Positions 1 to 64,000 of a stretch of 64,000 bases of DNA are shown piece after piece. Source of the DNA: Natrarchaeobaculum sulfurireducens (GTDB lineage Archaea > Halobacteriota > Halobacteria > Halobacteriales > Natrialbaceae); the NCBI RefSeq assembly GCF_003430825.1, contig NZ_CP024047.1, positions 3,348,001 to 3,412,000 on the forward strand. The letters run 5' to 3'. The notes under the pieces are model-generated. The model was not told the DNA's origin, made no database searches, and saw nothing but the letters and a program-made list of their open reading frames with translations. The position numbers and the translations under genes were made by a program. The first letter of the stretch is position 1, and each line of letters opens with the position of its first letter.

Positions 1-1632
1 TCCGCGGATCTCGAACACGAACTGTTCGACGAGTTTGATGTAGACAGACACACCTTCCGATCGGTGCTGCAAGATGTCGGTGTCGTAATAGACCTGGCCG
101 AACTATCGTGGGACTCGCTGTACTCTCTACTGTCGGCTCTTCCGGAAATTAATCCGAGTGACAGTCGCGTCAAAAAGCTCTACAGCCTGATACTGTCCAA
201 GGATGGTTCTCCTCCTAACGAGCACGTAGACTCCTTCACACGGGACGGGAAGGTTCTCGCTGAACACGATGGCGAGACGTCGTACCATCGCATAAAAAAC
301 GTTCGATACTCGAGAACAGAGTCGCTTCCAGAAGCTATCCGTGATTCGTACCCGGAGTTAGTAGTAAACACCAGCTTCGGGAGTTCCAAAGTTGCCGACG
401 TTCTCGGGGTAAAAACTCTCTCAATGGATTCAGTTGAACTAACAGAGATCGAACCGACTGAATACCCCCTGAACGGGCGCGACAAACAAGAGTTCAAGCA
501 GCTCAAGCAGTACGTGTATGGCCTTCGTCTTGATCAGCAGAACGAGTCCCGAGATCGGGCTACGATCAAGCAGTTGGATATCCGAATCTGTGAAGCGTTT
601 CAGGCTAAGGCAATCGTAGACGATACCACGATACCCATCGAACTCAAACGGGGGGACTTCGTACTCTGGAACTCGGTAGCCTATGTGCTTCCGATGGAGT
701 TGAACTTCGCGGGCCCCCTCCTCACCAACGAGGACTTCGCTGCCTTAGTCGGGGATGTATTCTCCTCCGCTTTGGACGTCAACATCAGGAACGAGGTCTA
801 CATGTTAGCAACGGCGGGCGACCGCGAGCGGGTATTTGGAATCCTCACCGGAAGAGACAGTACTGTCTTGGACGATGCGAGACGTCGAATGAGTTCTGGC
901 CCCTCTGACCTCGGAGACATCACTCCACCCGAGATCAACCGGCGAGAAAATAGTACGCTGTCAGGCGAACTGAGCGGAGATAACCCTTCTCCGGACAGGG
1001 AAAACCGTGATGAGAAAGAGCCGCAGAGTGCCGAGGACCTGACGCCCACTGATGTCGGTAGTGTCCGCACCGAACGAGGGAGTGTCGAACTAATAGAATC
1101 GCGAACCATTTCAGTTCGACAAACTCCAACTCCGACAGGTCCTCCCACACGTGAACAATCGTACAGGCAAGCTGACGGTCCTCGGGCGGAGACACTCTGC
1201 ACGAAGTTTGAGGAGGAGCAGGGCCGGTTCCCAATACCCGTGGGACACATACAGGGGTACGACTCCTATCGCTGTGACATTATCTCGTTCAAGACAGAAG
1301 CCAAGCGAGCCCAATTCTGTGACGAAAGTGATCCGACACTAATTGACAGATACATAGAGGTGAAAGCCAGAAGCAGCAAAAAAGGAAGTATTACTCTCTC
1401 GGGGAATGCTCTGCGAGCTGCGGAAGAGCACCGAAACCGATACTTCCTGTACAGGGCCTACGAGAGTACCGCGGACCGCGACTCGTACAAAGTGGTGGTT
1501 CTGAAGGACCCACTCGGATGTAACGAAGCCACCACGAGAAAAGTCAGTGTCAACCCATTCAAAACCGCCCAATCTACCGAATACGACGTCTCGGTTATAG
1601 GCGACCAAGAAGACGAGAGTGGGGCCAATTGA
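1..1632 (+). CDS. C-terminal part of a large DUF3883 (NOV-domain) protein; start lies outside the window
   Basis: The frame is open from the first base, so the true start is upstream; an internal GTG at 64 is not needed. The last 140 or so residues resemble DUF3883, the Protein-NO-VEIN C-terminal domain: a YDSYRCDI segment, then YIEVKAR, then a conserved strand and a helix with YFLYRAY. The D...ExK order is like that of PD-(D/E)XK nucleases. The region before it is charged and low in complexity, probably a linker. In haloarchaea this domain often ends very long proteins with an HSP90-like ATPase at the N-terminus, some of them near defence genes; that N-terminus cannot be seen here. Base composition is lower in G+C than the housekeeping genes downstream, which fits accessory DNA beside the integrase. 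Function is unknown beyond the domain. Confidence 0.7.
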   Translation, partial: SADLEHELFDEFDVDRHTFRSVLQDVGVVIDLAELSWDSLYSLLSALPEINPSDSRVKKLYSLILSKDGSPPNEHVDSFTRDGKVLAEHDGETSYHRIKNVRYSRTESLPEAIRDSYPELVVNTSFGSSKVADVLGVKTLSMDSVELTEIEPTEYPLNGRDKQEFKQLKQYVYGLRLDQQNESRDRATIKQLDIRICEAFQAKAIVDDTTIPIELKRGDFVLWNSVAYVLPMELNFAGPLLTNEDFAALVGDVFSSALDVNIRNEVYMLATAGDRERVFGILTGRDSTVLDDARRRMSSGPSDLGDITPPEINRRENSTLSGELSGDNPSPDRENRDEKEPQSAEDLTPTDVGSVRTERGSVELIESRTISVRQTPTPTGPPTREQSYRQADGPRAETLCTKFEEEQGRFPIPVGHIQGYDSYRCDIISFKTEAKRAQFCDESDPTLIDRYIEVKARSSKKGSITLSGNALRAAEEHRNRYFLYRAYESTADRDSYKVVVLKDPLGCNEATTRKVSVNPFKTAQSTEYDVSVIGDQEDESGAN

Positions 1633-1870
1633 ACACCAGAAACTGTCTTACCAGCTCTAACGCGGCCACCCTTGCTTCCGTGCGATCAACAAGAGGAACG
1701 AGCTTTTGCGCTGCGGGCCAGCTTTGCTGGCCCTCGGCAAAACATCGATGAAAAGCACGGCCTCGTCCCCCTCAGCTGCGGCTTCGAGGGGCTCCTTGGC
1801 CCGCTCGCCCACTTCGTTTGCTCGCGGTTCAACGGTAACGCCTCAGTCTGCACGTAATGAATGGTTCTGA
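1633..1870. other. Gene-free stretch with two hairpins
   Basis: No convincing coding frame is seen here. A strong hairpin lies at 1715-1733 (GGGCCAGC, loop TTT, GCTGGCCC) and a weaker one at 1768-1791 (CCCCTC/GAGGGG arms). No T-run follows either, so they are not classical terminators. They lie between convergent genes. Confidence 0.5.
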
Positions 1871-2140
1871 TTACTTCCGGCATTGGGGTGCGGAAATTTG
1901 ACCTGTATAAAACGGTGCCAGCGATACGGCAGTGAGGATTAGGAGCATCAACTCCGTCTGTGTCGAGACGCTGCTAGTAAGGCCAAACACACCAACTTCA
2001 AATGTCGCCATCCCGATTGGTAAGGTTGCAAATTGGTGAAATTTGAGAGCAGGCATTGAATCGGCTCGGTTGACAGACTTAATTACTTGGAAGATATTGT
2101 CGTCGTTGCCGAAGCTTCTCTCGCTCTGATCGCTGGTCAT
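1871..2140 (-). CDS. Small membrane protein overlapping the integrase 3' end
   Basis: About 89 residues from the ATG at 2140. The N-terminus is polar. The second half carries two hydrophobic stretches: one around LPIGMATFEVGVFGL and one around ELMLLILTAVSLAPF, ending in a short polar tail. This suggests two short membrane segments. It begins inside the integrase gene (62-bp overlap, same strand, different frame), which suggests coupled translation downstream of the integrase. I do not recognise a named family. The amino-acid composition looks protein-like rather than like a shadow frame, and no other gene competes for this stretch. Confidence 0.5.
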   Translation of the reverse strand: MTSDQSERSFGNDDNIFQVIKSVNRADSMPALKFHQFATLPIGMATFEVGVFGLTSSVSTQTELMLLILTAVSLAPFYTGQISAPQCRK

Positions 2141-3092
2141 AGTGCCTATCAAGAACCGCCTCGCTGGCGTCCATCCGATCGCTCACGACGTTTTCGGGAA
2201 CGTCAGATTTCAGAAAATAAGTGATCGCACCACGTCGGACGGGGTGTGGGCTCAACGAGGAAGGGCACGCATGTGAACGCTCAGTAGGTACCGCATCACA
2301 CTCATCAAGTTCTCTGTCGTGGGGGCAGCAATCGGCATACACGCACGGACGCGTGTACTGGTAGACGATCGTCCGGCCGCGGGTTCGGCTCAACCGATCG
2401 ATTTTCGTCGCAAACAGTGGCTCGCGTTCGTACTGATCACGGACTCCGGGGTGGTTAACCGAGAGCCAGTCATCAAGAATCTCACAGACCGTCTCACTCA
2501 GTGCAACGAGCCGCTCACTCTTCCGCCCATTTTTGAGTGAGGTCCCCTCCTCAGGCCGATGTACAAGAGTGAGATACTGCTCCTCGGAGCTGTAGTCCTC
2601 CCTATCGAGCCCGATCGCTGCGCCGATTCGGAGCCCCGTGTGCCAGAGGACCTCCATCAGCGCGTGTTCTAAGCGCGCGTATCGATATTGATTGAGAAAG
2701 TCTAAGATTTGTCGAGCACGATCTGGATTCAGTAATTCGGTGCGAGCATCAGCTTCGGTCGTAGTCGGGAGGATGATCTTCTCATCGAGTCCTGGTTCTA
2801 CCGCATCAATCGTCGCACAGAAGCGGAGGAACATTCGCAGGGTCGCCAGCTGTCCCTTCATGCTGGCTGTTGCGAGTTCGTCCTCGTTTCGTCGTTTGAC
2901 GCGGAACCGGTGGATGTCTCGCCCGCTAAAGTCGTTGAGATTGTCGATACCGTCCTGTTCACACCACTGGACGAACTGCTTGAGACGATACCGGTGAGAC
3001 TGGATCGTCGCCTCCGCGAGTTCGTGACTCCGTTCGTCGAGGTACATCTGCATGGCCTCTCCTGGTGCGAGTGGTTCGAGGGTGTCTGTCAT
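2079..3092 (-). CDS. Tyrosine recombinase / integrase (XerC/D-like, archaeal type)
   Basis: 337 residues. It cuts and rejoins DNA at specific sites through a covalent 3'-phosphotyrosine. The N-terminal SAM-like DNA-binding domain spans about residues 10-95; the catalytic domain follows. Catalytic Arg is R155 in TGLRIGA, the beta-hairpin Lys is K187 or K191, box II is H283-P-V-R286, and the nucleophile is Y318 in DRHYD. The His/Trp usually found in the LGH position is replaced (DRMDAS). A cysteine cluster (CVYADCC ... HAC, residues 250-276) before HPVRRG looks like a small zinc-binding insert, as seen in other haloarchaeal integrases. It is the only integrase in the window and marks this end as mobile or formerly mobile. 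No tRNA or obvious att pair is adjacent. Confidence 0.92.
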   Translation of the reverse strand: MTDTLEPLAPGEAMQMYLDERSHELAEATIQSHRYRLKQFVQWCEQDGIDNLNDFSGRDIHRFRVKRRNEDELATASMKGQLATLRMFLRFCATIDAVEPGLDEKIILPTTTEADARTELLNPDRARQILDFLNQYRYARLEHALMEVLWHTGLRIGAAIGLDREDYSSEEQYLTLVHRPEEGTSLKNGRKSERLVALSETVCEILDDWLSVNHPGVRDQYEREPLFATKIDRLSRTRGRTIVYQYTRPCVYADCCPHDRELDECDAVPTERSHACPSSLSPHPVRRGAITYFLKSDVPENVVSDRMDASEAVLDRHYDQRSEREKLRQRRQYLPSN

Positions 3093-3196
3093 GGTCTCTC
3101 ACTGAAGGCCGAAGACAGCGAGTTCTAAACGGCCGCTTGAGCGCTCCTTGCGTGCACTAACAGCTGGCTGAGACCCCGGAAGATTTTGGACGTTCC

Positions 3197-3262
3197 CCGT
3201 CAGGGCCCATAGAGCGAGCCGGACAGTTCGCGAGGGTCGCGGAATGATCTCTGACGGTTCGA
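3197..3262. repeat. Tandem repeat, copy 1 (66 bp identical)
   Basis: Identical to 3308-3373, offset 111 bp. The inner 61 bp (3197-3257) begin with CCGTCAG and end with CTGACGG, a 7-bp terminal inverted repeat. Weaker similarity continues past the identical part, so the original unit was about 111 bp. It lies in a 447-bp gene-free stretch (3093-3539) upstream of the integrase. Confidence 0.9.
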
Positions 3263-3268
3263 ACTAGA

Positions 3269-3293
3269 CGACGGCGAGCGAAGCGAGCCGTCG
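3269..3293. repeat. Hairpin in the repeat spacer
   Basis: CGACGGC and GCCGTCG arms of 7 bp around an 11-nt loop rich in GAGCGA. It sits between the two copies of the tandem repeat. No function can be assigned. Confidence 0.6.
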
Positions 3294-3307
3294 GCGTAGT
3301 TACGAAT

Positions 3308-3373
3308 CCGTCAGGGCCCATAGAGCGAGCCGGACAGTTCGCGAGGGTCGCGGAATGATCTCTGACGGTTCGA
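3308..3373. repeat. Tandem repeat, copy 2
   Basis: Second identical copy of 3197-3262, again bounded by CCGTCAG and CTGACGG (3308-3368). After 3373 it resembles the sequence after copy 1, but with substitutions. The overlapping minus-strand open frame here is just the translated repeat and is not called as a gene. I see nothing else in 3374-3539. Confidence 0.9.
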
Positions 3374-3539
3374 GCTGGACGGCGGCCAACGACCGCACCA
3401 ATCACTCAACGGATAGAAGCCAACGGAGGTGCTAAACTAGACAGTACTCCTAGCTGCCAATACCTACGGTTAACGGATGGTCTGTTCATACGAGAGTAAA
3501 TGGATCTTCAAGATCGGATGGGAATTGGCAGCATTGTCG

Positions 3540-4793
3540 TCAGTAGCTACTTGAAGATCCGTCTACGGTGACAGTTCCGTCGACATCGACAGCCGACCCT
3601 GGACCAACCGTGAGATCCCCACCGACAGTGAGGTCGCCAGTGGCCACGAACTGGTTGCCGTTGATCGTAACTGAACCGTCGACGATGATATCGCCGTTGA
3701 TGTCCAGTCGAGCACCCTGTCCAACTACGAGGTCACCGGTGACGAGAAGATCGCCGCTCGTTCGAAGCACATCTGCGTTCCAGACGACAGACCCGCCGAC
3801 ACGGACGTCTGCTACGCTTTCGACGACTGCACCGCCACCGAACTCGAGGTCTCCGCCCACAGTGATTCCCGATTCAGTCGTGGAAAGCCCGCGACCCTGT
3901 CCGGAAAGGGCAGTGTTTGAGAGCGTTCCACCGACGATAACACTCGTTGTTTCAAGATTCGATCCACCGCCGAGTAGCAGGTCGGCACAGACCTCGAGGG
4001 AGGCAGGCGAGCCACCGAGAGTACCGCCGTTAGCTATCTCCAGTGAGTTCCCGGTCGTAATCGAACCACCGACGTTCGCGCCGCCACTGAGTGTAACTAC
4101 GCCACCAGCGGTAACGTCGCCGTCAATCCGGGAGCCGCCAGTAGCGTCGACCGATCCACTCACGTCAACATCGCCGAGGACACGGCCAGCGCCCGATAGC
4201 GAGACGTTGTACGTACCGGCTATCGTATCAGTGGACTGACTGCCGAAGACGCTTGCCGTCGTTTCGTCACCCGTCGGCTCGAGACTGCAGGCAGAGATAG
4301 TTTGCCCAGGCGTGCCCAGGCACGTGATCTCAACCGATCGACGAGCTTCGACCCGTTCGGTTTCTCCCTCCGCAACGATATCTAGAACGACTGTTTCCGT
4401 TCGGTCACCGTTGCAGCTTACGGTCGCGATAACAGGTAACCGCTGTCTAGGACTAAACGTACCAGTAGGTAGCGGCGTCTCAACATCGACGTCGAGACCA
4501 CCTGACGAGACAACGTCGACGGTGACCGTTTCGAACGCTGATGAAAACCCGTTCGTTAGCTCGATCATCGAGATCGTCGTTCCGCTTTCGACCGTCGAGT
4601 CGAACAGCTGGATTCTGAGCAGCGCTTCGTCGTCTCGTCGCACGGCTAGATCGAAGGGACGAGTCATCCGTACCGTATCGAATGCTCCCGACACACCGAC
4701 GCTCAACAACCCACCACCGGCGAGCATAGCCAACGCAGTGCGTCGGCTCACACCGCCAGACCCACCTCGAGTGCGTCGTTTTTCTCGACTCAT
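3540..4793 (-). CDS. Secreted beta-helix (bactofilin-like) surface protein of the SipW cassette
   Basis: 417 residues. The N-terminus has an Arg pair (SRRTAL), a hydrophobic stretch and SGAF at about residue 37, the same leader end as in the other secreted proteins of this cluster. Residues 40-170 look like a beta-sandwich. From about residue 195 to the end the chain is built of short beta repeats of the type GDVxVxG, GGSxxxxG, ending VDVDGTVTVDG. This pattern suggests a right-handed beta-helix like bactofilins and polymer-forming cytoskeletal proteins, here exported. The ATG lies directly after the stop of the upstream gene (1-bp gap), so the two are surely co-transcribed. It could be a structural matrix or adhesin component; that role is inferred from context. 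Confidence 0.75.
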   Translation of the reverse strand: MSREKRRTRGGSGGVSRRTALAMLAGGGLLSVGVSGAFDTVRMTRPFDLAVRRDDEALLRIQLFDSTVESGTTISMIELTNGFSSAFETVTVDVVSSGGLDVDVETPLPTGTFSPRQRLPVIATVSCNGDRTETVVLDIVAEGETERVEARRSVEITCLGTPGQTISACSLEPTGDETTASVFGSQSTDTIAGTYNVSLSGAGRVLGDVDVSGSVDATGGSRIDGDVTAGGVVTLSGGANVGGSITTGNSLEIANGGTLGGSPASLEVCADLLLGGGSNLETTSVIVGGTLSNTALSGQGRGLSTTESGITVGGDLEFGGGAVVESVADVRVGGSVVWNADVLRTSGDLLVTGDLVVGQGARLDINGDIIVDGSVTINGNQFVATGDLTVGGDLTVGPGSAVDVDGTVTVDGSSSSY

Positions 4794-4794
4794 C

Positions 4795-5673
4795 CTAGGT
4801 CAGTATTTCTGTTACGAACTCGATGTTAGCGAGTTGTTCAAGCGCCGTCGTCTCACCGCGGGTGTCAACCTCGATACCGACCTCTGTGACCGCGCCGACC
4901 GGTAGTTCGATGGTCCTCGAGTACAGGTCGATGCCGCGGTCGAACTGGTCGGTACCGACCGTAATGCGAAACGGAAGCCGGAGCTGGCTGGCGACATCGA
5001 CGGTCTCACCGTCGGCATTGGTTGCTGTGACTGATACCTCGACTGTGTGACCGCTAGTTCCCGGTGTGCTAGGGTCGTCGATGTTCGCGACGAGAAACGC
5101 CGGTCGGTCTCTATCGCCGTTTCCACCGACGGTTCCGATCCTCGAGACGGCGTTCGGATTCACGTTCTCGAGGGTGAAACCCGCCAAGAAACCGTCACCG
5201 TCGGCAGCGACCAGATCAGAGGCCGTCATCCGGCCGTCCCAGCCGAGCTGCGCGAGCAGAGTCCCGTCGTTCGTCGGGTCAGCAACGACCTGGATGCGAC
5301 TTTCGGTCGGCTCAGATGAGTCGTCACTCGAGGCCGAGCCGTCATTTCCCGACTCGTCTCCCGCTGGATCGTCGGTCGGTCCGTCGGCTGGGTCGTCATC
5401 GGACCCGGCTCCCTCGCCCACGTTGTCGAGGTCATCGGAGTTCGAATCAGAGTCGGGTTCATCGCTGTCAGTCGGCTGGTCGTCACCAGCGTTCGAATCC
5501 TGGTCGGTCGATAGCACTGGACTATCGACGCCGGCAACACGGACCCACCCATCACCACTGCTTCCTTCGGAACTGACTCTAAACGCTCCACTGACGAGAA
5601 AGCCGCTGGCTCCGAAGACCAGAGTGCCTATTCCTATCAGTGTGTTACGTCGGCGAAGTGATGTCATCGTCAT
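4795..5673 (-). CDS. Secreted or anchored protein with acidic linker, SipW cassette
   Basis: 292 residues. Basic N-terminus (SLRRRNTL), one hydrophobic segment and SGAF near residue 31. Residues 55-125 are a very acidic Ser/Asp/Gly-rich linker. From about 125 a beta-rich domain follows (IQVVADPTNDGTLLAQLGW onward) with a DUF1102-like feel, including repeated NPNAVSRIG- and TVEVSVTATN-type strands. It lies 111 bp downstream of the smaller DUF1102 protein and 1 bp upstream of the beta-helix gene. Probably an exported subunit or adaptor processed by the neighbouring signal peptidase. The domain assignment is weaker than for the 174-residue neighbour. Confidence 0.7.
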   Translation of the reverse strand: MTMTSLRRRNTLIGIGTLVFGASGFLVSGAFRVSSEGSSGDGWVRVAGVDSPVLSTDQDSNAGDDQPTDSDEPDSDSNSDDLDNVGEGAGSDDDPADGPTDDPAGDESGNDGSASSDDSSEPTESRIQVVADPTNDGTLLAQLGWDGRMTASDLVAADGDGFLAGFTLENVNPNAVSRIGTVGGNGDRDRPAFLVANIDDPSTPGTSGHTVEVSVTATNADGETVDVASQLRLPFRITVGTDQFDRGIDLYSRTIELPVGAVTEVGIEVDTRGETTALEQLANIEFVTEILT

Positions 5674-5784
5674 GTCTGGTGACCGAACTGTTTTTCAGGA
5701 GCGGCCAGTTGTGTCGGTTAGCGGGGTAATCGAACGGGGTACTAGTGGTGTCGAGTTCGCTTCTGCTATCCCCCAAAAGCGTCT

Positions 5785-6309
5785 CTACTCCGCTGCAGCG
5801 TCGGACTCTGCGATGATGGTGATCTGGTGTGGCTCTCCCCCTTCGGGTTCGGTGTAGCCACCTTCGCGGGTGTTCACTTCCAGGCCGACACTGATCGTCT
5901 CACCGACATCGATTCCGACACCATCTGTGAGGTTATCCCCATCGTCGGCGACAGTAAACGTCAGTCCCTCGACGTCTTCGAGGTCAAGCCGGGCTTCGAC
6001 GTCTTGTGAGCCGTTGTTCGTCAGGTCGAAGACTTCGAAGAACGTCGTGACTGCGTCCTCGTTGAGACTATCATCAGCTTCCAAACTGAAGACGATGACC
6101 TCGTTGTCACCGGCCCCACTTTCTTCCGTTCGTGCGATAGCATCGTTCGTGACGGTGATTCCGAGCTGGCCGCCAGCGTCGCCGGAGACGCTCACGTCGA
6201 AACTCCGCTGTGCTTCGACGCTGTCGAACGCACCGGAACCGCCGATGAGACCCGCACTGCCGGCCAAAACGCCCAATCCAATGATCGTGTTTCGTCGTGT
6301 AATTCCCAT
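5785..6309 (-). CDS. DUF1102 / TasA-CalY-like secreted subunit
   Basis: 174 residues. Leader: ITRRNTIIGLG, hydrophobic stretch, then GGSGAFDSVEAQRSFDVSV, a classic opening for haloarchaeal DUF1102 proteins. The rest is a compact beta domain: alternation of hydrophobic residues, NDAI/NNGSQDVEARLDL strands, and a final EPHQITIIAES strand. DUF1102 belongs with the TasA/camelysin group of exported filament subunits cut by SipW-type signal peptidases; the archaeal bundling pilus subunit of Pyrobaculum is a relative. Its neighbours are a SipW-like peptidase and two further SGAF-leader proteins. I therefore read it as the likely major fibre subunit, though polymerisation is not shown by sequence alone. 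Confidence 0.8.
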   Translation of the reverse strand: MGITRRNTIIGLGVLAGSAGLIGGSGAFDSVEAQRSFDVSVSGDAGGQLGITVTNDAIARTEESGAGDNEVIVFSLEADDSLNEDAVTTFFEVFDLTNNGSQDVEARLDLEDVEGLTFTVADDGDNLTDGVGIDVGETISVGLEVNTREGGYTEPEGGEPHQITIIAESDAAAE

Positions 6310-6485
6310 ACTGACTCCTGGTTCCCACCGGTCTTTGTATTGATCCGCCAGCCAGTAAAACAGGCAACGCCAGCCAACGAACCGGGCAACGCGATCCGGC
6401 GTTCAAGCTCACTGGTCCGTGATGCAGGCGGTGCCAGAAGCGGCGCAGTCCATCAGTAAGAAGGACACACTGGTCTGGAAACGGT

Positions 6486-7043
6486 TCAGTCACCAATCTC
6501 CGGCGGTATCTCGGTTGACCCAAAGTGCAGCCGCTGTGAATCGTATCGGTGGACGACAGCCGATAGAGAGATCGCGATAGCAAACAGTATACCAACGACA
6601 GTTACCGAGAGCGCCTCCGGGAACCATCCGATGTGGGCGAACGTGATCGACGCCGCACCGACCATCGCTAACCCGAGATAGTACAGCGGCCAGGGAATCG
6701 TCTTCGACGGCACCACCTCCAGATAAATATCCAAATTTTTCGCCCGCTCGGTCGCGACTAGCTCGTTGCCGACCCGGTCAAGGAGATCAGCGTCTTCGAG
6801 TTTCGAGAGATGGTGTTGCTGGATCGATGTGTAGACACGTTTGCGCTCGGTAGAAGTGAGCTCCTCGATGGGTTTGTCGTACTCCCAGGCAGCAACCTGT
6901 TCAGCGACATCGGAAAGTGTCGTTGCTCCGCCAGCCTGATTGCAAGCGTACAACACATACCGGCGTCGGTGGTTTCCGAGAGCAGTAAAGAGCGCGTCTT
7001 TTTCTTTTCGAGCATCTAACGTGGCAACTGGTCGTAAGCTCAT
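6486..7043 (-). CDS. Membrane-anchored winged-helix regulator (DUF7344 type)
   Basis: 185 residues. Residues 15-105 form a winged-helix domain: ALFTALGNHRRRYVLY, then TSTERKRVYTSIQQHHLSKLE as the recognition helix, then a wing ending in the ERAKNLDIYL segment. This matches the DUF7344 type common in haloarchaea. Residues 115-165 contain two transmembrane helices, and a short charged tail follows. Such an arrangement can couple an envelope signal to transcription. It sits between the signal peptidase and the fibre-subunit genes on the same strand, so it probably controls this cassette. The signal is unknown. Confidence 0.8.
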   Translation of the reverse strand: MSLRPVATLDARKEKDALFTALGNHRRRYVLYACNQAGGATTLSDVAEQVAAWEYDKPIEELTSTERKRVYTSIQQHHLSKLEDADLLDRVGNELVATERAKNLDIYLEVVPSKTIPWPLYYLGLAMVGAASITFAHIGWFPEALSVTVVGILFAIAISLSAVVHRYDSQRLHFGSTEIPPEIGD

Positions 7044-7144
7044 ATTGATCGATTAAACAGTATTTCTCATCGGATAGAGAGTTCGTCCGGACTTAACAGT
7101 TTCCTCGTCGGCCGTTTGTGTTTTTGAAATGTTATTTTGTCACA

Positions 7145-8305
7145 TCACCACCGTGGTGGTGGCGGGAGTCGTCGCTTGAGCCGTTCAACAAGAGTTAGTT
7201 CCCGACGTTTCGAACGGACCTTGATCCGGTCGGTACCGAGAGTTGTAAATGAAACAGCGATTACAGCTCCGGCTACAGTGGCGTTGATTGCGGCGAGTGC
7301 AACCACAGGATGGATAGCGTGTAAAGCAGCGATCAGCGACGGCGGCAGCACGACGAGGTATCGGTATTCACTGACAAAGCGGAGGTGAACCCCAGTCTCG
7401 TCGGGTGCGTGCATCGTTACCGACGTCTCGACTGTTGTCCCCCTTGGAATGTACGTATAGCCATCTGGAGGGTCGACGCCATCACTTGCGGGCTCGAGTA
7501 CCGTGATGACGGGGAGATGACCGCTGTTTCGCATTACGTAGGTGACGTCGGTCGAGTCACCAACACCGGCAACCCACTCGTCGTCGGTGGGTGATGTCGA
7601 ACTGACAAGTTCGTACTGGTAGGTGCCCGAGGGGAGTAACATCGAAGCGTTCACCGGAACGATGACGACGAGCGTAAGGATCGCGATCAAGACGAGCGCG
7701 TTTTGCAACGGGCTATCATCTGAGCGTCGGCGTGCTCGCCGGTCGGCAGTCCATCGGATCGCACTCATAATGTAGAGGGCAAGCCCAAGGACCAGGATAG
7801 TCGTCGAGACCGTTCTGATGTCAGGCGGATCGATTCCAAACGGTGTGAGCACCCGCTCTTGGACCGATTCGACCGTTCCGCTGACCGCAGTAACCGTCGC
7901 ACCGAGGCCCGGAATAACCACCAGATCACCGTCGAGTTGGAGTGCAACCGAGCGAACCTGTCCGTGCGCAACCGGCGGTTCGTCGCCGTCCTGGTCGAGG
8001 AACGGATTCGCATCCCCTTTTGTCAAGTACCCCTCACCCGTGACGGCCTCGACTCGGTGAGTAGTGACCTCGCCGCCACCGAGTTCCCGTGAGTCGAAGA
8101 CGATGACATCGCCCGGTTCGACCTCGCCAGCAAACAGCGCCGGGATGGCCACGAAGCCGTCGTTTGGCTCGAGCGTCGGAGACATGCTCCCAGTCTCCAC
8201 GAAGACGAGAAACGGCTGGCCAAGCAACTGCCCAAAGAGTAAGACGACGATCAGCGTGGCGAGAACGGCGGCGACAGCGTACTGCGTGAGGTCTCGCGGG
8301 TTCAT
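7145..8305 (-). CDS. Signal peptidase I, SipW/ER-like type with C-terminal extension
   Basis: 386 residues. An N-terminal membrane helix is followed by the S26 peptidase fold. The catalytic Ser is S40 in ETGSMSPTL; the general base is His in VTTHRV, as in SipW/ER-type enzymes rather than the Lys of bacterial LepB; KGDAN is the conserved Asp box. After about residue 170 come two more membrane helices enclosing an extracellular beta domain of about 100 residues, then a helix and a basic tail. This extension is longer than in housekeeping signal peptidases, suggesting a dedicated substrate-presenting domain. Its substrates are probably the SGAF-leader proteins encoded just downstream. Confidence 0.9.
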   Translation of the reverse strand: MNPRDLTQYAVAAVLATLIVVLLFGQLLGQPFLVFVETGSMSPTLEPNDGFVAIPALFAGEVEPGDVIVFDSRELGGGEVTTHRVEAVTGEGYLTKGDANPFLDQDGDEPPVAHGQVRSVALQLDGDLVVIPGLGATVTAVSGTVESVQERVLTPFGIDPPDIRTVSTTILVLGLALYIMSAIRWTADRRARRRSDDSPLQNALVLIAILTLVVIVPVNASMLLPSGTYQYELVSSTSPTDDEWVAGVGDSTDVTYVMRNSGHLPVITVLEPASDGVDPPDGYTYIPRGTTVETSVTMHAPDETGVHLRFVSEYRYLVVLPPSLIAALHAIHPVVALAAINATVAGAVIAVSFTTLGTDRIKVRSKRRELTLVERLKRRLPPPPRW

Positions 8306-8401
8306 GCCGATCGAGAGTCGCCAGCAAGGCAGTCTATCTGTAACTGTTCTTCCTGACAGGGCACCCAGGCGAGGCCGTCTCCACAGCTCAATCCGTCAGT
8401 C

Positions 8402-9538
8402 TCAAAACGTATGCTCATCGAACTCCCCCAGAGTGGTGTCCGCATAGCTGACCAACCAGTCGTGTGCCGGTGAGTCGGCCCGTACGTGCAGGTAAATATA
8501 CTCGTCGTCGAGCACCGTGCTGACCCCCAGTTCACGGTCTTCGATTACTCGCTTGTTCGTATCGATCGCAACGTCGACTAGGCCCTCGAGATCGTCGACG
8601 AGGACCGTCTGTTCGTACTCGCGTTCAGACGGGAACGTGCCAGCCGTGATCCAATCGTCGTACTGCGAGCGGTGCTGCTCGTGTTTTAGCAGGTCTCGTT
8701 CCTCGTCAGTGAGTTCGATGTACCCACCGACACGGGCGACGATCAGCGAGACGAGCCCGACGAACGCGAGGCCAAACAATATAATCGAGCCGAGAGATTC
8801 AAACAGCGATGGTTCTGAGAGAACCTCGACGGTTTCGAACTCTTGGTGGCGCTCTTCGACGGTCATAGTGTCGGAAACACGGAACGTCGCCGGATCGACG
8901 AGCAACAACAGCTCGCTGTCGTAGCTGTTCGAGACCGGCTCACCGTCGACCGTTCCCTCGACTGTACTCGCCGAAACTACCCGTGCATCGACGACGCCCT
9001 CCGCGGAGCCGACCTGCTGTTCGACGGTCGAGATCGTCTCGAGAACGAACGGAATGTGGACGTCGAATTCGACGGTGTGGGCGTCTGCCGGCGAAAGCGA
9101 CGACGTACTCGCTGCCTCGAGCGGTTCGACGACCTCCCAGTAGGTCTCGACGACCTCCCCGTTCTCGAGTTCGCCAGCCCTAAGGATCAAGTAGGTATCC
9201 GTCGTCACCGAGAGATTCCCATGGTTGGCGTCGTACTCGTATGTGTATGTTCCCGATAGATCGTCCGAGAGATTCGTATAGTAGATGGGACGATTCGAAA
9301 GGGTTTCACCAGCTTCGAAAGGAATTGTCTCTTGGTCGACAACGACGCTGTGTTCGTAGTCAGTGGTCTCCGTCCACTGGTCGACCGGGTGCTCGTCGGT
9401 CTCGACATCATGGACGACGTTGACCTGATAGGCCCACCAGCCACAGGCGACTGCCGCAAGCAGCCCCACGACGAGAAAAACGACATACCAGTCCCTGACG
9501 AGGGCTTTGGTTCGGACCGGTCGATCCAGTTCGGTCAT
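8402..9538 (-). CDS. DUF5305-type membrane protein of the SipW cassette
   Basis: 378 residues from the ATG at 9538; a GTG at 9574 would add 12 residues but looks less natural. One membrane helix (about residues 20-40), then a long extracytoplasmic beta domain (residues 45-255), a second helix (about 262-285), and a cytoplasmic part with ELTDEERDLL and a final alpha/beta domain. DUF5305 proteins are repeatedly found next to SipW-like peptidases in haloarchaea, so an assembly or anchoring role for the exported fibres is plausible. It is first in the cassette on the minus strand, 96 bp before the peptidase gene. Confidence 0.75.
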   Translation of the reverse strand: MTELDRPVRTKALVRDWYVVFLVVGLLAAVACGWWAYQVNVVHDVETDEHPVDQWTETTDYEHSVVVDQETIPFEAGETLSNRPIYYTNLSDDLSGTYTYEYDANHGNLSVTTDTYLILRAGELENGEVVETYWEVVEPLEAASTSSLSPADAHTVEFDVHIPFVLETISTVEQQVGSAEGVVDARVVSASTVEGTVDGEPVSNSYDSELLLLVDPATFRVSDTMTVEERHQEFETVEVLSEPSLFESLGSIILFGLAFVGLVSLIVARVGGYIELTDEERDLLKHEQHRSQYDDWITAGTFPSEREYEQTVLVDDLEGLVDVAIDTNKRVIEDRELGVSTVLDDEYIYLHVRADSPAHDWLVSYADTTLGEFDEHTF

Positions 9539-9751
9539 TGCTTGATCGGGTTCGATGCTATTCGTTGGACACACCGAACAAAAGAGCGCTCTCCACGCTG
9601 TGTACGCGCGGCACTGATACAGCCCGACTGAGCCGGCTCACCACCACGGAATACGACACAGCCACTCCCGAGTGGTTTGGACATCCATCTCGGCGTTCGA
9701 ATAGGTGCCTGTACACCACAGATCATTTGTATAGACAGTAACGGAGAACGT

Positions 9752-9775
9752 ATAACTCTGCGCAAGAAGAGTTAT
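9752..9775. promoter_or_regulatory. Perfect inverted repeat upstream of the receiver-like gene
   Basis: ATAACTCT, 8-nt spacer, AGAGTTAT. It lies about 25 bp before the TATA box (TATAAA, about 9800) of the gene starting at 9828. This is a suitable place for an activator or repressor site. No protein is assigned. Confidence 0.5.
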
Positions 9776-9827
9776 TACCGCCCGATTGGGTCTGTACGGT
9801 ATAAAGTTTGGTGAAAGTTACACACAG

Positions 9828-11273
9828 ATGACAACCGAGACGACGGCGTCAACGACGGTGGCAATCCTCGCCGGAGATAGATCTCTTGAGCGGTGGAGAG
9901 AGCTACTGGCTGCAGGTGACGAACTCGAGGTCGTACAATTGTCCCGTCCAGTTGATTGGAAAGAAACAGCACCATCAGTCGACTGTCTCATCGCCACGCT
10001 CGAGACGCTCGAGTCGGAGGCGTTCGATACCGTTCGTCGCCTTCATGAGGTTGATGAGACGACACCAGTAGTCATCATTGCACCACCGGAAGCTGACCAA
10101 TCCGTCGCCGCAGCTCTTGACGCTGGCGTCCAGTACTGTGTAATCACGTCATCGCTCGAAGACACACGTCCGTTGCTCCGCGGCCGCATCGACCAGCTCG
10201 TCGGTCGGTCCGGTGAGTCACCGACGGACGGACCCGCGATTATTGACGCGGTCGGCGATGCAAAACCGCCGTCAGTTGTGGCAAGAGATAGTAGTGATGG
10301 TGCCACAACACCCTCTTCCACCGGTCACGACGTGAGCACGCGGACACCACCCGAAAGTGGCAACGTAGAACGGCCGGGTGGCGATCGAGAAGCGGCTAAA
10401 CGGTCCGGTACGGACTCCGAACTTCGGCCCGGTCCTGCTGTGGAAACCGAAGAGAGTAGGTCCATCCGACAACGACTCGCTAGTCTATCGAAGGCGATCG
10501 GTTCGAAGCGCCACCAAAGAGACGAAACAGACGATCAGTCACTCACAGCCGAGTCGGAAAGCGTTACTGACCAGTCATCCTCGAACGCGGACGGCACACC
10601 ACACTCAGAAACCGCGAACGGCGACACGTCGACTCCAGCAACGTGTAATACGAAGCGTCCGCTTGGCTCAAGCGCAACCGACACACAGGACGTAGAGCCC
10701 CCTTCCCTCCCGACCTACCACGACCTCGAGGGCGGAACGAGCGTTCTCCTCGAGTCAGACACCCACAGTAATCAACGAGGGACGTGCTGTAGGGATTTGC
10801 TCGGTCACTGTTGCGAGCCGGCAACCGATATCCTCCTAATCAGATACACTCCGATCCGTCGGAGTGACCTCGAAACGCTCGTCGCATCCGCCAACCGAGT
10901 TGGACTCATCGCCGTCGGGTACCGCCAGCCGTTTTCCGAAGAGATTCGCGATAGCGTTGAGTACCTCGAGGTATCGAACCCGAACGATGTCACACGAGTG
11001 GGAATCCTCACGACAAAACTGGTCGACGAGTGGGAGAGTTCACAACCGGTAGACGTCGGCACTGCTGTCTGTCTCGACTCGCTTAATATTCTCTTACAGT
11101 ACAAAGACCGATTTGGAGCGTTCCGGTTCTTGCATCTGCTGTTGAGTAAATTGGAGTCTATCGATGCAGTGACACACGTTCACGTGGATCTATCAGCCCA
11201 GAACTCACAGGACATCCTGACGCTAGCCTCATTGTTCGACATCGAAGTCGCCATCGAACCGACACGGCCGTAG
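9828..11273 (+). CDS. Two-domain regulator: receiver-like N-terminus and DUF7504-type RecA-like C-terminus
   Basis: 481 residues. The ATG at 9828 is chosen because a TATA box (TATAAA) lies 28 nt upstream, typical of leaderless haloarchaeal genes. Residues 1-125 look like a CheY-like fold (VAILAGD, VDCLIATLETLES, TPVVIIAPPEADQSVAAALDAGV), though the phospho-acceptor Asp is not clear. A disordered Ser/Thr/acidic linker covers about 130-300. The rest resembles the RecA-like DUF7504 domain: GTSVLLESD in place of a Walker A loop, ATDILLIRYT, then TAVCLDSLNILLQY. The P-loop is degenerate (no GKT/S), so ATP binding is doubtful. Probably a signalling or gas-vesicle/motility type regulator; the partner is unknown. 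Confidence 0.7.
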   Translation: MTTETTASTTVAILAGDRSLERWRELLAAGDELEVVQLSRPVDWKETAPSVDCLIATLETLESEAFDTVRRLHEVDETTPVVIIAPPEADQSVAAALDAGVQYCVITSSLEDTRPLLRGRIDQLVGRSGESPTDGPAIIDAVGDAKPPSVVARDSSDGATTPSSTGHDVSTRTPPESGNVERPGGDREAAKRSGTDSELRPGPAVETEESRSIRQRLASLSKAIGSKRHQRDETDDQSLTAESESVTDQSSSNADGTPHSETANGDTSTPATCNTKRPLGSSATDTQDVEPPSLPTYHDLEGGTSVLLESDTHSNQRGTCCRDLLGHCCEPATDILLIRYTPIRRSDLETLVASANRVGLIAVGYRQPFSEEIRDSVEYLEVSNPNDVTRVGILTTKLVDEWESSQPVDVGTAVCLDSLNILLQYKDRFGAFRFLHLLLSKLESIDAVTHVHVDLSAQNSQDILTLASLFDIEVAIEPTRP

Positions 11274-11329
11274 CAACGCAATGTGTCACGACCGAACCCA
11301 TCCGAAACCAACGCACGTCAGTTCGTTCA

Positions 11330-11621
11330 TAATCGACCGTCCGGACGAGTTCATCTTCCCGATCGTTCGCTTCGGCGAAACTCTCGAAACCGAACGGTTC
11401 GGTGCCGACGTGGTGGACGAACGTCGATCTGAGCGACTCCATTCCACAGGTACCCGCCTTCTCGCGAAACGATGCCAGCAGTCGGTCGTGCGGGTCGAGG
11501 ATAATATGTCGGATCTGTCGAACGGACCGTCCTCGAGGAGTCGCTGGGCGAGGTACGTGCCGTGAATTCCACCCCCAACGATGGTACAGCCGTATTTATT
11601 GGTTGAGTTGCGTGTCGTCAT
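11330..11621 (-). pseudogene. Remnant of an FAD/NAD(P)-binding protein (N-terminal part, frameshifted)
   Basis: Starts at 11621 with a Rossmann glycine motif (TIVGGGIHGTYLAQRLLED). Near 11515 the match moves to another frame by a one-base change (ILDPHDRLLASF, then GMESLRSTFVHHVGTEPFG) and continues to about DELVRTVDY. The remaining three quarters of the family's usual length are absent; the end abuts the gene ending at 11273. A clear decayed gene. Confidence 0.75.
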
Positions 11622-11930
11622 GCGGGATACGTCGCGTCGATGGTCGTAAACACCCTCTGGTTGTTAATAAAATACACAAATTAGATAACAACTTATATTA
11701 CCACAAGTGTGCGTGTTGTTAGTGGTGAGTGGACAGACGATCCCCTGACGGTGCGTTCTAAAACCCATGATCTCCCAAGAACACCACGTTCGGTCACGTA
11801 CTTCGCGAGAGCCGCGAGCCCAATCTCGCCGGCCTCAGTTGAAGATTCGCCAGTGAGGGCGTGGGTTTCGGACCGTAACGGCTCGTACTGTGCACTCGAG
11901 GACACGATCACCCACGGACCCCTTCAACCA
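11622..11930. other. Gene-free, partly AT-rich stretch
   Basis: An AT-rich patch (about 11660-11705, including TTAATAAAATAC and ACTTATATTACC) could hold promoters. No open frame here looks coding. It separates the flavoprotein remnant from the HEAT-like gene. Confidence 0.4.
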
Positions 11931-12188
11931 ATGTCTACGACATTCCAAACGGCAGTCAAGAAGAACGTATCAAAAACGCAACGCTACGATGCGATCGATG
12001 CGCTCGCTCGAGCGGACGAGACGACGAACCTCGGAATTCTCGTCCAAATGGGCGGCCTCCGCGGGGAGTTCCGTCGGCACGCACTCAACGGACTCGCCGA
12101 CTGCAACGCCAGGACGGTTCTCGACGAACTCGCCGAAGACACGACGATCGAACCGTCGTTGAGACAGAGAGCGGCGGAGCTGGCATGA
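11931..12188 (+). CDS. Small HEAT-repeat-like protein
   Basis: 85 residues, all helical in appearance: [19 protein letters not shown], then [18 protein letters not shown], then [14 protein letters not shown] and [10 protein letters not shown]. This is the length and layout of two to three HEAT-like helical hairpins, presumably a protein-binding platform. The stop overlaps the next start by 4 bp (ATGA), so it is translationally coupled to the S14-like gene. The pairing suggests a chaperone-like or assembly role for that protein, an inference from position only. A longer upstream in-frame extension (from 11709) is less credible. Confidence 0.65.
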
Positions 12189-12382
12189 CGACTGAAGCGT
12201 CGACCGAATCGACAGACGAATCGACCGACGGCACGAACGCGAACGGCGACCGGACCGGAAACCAGCGCGTCTGCAGAGACACCGGTCGCGAACAGGGCTT
12301 GATCGGCAAATACGATATCTGGCTGTGTCGGCAGTCGTTCCGAGAGATGGCCCGCGACATGGGCTTTCGAAAGTACGACTGA
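12185..12382 (+). CDS. Ribosomal protein S14 (uS14) paralogue with half of the zinc cysteines replaced
   Basis: 65 residues. The C-terminal 35 residues are archaeal S14: [17 protein letters not shown], then [14 protein letters not shown]. Canonical haloarchaeal S14 holds zinc with two CxxC pairs. Here the pairs read C30-R-D-T33 and C48-R-Q-S51, so the second Cys of each pair is lost. The N-terminal 28 residues are acidic and Thr/Ser-rich. It is not in a ribosomal-protein operon but is coupled to a HEAT-like gene and lies beside a decayed feoB. It may be a metal-sparing paralogue or a decaying copy; the rest of the protein is well kept, which favours function. Confidence 0.8.
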
Positions 12383-12498
12383 TCGATCGACGGATCGAAG
12401 CCACTAGATACGAGTGCCAGTCCCAACGAGGAGACCACGGCGACGTGACGGCACTCAGGTTCGCTATTTCGGTCCTCTCGGCTGGCACAAGGCGGAGA

Positions 12499-13052
12499 TT
12501 AGACGAGTCGTAGCAGCCCCCAGCCGAGCCAGGCGATCACGACCGAAAACCCGATGGCTGCGATTGCCTGACGGGCCATCATTTTCAGCGCCCAGCGTGT
12601 CGACACCTCTCGAGCAACGGTAAGTGCGGTCACGAGACAAGGCAACAGGACGCCGGCGAGAGACACTGCCACGAGCACCTCGAGCGGAGAGAGTGCCGTC
12701 GCAGTTCTACCGTCGGTTAGCAGGACGATCCCGTCTTTCCGAACCGAGGCCAGCACGCAGCTACGAATGTGATGACGACGAACACGGGCAACGCCGTCAC
12801 GACGAACTCCCGAAGCGCACTCCAGGCCGCACGAGCGATGGCACGCGGATCGGGGCAGTTCAGAACCGTTCGTCGATCGATCACGGTATGGGACTCTCTG
12901 GCCGCCGGTGGGGCGATCACGGCGACGTACAGGAGCGTCGTGACTGCCAGTACCAGCAGGTACGGCCCGACGAGCCACCACATCCCTACAGCCGCAAAGA
13001 CCGCGAGCGTCGCTGGGAACTGGTAAGAACACGCGGAGCCGAACTCGGACAC
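12499..13052 (-). pseudogene. feoB: feoB C-terminal remnant (ferrous iron permease)
   Basis: Two frames carry consecutive pieces of the FeoB membrane part. The 13052-12717 piece has helices (WWLVGPYLLVLAVTTLLYVAV), a loop with CPDPRAIARAAWSALREFVV, and another helix. The 12715-12499 piece carries LLTDGRTATALSPLEVLVA, then GVLLPCLVTALTVAREVS and STRWALKMMARQ, the typical last gate segments. The G domain is missing and the frames are broken, so it cannot work as a transporter. Confidence 0.65.
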
Positions 13053-13089
13053 CGCTCCTCCGTCGACAGCCGGGACGGCACTTGATCGT

Positions 13090-13479
13090 GCCGTCGGTCG
13101 GTGGCCGGCTCCGTTTCGATCGTACTTCGTGGGTGAGCTCCCGACACCTCGATGCCGGTTTTGACAGAGAGGTCATAGAAGTCCGCAACTCCCTCGAGAT
13201 AGTCGGCGTACTCGTCACCGCTCGGATGCCCCCATTCGAGTGTGATCGTGGGCGAGGTGTTCGGTGTGATCGCGTTCACTTCGGTCAGTCCAAAGCTGTT
13301 ACTCGGGAACGACAGCGTGATGAATCGCATCTCATCGGCCACCCGCGAAACGAGGCGCCGATCTCGTCACGCTCGAGGACGACGGTCTCGAGATCGAACA
13401 GCGAGAACACCACACCGGTACCGATGCCCGCAGCCCCCGCACCGACGACCACGACGTCAGCGGCTTTTGAGAGCATCAT
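13090..13479 (-). pseudogene. Remnant of an NAD(P)/FAD-dependent oxidoreductase
   Basis: Begins at 13479 with ADVVVVGAGAAGIGTG and VVLERDEIGASFRGWP. A one-base loss then shifts the frame, and the match continues as DEMRFITLSFPSNSFGL, AITPNTSPTITLEWGHPSG and DEYADYLEGVADFYDL to about 13090. The remainder of the expected 350-400 residues is missing. The piece directly precedes the feoB remnant on the same strand. Confidence 0.7.
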
Positions 13480-13499
13480 CGATCGTTCACCAGTGGAGA

Positions 13500-13771
13500 T
13501 TGGTCACGTGCATGCTGTCTCTCGAGTTCCCCACTCGCCGCGGCTCTCTGTGGGGAGTGTCGCGTAGGGTTTGGGATCTCGTACCGGCCGGTTCCGTCGG
13601 TCACCGCAGCCACGAACCAACACAACAACCAGTACAGGCCGCCGGTGGCGGCCACCGTGACCAACGTGAGTATTACAACGTGTCGTACCAGCGAACCGCC
13701 GCTTGCCAGCGCAGCTGACCACCGACGAACGAGCCAATGAGCGACGACGTGATCGCTAACGCTTCGTGCAT
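13500..13771 (-). pseudogene. Small membrane protein remnant, frameshifted
   Basis: From a possible ATG at 13771 the frame reads about 32 residues (HEALAITSSLIGSFVGGQ, then RWQAAVRWYDTL) and stops. A second frame starting near 13680 continues with LVTVAATGGLYWLLCWFVAA and a polar tail. Together they would make a protein of about 90 residues with one or two membrane helices. I do not recognise the family. The frame break suggests decay, in line with its neighbours. Confidence 0.4.
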
Positions 13772-13875
13772 GGAGTGGCTGTCGCCTTGAGTCGAATCTC
13801 GAAAAGGACGGTCATCACGGGAGACCTAATTGGACATCATAAATATTTTCTACGTGCAGAGTATCGCCTGTTGCA

Positions 13876-14340
13876 ATGGCTTACGAGAACTTGGACGAAG
13901 ATTTAGTGAATGAATTACTTGGCGATGGCCGCGCAAGTCTGCGAAGCCTCGCGGAAAAGCTCGACGTCTCTGTCACTACGGTCTCGAACCACCTCTCTGA
14001 TCTCGAAGAAGAGGGAGTGATCGAGGCGTACACGCCCCGAGTTAACTACGACGCCCTTGGTTTCGACGTAACGGCCGTAATGCAGCTCAAAGCTGAAGGC
14101 AGCGCCCTCCCAGAGATCACGGAGACGCTAAAAGATCACCGACAGATGATCTCCGTCTACGAGGTCACCGGTGACTACGACGTGATCGCGATCGGCAAAT
14201 TCAAAGATACCGACGACATGAACGATCAGATCAAAAGCCTGATCACCGATCCCGACATCAACCAGTCGAATACGAGCATCGTTCTCAACACCGTCACTGA
14301 AAACGAACAGTTCGAACTCGAGCCCGACGACAACGTGTGA
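13876..14340 (+). CDS. Lrp/AsnC family transcriptional regulator
   Basis: 154 residues, the usual length. Residues 5-55 are the winged helix-turn-helix ([20 protein letters not shown], then [20 protein letters not shown]). Residues 65-145 are the RAM/ligand-sensing domain ([31 protein letters not shown]). Such proteins act as dimers or octamers responding to amino acids. A TATA-like AATATTTT about 30 nt upstream of the ATG suggests a leaderless mRNA. It stands alone between the pseudogene cluster and the rRNA operon, so its regulon cannot be inferred. Confidence 0.92.
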
Positions 14341-14696
14341 GTGACGGAAACAACTGACCCGTGACAGACCGGGTTCGATAACACGGTCGTTTCTATACTG
14401 GTAGGTGGGTTTTCCGTCACGTGAGACCTGCGACTGTACCGACGCTTCCCAGGAGACCACCCGAGTTGTGCATCCTGAACGTAATGTCTAGCACGATATC
14501 GCTCACGTCGCCGTACGAACCAAGAGTCGGCTGATCGGTCCACAGGCCTTCTCGCTCGAGTACGAGAGCGTTCGGCCTCTCTCGAGGCGACACTGAGGCA
14601 ATCGATGCTCGAGAACGGTCGGACACTAGTATCGTTAGCCGTTGGGCTACTGCCTGATTAAAAGACGGAGTGGTCACTACGAGACTATTGTATGAG
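14341..14696. other. Gene-free stretch downstream of the rRNA operon
   Basis: No coding frame or tRNA is recognisable. In particular the tRNA-Cys that often ends haloarchaeal rRNA operons is not seen. It should contain the operon terminator; a T-rich run on the minus strand (TCTTTTAATC, about 14653-14662) is a candidate. Confidence 0.4.
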
Positions 14697-14818
14697 TGAA
14701 AGCGGCGAATCCACGTTCCCAGAGGGTCTCCCACTCCAGTACTTGCCGATACGCGGGCGAGCTTATCTTCCGTGTTCGGGATGGGTACGGGAGGTCCCTC
14801 GCCGCTCTGGCCGCTCTA
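14697..14818 (-). rRNA. rrf: 5S ribosomal RNA, second (distal) copy
   Basis: About 122 nt, nearly identical to the proximal copy in the core: the block with CCCGTACCCATCCCGAACAC and AGTACTGGAGTGGGAGACCC is shared. Differences sit in helix I (GTTAGAGCGG paired with CCGCTTTC, against GTTACGGCGG with CCGCCGAC in the other copy), so pairing is preserved. Ends are estimated by homology. Confidence 0.93.
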
Positions 14819-14820
14819 AC

Positions 14821-14847
14821 GCCGACCAGCGGAATCGAACCGCTGTG
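14821..14847 (-). other. tRNA T-arm-like element in front of the distal 5S
   Basis: Minus strand: AGCGG, loop TTCGATT, CCGCT, then GGTCGGC directly before the 5S 5' end. The 5-bp stem and 7-nt TTCGANT loop match a tRNA T-arm. In Haloferax volcanii the 5S 5' end has been reported to be made by tRNase Z using a tRNA-like leader; this is the expected element. No full tRNA can be folded. Confidence 0.75.
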
Positions 14848-14926
14848 ATACCGAGAATCGACTCCCCGGCTGAACTTTCGTCCAGAACACCAGCATCGGT
14901 GGCTATCGAGTGAATACCGTATGAGT

Positions 14927-15048
14927 AGTCGGCGGCGAATCCACGTTCCCAGAGGGTCTCCCACTCCAGTACTTGCCGATACGCGGGCGAGCTTATCTTC
15001 CGTGTTCGGGATGGGTACGGGAGGTCCCTCGCCGCTCTGGCCGCCGTA
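14927..15048 (-). rRNA. rrf: 5S ribosomal RNA, first (proximal) copy
   Basis: About 122 nt, located after the 23S gene on the same strand. Recognised by the archaeal 5S core (ACCTCCCGTACCCATCCCGA, then CACGGAAGATAAGC) and closing helix GCGGC/GCCGC. Followed by a second 5S about 110 bp further on. Ends are estimated. Confidence 0.95.
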
Positions 15049-15050
15049 AC

Positions 15051-15092
15051 GCCGATCGACGGAGTCGAACCGTCACAAGACCATCATCGGTC
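15051..15092 (-). other. tRNA T-arm-like element in front of the proximal 5S
   Basis: Minus strand: GACGG, loop TTCGACT, CCGTC, then GATCGGC directly before the 5S. The acceptor-like GATCGGC can pair with CCGAT about 30 nt upstream. Compared with the distal copy the T-stem bases differ but stay paired (AGCGG/CCGCT against GACGG/CCGTC), which is covariation. Confidence 0.75.
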
Positions 15093-15108
15093 GTATATTA
15101 CGTCTAAT

Positions 15109-15156
15109 ACCGTGTGTATGTGTAGTCCAGTTTGCGTCTGGACCCGTTCTCGGGTC
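15109..15156 (-). other. 23S processing stem, 3' arm
   Basis: Minus-strand sequence starting GACCCGAGAACGGGTCCAG and ending in ACACACGGT is complementary, over about 45 nt with a few bulges, to the sequence before 23S (18162-18209). This is the long helix with bulge-helix-bulge character cut by the splicing endonuclease in archaeal pre-rRNA. Confidence 0.8.
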
Positions 15157-15175
15157 CGATCCAAATGCGTTGTAG

Positions 15176-18096
<2,921 letters not shown>

Positions 18097-18161
18097 TTCA
18101 TCGGATCGACGTTGCGATAGAATCGCAACGGAATGTCGTCACACCGAAGTGTGACGATTGT

Positions 18162-18209
18162 GACCCGGGAACGGGTCCAGTGGACGCCTGGACTACACGT
18201 ACACACGGT
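18162..18209 (-). other. 23S processing stem, 5' arm
   Basis: Minus-strand ACCGTGTGTACGTGTAGTCC, then about 28 nt ending CCCGTTCCCGGGTC, pairs with 15109-15156 and would loop out the whole 23S. It is the partner of the 3' arm. Confidence 0.8.
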
Positions 18210-18311
18210 CTCATCTGCACGCCCGCTGACTAACGGGCCTGCATCAACCCTTCCCACTCACGCTTGCGCGGAGTGGTGCATCGGTTTCGTTCGGATCAGA
18301 TCAAAGTTCCT

Positions 18312-18333
18312 TGCCACACTTAAGGGCACGGAT
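18312..18333 (-). promoter_or_regulatory. Internal spacer promoter between tRNA-Ala and 23S
   Basis: Minus strand GATCCGTGCCCTTAAGTGTG, nearly the same as promoter P3 upstream of 16S (GATCCGTTGCCCTTAAGTGT). The CTTAAGTG box is the archaeal TATA position. Spacer promoters of this kind are known in haloarchaeal rRNA operons; here it would allow extra 23S/5S transcription. Confidence 0.75.
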
Positions 18334-18352
18334 CTCGATCCCATCCGAGGTA

Positions 18353-18424
18353 TGGACCCACTGGGATTCGAACCCAGGGCATCCTCCTTGCAAAGGAGGC
18401 ACTCTCCCACTGAGCTATGGGCCC
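18353..18424 (-). tRNA. tRNA-Ala (anticodon UGC)
   Basis: 72 nt, no intron and no encoded CCA. Acceptor GGGCCCA/TGGGTCC with discriminator A; T-arm with TTCGAAT loop; anticodon loop TTTGCAA giving UGC. Its place in the 16S-23S spacer is standard for Euryarchaeota. Confidence 0.97.
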
Positions 18425-18465
18425 ACCCCTGTCTCACGTCTCACGACAGCGAGACAGGGTGTTAT

Positions 18466-18482
18466 GTTAGCCTTGGTAGTTC
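18466..18482 (-). other. 16S processing stem, 3' arm
   Basis: Minus strand GAACTACCAAGGCTAAC is perfectly complementary (17 bp) to 20185-20201 before 16S. Further partial pairing continues through GATCGG-type segments. It would close the 16S precursor loop. Confidence 0.85.
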
Positions 18483-18607
18483 AAAGGTGCCCGATCGGCC
18501 GACGATGGGTCGATCGAACGTAGACCGTGTGGCGCAAAGCGCCACGGTTCGCCGTAGCGTAAAACGCTACATAAGGTGGGTCAGGCCATCGGCCTGATCC
18601 CGATCTG

Positions 18608-20079
<1,472 letters not shown>

Positions 20080-20184
20080 GCTATAACTCCCTGTGAAGGG
20101 AGGGTTTGGCGGTGAATGCTAATGCACTCACACTAAATGGGTCCACGTTCGGTGACCGCGATCGACGACCGATCTGGCGTCACC

Positions 20185-20201
20185 GAACTACCAAGGCTAA
20201 C
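20185..20201 (-). other. 16S processing stem, 5' arm
   Basis: GTTAGCCTTGGTAGTTC on the minus strand; exact partner of 18466-18482. Confidence 0.85.
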
Positions 20202-20375
20202 ATCAGATCCCATCTGTACGGCGGACCGCAGGGGTGAAATCCTCATTTCCTTCGGACCTAATCGTAAGCCACCAGGAGTACATAACCCCTTCGACTTCGA
20301 GCAGGCCCAAGACGACGGACCGAATCCAACGGCCCGTCCATCACGCGTTCTTTGCAACCGTATCCGAACAGCCTC

Positions 20376-20400
20376 GTACACTTAAGGGCAACGGATCGGT
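20376..20400 (-). promoter_or_regulatory. rRNA promoter P3 (proximal)
   Basis: Minus strand GATCCGTTGCCCTTAAGTGT. The TATA-position box CTTAAGTG is preceded by a purine-rich BRE-like segment. It has the same sequence as the spacer promoter and is the closest of three tandem promoters to 16S. Confidence 0.7.
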
Positions 20401-20456
20401 CGCGCTCCGGAAACCACATCCGGCGACGCATTCTGCGTATCATATCGGAGTTGGCC

Positions 20457-20480
20457 CATGTATATAAGGGCGTCGTCCTG
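20457..20480 (-). promoter_or_regulatory. rRNA promoter P2
   Basis: Minus strand CGACGCCCTTATATACATG, a textbook archaeal TATA element with upstream CGACGCCC. It is spaced about 80 bp from P3. Confidence 0.65.
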
Positions 20481-20650
20481 TGGTCGCCAGAAGCGACCGG
20501 AACGCAGCACGATTCATTACCCACCGTGAGCGCCGACTTCGATCGACGTTCCAACGAGGCGGGGATAGGTTCCTGCCTCCGTGCCGGAACACGGCCGGAG
20601 GGAACGTGGCCGCGTGGGCCACGTCGTTTGCATTCTAACCGAGTGCCGGG

Positions 20651-20674
20651 TCATTACATAAGGCCGTCGCCTCG
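20651..20674 (-). promoter_or_regulatory. rRNA promoter P1 (distal)
   Basis: Minus strand CGACGGCCTTATGTAATGA, which repeats the CGACGnCCTTAT pattern of P2 about 190 bp further upstream. The tandem array explains the long gene-free leader. I see nothing else definite between 20675 and 20980. Confidence 0.6.
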
Positions 20675-20980
20675 AGGCCGCATAGAAAGCCGATAGCATG
20701 AGGCGAGGTTACACTGGACGAGCGCTAGCGAGGACGGGCCTGCGGCTCGAGGCCGTGGTCTGTGTAGAATGTCACGCGGGCGGAGGTCGGTCGGTCATTC
20801 CACCCTCGCAGGCGCGGTCGGACCGGGTAAGACCCGCGTACACGTACTCGAGGGCGCACGCGCAAGAAGGCTTCGCGTTTCAGGCAGTCACCGGGAGACG
20901 ATGAACAAGTTCAACAGAGGGAAAATCCGGACGAAATGTATCGATGGCGATAAACGGGATGGGTCGTAATAGACGCACGA

Positions 20981-21358
20981 ATGGTCCGGGACCCGCTCTC
21001 CTCGGAGTCGACGCCGTCGGCGGAGGATATTTGCTCTGCGCTCGACGACCCCGATTGCCGAGAGATTATCCGGAATCTCGAGAACCCAATGACGGCCTCT
21101 GAGTTGACTGACCAGTGTGACATTCCACAGTCGACGCTGTACCGAAAGCTCGAGTTGCTGACGGAGGCGACGCTGCTCGAGGAGTCGACTGAGATCAGAC
21201 GCGACGGGCACCACGCGAGCAAGTACGCGGTCGCATTCGACGAGATTACGCTGACCTTAGACGAGAGCCGGTCGCTAGCGGTCCAGATCGATCGGCCGGC
21301 TCGGACGGCCGACGAGCGACTCGCGGAGCTGTGGTCGGAGGTGCGCAAGGAAACATGA
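20981..21358 (+). CDS. Winged helix-turn-helix regulator
   Basis: 125 residues. An ArsR-like winged helix spans about residues 15-95: SALDDPDCREIIRNLENPMT, then ASELTDQCDIPQSTLYRKLE as helix-turn-helix, then a wing with DGHHASKYAVAFDEITLTL. Its stop overlaps the start of the next gene (ATGA), so the two are translated together. HTH genes of this type coupled to a small three-helix membrane protein form a recurrent pair in haloarchaea; the membrane partner may pass a signal to it. Targets are unknown. It runs away from the rRNA promoters, sharing the intergenic region with them. Confidence 0.85.
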   Translation: MVRDPLSSESTPSAEDICSALDDPDCREIIRNLENPMTASELTDQCDIPQSTLYRKLELLTEATLLEESTEIRRDGHHASKYAVAFDEITLTLDESRSLAVQIDRPARTADERLAELWSEVRKET

Positions 21359-21648
21359 GTCCGCACACAGGGGGTGTCGAGGTGACGATGGCGCTCGCCG
21401 TCGTGAAGACGCTGATGCTGGTCGTCGGAAGCGTCATCACGTACTTCGCGTTCAAAGCCTACCGGCGAACGAGACAGCGGGCACTCGGGATGCTCGCGGT
21501 CGGGTTCGGGCTGGTCACGCTCGGGTTCGTCCTCGCGGGAATGCTCTATGAAATTCTCGGGGTCTCACTCGAGATGGGGATCTTACTCGAGAGTCTACTA
21601 GTCCTCACGGGGTTCATCGTGATCGCATACTCGTTGTACACTCAATAG
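21355..21648 (+). CDS. Small membrane protein paired with the HTH regulator (DUF7521-type)
   Basis: 97 residues from the ATG at 21355; an earlier start at 21331 would overlap more and is less likely. Three membrane helices: MALAVVKTLMLVVGSVITYF, LGMLAVGFGLVTLGFVLAG, and LLESLLVLTGFIVIAYSLY, with a basic loop (KAYRRTRQR) on the inside. This is the DUF7521-type layout. The 4-bp overlap with the HTH gene argues for a joint function, perhaps membrane tethering or sensing. Confidence 0.75.
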   Translation: MSPHTGGVEVTMALAVVKTLMLVVGSVITYFAFKAYRRTRQRALGMLAVGFGLVTLGFVLAGMLYEILGVSLEMGILLESLLVLTGFIVIAYSLYTQ

Positions 21649-21779
21649 CGCAGTTGAGTTCGTGTTCTCTGAGATGGTATCGGAGTTCTCGAGTGCTATC
21701 GGATCGTCGCCGATAACGACTGGTGTTCCATTCGGGGGAAACCGTATTCGTGACGTAGCGAGAGGACCGGTGGGCCGAC

Positions 21780-23216
21780 TCAGCGGTTCAGGGTGTGGAT
21801 CGCGTGGCCGAGGGCGTTCTCGGCAGCTTCCATCACCGATTCGGCGAGCGTTGGGTGGGCGTGGATCGTCGAGGCGACGTCCTCGAGCGTGGCGCCGAGT
21901 TCGACCGCGAGGCCGAGTTCGGCGATGAGTTCGGAGGCTTCGGGGCCGACGATGCTGGCACCGAGAACGTAGCCCTCGTCCTCGTCGGCGACGATCTTGA
22001 CGAAGCCGTCGGTATCGCCGGTAGTCAGTGCGCGGCCACTGGCCCGGAAGGGGAACTGGCCCACAGCGGTTTCGAAGCCGGCGTCTTCGGCCTCGCGTTC
22101 GGTCATCCCGACGGTTGCAATCTCGGGGTCGGTGAAGACGACCGCGGGGATCGCCTGGTGGTCGAGTGCTGCGGGTTCGCCGGCGATCACCTCGGCGGCG
22201 ACCTGCCCCTCCGCGCTGCCTTTGTGTGCCAACATTGGCTCACCGGCGACGTCGCCGACCGCGAAGACGTGATCGACGTTCGTTCGCGCGCGTGAGTCGG
22301 TTTTGATGAAACCGCGCTCGTCGGTCTCGACGCCGACCGCCTCGAGATCGAGCGTGTCGGAGACGGGTTCACGACCGACGGCAACGAGGACCGTTTCGGC
22401 GTCGAGGTCGAGCGACTCGTCAGCTTCGGTCCGGTCTGCGGGTTCCGCGACGACGCGGATGCCGTCACCGTGTTCGTGCCACTTGGCGGCCGTGTAGCCG
22501 AACTCGAAGTCGATACCGAGATCGTTCGCTCGCTGTTTCACCGGTCGTTTGAGGTCGTCGTCGTAGCCGGGGAGGATCGACTCGAGCATCTCGACGACGG
22601 TGACGTCGGTGCCGAGTTTAGCGAAGACGGTCGCTAGCTCCATGCCGATGTAGCCGGCGCCGACGATGACGAGCGAGTCGGGGATCGACTCGAGCGCGAG
22701 CGCCTGTCGTGAGTTCAATACGGGCTCGTCGTCGAACGAGAAGTTCGGGATCTCGATCGGTCGCGAGCCGGTCGCGATGATGGCGTGTTCGAACTCGAGG
22801 GTCTCAGAGCCCTGGCCCTCGCCGCTGTGTGAGATGCGGACGGTGTTCTCGCCGGCGAAGGTGGCCGTTCCCTCGAGTAAGTTGACCTGATTCGCTTTAC
22901 AGAGTTTCTCGACACCGCTTGTAAGCTGGTCGACGACACCGTCTTTCCAGCCGACCATCCCTGCCATGTCGATGGCGGGGTCAGCGTGGATGCCCAGCTC
23001 CTCGGCGTGGCGGGCCTCGTGGGCGACGTCCGTCGCCGTAATGAGGGCTTTCGAGGGGATGCAGCCGTGGTTCAGGCAGGTCCCGCCGTAGGCAGCTTTC
23101 TCGACCAGCGTGACGTCGAGGTCGAGTTGGCCGGCACGGATCGCGGCCACGTAGCCGCCCGGTCCAGCGCCGATGACGACGACGTCGGTTCCGGTCGTGA
23201 CGTCTCCGACGACCAT
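21780..23216 (-). CDS. lpdA: Dihydrolipoyl dehydrogenase (E3)
   Basis: 478 residues from the ATG at 23216, which has GGAGG nine bases upstream; a longer frame to 23291 lacks such a site. It reoxidises dihydrolipoamide on E2 with NAD+. FAD-binding GxGxxG at about 16-21 (GAGPGG), redox disulfide C47/C52 in [16 protein letters not shown]-binding [11 protein letters not shown] near 175-185, and the C-terminal dimerisation domain with the active-site HAHPTLAE. Last gene of the E1a-E1b-E2-E3 operon; the gap after E2 is about 70 bp. All catalytic residues are present. Confidence 0.96.
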
Positions 23217-23287
23217 CAGTCGGGTCCTCCGTTCGATTCGATCGCGTTTGGTAGCGTAGATATCATCGGTCGTATCTCCGGATACAG

Positions 23288-24880
23288 TCACTCGAGCAAT
23301 AGCAGTTCGGGGTGCTCGAGATACTCCATGACGGTGTTCGTAAACTGTGCGCCGACGGCACCGTCGATCAGCCGGTGATCGAACGACAGGGATAGCGGCA
23401 GTACGGACCGTGGTTCGATCGATTCTTCGCCGTCTTCGTCGGTGACGACGCGTGGTTTGCGCGTCATCTCACCGATCGCCAGAATACCGGCTTCGGGGTA
23501 GTTCAGGATCGGCGTCGCGTACTCGCCGCCGATACCGCCGACGTTGGTGATCGTGAACGTCGATCCCCGCAGTTCGTCGGGGCTGATCGTCCGTTCGCGA
23601 GCTTTCTGGACGAGTTCGTTCATTTCCGAAGAGAGCTGTAACAGACCCTTCTGATCTGCGTCCTCGAGCACCGGAACCATCAGCCCGACGTCGGTCGCAG
23701 TCGCGACGCCGACGTTGTAGTAATCGCGGTAAACGATCTCCTCGTTCTCGTCGTCGATGACCGCGTTCATCTCCGGGAACTCCTTGAGCGCCGCGACGAC
23801 GGCCTTCGTGATAAACGGCATGTACGTCAGGCGAATGCCCTGCTCGTCGGCTCGCGATTTGAGCCGTTCTCGAGTCTCAGCCAGCGCGGTCACGTCCACT
23901 TCGTCGTGGTGGGTGACGTGGGGGGCGGTGTACTTCGACTCGACCATCGCGTCGGCGATCGTCTTGCGAACGCCTCGGAACGGCTCTCGGCGCTCGCGTT
24001 CGCCCGGCGCGAAATCGGTCCCTTTCGTTGCCGTCGATTCGCTCGACGCGACCGCCTCACGATCTGCCTGTTGTGCGTGTCGTTGTGCCTCGGCGTACTG
24101 CTCGACCGCTTCGGCCGTGACGAACGCCTCGCCATCGCGTTCCTCGACGGCTGGGACGGCATCGATGTCGACGCCCATCTCCTCGGCGAGTCGACGCGTC
24201 GCGGGTGCGGCGAGCGTTCGCTCTCGATCCGCCGACTCGAGGTCTGCCGACTCGAGGTCTGCCGGCGCTGTGTTGGACGGCTCGGAGTCGCTGGCGCTCG
24301 AGACGTCCTCTGACGCCTCGGCAGTCCCATCAATCGGCTGGGCCGATGCAGGCGCTTCGGCCTGTGCTGGCTCGACCGGTTGTTCGCCGGTGGCGGCCGC
24401 TCGAACGTCCGCCGCGGTGAGTCGGCCGCCGGGACCACTCCCCTCGAGGGCGGCGAGATCGACATCCTCCTCGCGGGCCAGTCGACGGATGCGGGGAGGC
24501 GCGAAGACGCGGTCCTGCGGCGTCTCTATCTCGGTGGTTTCGGCGCCGGAGTTGCCCACGGCGCCGTCGTCAGCCGCATCGGCGTCGACGGCCTCGTCCG
24601 GTTCGCCCTCGAGTTCGGCTGCCCCCTCGCTTTCGTCGTCGCCGTCGACCGCGTAGGTGACGAACAGGTCGCCGACGGGGACTACGTCGCCTTCTTCCCA
24701 GTGAAGTTCCTGGACGGTGGCGTTGACCGGCGATGGGACTTCGACGAGGGCTTTATCGGTTTCGACCTCCGCGACGGGCTGGTCTTCGGTCACCTCGTCG
24801 CCCTCCTCGACTAGCCACGAGACCAGTTCGCCCTCGGCGACCCCTTCGCCGACATCCGGCAGTGTGAATTCATGAACCAT
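23288..24880 (-). CDS. 2-oxoacid dehydrogenase E2 (dihydrolipoyl acyltransferase)
   Basis: 530 residues from the ATG at 24880 (the open frame upstream is the antisense or other-frame shadow of E1b). Domains: lipoyl domain 1-80 with lipoyl Lys K43 in ETDKALVEV; Ala/Pro/acidic linker; a peripheral-subunit binding domain ([16 protein letters not shown]); another linker; a second such domain ([15 protein letters not shown]); and the catalytic core ending with DHRLIDG, the HxxxDG active site. Two peripheral-subunit domains are unusual compared with one in most bacteria. It transfers the acyl group from E1 to CoA. The start is 2 bp from the E1b stop, so the operon is tightly coupled. Confidence 0.95.
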
Positions 24881-24881
24881 G

Positions 24882-25892
24882 TCAGAACTCCATTGCGTCC
24901 CGAATGCCGTCCTCGATTCGGGCAGCCTCGGGTAGGTAGTAATCCTCGAGCGCGTACAGCGGGAACGGCGTGTCGAAGCCGGTGATGCGCTGGACCGGTG
25001 CCTCCTGATAGAGCAACGCGTGTTCCTGAATCGTCGCGATGATCTCACCGGCGAGTCCGCCCGTCTTCGGCGCCTCGTGGACGACAGCCGCGCGGCCGGT
25101 CTTTGTGAACGAGTCGACGATGGCGTCCTCATCGAGCGGCGAGAGCGTTCGCAGGTCGACCACCTCGACGTCGATTTCGCCCTCGAGGGTGTCGGCGGCC
25201 TCGAGCGTCGGCCGGGTCATCGCTCCCCAGGTGAACACGGAGATATCGGCACCCTCGCGGCGGACAGCAGCCTCGCCGATCGGTATCTCGTAGGGCTCGG
25301 TCGGGACGTCTTCGCGGAACGCCCGGTAGATGAGTTTGGGCTCGAGGAAGACCACCGGGTCGGGGCTCCGGATCGCACTGGTGAGCAGCCCCTTTGTGTC
25401 ATACGGCGTCGACGGGATGACGACTTTGAGTCCGGGCTGGTGGGCGAACATCGCCTCGGTCGACTCGGAGTGGTGTTCGGGCGCGCGAATGCCGCCGCCG
25501 TAGGGGGCGCGGATGACCATTGGACACGTAAATCGCCCGCGCGAGCGCGTTCGCAAGCGCGCGGCGTGTGAGACGATCTGGTCGAACGCGGGATAGATGA
25601 AACCCAAAAACTGGATCTCTGGGACGGGACGCATCCCGTAGGCGGCCATCCCGACCGCCGTGCCGACGATGCCGGACTCGGCGAGTGGGGTGTCGATCAC
25701 TCGATTCTCGCCGAACTCGTCGTACAGCCCCTCGGTTGCACGGAAGACGCCGCCGTTTTTCCCGACGTCCTCGCCGAGGACGATCACGTCCTCGTCGCGT
25801 TGCATCTCGGCGTACAGGCCGTCTCGAACCGCCTGTACCAGCGTGAGGTTCTCCGTCTCGCCGTCCGTCTGTGTTGGGGAGTCTACAGCCAT
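24882..25892 (-). CDS. 2-oxoacid dehydrogenase E1 component, beta subunit
   Basis: 336 residues, full length for the family. It supplies the second half of the thiamine-diphosphate site. Typical blocks: VIVLGEDVGKNGGVFRATEG, DTPLAESGIVGTAVGMA with the Glu that activates ThDP, RAPYGGGIRAPEHHSES, and VVDLRTLSPLDEDAI. It lies between E1 alpha (3-bp gap) and E2 (1-bp gap). In haloarchaea pyruvate is normally oxidised by a ferredoxin oxidoreductase, so the substrate of this complex (pyruvate or branched-chain 2-oxoacid) is uncertain. Confidence 0.95.
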   Translation of the reverse strand: MAVDSPTQTDGETENLTLVQAVRDGLYAEMQRDEDVIVLGEDVGKNGGVFRATEGLYDEFGENRVIDTPLAESGIVGTAVGMAAYGMRPVPEIQFLGFIYPAFDQIVSHAARLRTRSRGRFTCPMVIRAPYGGGIRAPEHHSESTEAMFAHQPGLKVVIPSTPYDTKGLLTSAIRSPDPVVFLEPKLIYRAFREDVPTEPYEIPIGEAAVRREGADISVFTWGAMTRPTLEAADTLEGEIDVEVVDLRTLSPLDEDAIVDSFTKTGRAAVVHEAPKTGGLAGEIIATIQEHALLYQEAPVQRITGFDTPFPLYALEDYYLPEAARIEDGIRDAMEF

Positions 25893-25895
25893 AGC

Positions 25896-27026
25896 TTAGC
25901 CCTCTAAGAGTTCGTCGTCGCCGTGTCGCTCGCGAATCGATTCGAAGTACTCGAGTTGCTGTCCTAACCGTTTGGGCATCCCCTCGTAGACGTGGGCGAA
26001 GATCTCCTCGGGATCGGGGCGCTCGTAGGATTCGGCGGCATCGATCGCGTCGGCGACCGCCTCCTGAACCTGGTCTTCGATCGCGTCGACGCGCTCGTCG
26101 TCGAGCATCCCCTGTGAGCGCAGATACGCCTCGAGTCGCGGAATGGGGTCTTTTTGCTTCCAGCGTTCGACCTCGTCGTCGTCTCGGTAGACCGATGGAT
26201 CGTCCGCAGTCGTATGAGCTCCAAAACGGTACTGGACCGCCTCGATGAGCGTGGGGCGGGTCGCTCGGCCGGGCGAATCGTCCTCGACTGCGTCCGGATT
26301 TTTCGCCTTCTCGATCGCCTCACGGGTGACCTTGTACACCGCCAGGGGATCCATTCCGTCGACCTGAACGCCTTCGAAGCCGTAGGCGGTCGCCTTCTGA
26401 GCGAGCGTCGCACTCGCCGTCTGTCGCTCGCGGGGGACCGAGATCGCCCACTGGTTGTTGTTACAGAAGAAGACCGTCGGGGTGTCGAAGACGCCCGCGA
26501 AGTTGAGTCCCTCGTGGAAGTCACCCTCCGAGGTCGCACCGTCACCGAAGTAACAGACGAACGCCTTCTGCTCACCTTTGAGCTTCGAGGCCCAGGCGGC
26601 ACCCGTCGCGTGGGGGATCTGAGTCGCGATCGGTACCGCGACCGAGAACATGTTGACGTCGTCTGGGATGGCATTGCCCTGTTCGTGGCCCATCCAGTAC
26701 AACAGCGTTCGCTCTAGGCTTACCCCTCGGACCAGGCCGACGGCGTGTTCGCGGTAGCTCGGGAACACCCAGTCTCCGTCATCCATCGCGTGGGCACTCC
26801 CGACCTGCGATGCTTCCTGGCCGGACAGCGGCGGATAGGTCCCCATTCGCCCCTGGCGCTGGAGGCTCACGGCTCGCTCGTCGAAGTGCCGGACCAGGCG
26901 CATCTGTGCGTAGATATCGATGAGTTGGTCTTCGGTAAGGTCAGGAACCTCGGCACCCTCTACGACCCGACCAGCCTCGTCGAGTACCTGTACTCGGTCA
27001 CGTGGGTCGCGCTGTATCGTACTCAC
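25896..27026 (-). CDS. 2-oxoacid dehydrogenase E1 component, alpha subunit
   Basis: About 376 residues. The start is taken as GTG at 27026 ([11 protein letters not shown]) because a TATA box (TATATCATAC, 27051-27060) lies 29 bp upstream, which makes the ATG at 27044 too early. ThDP binding motif [17 protein letters not shown] ending in NNNQWAIS is present at residues 165-200. The phosphorylation-loop equivalent is the [20 protein letters not shown] segment. It is the first gene of the operon. The E1a-E1b heterotetramer decarboxylates the 2-oxoacid and acylates E2. Confidence 0.94.
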
Positions 27027-27050
27027 GGGTAGAACCACCTGCACATACCA

Positions 27051-27060
27051 GTATGATATA
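27051..27060 (-). promoter_or_regulatory. TATA box of the E1-E2-E3 operon
   Basis: TATATCATAC on the minus strand, 29 bp before the GTG start at 27026, giving a leaderless transcript. The 300 bp upstream (27061-27364) hold no recognisable gene. Confidence 0.6.
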
Positions 27061-27364
27061 TCGCTCAGGATAAAGGATTTTCCCCATATAGTTTACTAAT
27101 GATGAGGTTCTTGCCAGTCAATCGTCAGAGTGTGTGAGTGCGGGCACCAAAAGTACCCAATAATACACCATTGGTCGCCGATGCACAGGGCTGGTTCACA
27201 TATCCTCGACACTTCGAAGCGATAGCGAATCCAAACCACGGAAACTGGTCGTATAACCGCCGACAAGCCACATGAGATGACTTCCGACACCCATTCGGGT
27301 CGACCCGAGCGACACAGTCGACAGCAGAGAGTCATTTTATTGATATTCTTCCGTACGATACCAC

Positions 27365-27840
27365 GTGGCAGTTGCATCCATCGTCGTCGGCGGTATCGTC
27401 CTGGTGACTGTAATTGTGGCCCGGTATTCGTCGCTGTTGGTCGTCGAAGAGCAAGACCCGAAAGCGTTGCTCGTCTTTGGCGAGATAGAGGCAGTACTGG
27501 AACCAAGGCCGACGTTCGTTCCACCGTTCGTTTCGAAGACGTATCCCATCGATTCACAGACGATGACGATAGACAAGGGCGCGATCGCGTCGCAGTCCCA
27601 TCCGAATCCGGAGACGACGTCCGAGACGCGACGGGCCGGTGAGCGATGCCGATTCGCGGGGGTCGGACTGGAGACCTATAGTAGCCACTGCACGTCAGTG
27701 CACACCTGCTCGCCAGACGGATCGGCGATCAGTGTGCAACTCGGTGCAGTTGTTACTATACCACGACCTCGCTTTTCGGAGTCGTATCGCGCTCGCGTTC
27801 GTGATATTGCTACGTAACGCACTAGACACTCGAGACCCGG
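27365..27840 (+). pseudogene. Truncated SPFH/stomatin-like protein
   Basis: From GTG 27365: a membrane helix (VASIVVGGIVLVTVIVARYS), then VVEEQDPKALLVFGEIEAVL, PTFVPPFVSKTYPID and SQTMTID, which matches the start of the stomatin/prohibitin (SPFH) domain. After TMTIDK the similarity is lost and the frame continues with low-quality sequence. Stomatins are 250-400 residues, so only the first quarter remains. Confidence 0.6.
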
Positions 27841-27867
27841 ACGAAGTGTGAGAACGAGCGCGACTCC

Positions 27868-28833
27868 TCACTCGGCCGTCGAAACGCCGGAGCGCTCGGC
27901 CCGCGCCTGTGTTCGAGCCTCCTCGACGCTTTTGCCCTCTCGCAACACGGCGTCGACGAACAGTTCACCGGCTTTGTACGATGAGCGCACCATCGGCCCA
28001 CTGGCACAGTAGAGAAAGCCTAACTCCGCTTCGGCGACGCGACGCCAGGTCTCGTACTTGTCGGGGTGGTCGTATCGTTTCACCTCGAGGTGACTGCGCG
28101 AGGGCTGGAGGTACTGGCCGAGGGTGACGATATCGACGCCGCGTTCGCGACAGTCTGCCAGCGTCTGATAGACCTCGTGGTCGTACTCGCCATGGCCGAG
28201 CATGATCGAGGTCTTGGTGTAGATGTCCGATTCGCGATCGACCTGCTCTAAGACCGAGAGCGACTGTTCGTATCCCGCGCGGCGGTCGCGGACGGGGAAC
28301 TGGAGGCGGGAAACCGTCTCGACGTTGTGTGCAATGACGTCCGGCTCGGCGTCGATGATCTTTCGCACGAGACGCTCTTCGCCCTGGAAGTCGGGAATAA
28401 GGACCTCGACGACGATTCCGGGGTGGCGCGCTTTGATCTCGCGAATGGTCTCAGCGAAGTGGCCCGCACCCTGGTCGGGCAGATCGTCGCGGTCGACGCT
28501 CGTGAGGACGACGTAATCGAGTCCGATCTCGGCGACCGCCTCGGCGACGTTCGCGGGTTCGTCGGGATCGAGTGGCTCCATTCCCCCGGTTTCGACGTCA
28601 CAGAAGTTACAGCCTCGAGAGCACCGATGGCCCATCAGCATGAACGTCGCCGTGCCGCCTTCGCCCTGTCCCGTTCCGGCCCCGCCCGACCAGCACTCAC
28701 CTAAGTTCGGGCAGTTTGCTTCCTCACAGACGGTGTGTAAGTCGTGTTCGCGCAGCGTCTCGCGGATGCCGGCGAACTCACGGCCCGACGGTGGTCGGGA
28801 TTTTAACCAGTCGGGCTTGCGCACGCTGCTCAT
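27868..28833 (-). CDS. lipA: Lipoyl synthase
   Basis: 321 residues from the ATG at 28833. A radical-SAM enzyme that inserts two sulfurs into octanoyl groups on lipoyl domains. The auxiliary cluster cysteines C36, C41, C47 (CEEANCPNLGEC) and the radical-SAM triad C71, C75, C78 (CSRGCNFC) are all present, with the C-terminal SSYKAGE serine motif ligating the auxiliary cluster. It lies upstream of the E1-E2-E3 operon on the same strand (about 0.8 kb, separated by the SPFH remnant) and presumably modifies the E2 Lys 43. A longer frame (to 29127) is not credible. No lipB or lplA is nearby. Confidence 0.96.
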   Translation of the reverse strand: MSSVRKPDWLKSRPPSGREFAGIRETLREHDLHTVCEEANCPNLGECWSGGAGTGQGEGGTATFMLMGHRCSRGCNFCDVETGGMEPLDPDEPANVAEAVAEIGLDYVVLTSVDRDDLPDQGAGHFAETIREIKARHPGIVVEVLIPDFQGEERLVRKIIDAEPDVIAHNVETVSRLQFPVRDRRAGYEQSLSVLEQVDRESDIYTKTSIMLGHGEYDHEVYQTLADCRERGVDIVTLGQYLQPSRSHLEVKRYDHPDKYETWRRVAEAELGFLYCASGPMVRSSYKAGELFVDAVLREGKSVEEARTQARAERSGVSTAE

Positions 28834-29073
28834 ACGTGGAGTTATAGGCGCGCAAGGTGAAAAAGCGTCGCCATCACACACCCGGAGGGGAGGCGGGCTC
28901 GAGCGTCGTCGCCCGCCACCGTCGTGATCGATTTCGAGAACACTACCAAACCGCGTATACAGGCTCGCACGAACCAGTATTGTATGAGAGTCCACCAGCA
29001 CCGACGTCTCCGTGGTCGACTCAGTTACGGAGCCACGAGAACGACCGGCTGGAGCGTCGGATAGCAACGACGG

Positions 29074-29499
29074 ATGACGGCATCGATGGAGACTCGAGCG
29101 TTCGACGCCTGTTCGCACGCTGACCACCTCGAGGAGTCGACAGCAGTTCCGGGCTCGCTCGCCGTTGACGGCTGGCTCTCGCCGACGATGGCACCAGTGC
29201 TAATCGGAATTATCCTGCTCGCCGCGTTCGGAACGGCGATTCTCTTTTTCGCCGGAATCGTCGGCTACCACCGCCGGCGAACGATCAGACACGGGATCAT
29301 CGCTATCGCGTTAGGACTGCTCGTGGCTCGGTCGCTCGTCGGTCTCGGGACCGTCTTCGGACTCGTTCCGATGGTCGCACACCACATTATCGAACACGGG
29401 TTCGACTTGCTCATCGCCGCGTTGTTGCTGTATCTGTTGTACGAACACACGGGCTCGAGCGACCCATCGTCGCGATTACGTGATCGGGGGAACCGGTAA
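29074..29499 (+). CDS. Small membrane protein (DUF7471-like)
   Basis: 141 residues if ATG 29074 is used; the true start may be a little later. Three hydrophobic helices: VLIGIILLAAFGTAILFFAG, IAIALGLLVARSLVGLG, and FDLLIAALLLYLLYE, with basic HRRRTIRH on the inner side and HH pairs near the third helix. The layout echoes the membrane partner of the HTH pair at 21355, but no HTH gene is next to it. Function unknown. Confidence 0.65.
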   Translation: MTASMETRAFDACSHADHLEESTAVPGSLAVDGWLSPTMAPVLIGIILLAAFGTAILFFAGIVGYHRRRTIRHGIIAIALGLLVARSLVGLGTVFGLVPMVAHHIIEHGFDLLIAALLLYLLYEHTGSSDPSSRLRDRGNR

Positions 29500-29551
29500 C
29501 CCGTCCGTACCCCCGGTAGCTTTACCACGACGACCGGAATAGCGGCGGCCG

Positions 29552-30067
29552 ATGGCGTTCAGCACGACTCCGGACTGGTTCCACATCAGCGACGACGAGG
29601 AACTCGTCTGGGAGAGTCGGCCCCACCCGATCGAACTCGGCGTCGGCGTCCCCATCGCAATAGGGTTCGCGGTCGTTGCCCTCGGCGTCCTCGCCTGGGG
29701 GCTGTCCGACGGCGAGGCGATACTGTCGGTCCTGGGAGCGCTCGTCCTGGTCAGCTGTGTCGCGTTCGCCGGCGTCCGCTATCTCTTCTGGACGAACACC
29801 CGCTACGTGATCACCTCGAGCGAACTGTACAAAAAACGCGGCGTCATCTCGAGAGACGTCACCCAGTTTCGACTCGAGCGCGTCCAGAACACCAGCCTCA
29901 GCCAGACCATGCTCGGCCGGGCGCTCGGCTACGGCGATCTGACCGTCTACACCGCCGGCTCCGGCGACCCCGAACTCACTTTCGAACGTGTCCCCCGACC
30001 CGAACATGCCTCGAGCATCCTGAGCGACCAGCTCGAGGCAACGACGACGGAGGGGTCGTCCGTCTGA
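29552..30067 (+). CDS. PH-domain (bPH2/YdbS-like) membrane protein
   Basis: 171 residues. The N-terminus has ELVWESRPHP, then two membrane helices (residues 30-75), then the bacterial PH domain: FWTNTRYVITSSELYKKRGV, then QFRLERVQNTSLSQTMLGRA and LGYGDLTVYTAGSGD. This layout matches the YdbS/YdbT-like bPH2 family. These proteins sit in the cytoplasmic membrane; their exact role is unsettled. The TTTACC-type region just before 29552 suggests its own promoter. It is probably transcribed separately from the preceding gene. Confidence 0.85.
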   Translation: MAFSTTPDWFHISDDEELVWESRPHPIELGVGVPIAIGFAVVALGVLAWGLSDGEAILSVLGALVLVSCVAFAGVRYLFWTNTRYVITSSELYKKRGVISRDVTQFRLERVQNTSLSQTMLGRALGYGDLTVYTAGSGDPELTFERVPRPEHASSILSDQLEATTTEGSSV

Positions 30068-30140
30068 GCGGTCAGGTTCGGTGATAGCCGACGGCCGAAA
30101 CACAAAACACATGACCCCAGCGGCCGCCGGTGTGGCTACT

Positions 30141-30740
30141 ATGTCACAGCAGCGACCCACGTCCACCGGGGAGTCGGTATCACGTGCCTCGAGCGTCGCA
30201 GCGAGTGCAGGAGTCGGCGTCGTGGCGGCACTCATCGGCTATCTCGTCACGTACCTCTTTGCAGTGAGTGAGGTGCGGTCGGCGTTCGGAGACGACGTCG
30301 AGAGCTGGAAAGGCGTCGCGTGGTACTTCTACAACGCTCACCTGGTCGAGATCGAAGCCACCGGTGACATCGCGGGTCTCGGTGGCACGACGACTGTCGA
30401 CTTAATCGCACAGTCAGACACCACGCGGGTGACGCTACTGTACGCCGTTCCGCCAGTGGTGCTGCTAGGAGCTGGTCTCTTACTCGCCTCGCACTTCGGT
30501 GCTCGCGATATCGGTGAGGGAGTCATCGTCGGCGCGCCGATCACGCTCGGCTATCTCGTCGTGCTAGCCGTCGGGGCGGTCGTCAGCGAGACGAGCACCG
30601 AAAGCGAGTTCCTCGGCATCGAGGCATCGGGATCGATGGCTCCCGAAGTGCTTCCCGCGATCTTGCTGGGTGGACTCTTGTTCCCACTCGTCTTCGCTAC
30701 GACTGGCGCGATCCTCGCCGCCGTCGTGCAGTCTCGGTGA
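30141..30740 (+). CDS. Membrane protein of the haloarchaeal DUF7978 type
   Basis: 199 residues from the ATG at 30141. An alternative ATG at 30111 exists, but the shorter form starts with a normal polar N-terminus (SQQRPTSTGE). Four to five membrane helices: SAGVGVVAALIGYLVTYLF, TLLYAVPPVVLLGAGLLLA, GAPITLGYLVVLAVGAVV, and VLPAILLGGLLFPLVFATTG. The loop between helices 1 and 2 (WYFYNAHLVEIEATG) is conserved-looking. I assign the family tentatively. No transport motif is visible. Confidence 0.7.
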   Translation: MSQQRPTSTGESVSRASSVAASAGVGVVAALIGYLVTYLFAVSEVRSAFGDDVESWKGVAWYFYNAHLVEIEATGDIAGLGGTTTVDLIAQSDTTRVTLLYAVPPVVLLGAGLLLASHFGARDIGEGVIVGAPITLGYLVVLAVGAVVSETSTESEFLGIEASGSMAPEVLPAILLGGLLFPLVFATTGAILAAVVQSR

Positions 30741-30809
30741 CCGACACGACACACCGTCGTCGGTCCTCGAAGGAAACGCCTTTCATCACCCGCTACCCGT
30801 GTCCGAGTG

Positions 30810-33167
30810 ATGGAGGTCGCCGAGGTTCTCCCCGACTTTGCCGATGCGTTCGCGTTCGAGGAGTTCAACCGAATGCAACGCGAGGCCGTGCCCGCGCTCC
30901 TCGAGCGTGAGGAGAACGTCGTCGCGAGCGCCCCGACCGCGTCGGGAAAGACCGCACTCGCGGAACTCGCGATCTGTAAGACGCTGGCAGACGATGGGAC
31001 GGCCCTGTTTATCGCGCCACTGCGTGCGCTGACCAACGAGAAAGAAGACGACTGGGACCGCTTCGAGGAGCTTGGCTACTCGGTCTACGTCGTCACGGGC
31101 GAACGCGACCTGAATCCCCGTCGCGCCCGACGGGCGGACATCCTCGTGATGACGCCCGAGAAACTCGACTCGGCGACCCGAAAACACGACTCCCGGCGGT
31201 ACGACTTCGTCACCGACGTCGACGTCTGCGTCATCGACGAGGTTCATCTCCTCGATGCGGACCGTCGAGGATCGGTCCTCGAGGTAGCCATCTCGCGGCT
31301 GCGACGGCTCTGTGCGCCGCGGGTCGTCGCGCTCTCGGCGACGATGCCCAACGTCGACGACGTGGCTGCCTGGCTCGACGCATCCGAGGAGACGACGTTC
31401 GAGTTCGACGAGGCGTACCGTCCCGTCGACTTACACGCGGGCGTAAAGACGTACACGCACGGCGAAAACTCGTTTGCGGACAAGTACCGCCGTCTCTATC
31501 GGGCACTCGATATCGCGGAGCCACACCTCAGAGACGACGGCCAGGCGCTCGTGTTCGTCTCCTCCCGACAGGACACCGTCCGCGCGGCGAAGAAAGCCAG
31601 AGACGAAATCGCCGAACGCGACGTGCCGATCGGGGTTCGCGGCGACTACGACTCACACACCGAGTTGAAAGACGCCATCGAGAACGAGACACTGTATCAC
31701 TCCATGCTCGACGGCGTGGCCTTCCACCACGCCGGCCTCTCGAAGACCGACCGCGATCTAGTCGAAGAGTGGTTCAAGGCGGGCCACGTCGAACTGCTCT
31801 TTTCGACCTCGACGCTCGCCTGGGGTGTGAACCTCCCCGCTCGCTGTGTCGTCATCCGCGATACGAAAATCCACGACCCGCTCGAGGGCGAAGTCGACAT
31901 GAGCCCGCTCGACGTTCTCCAGATGCTCGGGCGTGCAGGTCGGCCGGGCTACGACGACGTCGGCTACGGCTGGGTCGTCTGTGACACCGCGGAAGCGGAC
32001 AAGTACCGCCGGCTGTTGACCGACGGCAAAGAGATCGAGTCCCGGCTCGCCGAGAGCTTAGAGACCCACCTCAACGCCGAGATCGCCATGGGGACGATCA
32101 CCGACCTAGAGGACGTGATGGACTGGCTCGAGACGACGTTCTTCTACGTTCGCGGCCAGTCGAAGCCAGCGGAGTATGACTTTCCCAACCTCCGTGAACG
32201 CGTTCGTAACTGTCTCGAGGACTTAGTCGAGCGGGGCTTCGTCGAAACCGACGCCGACCTCTCGATCGAAGCCACTCCGCGAGGCGTACTCGCCTCGAAA
32301 TACTACCTCCGTCTCGAGACGGCTGCGACGTTCGCCGACCTGGCTGACGCCGTCGCCGACGGAGCGACGCTCGAGCCCGGTGACGTCCTCGAGGCGGTCG
32401 CGACCGCCGAGGAGTTCGACTCCGTCTCGGCCCGACAGGACGAACGCGACGCCATTAGCGCGGTCCTGGTCGGCGTCGACACCGAGGCGTTAGACGCCGG
32501 TCAGCGGAAAGTTCTCGCCATCTTACGGAGTGCAGCCGACGGCAGCCCGCCCGCCGAGTTGCGAAGCGACGCCTGGGTGATCCAGCGCAACGCCTCGCGA
32601 CTGCTCTCCGCACAGGGAGCGTTTCTCGATCGGCTCGCGGGCCCCCACGCTGCGAACCTCGCCCGACGGGTCGAAGCCCGCATCGAGAACGGCGTCAGCG
32701 AAGACGCCGTCGGGCTGACCGCAATCGACGGCATCGGTCCCGGTCGGGCGAGCAAGCTCTCGCGTGACGGACTGTCGACTCCCGCAGACATCGTCGAGGC
32801 TCGCGTCGCGGGACTGACCGACGCCGGTCTCTCCGAGGGGGTCGCCGAGCGCGTCTACGAGGGTGCCCAGTCGCTGCCCGCCGTCGAGATCGATTGGGGG
32901 TCGTTCCCCGAGACGATCGCCACCGGCGAAAACGACGTCTGTGAGGTGACGATCGAAAACGTCGGCGAGCCCGCCCGCGCCGGCATCCGCGTGACCGTAA
33001 ACGGCGTCGAAATGACGAGTACGAGCACCTATCTGCGCGATACCGACACCGTCCCCGTCGCCGTCTTCGGCGCTGATGCCGACGAACTCGAGTTCACCGT
33101 CAGCGTCGCCTTCCCGGAGACGCCGTTAGTGCCGTTTGACTCCCGGCGTACCGTCGACGTCGAGTGA
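30810..33167 (+). CDS. Ski2/Hel308-like DEAD/H-box helicase
   Basis: 785 residues; ATG 30810 preferred over the overlapping GTG 30807. Superfamily 2 motifs: Walker A APTASGKT (residues 41-48), DEVH, SAT in ALSATMP, and motif VI QMLGRAGRPGYDD. A winged-helix and ratchet region follow, then helix-hairpin-helix (LTAIDGIGPGRASKLSRDG). The last 95 residues form a beta domain (NDVCEVTIENVGEPARAGIR) not found in canonical Hel308, so this is the second, divergent Hel308-like paralogue of haloarchaea. It probably unwinds forked DNA in repair or replication restart, 3' to 5'. It is the only gene of this kind in the window. Confidence 0.93.
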   Translation: MEVAEVLPDFADAFAFEEFNRMQREAVPALLEREENVVASAPTASGKTALAELAICKTLADDGTALFIAPLRALTNEKEDDWDRFEELGYSVYVVTGERDLNPRRARRADILVMTPEKLDSATRKHDSRRYDFVTDVDVCVIDEVHLLDADRRGSVLEVAISRLRRLCAPRVVALSATMPNVDDVAAWLDASEETTFEFDEAYRPVDLHAGVKTYTHGENSFADKYRRLYRALDIAEPHLRDDGQALVFVSSRQDTVRAAKKARDEIAERDVPIGVRGDYDSHTELKDAIENETLYHSMLDGVAFHHAGLSKTDRDLVEEWFKAGHVELLFSTSTLAWGVNLPARCVVIRDTKIHDPLEGEVDMSPLDVLQMLGRAGRPGYDDVGYGWVVCDTAEADKYRRLLTDGKEIESRLAESLETHLNAEIAMGTITDLEDVMDWLETTFFYVRGQSKPAEYDFPNLRERVRNCLEDLVERGFVETDADLSIEATPRGVLASKYYLRLETAATFADLADAVADGATLEPGDVLEAVATAEEFDSVSARQDERDAISAVLVGVDTEALDAGQRKVLAILRSAADGSPPAELRSDAWVIQRNASRLLSAQGAFLDRLAGPHAANLARRVEARIENGVSEDAVGLTAIDGIGPGRASKLSRDGLSTPADIVEARVAGLTDAGLSEGVAERVYEGAQSLPAVEIDWGSFPETIATGENDVCEVTIENVGEPARAGIRVTVNGVEMTSTSTYLRDTDTVPVAVFGADADELEFTVSVAFPETPLVPFDSRRTVDVE

Positions 33168-33239
33168 GCACACGGCTTTCGAACGGTCGGGCCCCCGGAT
33201 TCAAGGCCTAAAGGCGCCCCGGATCGGCCCGAAACCGGC

Positions 33240-33857
33240 TCAATCGGAACTGGAGGTAAAGACCGCTCCTCGACGCTCGTGAACCATCAGCTCGGAGACA
33301 TCGCTGGCGATCTCCTCGCCGAACTCGCGTTCGACGAGCCACAGGGCGAGGTCGATTCCCGACGTGACGCCACCGGCCGAGAGCACGTCGCCGTCGTCGA
33401 CCACCCGCTCGTCGACCACGGTCGCGGCTGCGGCCTCGAGGTCGTCGACGGCGACGTGGTGGGTCGCCGCGGGACGGCCCTCGAGCAAGCCAGCGTGTGA
33501 GAGGATCATCGCGCCGGTACAGACCGAAGCGACGGTCGCACCGTTTTCGTAACACTCCCCGACAGCGTCCGGGAGCGCCCCGTCTTCGACGACGGCGCGG
33601 ACGCCGCCGGGAGTCGTCCAGCCACCACCGGGAACGATCAACAGGTCCGGTCGACCGAGCGTTCCCTCCGGTTCGACACGAAGTCCGTGACTCGCCGTCA
33701 CGAGGCCGTCCTCGTCGGTGTCGCCCTCGAGCGTGACGAGCCGGGTCTCGAGGTCGCCACCGGCCTCGGCAGCGTTCTCGAGGACCTCGAAGGGGCCAAT
33801 CGCGTCGAGTTCATCGAAGCCGTCGAAGAGTACGATCTCTGCAGTCGTATCGGACAT
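33240..33857 (-). CDS. DJ-1/PfpI family protein
   Basis: 205 residues, a class I glutamine-amidotransferase-like fold. The nucleophile elbow is C113 in ASVCTGAMILSHAGLL, followed by ATHH at about 131-134. The N-terminus (AEIVLFDGFDELDAIGPFEV) is typical of the ThiJ/AraC-N-like branch. Such proteins act as isonitrile hydratases, glyoxalases or unknown hydrolases; substrate cannot be told. Convergent with the helicase gene. Confidence 0.9.
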   Translation of the reverse strand: MSDTTAEIVLFDGFDELDAIGPFEVLENAAEAGGDLETRLVTLEGDTDEDGLVTASHGLRVEPEGTLGRPDLLIVPGGGWTTPGGVRAVVEDGALPDAVGECYENGATVASVCTGAMILSHAGLLEGRPAATHHVAVDDLEAAAATVVDERVVDDGDVLSAGGVTSGIDLALWLVEREFGEEIASDVSELMVHERRGAVFTSSSD

Positions 33858-34147
33858 GGTCGATACTTCTGCTCGGCGGACAAACGTGTTTCCCCGGAGC
33901 GGACAGCCAGGGGACGCCTCGGCGATCCGATTCAGATACGCCCGGCTCGAGATCAGTGAGTGAGTCGTCCCCGTCTCGAGCGTTCTCAGCGCTGAAAACG
34001 TAGATAATTACGTATTAAATCAGCCCACTCACTGGTCACGGCCGGTTGACCGGTCGACAGCACCGATAGCTATCGCCACACGATGGTGCACGCTTATACC
34101 GTACGTATCTCATTTTCAGCCAGTTGAAGCGCGAGCTTCTGGATTGG

Positions 34148-34978
34148 ATGACAACGGAAAACGATGGGGACACGGACGAATCGGTAGATCGTGCAACGGA
34201 CGGCGGAACCGAAGCGGCCGGAGGAGCGACAGCGGTGGAGACACACGAGTTCGCCGACGTGCAGACGGAAGTCGACGAAGTCGAGTTCGAGGAACTGCTC
34301 GAGGACCCGGCGTACATCGATTTCCTCGAGAGCATCGGGCAGTTGACGATGCCCGATGACGACGTCACGCTGGACGAACTCGTCGAACTGCTACCGAACG
34401 ATGCGGTCGTACCGGACGGGGCGGATGACGAAGCGGCAGAGTCGACAGCGACGCCGCGATCGAAGGCCGTCGACGCGATCGTCGACGCCTTAGAGAGCGA
34501 CGAGGTGAGTCAGGCCCAGCGAGCAGCCCTCCGCGAAGCGTTGGGACTCGAGTCCCAGAAACGGACCGAGGTACAGCTCAATCACCTCAAGTCCCGGTTT
34601 CTCGATCTCGAAGCGTACATCGAGGCGATGGAGGACTTTTTCGACCGAAACCAGACACCGCTCGACGAACTCGAGGACCACCGGTCGGCGATCGAGTCAC
34701 TCGAGGGCGAACTCGAGACGCTAAACGACCGACTCGAGAGCGTAGCGCAGCGCCTCGAACGCGTCGTCGACGATCGGGAGACGGACGGCGATCGGTTGGC
34801 CGAACTCGAAGACGTGCTCGAACAGACACGTGGGACACTCCAGCGGAACTTCACCGTGATCGAAACCGAACTGCAGACGGCCAAGCAGTGGCGGACGCGG
34901 GTGAGTGACGCAGCCCAGGCGAGCGAAAACGAGGCCGACGGTCTGGACCCGGTCGATGCGAGTTCCGACGGGGCCTGA
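34148..34978 (+). CDS. Acidic coiled-coil protein (DUF7310-type)
   Basis: 276 residues from the ATG at 34148; the TTG at 34124 would lie too near a TATA-like CTTATACC (34093-34100). The first 120 residues are acidic and carry ELLEDPAYIDFLESIGQLTM. From about residue 150 a long heptad pattern runs to the end: LDLEAYIEAMEDFFDRN, then LEDHRSAIESLEGELETLND and LEQTRGTLQRNF. It should form a rod-like coiled coil. No enzymatic motif. The nearby acetamidase has its own start, so an operon is not certain. Confidence 0.75.
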   Translation: MTTENDGDTDESVDRATDGGTEAAGGATAVETHEFADVQTEVDEVEFEELLEDPAYIDFLESIGQLTMPDDDVTLDELVELLPNDAVVPDGADDEAAESTATPRSKAVDAIVDALESDEVSQAQRAALREALGLESQKRTEVQLNHLKSRFLDLEAYIEAMEDFFDRNQTPLDELEDHRSAIESLEGELETLNDRLESVAQRLERVVDDRETDGDRLAELEDVLEQTRGTLQRNFTVIETELQTAKQWRTRVSDAAQASENEADGLDPVDASSDGA

Positions 34979-35040
34979 GAGGGGCCGGTGTGCCGAGCAG
35001 GTGTGTGTTTATCTATCGTTGGATCCTCTACAGTAATCGA

Positions 35041-36030
35041 ATGTCGAGCGAGTCGAATCCGGGAAGACGTCGAGTCGAAGCCGACGACGCGACTGTCCAC
35101 AGCACCTGGAACAGGGACCTCGAGCCAGTCGAGACCGTCGAGTCCGGCGACGTCGTCGAGTTCACGTGCCGGGACGCCACCGACGGACAGATCGGTCCCG
35201 ACTCGAGCGTCACCGACGTCGTCGACCTGGACGTCGGCCCCGTTCACCCGCTGACGGGCCCGATCGCGATCGACGGCGCACAGCCGGGTGACGTCCTCGA
35301 GGTCGAACTGCTCGAGGTCGAGCACCACGGCTGGGGATGGACGCTGGTCCTTCCGGGCGCGGCGGAGCTCGGTCTCCTCTCGGCGGAGTTTTCGGATCCA
35401 GCACTCCACGTCTGGGAACTCGAGGACGACGTCGGCCACTTCGTAAACGGCATCGAGGTCCCACTGAACCCATTTCCCGGCATCGTCGGCGTCGCCCCCG
35501 ACGAGCCGGGCGACCACGAAACGTTTCCGCCACGAGCCGTCGGCGGCAATCTGGATATCAGGCACCTCACGGCAGGGTCGACGGTGTCTCTCCCGGTTGC
35601 AGTCGAAGACGCACTGTTTAGCATCGGTGACTGTCACGCCGCACAGGGCGACGGAGAGGTCTGTGGCTCGGCGATCGAAGCACCGATGACCGTCACCTGC
35701 CGGTTCGACGTCCGGACAGACCTGGATATCGAGTATCCTCAGTTCGAGACCACCGGGCCGTTCACGCCGACCGGCCGCGAGGGCCCCGCGTTCTGTACGT
35801 CGGGCGTCGCCGACGACCTGCAGGAAGCAGCGAAAACCGCTGTCCGAGCGATGATCGAGCACCTCCACGACGAACGCGGGTTGACGCGCGAACAGGCCTA
35901 CATGCTGTGTTCGGCGGCCGTCGATCTGAAGATAAACGAGGTAGTCAACGCACCCAACTGGGTGGTTTCGGCGTACGTCCAGGAAGCGATCTTCCCCGAG
36001 GACCGTCGCCGGTCCGCACTCGAGGGATGA
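35041..36030 (+). CDS. Acetamidase/formamidase family protein
   Basis: 329 residues from the ATG at 35041. Family landmarks: HSTWNRDLEPVETVESGD near the N-terminus, FPPRAVGGNLDIRHLTAGS, then GDCHAAQGDGEVCGSAIE, which holds the metal-binding His, and MLCSAAVDLKINEVVNAPNW near the end. These enzymes hydrolyse short amides to ammonia and a carboxylate, using zinc. The length is usual. It stands 60 bp after the coiled-coil gene on the same strand. Likely nitrogen scavenging. Confidence 0.92.
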   Translation: MSSESNPGRRRVEADDATVHSTWNRDLEPVETVESGDVVEFTCRDATDGQIGPDSSVTDVVDLDVGPVHPLTGPIAIDGAQPGDVLEVELLEVEHHGWGWTLVLPGAAELGLLSAEFSDPALHVWELEDDVGHFVNGIEVPLNPFPGIVGVAPDEPGDHETFPPRAVGGNLDIRHLTAGSTVSLPVAVEDALFSIGDCHAAQGDGEVCGSAIEAPMTVTCRFDVRTDLDIEYPQFETTGPFTPTGREGPAFCTSGVADDLQEAAKTAVRAMIEHLHDERGLTREQAYMLCSAAVDLKINEVVNAPNWVVSAYVQEAIFPEDRRRSALEG

Positions 36031-36267
36031 CCCGGTCGTTGGGGAGGGACTGACTGTCTCGTCTCCTGTCCGTAGGTGGACACTTATTCGACCGGCCCAT
36101 ACTGGCGATATGGATCGACAGCAGCCCGAAAACCCGTCGTTCTGCCTGCAGCTCGTTCGACCGTCCGGAGGACGAGCCGGGCGGAACCACCGGGGTCGAT
36201 CTCAGCGAGCCGAGCAGCTCGAGCACGTCGGGGAACAAAGACGACATCCCAGGGGAGCGAGCGTACG

Positions 36268-37410
36268 ATGACGAACCCACAGTGGCCCGGGGCGGTCGAA
36301 ACCGGCCCGAATCCCGGCCAACACGACCAAACGCGAGACAGTCACTCAGAGGAGGTTCTGGGGCGGAGCTTCTATGAGAGTCCGATCAGTACCGTCGTCG
36401 TCGACTCGACGGGCGCGATCATCCTCGCAAACGACCGGGCGACGGAGACGCTCGGGCTCTCGAGAGCGGAGATTACGAAGCGGACGTGCCACCCTGGCGA
36501 GTGGAACCTCGCCACCGAGGACGGCTCGCCGATCACGCTCGAGGAACATCCCGTCACGCGCGTCTTCGAGACGGGCGATCCCGTATACGGCTTCGAACAC
36601 TGGCTCCACCGTCCGGACGGCTCCGAGCGGTGGATGACGAGCAACTATTCGCCGATACTGGACGATGCCGGGGCCGTCGACTACGTCATCGTCTCCTTCG
36701 AAGACGTGACGGCGCTCAAACACCGCGAGGAACGATTGACCAGCACCGACATGCGCCGGCTCGAGTATCGTGCCGACGAGTCGGCCGTGCCACCGTCCCT
36801 TCGAGTCGACAGCGGCGAACGCAGAATCGAGGTCGAGTCGGTCGTCTCGCTTCCGGATGGGGCGACCGTCCAGTACATGGGAACGGGGGACCTCACGGCG
36901 GGCGAGTTCATCACTGCCGTCGAAGAGGTCCCACACATCACCGACGTCCGTCTGCTCAGCACGATCGACGGCTACAGCCGCCTCGAGGCACGTGCCGAAT
37001 CAGCGACCGTCTCCGAGGTGTTTCAGGCCCTGGGCGGGCATCCTCGGTCGGTCGTCATCAGCCACGACGAGGTCAGGTTCCTCGGCGAGATTCCGGGCGA
37101 CGAGGATCACCGCCAGGTCGCCGACGGCATCCGGGCGTTTCACCCCGAGGCCGAACTCGTCTCCGAAGAACTCGTTTACTCGCCACACCTGTTGTACGAC
37201 GTGGTCTCCGACGCGCTGACGGATCGGCAGTTGGCCACGCTCAATGCGGCGTACTTCAGCGGCTACTTCGAGTCGCCACGAACCAGTACCGGCGACGAAC
37301 TGGCCGACCGATTCGGCGTGACCCGACAGACGTTCAACCAGCACCTCCGCAAAGCGCAGCAGATCGTCTTCCAGCACCTGTTCGAGAAGTCGGGCGCGGC
37401 CGCACGCTGA
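36268..37410 (+). CDS. PAS-domain regulator with HTH_10 (bacterio-opsin activator type)
   Basis: 380 residues from the ATG at 36268; the open frame to 36076 is not protein-like. PAS domain at about 30-150 (SFYESPISTVVVDSTGAI, then GFEHWLHRPDGSERWM), then the bacterio-opsin activator beta domain (LRVDSGERRIEVESVVSL) and a C-terminal HTH_10 (SDALTDRQLATLNAAYFSG, then TSTGDELADRFGVTRQTFNQ). No kinase domain is present, so it is a one-component sensor; the PAS ligand is unknown. Confidence 0.9.
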   Translation: MTNPQWPGAVETGPNPGQHDQTRDSHSEEVLGRSFYESPISTVVVDSTGAIILANDRATETLGLSRAEITKRTCHPGEWNLATEDGSPITLEEHPVTRVFETGDPVYGFEHWLHRPDGSERWMTSNYSPILDDAGAVDYVIVSFEDVTALKHREERLTSTDMRRLEYRADESAVPPSLRVDSGERRIEVESVVSLPDGATVQYMGTGDLTAGEFITAVEEVPHITDVRLLSTIDGYSRLEARAESATVSEVFQALGGHPRSVVISHDEVRFLGEIPGDEDHRQVADGIRAFHPEAELVSEELVYSPHLLYDVVSDALTDRQLATLNAAYFSGYFESPRTSTGDELADRFGVTRQTFNQHLRKAQQIVFQHLFEKSGAAAR

Positions 37411-37456
37411 CTAGTCAGCGTGCCCCCTTACCACGCTGTCCGCCGTGGTACTATTT

Positions 37457-37789
37457 ATGACCGATGAGACGACACACCCCGAATCAGAGCCGTTCTGGTT
37501 ACCCGCTGGCGAGACGAGTCGGCCCGTCACGGAAACCCTCCACGTGCAGTTCGACTCGGAGACCGACGATCTCGTCGTGACGATCGTCGAAGCCGTAGCA
37601 ACCGTTACCGACCAGGAGACACTCGAGATGGAACCGCTGTTCGACACTATCGACGGCAGTGCGCTGAACGAACTCGTGCAGTCGGCACAGGACCGAAACC
37701 AGCCCGTCGAGGTGAGCTTTTCCTACCAGGAGTGTCGGATCACCGCCTCGAGTTCCGGAGCGGTCCTGGTCGAACCACCGGATGACTAA
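37457..37789 (+). CDS. HalOD1 output-domain protein
   Basis: 110 residues from the ATG at 37457. Most of it is the HalOD1 domain: LHVQFDSETDDLVVTIVEAV, EPLFDTIDGSALNELVQSAQ and QECRITASSSGAVLV. HalOD1 is a haloarchaeal output domain often fused to receivers or found alone, like here. It may interact with a partner regulator. It follows the PAS/HTH_10 gene by 46 bp on the same strand, which makes a two-gene regulatory unit plausible. Confidence 0.8.
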   Translation: MTDETTHPESEPFWLPAGETSRPVTETLHVQFDSETDDLVVTIVEAVATVTDQETLEMEPLFDTIDGSALNELVQSAQDRNQPVEVSFSYQECRITASSSGAVLVEPPDD

Positions 37790-37854
37790 CCGCAGTATAG
37801 TGGTCTGAAGCCGAGAGTGATTTCGAGTTCGAAAATCAGAGATAACAGATCGTC

Positions 37855-38376
37855 TCAAAGTCGGCTGGGTACGAGACCGAGCATCGACCGGTCGAGTTGG
37901 CGACGGGTCGCATCGAGCGAGTTCGAGTTGTCGATCACGACGTGGTCGCACTCGATCGATTCGAACGACTCCTTGACGAGGTAGTGCACCCGAAGGTCAG
38001 CGTCGCTTACTGAGTCCGTCCGGTTTTCGATCCGCGTCTCGACGACGTCCGGGTCACAGACGACGTGAACCACCTCGAACGCCGCGTTCGACTCACGAGC
38101 GACAGTTGCAGCACGATCGCGGAGCCGTTTCGTTTTGAACGTCGCGTCGAGGACGACGGCCGAACCGGCCTCGAGATCCGCTCGAGCCCGAGTGAGCAAC
38201 TCGTCGTAGGTCGCGGCCGTCTCCGCGGCCGTGTACTCGGGGTCCGGGAACAGCTGCTTTCGGATCACGTCGCTGCGATAACGAACTCCCGAGAGTCGCT
38301 CTGTGAGGTGCGCCGAAGCGGCCGATTTTCCGACGCCGGGCAATCCACAACAGACGATCAACGTTGCACTGGCCAC
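37855..38376 (-). CDS. P-loop kinase-like ATPase (zeta-toxin/gluconate-kinase type)
   Basis: About 173 residues using GTG 38376 (ASATLIVCCGLPGVGKS); an ATG at 38463 would add 29 residues that look unlike the family. Walker A is GLPGVGKS, followed by SDVIRKQLFPDPEYTAAETA (the LID/Asp loop of AAA_33 kinases), then SAVVLDATFKTKRLRDRA, a strand with catalytic Asp. No antitoxin-like partner is next to it. It might phosphorylate a small molecule. The specific substrate is unknown. Confidence 0.75.
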   Translation of the reverse strand: MASATLIVCCGLPGVGKSAASAHLTERLSGVRYRSDVIRKQLFPDPEYTAAETAATYDELLTRARADLEAGSAVVLDATFKTKRLRDRAATVARESNAAFEVVHVVCDPDVVETRIENRTDSVSDADLRVHYLVKESFESIECDHVVIDNSNSLDATRRQLDRSMLGLVPSRL

Positions 38377-38614
38377 ACGCTCGATTGGGCACACCCCTAC
38401 AAAATCCGTCCGAAATTCGGTCGCAAACGCGAACGCAACTCGACGTTCCAGGCGAGGAGCCACAGGCGATTCTAGCGTGAGACGGGCTGGCGCGCGTCCA
38501 GTTTCGATGCCGAACCGAACGGACTGTGAAACTGGTGAGCAGCCGTCTGAGTACGTTCCACAGGGAACCTCGAGTTCGAGTCGTTTATTACGGCTCCGTC
38601 GTGTGAACTATACA

Positions 38615-39664
38615 ATGGTCAGAAAGCGAATTCGGGCGCAAAGCGGTGTAAAAGAACGGAAAACGGCAGTTTCTCGACGACAGTTCGTTGCAGCGGGCGG
38701 AGCCACAGCGGTTGCTGGACTAGCTGGCTGTCTCGGTGACACCGATACGGACGACGACCGAGAGGAAGTCAACGTCGTATTGACGCCCGCCGAAGCCGAA
38801 GTCGACATCGAAGAGCAGTGGGCCCCGTTTTTCGACCTCATCGAAGAGGAAGCCGACGTACAGGTCAACGTCGACGTCGCAGCGAACTTCGCGGCCGTCG
38901 CAGCCGCGATCCGCGACGGACATGCCGACATCGGCGACGTCTCCCCGGAGGTCGGGATCTACACCGCAGAGCAGGGATACGCCGACATTCTCGGCACCCG
39001 ATCGCAGGACGGCTCCGACCGATATTTCACGTTCATCACGACGACGCCGGAGTACGACATCGAGAGTCTCGAGGACATCGCGAACCACGACGACCCGACC
39101 GTCGGCTTCGCCGATCCGCTGTCGGGAACTGGCTCGCTCGTCCCGCTGTTGATGCTCGAGGAAGCTGGCTTCGACATCGGCGACGCCCCGCTCGGCCAGC
39201 CTGAAGACTTCGAGGCCGAGTGGTCCGATCACTCGACCGCTCGGGAGACGCTGCTCAACCGCCAGGGCGTCGTCGCTGCAGGGACCGGCGAGTTCTCCGT
39301 CATGCCCCACCTGCCAGAAGACGAGATTCCGGACGACGTAGCCGACATCTCGGGTGACTTCCAGTTCGTCGAAGACGAGAGCACGGATCTCCGCCTCGTC
39401 GCCGCCTCCGAGCCACTCCCACGGGCACCCCTGACGATCCGCAGCGACTGGGATTCGCCCGTCGCCGAGGAAGTCGAGGAGGTCATCCTCAACGCGACCG
39501 AAGACGACCTCGTCGACGAAGACTCCGAGGTGCCGCTCTGGTTCGACGGCGTCAACGAGGCCACCGTCGACGACTACGGCGAGTTCCGCGATGCGATCGA
39601 GACGCTCGGCATCGACCTGATCGACGACATCGACGACGCCGAAGACGCCGAGTCGCCCGAGTAA
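38615..39664 (+). CDS. phnD: Phosphate/phosphonate ABC transporter substrate-binding lipoprotein
   Basis: 349 residues from the ATG at 38615, with a TATA-like TTTATTA 30 nt upstream. Twin-arginine leader (R21-R22 in SRRQFVAAGG) and lipobox LAGC at 36-39, so it is a Tat-exported lipoprotein. The mature part has the periplasmic binding fold: VNVVLTPAEAEVDIEEQWA and GDVSPEVGIYTAEQGYADIL, then DPTVGFADPLSGTGSLVP, typical for PhnD. It collects phosphonate, phosphite or phosphate for PhnC-PhnE. The latter are encoded on the opposite strand 0.9 kb away, separated by an RNase Z-like gene. Confidence 0.93.
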   Translation: MVRKRIRAQSGVKERKTAVSRRQFVAAGGATAVAGLAGCLGDTDTDDDREEVNVVLTPAEAEVDIEEQWAPFFDLIEEEADVQVNVDVAANFAAVAAAIRDGHADIGDVSPEVGIYTAEQGYADILGTRSQDGSDRYFTFITTTPEYDIESLEDIANHDDPTVGFADPLSGTGSLVPLLMLEEAGFDIGDAPLGQPEDFEAEWSDHSTARETLLNRQGVVAAGTGEFSVMPHLPEDEIPDDVADISGDFQFVEDESTDLRLVAASEPLPRAPLTIRSDWDSPVAEEVEEVILNATEDDLVDEDSEVPLWFDGVNEATVDDYGEFRDAIETLGIDLIDDIDDAEDAESPE

Positions 39665-39708
39665 GCCGCGATCGAAGCGTACTTTTTCGACGCGTCGACT
39701 GGGTTGGT

Positions 39709-40506
39709 ATGGCCCGGCTACAGCTTCTCGGTACGCAGGCGTATCCGCGCAACGGCGAGCCAGTCCATCTTCGGCTCGTCGACGGCGACGACCACCTGCT
39801 CGTCGACTGCGGCCCGAACATCGTCGAGACGTTCGACGCCCTCGAGCGGCCACTGACCAGTGTCACCGATCTGTTCGTCACACACTCCCACGCCGATCAC
39901 GCCCTCGGTGTTCCGTACTTTCTGCTCGGACACTTCCTGACCCGGGCCGGCGCAGTCGCAGACGAGCCTGGCGAGGCAGTCCCGCCGCTTACGATCCGCG
40001 GACCAGAATCGGCGCTCGAAGCCGTCGACGCGTGTCTCGAGGCGGTCACACCTGGCTTCGACGCGCTGGCAGCCGACGCCTCGTGGACGCTCGAGCCGAC
40101 CGAACCCGATGACGGCTTCGATGTCGGCGACGTCTCCGTTACTTCCCTCCCCGCCGATCACGTCGTGCCGACGCAGGGACTCCTGTTCGACGGCGAGCGT
40201 CGGATCGCCTACACCGGCGATACGACCCGATCAAAGGCGCTCGTGGACGCCGTCGACCGTGCGGACGTCGTAATCCACGAGTCGATGTATCTCGAGTCCG
40301 AGGCCGACCTGGCCCGAGAGTTGAAACATGGGACGGCCCGCGAAGCCGGCCGGTTTGCAGCCGACGTCGGGGCGGACGAACTCTACCTCGTCCACGTCTC
40401 CGACCAGTACGGCGACGAGCACCGAGTGCGATTTCTCGAAGAAGCAGGCGAGGCGTTCAACGGCGAGGTCATCCTTCCGGATCGGTTCGACGAACTGTCG
40501 GTCTAG
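39709..40506 (+). CDS. RNase Z-like metallo-beta-lactamase-fold hydrolase
   Basis: 265 residues. Zinc motif THSHADH at about 62-68, GDTT Asp at about 170-173, and the second His set in VHVSDQYGDEHRV. The fold matches the RNase Z/arylsulfatase branch, shorter than canonical archaeal tRNase Z, so its role in tRNA processing is doubtful. It lies between phnD and phnE, so it could instead be a phosphonate or phosphoester hydrolase (PhnP is also an MBL-fold enzyme). That context makes a PhnP-like phosphodiesterase plausible, not proven. Confidence 0.85.
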   Translation: MARLQLLGTQAYPRNGEPVHLRLVDGDDHLLVDCGPNIVETFDALERPLTSVTDLFVTHSHADHALGVPYFLLGHFLTRAGAVADEPGEAVPPLTIRGPESALEAVDACLEAVTPGFDALAADASWTLEPTEPDDGFDVGDVSVTSLPADHVVPTQGLLFDGERRIAYTGDTTRSKALVDAVDRADVVIHESMYLESEADLARELKHGTAREAGRFAADVGADELYLVHVSDQYGDEHRVRFLEEAGEAFNGEVILPDRFDELSV

Positions 40507-40606
40507 GGATTCTCGAGTCGGGACGTCACGACCGCTTTCGGACGTGAAACGTTGTGCGACGAGAAGCGACGCAAGGGGGAGAGCGAGGGGAGTCAGGTGG
40601 CGTCCG

Positions 40607-41551
40607 TTACTTGAAGACCGATTCGGCCATCCGGCGTGGGAAGCCGACGATCAGCCCGAAGAAACTCTGCTGGTCGGCGTCCGACCCGCGGATGTACGCC
40701 CGCGTTCGGGTGCTGATCATCTCGACGGAGATGATGAGGATGAAGACGACCACGAGCGTCGCCATCATCTCGGTGTAGTTGAACATCCCCTGCTGGGTGA
40801 TGAGCACGTAGCCGAGGCCGCCAGCGCCGATCAGACCGAGGGTGACGGCGATCCGGACGTTGATCTCGAGGACGTACAGCGTCCAGGCGATAAACGGCGT
40901 CACTACCTGGCCCAGCATGCCGAAGACGATGGTCTGGGCGTGGCCCGCGCCGGTCGAGTCGATCGCCTCCATCGGACCGTCGTCGATCTCCTCGAGTTCT
41001 TCGGTGAACAGCCGCCCGAGATTACCGATCGTGTCGGTCGCGATCGCCAGCGTGCCGGTAAACGGCGAGATCCCGCCCAGCGGCACGTAGATGAGCGCCC
41101 AGACGAGAGCGGGGATCGAACGGATCATGCTCATCAGCCCGCGGAAGATGAAGTTGAAGGGGAACGGGAGCACGCGTTCGTTCCCGAGGACGCTAAACAG
41201 GAGCGCCAGCGGGAGTCCGATAATCGTCCCGGCGATCCCCATCGAAAGGGTGGTTATCGCATGTCCGAACAGTCCCTCCGACTGAATAAACGCCCAGTAC
41301 TGTGCGACATCGAGGAACGGGATCGCGCCGAAGTAGGTCGTGATCGGGAAGAAGTCCCTGGCGGCATCTGCGAACTGCTCTCTGTGAGCGAGCACTTCGG
41401 CGATCGAGAAGCCGACGACCGCCGTCGATCGGTAGAAGACGATAGCGAGGACGACGAGACCGACGAATCCGATCCCCCACCGGATTCGACGCGACCGTTG
41501 GAGTCGCTTGAGCGTCCGGTCGACGTCGTTTTCCGAGGGCTCGAGGCTCAT
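40607..41551 (-). CDS. phnE: Phosphonate ABC transporter permease
   Basis: 314 residues, about six membrane helices. The EAA-type loop (EEIDDGPMEAIDSTGAGHAQ followed by TIVFGMLGQV) of ABC permeases is present, and PhnE hallmarks such as SMIRSIPALVWALIYVPLGG. The start overlaps the stop of phnC by 4 bp (ATGA), so both are translated together. It forms the channel with PhnC. PhnD faces the other way. Confidence 0.93.
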   Translation of the reverse strand: MSLEPSENDVDRTLKRLQRSRRIRWGIGFVGLVVLAIVFYRSTAVVGFSIAEVLAHREQFADAARDFFPITTYFGAIPFLDVAQYWAFIQSEGLFGHAITTLSMGIAGTIIGLPLALLFSVLGNERVLPFPFNFIFRGLMSMIRSIPALVWALIYVPLGGISPFTGTLAIATDTIGNLGRLFTEELEEIDDGPMEAIDSTGAGHAQTIVFGMLGQVVTPFIAWTLYVLEINVRIAVTLGLIGAGGLGYVLITQQGMFNYTEMMATLVVVFILIISVEMISTRTRAYIRGSDADQQSFFGLIVGFPRRMAESVFK

Positions 41552-42297
41552 GCCTTGGCCCCCGTTCTGATGGCCTCGGTTTCGATGTCGCCGTAAATCT
41601 CGTCGATGACGTCGGTGGTCAGATCGTCTATGTAGCCGTCGAAGACGAGTTCACCGTCACGCATTCCGAGAAACCGCTCGCCGAACTGCCGCGAGAGGTT
41701 GACCTGGTGCAGACTGGCCATCGTCGTGAGGTTTCGCTCCGCCGCTGCCGTCTTGATGTACCCCATCACCGACTCGGCCGAGCCAGGATCTAGGCTCGCA
41801 ACTGGCTCGTCGGCGAGCAACAGTTGCGGTTTCTGGACCAGCGCACGAGCGATCCCGACGCGCTGTTGCTGGCCACCGCTCATGTGGTCGACGCGCTGGC
41901 TCGCTTCCTCGAGCAGCCCGACGGTCTCGAGGGCGCGAAGGGCCTCGCGCTTGTCCGCCGAATCGTACATTCTAAAGAGGCTCTTGAGAAACGACGTTCG
42001 GTTGAGTGCCCCCGTCAGCGCGTTGTCGTAGGCGCTCAACTGATCGATCACGTAGTGTTGCTGAAACACCATCCCGACGTCGTTTCGCCGCCCCGAGACA
42101 GTGTCACCCCCGATCGACACCGACCCGGACGTCGGCGTCGTTAATCCGTTCAAAATACGCAACAAGGTCGATTTGCCAGCACCAGACTGGCCGAGGATCA
42201 CGACGAACTCGCCTTCGTCGATCTCGAACGAGACGTCTTTGAGGGCGTGAATGTCTCCGTAGCGTTTTGTGACGTTCTCGGCGACGATATAACCCAT
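41548..42297 (-). CDS. phnC: Phosphonate ABC transporter ATP-binding protein
   Basis: 249 residues. Walker A GQSGAGKST (36-44), signature SGGQQQR, Walker B LLLADEP, and H-loop HQ. The segment SLFRMYDSADKREALRALE between Walker A and signature is like PhnC. First gene of the minus-strand pair; phnE follows with a 4-bp overlap. Confidence 0.94.
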   Translation of the reverse strand: MGYIVAENVTKRYGDIHALKDVSFEIDEGEFVVILGQSGAGKSTLLRILNGLTTPTSGSVSIGGDTVSGRRNDVGMVFQQHYVIDQLSAYDNALTGALNRTSFLKSLFRMYDSADKREALRALETVGLLEEASQRVDHMSGGQQQRVGIARALVQKPQLLLADEPVASLDPGSAESVMGYIKTAAAERNLTTMASLHQVNLSRQFGERFLGMRDGELVFDGYIDDLTTDVIDEIYGDIETEAIRTGAKA

Positions 42298-42574
42298 ATG
42301 CTGTTCTACCGTACCGTCTCAACCGGCCAGTGAAGTATTTACTGTTTTGTGGCCGTATTCGCGCTTTAACAGGCTCAAAAGTGATGGAAACCGTCAAATC
42401 GACGAATGAATTTCAGTAGGAAAACGGATGGGTACGTTCGACACACGAGCGTCATTTTTCGACCGGATGCACGAAGGTGTCGAATACTCCAGATAGTCAC
42501 TGCTCGGTGTCAGACCGAATAGAGACCGTTCCGACGGACGCGGGTTTAAGTACGATACCGCGGCCAAGGGTGGC

Positions 42575-43351
42575 ATGATCGACGACGCGATCCGTGTGCT
42601 GGCGGGAGACTGTACCGTCATCGCCGAAGGCACCGAACGCGAGGAGTACCGCGGCCGGGTCACGACTATCGTCAAACCCGACAATACCGTCCTCGTCCAC
42701 GACGTCGACGGCTACCAGCCCGTCGCCTGGCTCACCCGGGCCGACAGCGTCTCGAGCGACCGGGCGAACGACTTCACGCTCGTCGCGAAAAAGGACACCC
42801 AGACGCTCCGGATCGCCGCCCACGACCAGGACGGCTTCGCCCACTACCCGAGTTCAGCGGCAGGACCGCCCGTCGGCACCTGTCCGGACTGTGACGGCGC
42901 GCTCGTCCGCTCGAGCGACGTTCACTGCGTCGGTTGTGGCACTCGCTACGGCGTCCCAAGAGACGCGACGATTCAGGCCGACGGGAGCCGCTGTGAGTGT
43001 GGGCTCTCGCGGATGCGCGTCGAGCGCGGCCTCGCGTTCGACGTCTGTCTCGACCGGAACTGTGAATCCCTCGACGAGGCTGTCGCCGAGGCGTTCGACC
43101 GCGAGTGGGACTGTCCCGAAGCCGACTGTGACGGCGACCTCCGGATCCTCCGCCGAGGCGGGCTGATCGCCGGCTGCGAGCGCTACCCCGACTGTGACAC
43201 CGGTTTTGCGATCCCCGCTGGCGTGATCGACGGCGAGTGTGGCTGTGGACTCCCCACGTTCGACACCCACACCGGCAGCCGTTGTCTCGACGCCACGTGC
43301 GAACGCGTGCTCGAGCGCCGACTCGAGGCCGAACCCGCGAGCGACGATTGA
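42575..43351 (+). CDS. NucS-N-terminal-like domain with topoisomerase-type zinc ribbons
   Basis: 258 residues. The N-terminal 90 residues resemble the non-catalytic beta domain of EndoMS/NucS (CTVIAEGTEREEYRGRVTTI, then VLVHDVDGYQPVAWLTRAD). From residue 105 on there are repeated cysteine pairs: CPDCDGALV, HCVGCGTRYG, CECG, CPEADCDGDL, CERYPDCDTG, CGCG and CLDATCERVL. These look like topoisomerase C4 zinc-finger or zinc-ribbon modules. The RecB-like catalytic half of NucS is absent. Likely nucleic-acid binding, perhaps at mismatches or ssDNA. The start is ATG 42575. Confidence 0.8.
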   Translation: MIDDAIRVLAGDCTVIAEGTEREEYRGRVTTIVKPDNTVLVHDVDGYQPVAWLTRADSVSSDRANDFTLVAKKDTQTLRIAAHDQDGFAHYPSSAAGPPVGTCPDCDGALVRSSDVHCVGCGTRYGVPRDATIQADGSRCECGLSRMRVERGLAFDVCLDRNCESLDEAVAEAFDREWDCPEADCDGDLRILRRGGLIAGCERYPDCDTGFAIPAGVIDGECGCGLPTFDTHTGSRCLDATCERVLERRLEAEPASDD

Positions 43352-43589
43352 CGATGGCCACGATGGCAACGGCGACGACCGACGAGCCATCTACGGTGTC
43401 GATCACCCGCCGGGCTACGTCCGGGCGACCGGACACCAAGCGACAACCGTCCAATCAGCCGGTGCGGGTGGAAATAAAAGGGAAGCGGCTTTCGAGGTGT
43501 AGTTCGTAACGTGATCGGTACGCTCGACGACTACTGCGACGAGCGAGGGATTCGCAGCCCATTAGTGGTCGACAGCCGAGAGTCCGAGT

Positions 43590-44645
43590 ATGACACTCGA
43601 GGGGCGATTCGACGAGGCGGCGGGCGTCATCCGCGTGGGGGCCGACGCACGCCAGCGATACCACGATTCACGGGGCTACGGCTATCCGCTCACCGGCAAC
43701 GAAATCGCGCTGGCACCCGTCGAGGCGGCCCACCTCCTCTTTCGGGGCGACCTCGAGGCGGTCATCGACGACGGCGGCGAACGACTCGACTTTCGGTCGT
43801 TCGTCGCCCGCGAACCCGGCGATGACTTCGGGGTTCGGTTTCTGGTGTACGCCGACCTGCGCTCGCGGGGGTTCTACCTCTCACCAGCCGCAGAGCCCTG
43901 GGTCACCGACCCGCCCGAAGCCGACTTCGCCGTCTTCCCGCGCGGGAAGGGGCCACGCGACGGCGAGGTCGAGTACGCCCTGCAGGTCGTCGGCGAGCGA
44001 ACCGACGTCAACGCGACCGATCTCGAGGCCGGCGTCCTCGCGGTCGTCGACGAGGAAAGCGAGATCACGTACTTCGAGGTGAGCCGACGAGCGCCCGACG
44101 GGACGACGGACGCACCGCTTCCCGAAAACTGTGGCGCGGATCTGCTCGCCGACCGCGTCGTCGTCTGGGAGCCGCCGCTGTCGCTGTACGAGGAGGCGTT
44201 TTTCGGTCAGCCGCTCGAGGGCCGGGAGTACGACCGGCCGACGCTCCAGTGTTCGCTGCTCGAGGCGACGTATCTCGCCGAGCGAGGGGCACTGGAGCTC
44301 GATCCCGACGCGGTCCGCGACCGCGGTCGAGAAGTCGAAGGCGAACGGTTCGACCGCAGACTGGCAGTCTATACGGCGCTTCGCGAGCGCGACGTCGTTC
44401 CGAAGACGGGCTACAAGTTCGGGGCCGACTTCCGCACCTATGCGAACGTCGAGACGGTCGACGAACTCGATCACTCCGAACTGCTGGTGCGGGTCCACCC
44501 CACGACGTCAGTTTTCGAGCCGCGAGACCTCGCACTCGACGTTCGATTGGCCCACGGCGTCCGCAAGACGATGGTGTTCGCGCTCGTCGACGACGCTGCC
44601 GACGGTGACATCGAGTGGTGGTCGATCGAACGGTTGACACCCTGA
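43590..44645 (+). CDS. endA: tRNA-splicing endonuclease (double-unit EndA)
   Basis: 351 residues, about twice the length of single-unit EndA. The C-terminal half carries the catalytic triad: Tyr in TGYKFGADFRTYANV, His in HSELLVRV, and Lys in GVRKTMVFALVD. The N-terminal half is a degenerate copy (VRFLVYADLRSRGFYLSP) that supplies structure. It cuts the bulge-helix-bulge motif of pre-tRNA introns and of pre-rRNA stems like those flanking 16S and 23S in this window. Upstream of the CetZ-like gene and trpS; the haloarchaeal tRNA-Trp has an intron, which gives the neighbourhood a sensible theme. Confidence 0.95.
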   Translation: MTLEGRFDEAAGVIRVGADARQRYHDSRGYGYPLTGNEIALAPVEAAHLLFRGDLEAVIDDGGERLDFRSFVAREPGDDFGVRFLVYADLRSRGFYLSPAAEPWVTDPPEADFAVFPRGKGPRDGEVEYALQVVGERTDVNATDLEAGVLAVVDEESEITYFEVSRRAPDGTTDAPLPENCGADLLADRVVVWEPPLSLYEEAFFGQPLEGREYDRPTLQCSLLEATYLAERGALELDPDAVRDRGREVEGERFDRRLAVYTALRERDVVPKTGYKFGADFRTYANVETVDELDHSELLVRVHPTTSVFEPRDLALDVRLAHGVRKTMVFALVDDAADGDIEWWSIERLTP

Positions 44646-44726
44646 GGCAGCTCTCGACGTTCGTTTGACGCACCCAGCCGTCTCCGGGCGGAACGCTGAA
44701 ACCCCCCGACTGCAGATAGGTCACGT

Positions 44727-45920
44727 ATGCAACTCGAGGTGATCGGCGTCGGTGGCGCAGGGTGTCGGATCGCCGATTCGATCGCGGCGGCTGATTCGAC
44801 CGGGCGATCGTTCGTCGGCGACGCGTTCGCATTCGACGTCGACAGCGACGAGGTGACGGCACTGTCGGAGGTTCCGGTCGCGAACCGGCATCGATACGGC
44901 CAGACCATCGACGGCGGGCTCGAGGGTGATCTCCAGCGTGGGTTTTCGGTCGGCGACGCACACGTCGACGAACTCAGCCGCCAGCTCGACCGCGGCCAGC
45001 CGTCGGTCGCAGACGCCTTCCTCGTCTGTCTCGGTCTCGGCGGGGCGACCGGCGGGGGGACGGCTCCCGCACTCGTCGCGAACCTCAAAACCCTGTACGA
45101 CGCGCCCGTTTACGTCCTCACGACGCTGCCAGCCAAGCGTGAACTCGAGGTGCCGACTGACGACGGCGACGACCCGAGCCGCCGGCCGACGCAGGCAGAC
45201 CCACATCCACGACCCGACGGCGAACACCGGCCGCTCGCCGAGGAGAACGCGGTCCGCACGCTCGAGCGTCTCGAGGGGCGTGCCGACGCCGTCATCTGTT
45301 TCGACAACGAGGCGTGGCTCCGCGCCGGAGAGTCCCTCTCGGAAGCACGGGGCCGGCTCAACCGCGAGTTCGCAACCCGTGTGGCGGCCGTTTTCGCCGC
45401 GACGGCCGGCGCGAACGACGAACAGGTCGACGCCGAGAGCGTCGTCGACGCGAACGACGTCGCCCGGATCTTCGGCAGCCGGACGGACGTCATCACGCTC
45501 GGCTACGGGACACAAGACGTCGAGACCGACGACGGCGGCTCACTGCTCGGACTGGGGCTGTTCACCTCGAAAGAAAGCGTCGATACGAGTGCCGCAGTTA
45601 GCGCCGTCGAGACGACCATCAGCAAAGCCCTGCGCGGCCGGCTCACCCTCGAATGCGAACCCAGCGGCGCCGACCGGGCACTGTTGCTCGTCGGCGGGCC
45701 ACCGGCGTGGCTGAACCGTCAGGCGATCGCCGACGGCCGATCCTTGCTCGAGACGACCACCGGTTCCGCCGAAATCTTAAGCGGCGACGTTCCCCGGCCC
45801 GACGGTGACGGGGTGTTCGCCATCGTCGCGCTCGCAGGTGTCGGGCCGGCGAGTCGCCTCGAACAGTTGCGTTCGGAGACGCGTCCGTTCGAACGCGATC
45901 GAGCGGGAGAAGACCAATAG
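44727..45920 (+). CDS. Tubulin/FtsZ superfamily protein (CetZ-like, divergent)
   Basis: 397 residues. The N-terminus has the nucleotide-binding VIGVGGAGCRIADSI; the tubulin signature loop is GGATGGGTAP at about residues 103-112, close to GGGTGTG. The T7/synergy-loop region and C-terminal half (TISKALRGRLTLECEP, ADRALLLVGGPPAWLNRQA) are recognisable but divergent. It is not one of the canonical FtsZ1/FtsZ2 division proteins by sequence feel. Its conserved position between endA and trpS is intriguing. It could be a shape or division factor, or a GTPase without polymer. Start ATG 44727. Confidence 0.8.
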   Translation: MQLEVIGVGGAGCRIADSIAAADSTGRSFVGDAFAFDVDSDEVTALSEVPVANRHRYGQTIDGGLEGDLQRGFSVGDAHVDELSRQLDRGQPSVADAFLVCLGLGGATGGGTAPALVANLKTLYDAPVYVLTTLPAKRELEVPTDDGDDPSRRPTQADPHPRPDGEHRPLAEENAVRTLERLEGRADAVICFDNEAWLRAGESLSEARGRLNREFATRVAAVFAATAGANDEQVDAESVVDANDVARIFGSRTDVITLGYGTQDVETDDGGSLLGLGLFTSKESVDTSAAVSAVETTISKALRGRLTLECEPSGADRALLLVGGPPAWLNRQAIADGRSLLETTTGSAEILSGDVPRPDGDGVFAIVALAGVGPASRLEQLRSETRPFERDRAGEDQ

Positions 45921-46135
45921 CGACGCGGCTATAGCGCCGGTCTGACCCCGGTTACGATTACGCCGCTGGATCGGCCTCGAGCACCGAGCCGTCGATGCGT
46001 CGTTCGTGGCCAAACACGCTGGTTTTCATACCGGAGCGTCGCTCGGAGCGGATGTGACTCTACCCGTGTGCCCTGCGCCTCGAAACCGGGGCGAAGCCGA
46101 AGGCTTTTGCGCGCTGGCGCGCCAACTCGGAGCTA

Positions 46136-47731
46136 ATGACCGGAGACGATCGGCTCGAGGAGTCCGAGTCAGGGGAACCGATGACCGGGGAACCGGTGAC
46201 GGATGGCGGGACAGCAGGCGCTGATGACGTCGCCCTGGACCCGTGGGGCTCTTCGACCGTCTCCGACTACCGCAAACTGTTCGAGCAGTTCGGCATCGAG
46301 GAAGTCGACGAGGTGCTCGAGGACGTTCCCAATCCGCACTACCTGATGCGCCGGGGAGTCATCTTCGGCCACCGCGACTACCGGCCCGTCGCCGACGCAC
46401 TGTCCGAGGGCGAGGACGCGGCCGTGCTCTCGGGCTTTATGCCCACCGGCGACCCCCACATCGGCCACAAGCTCGTCTTCGACGAGATCATCTGGCACCA
46501 ACAACAGGGTGCCGACGCCTACGGCCTGATCGCCGACCTCGAGGCGAACTCGGCTCGCGGGATGAGCTGGGCGGAGATCGACGAGCACGCCCGCAGCTAC
46601 CTGCTGTCGCTGCTCGCGCTCGGCTTCGACCCCGAGGCGGGCACTCTCTACCGGCAGTCGACGAACCGCGAGGTGCAAGATCTGGCGTTCGATCTCGGCG
46701 CAGAGGCGAACTTCTCGGAATTCCAGGCGATCTACGGCTTCGACGGCGAGACCAGCGTCTCGCACATGCAGTCGGTCGTCACCCAGATGGCCGACATCCT
46801 CTATCCACAACTCGAGGAGCCAAAGCCGACCGTCATCCCCGTCGGCCCCGACCAGGACCCCCACGTCCGGCTGGCGCGGGATCTGGCCGAACGGACGCGC
46901 TACTTCAAGGTGAGCGAGGCGTACGCGAGCTTCGAACTCACCGACGACGAACGCGACCTCGTCGCCGACTGCTACGAGCGACTCGAGCCCGCCGAGTTCG
47001 ACGACGACCAGCTACGCTGTGTCCACGTCGCCGACGCGCTCGAGGAGACGCCGCTGTCCGACCTCGAGGTCGACGCCGCGACGCTCGAGTCGGTGCTGAC
47101 GAAGCTCCGTGAGGCGGGAATGGAACCGGTCCGCCCACGAACCCGATTCTCCGACCGACGGGCCACCGACGAGGCGTTCGAGGCGCTGATCGACGCCGTC
47201 GAGGGCGAAAAACGCGTCTACGAGAGCCACGTCGACGCCTTCGACCTCGAGGTCGCCGACGCCGAGAAACTCGCCCGCGAGATCGAACTCGAGAACGGCG
47301 GCCACGGCTTCCGGCCGCCGTCGTCGATCTACCATCGGTTTATGACCGGCCTCACCGGCGGGAAGATGTCCTCGTCGGACCCTGCAAGCCACATCTCGCT
47401 GCTCGACGACCCTGAAGACGGCTACGACAAGGTGAAATCGGCGACGACCGGCGGCCGCGAGACCGCCGAGGAGCAACGCGAGAAAGGCGGGCGTGCGGAC
47501 GAGTGTCCCGTCTACGAGCTGTACGCCTACCTGCTGGCCGGCGACGACGACGAGTTCGCAAAGCGCGTCTACGACGAGTGCGTCGGCGGCGAGCGCCTCT
47601 GTGGCGACTGCAAGGAACAGGCCGCCCAGCTCATGAAAGAGTTCCTGGGGGACCACCAGGAAAAGCGCGAGGAGGCCGCCGAACTGCTCGAAGACCTCGA
47701 TCTCGACCTCGAGTCGCCACGTCGACGGTAG
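46136..47731 (+). CDS. trpS: Tryptophan--tRNA ligase
   Basis: 531 residues, class Ic synthetase. The HIGH motif is seen as HIGH in TGDPHIGHKLVFDEI, and KMSKS as KMSSS in GGKMSSSDP. The middle carries TNREVQDLAFDLG and VGPDQDPHVRLARDLAER, both typical of archaeal TrpRS. The acidic N-terminal extension (about 40 residues) is usual for haloarchaea; the exact start (ATG 46136 or ATG 46181) is uncertain. A second CxxC-like motif ERLCGDCKEQAA is present near the C-terminus. Charges tRNA-Trp with tryptophan. Confidence 0.96.
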   Translation: MTGDDRLEESESGEPMTGEPVTDGGTAGADDVALDPWGSSTVSDYRKLFEQFGIEEVDEVLEDVPNPHYLMRRGVIFGHRDYRPVADALSEGEDAAVLSGFMPTGDPHIGHKLVFDEIIWHQQQGADAYGLIADLEANSARGMSWAEIDEHARSYLLSLLALGFDPEAGTLYRQSTNREVQDLAFDLGAEANFSEFQAIYGFDGETSVSHMQSVVTQMADILYPQLEEPKPTVIPVGPDQDPHVRLARDLAERTRYFKVSEAYASFELTDDERDLVADCYERLEPAEFDDDQLRCVHVADALEETPLSDLEVDAATLESVLTKLREAGMEPVRPRTRFSDRRATDEAFEALIDAVEGEKRVYESHVDAFDLEVADAEKLAREIELENGGHGFRPPSSIYHRFMTGLTGGKMSSSDPASHISLLDDPEDGYDKVKSATTGGRETAEEQREKGGRADECPVYELYAYLLAGDDDEFAKRVYDECVGGERLCGDCKEQAAQLMKEFLGDHQEKREEAAELLEDLDLDLESPRRR

Positions 47732-47825
47732 TCGAAATCGGGGGATGTTCTCCGGCGACCTGACCGACCCGTCAGTCCGGCGTCTGACAAACGTATAAAC
47801 GGCCGATGGTAAAACCACTCACACG

Positions 47826-49130
47826 ATGGCCCGCCCTCCACGCGACGCGGACGACCTGCTGGTTCCGGCCGACGTCCTCGGCTCGTTCGGCGTAACCCCG
47901 GCGGATCTCAGACGGACTGCGGGCACAGACGACGCGCTCGAGACGGTGTTGGCGGATGTCCTCGACGATGGGCAACACCCCACGGCTGTGCTCCGGCGAA
48001 CGATCGCCCGGAGCGACCGCGGACTCAGCTGTTCGGCACGATACCCGGAGGTGGCGCTCGAGGTCGAACTCGAGGCCGTCTTCGAGTCGATCGGCTGGTC
48101 GGTCGACCTGAGCCACGGCTCGAGCCCACGCCGAGTCGGAGATCGGCTGGTACTCGAGGCTGCCGACCCCCAGGGACGACGCCGCGAGGCGACGATTACC
48201 TACCCCGAGACGCCGCTCGGGACCGACAACCTGCCCGCCGTCCTCGATGGGATCAACACCTCGTTGCTGACCGGCACGGACGCCCAGTTCGTGCTCCTCT
48301 CCTCTGGCGTCGATCGCTGGCAGGCCGCGCTGGTCGACGGGGCCGAACTCGAGCGGCTGTGTGAGCGCTATGGGCCTCGGGTCCACGTGGATGGAACGCC
48401 GCTGTTGCCCGAACACACCCTCGAGGCCTACGGCTCCGAGAGCGCGACGACCGACGCTGACGACGGTCCGTGGCCGTCGTGGGCAGGCGCTCGAGAACGA
48501 CCGGGAAATCCGTCGACGACATCCGACTCACTCATCGAGGAGGCCGAAACCGAGCCGAAACGAGCACGCGAGGACGTCGAACGGTTCATCGAAGAGGCCG
48601 AGACTGACGACGGGAACGAAGCGGGCTCGAGTGACGGCTCGCCGGGCGCTGAAACCGACGGGTTCGAACTCCTGGGCTCGCCGTCGGTCTCACGGGTTGC
48701 CGACGACGAGTCGGGGACAGAGGCGACGGACGAACCGCCCGCAACCCGGCTGGAAGACGACGCGACGCGGGAGTCAACGAGCGACGAGGACTCGAGCGAC
48801 GGGTTCGGCACGCTCTCCGGGTCGGCCAGTGCGACGCGTGTCTCGAACGAGTCGTTCGGCAGCGACGTCGAGTGGGAACGCGAGGACGACCGCTACCTGG
48901 CCCTCGGGGCCGCACTCGGTGCTGGTGGTCGGGTAACCGTCGAAGGACTGCTCGAGGATGACGACTTCCTGCCCGAACTCCCGGCTGTCGAACCCGATGA
49001 GACGCGCATCGCATTCGACGATCCCTTCGACCCGGCAGCACTCTCGGAGGCGAAAGCCGCCGCCGAACAGTCGGGGTTCGTCTGGGTCGATTCCGGCGCA
49101 CTCGAGACGACGCGGGTCTCGAACGGCTGA
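47826..49130 (+). CDS. Uncharacterised haloarchaeal protein
   Basis: 434 residues, acidic. Residues 1-195 look like a folded domain: LLVPADVLGSFGVTPADLRR, YPEVALEVELEAVFESIGWS, and AQFVLLSSGVDRWQAALVDG, which is faintly reminiscent of nuclease-like helix-strand pieces. The middle (210-340) is low-complexity Ser/Asp/Glu. The last 60 residues form another block (AALGAGGRVTVEGLLEDDDF). It lies between trpS and pheS in the same direction, so it may be transcribed with trpS. No motif identifies an activity. Confidence 0.7.
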   Translation: MARPPRDADDLLVPADVLGSFGVTPADLRRTAGTDDALETVLADVLDDGQHPTAVLRRTIARSDRGLSCSARYPEVALEVELEAVFESIGWSVDLSHGSSPRRVGDRLVLEAADPQGRRREATITYPETPLGTDNLPAVLDGINTSLLTGTDAQFVLLSSGVDRWQAALVDGAELERLCERYGPRVHVDGTPLLPEHTLEAYGSESATTDADDGPWPSWAGARERPGNPSTTSDSLIEEAETEPKRAREDVERFIEEAETDDGNEAGSSDGSPGAETDGFELLGSPSVSRVADDESGTEATDEPPATRLEDDATRESTSDEDSSDGFGTLSGSASATRVSNESFGSDVEWEREDDRYLALGAALGAGGRVTVEGLLEDDDFLPELPAVEPDETRIAFDDPFDPAALSEAKAAAEQSGFVWVDSGALETTRVSNG

Positions 49131-49199
49131 GTCCGGGCCACTCACGGGGCGTGACAGCGTCCCGCAAAGCTTTTGCTCGCGCCCTGCCGTCGCTCGAGT

Positions 49200-49283
49200 A
49201 TGGTGTCCGAATCCCACACGGACCGCGTCGTCAGCCAGCCACAGCGAGCACGACCGGGATTCGGCTTTTTTGGTATCGAGTGA
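49200..49283 (+). CDS. Possible 27-residue protein
   Basis: ATG-initiated, MVSESHTDRVVSQPQRARPG followed by FGFFGIE and TGA. It is near pheS, about 125 bp upstream. The Gly/Phe-rich C-terminus is unusual. It is too short to be sure; proof would need conservation or translation data. Confidence 0.25.
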   Translation: MVSESHTDRVVSQPQRARPGFGFFGIE

Positions 49284-49408
49284 GCCGGACGGCGGACCCG
49301 TAGTCGCCCACACCGGGTGTCTGTGGCGAAACCGTCCACTCGAGTCGCTCGAGTCCGTCGAGCATCGGAACCGCTAACTGACCGCCCGAACGCCTACCAC
49401 ACAAGCGA

Positions 49409-50935
49409 ATGCAACTGAAAGAATCACAGGTCGCGGTCCTCGAGGCCGCAAGCGCGGACGAGGCGACGTCCGTCGACGCCCTCGCCGCGGCGACCGACCT
49501 CCCGCCGGAGACCGTCACCGGGGCGGCCTTCGAACTCGAGGAGGCGGACCTGGTCGCCGTTTCCGAACGCGTCGACGAAACGATCACGCTCACCGACGAA
49601 GGGCGTGCATACGCGACGGACCGACTGCCCGAGGTTCGGCTGTACGAGACCGCCCTCGAGGCTGGTGCCGACGAAGCGCCAGCCCAGATGGGCCGAGTCA
49701 TCGGGCAGTCGGGACTCGAAGGACCGCAGGTCGACATCGCGCTGTCGAACTACGCCCGGAAGGGCTACGGCGCGATCGACAGCGGCGAGATCACGGCCAA
49801 TCCCGACGCCGACCCATCCGTCGACGCGGAGGCGAACGCACTCGAAGTGCTCCCTTCGGACGAGGAAACAGCCGTCGAACGTGTCGACATCGACGGGAAA
49901 ACGCTCGAGGGGCTCGAGCGGCGCGGACTGGCCGACCGCCGGGAGTCGACCGTCCGCGAGGTGACCCTGACCGAAGCGGGCGTCACGGCACTCATGGAGG
50001 GCGTCGAGACCGCCGAAACCGTCGGCCAGGTGACGCCCGACCTCCTGACCGGTGGCGACTGGGAAGACGTGGAGTTCGCCGAGTACAACGTCGAGGCCGA
50101 CGCAGAGCGATTCGATGGCGGCAACGTCCACATCCTCCGCCAGACCGCAGAACGCGTCAAAGACGTCCTCGTCGGCATGGGCTTTCAGGAGATGGAAGGG
50201 CCACACGTCGACGCGGACTTCTGGATCAACGACTGTCTGTTCATGCCTCAGGACCACCCCGCGCGCACCCACTGGGACCGGTTCGCCCTCGAGGCACCGA
50301 CCCACATCGACGACCTCCCGGCACAGCTCGTCGCAGACGTCGAGCGGGCCCACCGCGAGGGCGTCGGTGCGGACGGCGAAGGGTACCGCTCGCCGTGGGA
50401 CGAAGACTTCGCGCGGGCGCTCGCGCTTCGCGGACACACGACCTCGCTGTCGGCGCGCTATCTGGCAGGCCACGAGATCGGCGAGATCGACCCTCCGGCG
50501 CGGTATTTCAGCGTCGAGAAAGTGTACCGCAACGACACGCTCGATCCGACCCACTTACTCGAGTTCTTCCAGATCGAAGGCTGGGTGATGGCCGAGGACC
50601 TCTCGGTTCGCGACCTGATGGGCACCTTCGAGGAGTTTTACGCCCAGTTCGGGATTACGGACATCGAGTTCAAACCCCACTACAACCCCTACACCGAGCC
50701 CTCGTTCGAACTGTTCGGCACCCACCCGACGACGGGCGAACTGGTCGAGATCGGCAACTCGGGTATCTTCCGCGAGGAGATGTTAGAACCGCTCGGCGTC
50801 GACTGTGACGTGATGGCGTGGGGGCTCGCGCTCGAGCGCCTGCTCATGTTGATGTACGGCTTCGAGGACATCCGGGACATCCACGGGACCCTGTGTGACC
50901 TCGAACTGCTGCGGAACACGGAGGTGACCTACTGA
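49409..50935 (+). CDS. pheS: Phenylalanine--tRNA ligase, alpha subunit
   Basis: 508 residues. The N-terminal 200 or so carry winged-helix repeats of the archaeal/eukaryotic form (LEAASADEATSVDALAAATD, then AVSERVDETITLTDEGRAYA). The catalytic class II core has motif 2 (FEEFYAQFGITDIEFKPHYN) and motif 3 (GLALERLLMLMYG). The start of pheT overlaps the stop by 1 bp (TGATG), so they are coupled. The alpha2beta2 enzyme charges tRNA-Phe. Confidence 0.96.
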   Translation: MQLKESQVAVLEAASADEATSVDALAAATDLPPETVTGAAFELEEADLVAVSERVDETITLTDEGRAYATDRLPEVRLYETALEAGADEAPAQMGRVIGQSGLEGPQVDIALSNYARKGYGAIDSGEITANPDADPSVDAEANALEVLPSDEETAVERVDIDGKTLEGLERRGLADRRESTVREVTLTEAGVTALMEGVETAETVGQVTPDLLTGGDWEDVEFAEYNVEADAERFDGGNVHILRQTAERVKDVLVGMGFQEMEGPHVDADFWINDCLFMPQDHPARTHWDRFALEAPTHIDDLPAQLVADVERAHREGVGADGEGYRSPWDEDFARALALRGHTTSLSARYLAGHEIGEIDPPARYFSVEKVYRNDTLDPTHLLEFFQIEGWVMAEDLSVRDLMGTFEEFYAQFGITDIEFKPHYNPYTEPSFELFGTHPTTGELVEIGNSGIFREEMLEPLGVDCDVMAWGLALERLLMLMYGFEDIRDIHGTLCDLELLRNTEVTY

Positions 50936-52647
50936 TGCCCACAGTCGATATCGATCCCGACGAACTGCGTGAACTGACCGGCGCCGAAGAGAAGGGCGAC
51001 GAGGAACTCAAGGAGGACCTGTTCGGCCTCGGCCTCGAGTTCGAGGGGCTGACCGACGAGGGCGAATTCGAACTCGAGTTCGCACCCGACCGTCTGGATC
51101 GACTCTCGGTCGAGGGCGTCGCTCGCTCGCTTCGCTACCACTACGGCGATTCTCGCGGGGTGCACGTCCCCTCGACGAACGATCCAGACTGGACCATCGT
51201 CGTCGACGAGTCGGTACCAGACGAGCGGCCGTACGTTACTGGCGCGGTGATCCGCGACGTGAATCTGGACGACGAGAGCCTCGACTCGCTCATCCAGTTA
51301 CAGGAGAAACTGCACGCGACGATGGGCCGCAAGCGGGCGAAGGGCGCGATCGGGATTCACGATTTGACGATGCTCAAAGGCTCTCCCATCACCGAAGACA
51401 CCCCGACGATCGAGTACGTCGGCGTCGAACCAGACGGCGACACCTTCGTTCCGCTTGACTCGAACGACGAACTGACGCCGGCGGACGTGCTCGAGGAGCA
51501 CCCCACTGGACGAACCTACGCCGACCTCGTGAGCGAGTACGACCGGTATCCGGCGATCTACGACGACCTCGGACTGTTCTCGTTCCCGCCGGTCATCAAT
51601 GGCAAGCGAACGGAGGTCACGACCGGCTCTCGAGAGCTGTTCGTCGAGATGACCGGCACCGACCAGTGGACGATCGACAAGATGTGCAACATCGTCTGTT
51701 ACGCACTCGCGGCTCGTGGGGCAACCATCGAGCAAGTTCGGGTCGAGTACGCAGACGACGAGATCGTCCGCCCCGATCTCTCGACGAAGACCAAGACGGT
51801 CGCCCACGACCGCATCGAAACCATCCTGGGTATCGAACTCGCGCCCGAGGAAGTGATCGATCTCGCCGAGCGGTCCGGCCTGGAAGCCGAGAAGACCGAA
51901 AGCGAGGCAGGCGACCTCGTCTACGACGTCACGATCCCACCCTATCGCGTCGACGTGCTTCACCCGCTCGACGTCATCGACGACCTCGGCCGCGCGTACG
52001 GCTTCAACGACCTGGAGCCGAAGTACCCCGACGTCGGCACCGTCGGCGGCCGCCACGAACGCTCCCGGCTCGAGCGGTCCGTACGCGAGCAACTCGTCGG
52101 CCTGGGCTTCGAGGACCTGCTGAACTTCCACATGATCAACGAGGCTGAGAACTTCGATCGGCTCGGGATTACGCCCGAAGACGACGTCTTCGGTGCTGGC
52201 GACCCACCAACGATCAACGGCCCCTACAGCGAGGACTATACCATGCTCCGGACGTGGGTCACACCCTCGCTGTTGATGGTACTCGAGCGCAACACTCACC
52301 GCGCGTATCCACAGGACCTCGCGGAGATCGGCTTCACCGCCGCGCTCGACGATGCCGAGACCACCGGCGTCGACGAGCGCCGCCGCGTGGGTGCCGTCCT
52401 CGCGAGCCACGAAGTCGGCTACGAGGATGCGAAAGCCCGTCTGCAGGCACTCTGTCGTCGATTCGACGTCGACCTCGAGACGCCGCCGACGGACCACCCG
52501 ACCTACATTCCGGGTCGAACGGCGAGCGTCGTCATCGACGGCGAAGCCGTCGGCGTCATCGGCGAAATCCACCCGAAGGTGCTAGTGGAACACGACCTCG
52601 AGGTTCCCGTCGCCGGCTTCGAGTTCGACCTCGCCGCGTTGCAGTAG
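50935..52647 (+). CDS. pheT: Phenylalanine--tRNA ligase, beta subunit
   Basis: 570 residues, archaeal type. The B3/B4 domains (LRYHYGDSRGVHVPSTND, then MGRKRAKGAIGIHDLTMLKG) and B5 with the core-like domain (YPDVGTVGGRHERSRLERSV, ENFDRLGI) are present. The end HDLEVPVAGFEFDLAALQ sits directly before TAG at 52647. The last 44 bp before the final five codons recur exactly at 54509-54552 in a second pheT tail, implying insertion into the 3' end (see the repeat entry). The protein itself looks intact. Confidence 0.96.
   Translation: MPTVDIDPDELRELTGAEEKGDEELKEDLFGLGLEFEGLTDEGEFELEFAPDRLDRLSVEGVARSLRYHYGDSRGVHVPSTNDPDWTIVVDESVPDERPYVTGAVIRDVNLDDESLDSLIQLQEKLHATMGRKRAKGAIGIHDLTMLKGSPITEDTPTIEYVGVEPDGDTFVPLDSNDELTPADVLEEHPTGRTYADLVSEYDRYPAIYDDLGLFSFPPVINGKRTEVTTGSRELFVEMTGTDQWTIDKMCNIVCYALAARGATIEQVRVEYADDEIVRPDLSTKTKTVAHDRIETILGIELAPEEVIDLAERSGLEAEKTESEAGDLVYDVTIPPYRVDVLHPLDVIDDLGRAYGFNDLEPKYPDVGTVGGRHERSRLERSVREQLVGLGFEDLLNFHMINEAENFDRLGITPEDDVFGAGDPPTINGPYSEDYTMLRTWVTPSLLMVLERNTHRAYPQDLAEIGFTAALDDAETTGVDERRRVGAVLASHEVGYEDAKARLQALCRRFDVDLETPPTDHPTYIPGRTASVVIDGEAVGVIGEIHPKVLVEHDLEVPVAGFEFDLAALQ
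52590..52633. repeat. 44-bp direct repeat, left copy (inside pheT 3' end)
   Basis: ACACGACCTCGAGGTTCCCG and the next 24 bp are identical to 54509-54552. Possible attachment-site-like repeat bounding the two-gene insertion. Confidence 0.85.
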
Positions 52648-52682
52648 TACCGCGACCTGGTGGCTACTCCCCGTTCGTTCTC

Positions 52683-53489
52683 TTAGACCCGCCTCGTCAG
52701 GTGGTCCCGCACGGCCCGCTGGCACGCTGCACAGACTCCCTCGAGCCGAAGCGTCGTCGACAACACCGGGTACGACGACGGGAACTCACTGTAAAGATAC
52801 TCGGTGACCGAGCGCTGGCGGACGCCGGCGCTGGCGTGGTGTGAGGCGGTCCGCTGAAGGGTCAACTGGCGGTCAGCGAGCAACGCTCGGCATCGCTCGC
52901 GATGCTCGGTGAGAGTCTCGTGACGCGTTCGGAGGGCGTCGAAATCCAGGTTCAGCAGCGGTGTCTCGTCCGCTCGCGCGAGCCAGTCCGTGATCGATTC
53001 GACCGTCAACGCGGCCGACTCGAGCGAGTCGGCTTCGCGGGCGACGGCCTGTTGAAAGGCCAGACACCTGTCTCTGCGATCACTCGTTGCAGCGAGCGTC
53101 GCTCGCTTTACCGTCGGGGAAAACTGACTGTCCGTGGCCGGAGAGAGAGCCACGGCAACGTCGGTGCCGAACTCCTCGGCGATCGTCTCGAGGAGGGGCT
53201 CCGGTTCTTCGAGATCGGCAACGCTGTAGGGATAGATCGTGTCGGCGAACAGGTCACGAACCTGCTCACATCGGTCGGACGGCTGATCGGTCCGCCATCG
53301 CGACCGACCTGCGAGAACGACTCCGCCGTCCGGACGCCGGGGTGTCGCCGCCGAGTTCGACGGCGAACTGACCGACAGTTCACGGACGCCGCTGGCGAAT
53401 CGGTCGATCGCCGTCAGGTAGCCCTCGAGGTGTTCCCGTTCGTCCGCGACGCGATCGATCGACTCGTGAACCGGCGTTCGAACGGTCAC
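52683..53489 (-). CDS. DUF7260-type helical protein
   Basis: 268 residues from GTG 53489, which overlaps the stop of the upstream gene by 4 bp (GTGA). Helical throughout: HESIDRVADEREHLEGYLT at the N-terminus is the DUF7260 hallmark, followed by SATDSQFSPTVKRATLAATS and RRDRCLAFQQAVAREADSLE, and ending with GVCAACQRAVRDHLTRRV, which holds a CxxC pair. It is the second gene of the pheT-flanked insertion and is surely co-expressed with the DUF7551 gene. No enzymatic motif. The CxxC could bind metal or sense redox state. Confidence 0.8.
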   Translation of the reverse strand: MTVRTPVHESIDRVADEREHLEGYLTAIDRFASGVRELSVSSPSNSAATPRRPDGGVVLAGRSRWRTDQPSDRCEQVRDLFADTIYPYSVADLEEPEPLLETIAEEFGTDVAVALSPATDSQFSPTVKRATLAATSDRRDRCLAFQQAVAREADSLESAALTVESITDWLARADETPLLNLDFDALRTRHETLTEHRERCRALLADRQLTLQRTASHHASAGVRQRSVTEYLYSEFPSSYPVLSTTLRLEGVCAACQRAVRDHLTRRV

Positions 53490-54382
53490 GGCACACACCC
53501 CGACGTCGCGTAAACGAGTCCGCTTGCGGCCGACGGCTCCGTCGGAGAGACGACGACCTGCCACGTTCCCCGGGGTCGATCGTCGAGACGTTCGACAGCA
53601 GCAATCGCCAGTCCGTCACGAGGTCGCCACCGAAGTAACTCGAGGGCAAACGGCAGTGTCACGAGTCGGTCCGCCGAGCGGCCGAACGCGTACTCCTCGA
53701 GTGTGACCGTCCACGGCCCCGTGGTTGGATCCGTCGCCGTCGGTTCGACAGAGAAAGCCGTCAGCACCGTCACGGTCTGGAGTCGCAACAGTGTCGACTC
53801 GATCGGTACCTCGTTCGACCGGCGTGGTGGCAGTCGCGTCGCGGCCGACTGGAGGAGTTCGAGTTGTGCTGTGGGCTCGAGTGCAGCGTCGAGTTCGGTC
53901 GCCATGCTCTCGACGAGTGTGAGACAGAGTTCGTCCGGGTGGGTCGTCGATTCGGCGACGTCGAAGTAGGTGTCCATGATCGCACGCTCGACGTCGGCGT
54001 GGCTGGACGCCGCGACGGCTTCGAAGACTGCACCGGCGACCGTGTGGCAGAAGTCGATCATCGACGGCTCCGTATGCAAACGCTCCTCGGTTGGACGAGC
54101 CGTCCCAGAACCGTCGAAGCTACCAGATCCGACGCCATCGAACGGACGCTGGCAGACGATCACGTCGTAGTACGGAACCTGTGGATCGTACTGCCGGAGC
54201 GCGGCCCGGTACTGTTCGGTCGCTCGCGCGGCCGCACGGGCAATTGCCCGCGTCTCGAACGTGAGGCCCACCGCAGGGACGGGACGGTCGCCCGTTCGAG
54301 CGCAGACGAGGCTGTACTCACCCGAATCGCTCGCGAGCGATTCGACGTACCGCCGGATATCGTCGAGTGTCGTGCCGACCAT
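53486..54382 (-). CDS. DUF7551-type protein
   Basis: 298 residues; ATG 54382. The N-terminus TTLDDIRRYVESLASDSGEY, then SLVCARTGDRPVPAVGLTFE and ARAAARATEQYRAALRQYDP, agrees with the haloarchaeal DUF7551 type. Residues 110-185 are helical (MIDFCHTVAGAVFEAVAASS). A beta-rich C-terminal part (GPWTVTLEEYAFGRSADRLV, then TWQVVVSPTEPSAASGLV) follows. Its promoter has a TATA element about 31 bp before the ATG, flanked by two TTAGG/CCTAA palindromes, so it is probably repressed by a metal- or DtxR-like protein. It is the first gene of the inserted pair. Function unknown. Confidence 0.75.
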   Translation of the reverse strand: MVGTTLDDIRRYVESLASDSGEYSLVCARTGDRPVPAVGLTFETRAIARAAARATEQYRAALRQYDPQVPYYDVIVCQRPFDGVGSGSFDGSGTARPTEERLHTEPSMIDFCHTVAGAVFEAVAASSHADVERAIMDTYFDVAESTTHPDELCLTLVESMATELDAALEPTAQLELLQSAATRLPPRRSNEVPIESTLLRLQTVTVLTAFSVEPTATDPTTGPWTVTLEEYAFGRSADRLVTLPFALELLRWRPRDGLAIAAVERLDDRPRGTWQVVVSPTEPSAASGLVYATSGCVP

Positions 54383-54434
54383 TTTAGGTTGCCCTAAAAC
54401 CTCGAGCGTGATAAATTTCTAGGCGTGCCTAAAT
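54382..54434 (-). promoter_or_regulatory. Regulated promoter of the inserted gene pair
   Basis: Box A, 54382-54399: TTTTAGG, 4 nt, CCTAAAA, a perfect 7-bp palindrome that touches the ATG. Box B, 54420-54431: TAGG, CGTG, CCTA, with the same register and 35 bp centre to centre. Between them on the minus strand is AAATTTATCA, a TATA element 31 bp from the ATG. Half-sites resemble DtxR/IdeR boxes, though the spacing (4) is shorter than the classical 9. Confidence 0.6.
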
Positions 54435-54508
54435 AAGGGGTGGCAGCCGGGCATCGAAGACGAGACCAGTCGATCAGAAGAGTGAGAGGACGGCTGTGGT
54501 CACACAGG

Positions 54509-54566
54509 ACACGACCTCGAGGTTCCCGTCGCCGGCTTCGAGTTCGACCTCGAGGCGATTCGCTGA
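54509..54566 (+). repeat. Second pheT tail (44-bp exact repeat plus a diverged stop segment)
   Basis: 54509-54552 equals 52590-52633. The frame then reads to TGA at 54566: HDLEVPVAGFEFDLEAIR, against ...DLAALQ in pheT, with both ends the same length. So this is a real second allele of the gene end, most simply the original 3' end left behind by an insertion. Confidence 0.85.
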
Positions 54567-54771
54567 GTAGCAACTCACCCGTCCCGTGGCCAGTTGCTAA
54601 CGTTCTGTACCGCGAGTGAACGACGTGAGCGAGCGGGCCGACGACCGACTCGAAGTGAGTGAAACGAACGGAGAGGGGGAAGGAGTGCTTTTGATCGACC
54701 GTTTCTCGAGAGACGTTGTGCCTGCACCAGAATAGGTGGCAAAGGCGCGACAGACCGTAGACAAACGGTCG
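54567..54771. other. Gene-free stretch after the second pheT tail
   Basis: Rich in GAGCGAGC-type words (GTGAGCGAGCGGG, GTGAGTGAAACGAACGG) that recur in many haloarchaeal spacers. No coding frame or RNA is seen. Confidence 0.4.
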
Positions 54772-54969
54772 TTAGAATTCGTGTTCTACGTCATCCTTGT
54801 CGGCTTTCTGGATGATGATTTTGCCGTCTCGGACGCGGACGAAGACCTCGTCACCGATATCCATGCCCGCGACTGCGAGTTCATCTTCGTGCAGGTTGAG
54901 GTGCACGTTGTGATAGTTACCGTCTTCGTCTTTCGCACCGCTCGGACTCAGCTTCTTTTTCCGTACCAT
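54772..54969 (-). CDS. Small AbrB-like conserved protein
   Basis: 65 residues. Basic start VRKKKLSPSGAKDEDGN, then HNVHLNLHEDELAVAGMDIG and DEVFVRVRDGKIIIQKADK, a pattern like the SpoVT/AbrB swapped-hairpin domain (x-V-x-L-P...L-x-I-x-x-G-D-x-V-x-V). A TATA box (AGTATATCC) lies about 40 bp upstream of the ATG at 54969. AbrB-like proteins bind DNA as dimers. Divergent to the MC1 gene, sharing the intergenic region. Confidence 0.75.
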   Translation of the reverse strand: MVRKKKLSPSGAKDEDGNYHNVHLNLHEDELAVAGMDIGDEVFVRVRDGKIIIQKADKDDVEHEF

Positions 54970-55200
54970 CGCGGGATTCTACGTCGAACTTCGCCGTAGG
55001 ATATACTTAAGTGTTTTCTACGACACACGGACTGACACTCGAGCCGTACGTCACCGTGAAACTGGAAAAAGCTCGCGCATGAACGGGTACTGTGGGCAGA
55101 CTGGAAGCCGAAATAACTTAAATATACCGGCGCTGTCGGTCGATTTTCGGGGATATCTTTATGTCGAGCCGTGTGTTTTCTTGACACGGAGGCGAAAATT

Positions 55201-55509
55201 ATGGTACGTGAAGACGGCAAGCGAAACTTCGCACTGCGAGAGTCGGGTGGAGAAGAGACGAGTGTCTTTTCGGGGAACACCCCGCGGCAGGCGGCGCTCA
55301 AGGCGGCCCGACGACTCGAGCCGGGCTCAAGCGAGGACGAAGCCGAACGCGTCGAACTCAGGCTCCGCGAGAAGGGAACGGAGAAGGTCCACATCTACGA
55401 CGGCTGGGCCTGGGAAGAGACCGCACCCGACGACAAACCGGACTGGATGCCAAGCGAGATCACTGAGGCGAACGTCTCGAAGAAAGGGATCGAACACCTC
55501 GACGAGTAA
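55201..55509 (+). CDS. Chromatin protein MC1
   Basis: 102 residues from the ATG at 55201, with a GGAGG ribosome site 9 bp upstream and a TATA-like TTAAATATAC further up. The MC1 signature is clear: RNFALRESGGEETSVFSGN, then TPRQAALKAARRLEPGSS, VELRLREKGTEKVHIYDGWA, and KPDWMPSEITEANVSKKGIE. It is a monomeric DNA-bending chromosomal protein. This copy is more acidic than the Methanosarcina protein, as expected for a halophile. Confidence 0.93.
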   Translation: MVREDGKRNFALRESGGEETSVFSGNTPRQAALKAARRLEPGSSEDEAERVELRLREKGTEKVHIYDGWAWEETAPDDKPDWMPSEITEANVSKKGIEHLDE

Positions 55510-55720
55510 GCGACTCGACGGTTTTCTCACGAGCGACTCGACGCGAGCGGCGTCCACGGGAGCCCAGCCAGCGGACGAGTCGGTTCCGGACGACGACCCG
55601 CTCGAGCGTCGCTGCAGAGTGAAGAGAAGAAACAACCCAGCGGCTGGTCGGCTACTGTCGGCTTCACCCTCCGGGGTCAAGCCCCGAAACACTCGCCTCA
55701 AACCGCCTGTAGAACCGTCG

Positions 55721-55970
55721 TTAACTGGCGATGTCAGCTGAGTCGGCCCGATCCTCTCGGGTAAGGATAGAGCGCACCGAGAAGCCGCCGGTCGCTGCCG
55801 TCTCCTCGATGGTGTCGGCGTTGCGAAAGCGGAGCCCGCTGAATCCGAACACGCGAACCGCCTCGACGAAGGCGATCGAGAGATGCCCGGCAAAGTGGTC
55901 AGTGAGGGCGATGCCGCCCGTCGAAAGTAACGCCGTAACGACGAGCGCGCCTCAGGTGAGAACGATCAGG
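55721..55970 (-). pseudogene. Membrane-protein fragment with in-frame stop
   Basis: Minus strand reads LRSLIVLT, TGA (55952-55954), then GALVVTALLSTGGIALTDHF, AGHLSIAFVEAVRVFGFS, GLRFRNADTIEETAATGG and a polar tail to TAA at 55721-55723. The protein-like part is good, but no start is found upstream of the stop. A decayed small membrane protein. Confidence 0.4.
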
Positions 55971-56005
55971 CTCCTGAGTTTAGAGGACGAAAGCGTCCAC
56001 TACGG

Positions 56006-57640
56006 TCACTCACTCCTGGGTTGGCTCGCGGCCGGTCTGGCGCGCTGTTTCTCGAGCGTGAACGCGTCGATCAGCTCCTGCAGGCGCTCGGCATCCTCCC
56101 CGAGGATGGTCGCCGTCTGTGAAACCGATTCGATCGTCGCGCTGGTCTCTTCGGAAGCGGCCGCCGCCTGCTGTGCCCGATCGCTCGTATCCTCGGCGAC
56201 GGTCGAAACGTCGTCAACGATCACTGATAACTCCTGGGCGGAGTCCGCTTGATCGTCGGCCGTCTGTGCGATCTGCTGGATGCTCGAGTCGACCTGCTCC
56301 ATCTCCGTCACGACAGTCTCGAGCCGGGTGTCGAGGTCGTCAACGACCGTCGCGGTCTCGTTCATGCTTGCATCGACCGCGCCGATCTCGTTGGCGGTCG
56401 TCTCCGTGCGCGCTCTGATCGATTCGAGGGTGGTCTCGATGTCGTCGACAGCGGCCATCGTCTCCTCGGCGAGGGACTTGATCTCGTCGGCGACGACGGC
56501 GAAGCCGCTTCCGGCATCGCCCGCGGTAGCGGCTTCGATCGAAGCGTTGAGCGCAAGCAGATTCGTCTGGTCGGCGATGTCGTCGATCAACGCGATGATC
56601 TCTTCGACCTGTTGGGTCTCATCGGCGAGCGCGTCGGCCGTCTCGACGACCGTCTCCGTGTTGTCGACCAGATCGTCGATGTTCGCGGCCACGTCGGCCG
56701 CGGCGTCGCGACCGTCGTCCGCCAGGGCCGTGACCTGCTCTGACTGCTCGGCGATTTCGGTCGTCGTCGACGCCACTTCTTCGGTCGCCGCGGAGAGTTC
56801 GCTCACCTCGCTCGCAGCACCCTCGAGGTCGGTCGACTGGTCGACCGCCCCGTCGGCGATCGTCTGGACCGATGCGGCGACCTCCTGGCTGGCCGTTCTG
56901 ATCTCCGCACTGGAGTCCTCGAGATCGACCGAGACGGACTCGACAGCGTCGGCGGACCGTTTGACCTCGGCGATGGTCTCGCCCATCCGGTCGAGCATGT
57001 CGTTGAACGACGACGCAATCGCCTCCATCGCCTCGTCGTCGACGTCGGGCTCGAGCCGTCGACTGAGGTTTCCATCGGCACAGTCGTCCATCACGTCCGA
57101 AAAGCGCTGTGCCTCGGCGATTAGTTGCTCGTTTCGTTCTTCGATTTGCTCACGCGTCTCCTGGACGCGTTGGCGTTCCGCTTCGACCTCCGTGGCCCGC
57201 TGTTCGGCTTCGGCTTTCGCCTGCCGGGCGCGTTCCTGTTCGGTCTCGAGCGTCTCGAGCGTCGCTTCCAGGTCGTCGCGCATCCGCTCGACGGAGGCGT
57301 ACAGTCCGCCGATTTCGTCGACACGGTCGGTCTCGAGGTCGACGTCGAACTCGCCCTCGCCGATCCGTTCGGTTCGGTCACCGAGCCGGCGAAGCGACAG
57401 CGAGACGTTACCACCGAGGACGATCCCGAGCAGTCCGAGGTTCATGATGAAGACGACGACGAGCCCCGTCACTGCGGCGACGGCTCGTCCCTCCGCTTCT
57501 TCGAGTGGGCCGGTGACGGCGTGGCGGCCGAAAACGACTGCAAACAGGAGCGTCACCCCGAGTACACAGCCGACCATCGCCGCGATCTTCGCACTGTACC
57601 GCCGTCGAATTCGATCCGGAGTGAGCGTTTCGATCACCAT
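56006..57640 (-). CDS. Methyl-accepting chemotaxis-type transducer
   Basis: 544 residues. Two membrane helices (about 18-40 and 55-80) with a very short outer loop; no large ligand domain. Two HAMP-like segments follow ([20 protein letters not shown] near 85-140 and [20 protein letters not shown] near 190-240), then coiled coils with methylation-type Glu/Gln, and the conserved hairpin tip [38 protein letters not shown]. It relays a signal to CheA/CheW. The signal may be sensed in the membrane or by a partner protein. No che gene is in the window. Confidence 0.93.
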
Positions 57641-57897
57641 CGTAGTTCCGACCGACCTCCCCGCCGCGAGCGACGGCAGGATCGGTTATTCGTGACACTA
57701 TATTCGAGACAGATAATTGTTATCGCCGAGTGACACAGACAGTAAACAGGCCGTAGAAAACGCGAAAAGAGTAGACAGCCGGCTATCTCACATGTATGCT
57801 CGAGTTCAAACCGTTCTGTCACAGAGAGTTGTCGCCGACGTCGGTTCCGGCCTGGAACCCGACGGTCTTTTGACGTTCTCCATGTTACGAAGAGACG

Positions 57898-58710
57898 ATG
57901 GCTGCAGTTACACTCGGCCCTGAAGGGACTTACTCACACCGCGCGACGCGAGCGATCGCCGACGGCGACGAGATCGCGTTTCGCCAGTCGGTGACGGCGA
58001 TCGTCGACGCCGTCGCGGGCGGCGAGTACGATCGTGGCGTCGTCCCGATCGAGAACAGTATCGAGGGCAGCGTCACCGAGAGTCTCGACGCACTCGCCGA
58101 GTACGACGTCGCCGTCGTCCGCGAGATCGTCACCCCGATTCGACACGCCTTGCTCGCCCAGGGCGACGGGTTCGACACGATCGCAAGCCACTCCCAGGCG
58201 CTCGCACAGTGTCGGTCCTACCTCGAGCGCGAGTATCCAACCGTGACCCTGGAAGCGGTCGCGAGCACGGCCCAGGGCGTCGAGTTCGCACGCGAAGACC
58301 ACTCGGTTGCGGGGATCGGCCACCCCGCGAACGCCGAAAACGGACTCGAAGTGCTCGCCGAGGACATCCAGGACCAGGACTCGAACGCGACGCGCTTTTT
58401 CGCAGTTGCACCGCTCGAGGAGCGCTCTCGAGGCGGCGGGAAGACGTCGGTGGTCGTCTATCCGAACACGAACTATCCCGGACTGTTACTCGAGTTGCTC
58501 GAGCCGTTTGGCGACCGCGATATCAACCTTTCGCGCGTCGAGTCGCGCCCGAGCGGTCAGCGTCTCGGCGACTACGTCTTCCACGTCGACGTCGAGGCCG
58601 GCCTCTATGAGTCGCGCACCGAGGCAGCGCTCGAGGACATCGAGTCCCTCGCCGAAAACGGCTGGGTCAAGCGCCTCGGCTCCTACGACACGGAACACGT
58701 CGTCGAGTGA
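57898..58710 (+). CDS. pheA: Prephenate dehydratase
   Basis: 270 residues. The PDT domain (VTLGPEGTYSHRATRAIADG, GVVPIENSIEGSVTESLDA, HSQALAQCRSYLE) ends with the catalytic SNATRF near residue 162. The C-terminal ACT domain contains NLSRVESRPS, the ESRP feedback site for phenylalanine. It makes phenylpyruvate. Monofunctional, as usual in archaea (no chorismate mutase). In this window it is a few kilobases from pheST, but not in the same operon. Confidence 0.95.
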   Translation: MAAVTLGPEGTYSHRATRAIADGDEIAFRQSVTAIVDAVAGGEYDRGVVPIENSIEGSVTESLDALAEYDVAVVREIVTPIRHALLAQGDGFDTIASHSQALAQCRSYLEREYPTVTLEAVASTAQGVEFAREDHSVAGIGHPANAENGLEVLAEDIQDQDSNATRFFAVAPLEERSRGGGKTSVVVYPNTNYPGLLLELLEPFGDRDINLSRVESRPSGQRLGDYVFHVDVEAGLYESRTEAALEDIESLAENGWVKRLGSYDTEHVVE

Positions 58711-58798
58711 GACCGGTCTCGGGCGTCGGGTTACATGGCCGTTCGCCGATTCGCTGTTGGGAACAGCCCTTTTATACCCAGCATCAGTATCATCGACG

Positions 58799-59188
58799 AT
58801 GACGGCGAATACGCTTCCAAAACCGAGCGAGTACGAGTGGGATTTCGAGCAACGCGGCGGCGTTGGTATCTGGTTCATGTCGGGCTGGCAGGGGTTCGCC
58901 GACGAGGACCTCGAGGCAGCGAGCGATCACTACCGGGAGCGAGGAAAACGATCCGACATCGACGCGACGCTCGCGGTTTTCGGCGACGAGACGAAACTCC
59001 CCAAAGAGACACAGGAGTTCATGGGCGAGGCGTGGTCCGAAAATGGCGAGTACACCGGGGTCGAACGGATCGGGTTCGTCGCCGAGGGGATCACGGCAAT
59101 GGCGGTGAAATCGAACGTCGATGTCGACGGGGCCGAAGTCGAGAGTTTCACGGACCTCGAGACGGCCCTCGAGTGGGCTCGGGCGTAG
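58799..59188 (+). CDS. Conserved hypothetical protein (SpoIIAA-like layout)
   Basis: 129 residues from ATG 58799. WDFEQRGGVGIWFMSGWQGF, then ATLAVFGDETKLPKETQEFM, GVERIGFVAEGITAMAVKSN and ESFTDLETALEWARA. The alternation and the final helix resemble the SpoIIAA-like/STAS-like alpha/beta fold, where a residue pair near the end of strand 3 would matter. The assignment is by eye. No partner gene is evident; it lies between pheA and a peroxiredoxin on the same strand. Confidence 0.7.
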   Translation: MTANTLPKPSEYEWDFEQRGGVGIWFMSGWQGFADEDLEAASDHYRERGKRSDIDATLAVFGDETKLPKETQEFMGEAWSENGEYTGVERIGFVAEGITAMAVKSNVDVDGAEVESFTDLETALEWARA

Positions 59189-59239
59189 CCGGGCGGACAC
59201 ACCGAAACGGGTTTGCCACCGTTTGCAGTACGTGACCTC

Positions 59240-59698
59240 ATGCCACTCGAGCCGGGCGAATCAACTCCGACGGTCACCGCATCGAATCAGGACGCCGAGA
59301 ACGTCACGCTTACGTTCGAGACGCCAACGGTGCTGTACTTCTATCCGAGAGACGACACGCCGGGTTGCACCATCGAGGCCAACCAGTTCCAGCGCGAACT
59401 CGAGACCTACCGAGACGCCGGGGTCTCGGTCTACGGCGTCTCGATCGACGACGTCGAGTCCCACGAGGCATTCTGTGAGCAGGAGGGCCTCGAGTTCGAC
59501 CTGCTGGCCGATCCGGACGCCGAGATCGCCGCGGCGTTCGACGTCGACCGTCGCGAGAGCGGTCCGACCGAGCGAACGACGTTCGTCCTCGCCGACGGCG
59601 AGGTAAAAGCCGTCTACGAGAACGTCGACCCGGACGGCCACGCACGTGACGTCCTGTTCGACGCACTCGAGGCGGAACTGGTCTCACTCCCCGACTGA
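59240..59698 (+). CDS. Peroxiredoxin (BCP/PrxQ type)
   Basis: 152 residues from ATG 59240. The peroxidatic Cys is C43 in DDTPGCTIEANQFQRELE; the usual resolving Cys five residues on is Ala here, so resolution may use C79 (HEAFCEQEGL) or an outside thiol. The rest (VYGVSIDDVESHEAF, FDLLADPDAEIAAAFDV, TTFVLADGEVKAVYENV) is standard. It reduces peroxides with thioredoxin-like donors. Confidence 0.93.
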   Translation: MPLEPGESTPTVTASNQDAENVTLTFETPTVLYFYPRDDTPGCTIEANQFQRELETYRDAGVSVYGVSIDDVESHEAFCEQEGLEFDLLADPDAEIAAAFDVDRRESGPTERTTFVLADGEVKAVYENVDPDGHARDVLFDALEAELVSLPD

Positions 59699-59819
59699 CG
59701 GACTCACAGTCTTCCCGGCTCACGTTGTGCCCCTCGAGCACTCACGACTGGACGATAGTCGCCGTTCTGACCTCCAGTCGCGGGCAGATTTTATCCCGCT
59801 CGAGCGCCTACAGGGTGGT

Positions 59820-60239
59820 ATGCGACGAAACCCGTTCGACGAACTCGAGGAAATGGTAGACCGAATCGGCCGCCAGGTCGAAGAGGGAATGGTCGGCGGC
59901 GGCCTTCAGGTTCCGGGATCGGTTCCTGTCGACGTCGTCGACACCGGCGAAGAGTACGTCGTGACGGCGGACCTTCCGGGGTATGAGACCGACGACATCG
60001 AACTCACGCTCACCGACGGAACGCTCCGACTCGAGGCGAGTCGAGCCGAGGCGGAATCGCACCTCGAAGGCGAGCACCTCCGGCGCGAACGAACGCGGAA
60101 GACGGCCAACCGGCGAATTCAGCTGCCGGAGCCAGTCGACGAGGACTCTGTGTCCGCAGGCTATGAAAGCGGGGTGCTGACGGTTCACCTGCCGAAAACC
60201 GACGAAAGCGAGGAGTCGAAAGCGATCGATATCGAGTGA
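59820..60239 (+). CDS. Small heat-shock protein Hsp20
   Basis: 139 residues from ATG 59820. The alpha-crystallin domain lies between about 40 and 130: VDVVDTGEEYVVTADLPGYE, then DDIELTLTDGTLRLEASRAE, RTRKTANRRIQLPEPVDED, and the A-x-x-x-G-V-L motif as YESGVLTVHLPK. The N-terminus RRNPFDELEEMVDRIGRQVE is typical. An ATP-independent holdase chaperone. Confidence 0.93.
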   Translation: MRRNPFDELEEMVDRIGRQVEEGMVGGGLQVPGSVPVDVVDTGEEYVVTADLPGYETDDIELTLTDGTLRLEASRAEAESHLEGEHLRRERTRKTANRRIQLPEPVDEDSVSAGYESGVLTVHLPKTDESEESKAIDIE

Positions 60240-60384
60240 TCGGCTCTCGAAGCCGGCGGCAACCGCTCCGGTTCCAATCCTGTCGTTGGCATCACCGCAC
60301 TACCTTTTGACGAGGAAGTCGGCGAGCGAAAGCACCGGGATGGAAAGCTATAGGGCGACCTCGCTCGCACACGTATATAAGCAA

Positions 60385-63042
<2,658 letters not shown>

Positions 63043-63146
63043 ACGCACTGGTTTCTCGAGGACGTTCACCTCGAGCACCGGATTCGGAACCTGGATCGGT
63101 TTTGAACACACGGCAGTTGTATCGTGGACATGTAGCTGCGCACGAT

Positions 63147-63329
63147 GTGCGCGGAACTCGAGATCGACGATCGGACGACGACGTACTCGAGTCCCTGCAG
63201 GCGGAAATTCGACGAGAAACTGGGCGATACGTGACGAAAGGAAAGCTTCTAGAACGGATCGTCGCCAACGCCTCCGAATCGGACGACGTAGCATCGCTGT
63301 TCGACGAGAGCCCGGCTACCGACGACTAA
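63147..63329 (+). CDS. Small unknown protein, possibly RHH-like
   Basis: 60 residues from GTG 63147. LESLQAEIRRETGRYVTKGK, then LLERIVANASESDDVASLFD. The amphipathic strand-helix layout hints at a small DNA-binding or antitoxin-type protein, but no partner toxin is seen. Codon use is like the neighbours. Start is uncertain. Confidence 0.45.
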   Translation: MRGTRDRRSDDDVLESLQAEIRRETGRYVTKGKLLERIVANASESDDVASLFDESPATDD

Positions 63330-63394
63330 GTCGAGTACAGAACGAACGACCGGACTCGATTACCGGCAGAAAAGCTCGTTCGTAACCGAGGTGA

Positions 63395-64000
63395 TCAGTC
63401 CGCTGCGACTTCGAGGTTCGCCTCTTCTTCGGCGCCAATGGCCTCGACGATGAGTTCGGCGACGTCGACGATCTCGATCTCGTCCTCGTAGCCGCCCGTT
63501 TTGCGGCCGTCCTCGTACATCGTCATGCACATCGGACAGGCGACGACGAATTTTTCGATGTCTGCGCCAGCGTCGGTATCCTCGAGCGCCTCGCGGATGC
63601 GTTCTTCGCTGGGTTTTGGCTCTTCTTCGAAGTCCATCCAGAGGCCGCCACCGCCACCACCACAGCAGAAGGCGTTGGCACGGTTGCGTGGCATCTCGTC
63701 GAGCGTACAGCCCGTTGCCTTGATGAGTTCGCGCGGGGCCTCGTACTCGTCGTTGTACCGACCGAGGTGACACGGGTCGTGATACGTGACGGTGTAGTCG
63801 AGTTCGGTGCCGGAGAGCTCGAGTGTGCCTTCCGTGACGAGTTCTTCGACGGCCTGGGTCCAGTGGAGGACCTCGATTTCGCCGTCTTCGTTCCACTGCT
63901 CTTCGATTTCGAACGGCATCATCGGGTCGTCAGCGAACTCCTCGAAGTCGACCTCCGGATACTCGTTTTTGAACGTGTTGTACGAGTGGGGATCGGTACA
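63395..64000 (-). CDS. Fe-S oxidoreductase with CCG domain (C-terminal part; continues past the window)
   Basis: Runs to the last base of the window with an open frame, so the start is outside. The visible 201 residues include the CCG signature HDPCHLGRYNDEYEAPRELI, NAFCCGGGGGGLWMD, and the VVACPMCMTMYEDG motif. Such domains (as in heterodisulfide reductase HdrB, GlpC and LldE-type proteins) hold a noncubane cluster or transfer electrons. In haloarchaea this C-terminus ends a longer protein with membrane and 4Fe-4S domains; those would lie beyond the right edge. The physiological partner is unknown. Confidence 0.9.
   Translation of the reverse strand, partial: CTDPHSYNTFKNEYPEVDFEEFADDPMMPFEIEEQWNEDGEIEVLHWTQAVEELVTEGTLELSGTELDYTVTYHDPCHLGRYNDEYEAPRELIKATGCTLDEMPRNRANAFCCGGGGGGLWMDFEEEPKPSEERIREALEDTDAGADIEKFVVACPMCMTMYEDGRKTGGYEDEIEIVDVAELIVEAIGAEEEANLEVAAD

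Follow-up and report, generated by a model that had tools for sequence, protein, structure and literature searches.

Tat-fimbriae (tafi), surface fibres of archaea, were described only recently (Galeva et al. 2025, iScience 28:111793, as cited in PMC12687288). TasA assembles by donor-strand exchange, and archaeal fibres related to it have been noted (PMC9674648); the TasA cleavage site has a Phe at P2' (PMC10269814). The reference taf locus used for comparison (L075, in genome G084) encodes a DUF5305 protein, TafF, TafE, TafA, a DUF7344 HTH protein, TafC and a SipW-type peptidase, with the HTH gene between tafA and tafC. Its TafA, TafC, TafE and TafF all score above the NCBIfam cut-offs, and its TafC ends in a laminin-G domain (8.6e-23).

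The window analysed here is a stretch of 64,000 nt from the haloarchaeon Natrarchaeobaculum sulfurireducens (G000, contig 3, NZ_CP024047.1, 3348001-3412000). An earlier reading made from the sequence alone (the sequence-only reading) had described six same-strand genes at 3540-9538, and all six are present as intact reading frames on the minus strand. In the order of transcription they encode a DUF5305 protein, a SipW-like peptidase, a DUF7344 HTH protein, and three proteins that we call p174, p292 and p417; a single base separates the p417 start from the p292 stop. The cassette is seen again in other genera and families and is therefore not a chance arrangement. We conclude that this is a divergent tafi-type locus, a variant of a known system and not a new one, and that its genes very probably serve to build, and to control, a thin tafi-type fibre on the cell surface, assembled by donor strands and of a divergent subtype. 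Because the NCBIfam scores fall under the curated cut-offs we label the locus tafi-like and not equivalog; from strict tafi membership it departs on two points, these cut-offs and the absence of TafF. The sequence-only reading had missed both the tafi identity, described in 2025 and with a solved pilin, and the type of the export signals.

These signals are shared by p174, p292 and p417. An RR and a GAF motif are invariant in the p174 and p417 alignments, and p292 has RRRNTL followed by SGAF, so that three exported proteins with a common leader, as previously proposed, are indeed encoded. Judged from their sequences, the RR signals are of the Tat type.

The relation to tafi is seen in p174 (5785-6309, minus strand), a Tat-signal pilin of the TafA/TafE/Tafi-pilin family. 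As a single sequence it matches the Tafi pilin of Natrinema sp. J7-2 (9p0a) with a phmmer value of 3.5e-10, and its family profile matches 9p0a with E 9.5e-33 across profile positions 1-175 of 178. The NCBIfam models TafE (3.4e-18, 66 of 155 bits) and TafA (29.3 of 190 bits) score below their curated cut-offs on p174. There is no Pfam family match, DUF1102 (PF06510) included, and the DUF1102 label first given to this protein is not supported. We compared an AF2 monomer model of p174 (mean pLDDT 76.7, with N-terminal residues 11-28 under 50) with 350,542 chains using Foldseek. The first match is the Pyrobaculum calidifontis bundling pilus (7ueg; E 7.5e-4, probability 1.00, 11% identity) and the second the Sulfolobus 0406 filament (7pnb; E 2.7e-3); the chain described as 'Natrinema sp. 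J7-2 Tafi pilus' (9p0a) is also matched (E 2.4e-2). The TM-scores are modest, at 0.40-0.45 for 7ueg and 9p0a and 0.31-0.32 for 7pnb, and TasA entries are not among the best 50 matches listed. By these comparisons the predicted fold is a beta-sandwich of the TasA/CalY and bundling-pilus type, in agreement with the proposal of a fibre system like TasA and the archaeal bundling pili and distinct from type IV pili. Type IV pili themselves were considered and rejected, given RR signals with a SipW and a beta-sandwich subunit. We presume that p174 is the shaft subunit.

A different explanation is that p174, p292 and p417 are SipW-processed adhesins, located at the cell surface or associated with the S-layer, that form no filament. 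This would agree with the lack of an anchor and of any TafA above the cut-off, but p174 is homologous almost end to end to a protein whose solved structure is that of a pilus, and a dedicated SipW together with several pilin-like genes is the layout of known donor-strand fibres. We regard adhesins as very unlikely and prefer the tafi-type fibre.

The second exported protein, p292 (4795-5673, minus strand), is pilin-like in its C-terminal half, which matches the pilin profile with an hhalign probability of 97.4% (E 1.5e-11). An acidic spacer of 67 residues (57-123) separates this beta domain from the conserved stretch at the start of the mature protein. In an alignment of seven homologues all keep a G-(x)-W/F-(V/I)-(R/Q) stretch after GAF, followed by the spacer, which is nearly absent in three loci (L069, L071 and L072) and in another (L065) contains Flg_new_2 (InlB-type) repeats in five stretches. 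The same locus (L065 7729-12539, in genome G075) has six p174-like pilin genes beside this p292 homologue, which suggests pilin gene amplification. We also considered whether p292 is a relative of TafF and rejected this, as profile comparison gives a probability of 1%; TafF itself has the pilin domain in common (96% by profile comparison). The presumed role of p292 is that of an adapter.

The third, p417 (3540-4793, minus strand), is a TafC-like end protein with an RR signal, a pilin-like N-terminal strand, an Ig-like beta-sandwich (about 60-159) and a predicted solenoid (about 178-417). NCBIfam TafC matches residues 16-158 (8e-18; 64.7 of 410 bits, below the curated cut-off), and Pfam Bactofilin (PF04519) scores slightly under its cut-off (1.2e-5; 25.9 versus 27.9 bits), which a relative in L067 exceeds. 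In the AF2 model strands recur about every 6 residues in the solenoid region with moderate confidence (pLDDT mostly 60-87), and the hydrophobic period of 6.45 was reached by 24 of 500 shuffles. Together with the p174 model, these results return the predicted TasA-type beta-sandwich and the beta-helix that had been expected of the two proteins. Foldseek matches to p417 are mostly to the Ig-like domain and not to the solenoid, and its sequence gives only weak matches in the PDB. What p417 has in common with the pilins is the signal and the N-terminal strand (profile 97.8%), not the pilin body. From the models, then, p417 is predicted to combine a TafC-type N-terminal domain with a bactofilin-like beta-solenoid in place of the laminin-G lectin domain.

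It could be argued from the bactofilin-like C-terminus and its predicted solenoid that p417 self-polymerises outside the cell as a bactofilin-type scaffold, with p174 as an accessory. The N-terminal part of p417 is, however, a TafC family domain whose C-terminal partner in the reference loci is a lectin, and the solenoid families are mixed among its relatives: Pfam reports Bactofilin in 2 of 15, and some others have DUF5649, antifreeze-type or other repeats. This mixture suggests an exchangeable tip or spacer and not a polymerisation unit, and we find a self-polymerising scaffold highly improbable. Solenoid-like repeats behind a TafC-type domain also occur in another clade (e.g. L016, L017 and L025).

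Export and assembly would involve the three remaining genes. The SipW-like peptidase (386 aa; 7145-8305, minus strand) scores just under the cut-off of TIGR02228 (signal peptidase I, 4.7e-13) and matches Pfam S26 (8.3e-5). It is of the Ser/His/Asp type, and its Ser, His and two Asp are kept in 24 of 24 aligned relatives. The protein has an ectodomain and a C-terminal membrane segment, the ectodomain being flanked by hydrophobic stretches at about 204-222 and 317-352. This extra extracellular domain had been singled out earlier; since matches across haloarchaea span almost the whole length (about 1-380), it is a general trait of the haloarchaeal homologues and not special to this locus. The DUF5305 membrane protein (378 aa; 8402-9538, minus strand; Pfam PF17231, 3e-44) has spans predicted from hydropathy at about 18-36 and 249-267 and is likely the assembly-platform partner of SipW. 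The HTH protein (6486-7043, minus strand; DUF7344, Pfam PF24035, 2.9e-22) has two C-terminal spans predicted by hydropathy, as expected for the membrane-anchored regulator first described, and a homologue in the reference taf locus (3.8e-27). The genes for these three proteins adjoin in the window and in seven related loci of its clade. Response-regulator-like genes are found inside L069, L071, L072, L074, L080, L081 and L083.

We propose that p174, p292 and p417 leave the cell by Tat, as their RR motifs suggest, and that the SipW-type peptidase would cut at G|AF, before the conserved A-F, in a manner resembling the P2' Phe of TasA. By analogy with relatives and from the fold, each pilin would then insert the N-terminal stretch exposed by cleavage into its neighbour and so complete that neighbour's beta-sandwich, with p174 forming the shaft and p292 acting as an adapter or hinge, in which a pilin domain is held on a long acidic spacer from the N-terminal stretch. 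Because p417 starts with a strand like that of the pilins, while an Ig-like domain and the solenoid stand in for the pilin domain, it would donate a strand and probably cap or start one fibre end, its solenoid taking the place of the TafC lectin domain. The exposed domains of SipW and the DUF5305 protein may constitute the membrane assembly site, and the DUF7344 protein would control the operon.

It is doubtful whether the locus encodes a complete fibre system, since it encodes neither a TafF-like protein nor a lipoprotein anchor. TafF has no match at the locus, its best match in the genome being at E 0.01 on another contig, and TafA has no match at E<=1e-6 anywhere in the genome. A Tat lipoprotein anchor was sought at the locus and not found, and a weak homologue is present elsewhere (E 3.4e-9). 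In related loci, Tat lipoproteins of no known family are encoded beside the pilins (L064 9126-9617, L065 12598-13113, L067 3631-4101, L080 7204-7794, L081 9022-9561 and L082 7541-8098) and are possible fibre anchors.

The same genome contains a second tafi-type locus (L010 8906-14415; contig 3 at about 752-758 kb). It encodes a DUF5305 protein, a SipW (43% identical) and two TafE-like pilins, along with a divergent DUF7344 protein and a protein of 418 aa. The 418-aa protein is TafF-like, has N- and C-terminal membrane spans by hydropathy, and gives a weak Pfam DUF1102 score (E 0.02). The locus in the window might be a remnant or partial copy that makes no fibre alone, or might supply subunits to the fibres of the second locus, where the TafF-like protein has a C-terminal membrane span; the lipoprotein and second pilin of its closest relative (L064) are also missing. 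All six frames are nevertheless intact and well conserved (73% identity for SipW, 62% for DUF5305 and 59% for p174 to their counterparts in G119), and the peptidase has kept its catalytic residues. We consider a remnant or subunit supplier unlikely and retain the interpretation of a locus that makes its own tafi-type fibre.

Strong p292 matches (E < 1e-30) are present in 8 of 292 genomes of the class, and these are exactly the genomes with the highest-scoring SipW; the next best p292 match has E 2.8e-19. This agreement calls for caution, as sequences from six of the eight genomes, together with that of the window, went into the p292 profile; G066 was found independently. In a SipW tree the eight form a clade with 100/100 support that covers two families (f1 and f4), a distribution which, on the sequences compared, is compatible with transfer between lineages. 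More speculatively, the locus may belong to a distinct fimbria subtype that has been passed from one haloarchaeal family to another. The pilin of such fibres would have a spacer of adjustable length between donor strand and body (from almost none to five repeats), and their end-piece, a solenoid or a lectin, could be exchanged, giving a tunable reach and specificity.

Linkage to the peptidase, also anticipated in the sequence-only reading, is frequent but not universal. Of 47 places with TafC/p417-like matches, at least 20 have a listed SipW no more than 15 kb away and 16 have none at that distance among the matches listed; the other 11 are beyond the SipW matches listed. In G231 the structural cassette is on one contig and the SipW-DUF5305 pair on another, and the two modules can therefore separate.

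Just downstream of p417 is a tyrosine recombinase gene (2079-3092, minus strand; Pfam Phage_integrase 4.1e-11), and an 85-nt direct repeat (3197-3281 and 3308-3392) lies between the two. At 64-1632, on the plus strand, is a gene for a protein with a C-terminal NOV_C domain (Pfam 3.5e-9), a domain found in restriction and defence proteins. A 16S-tRNA-Ala-23S operon (15181-20079) is followed by a tandem pair of 5S rRNA genes on the minus strand, at 14697-14818 and 14927-15048, in a 141-nt repeat that is 96% identical. The low G+C at 14.7-20.1 kb was considered as an island and rejected, as this region is the rRNA operon. A PHROGs search returned nothing useful.

These observations suggest that tafi fall into subtypes, in which end domains can be exchanged and a pilin has a spacer of adjustable length. 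They also suggest that two tafi sets can be present in a single genome and that curated family models overlook divergent tafi relatives. The six-gene set also provides a testable system for the cutting and assembly of Tat-exported pilins.

Among the described systems, bactofilins (PF04519) resemble the p417 solenoid with its strand period of about 6 residues, but p417 is exported, fused to a TafC-type domain and slightly below the Pfam cut-off. The P. calidifontis bundling pilus is like p174 by fold alone (TM about 0.40). The TasA/TapA/SipW system of Bacillus subtilis shares a dedicated SipW, beta-sandwich subunits and the Phe at P2', and its accessory strand-donating protein is a possible analogue of p417; it differs in giving no sequence match and in having ordinary signals where those of the window locus are Tat-type, and the window locus adds the HTH, DUF5305, solenoid and spacer proteins. 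With respect to tafi, the locus in the window scores under the TafA, TafC and TafE cut-offs, has no TafF, has an extra spacer-bearing pilin (p292), and has its HTH gene between SipW and the pilins; its TafC-like protein has a beta-solenoid where the reference TafC has laminin-G, a departure from the described lectin end-piece. It nevertheless shares with tafi homologous Tat-signal pilins, a TafC-type end protein, a SipW-type peptidase, a DUF7344 HTH protein and a DUF5305 protein, all encoded in one locus.
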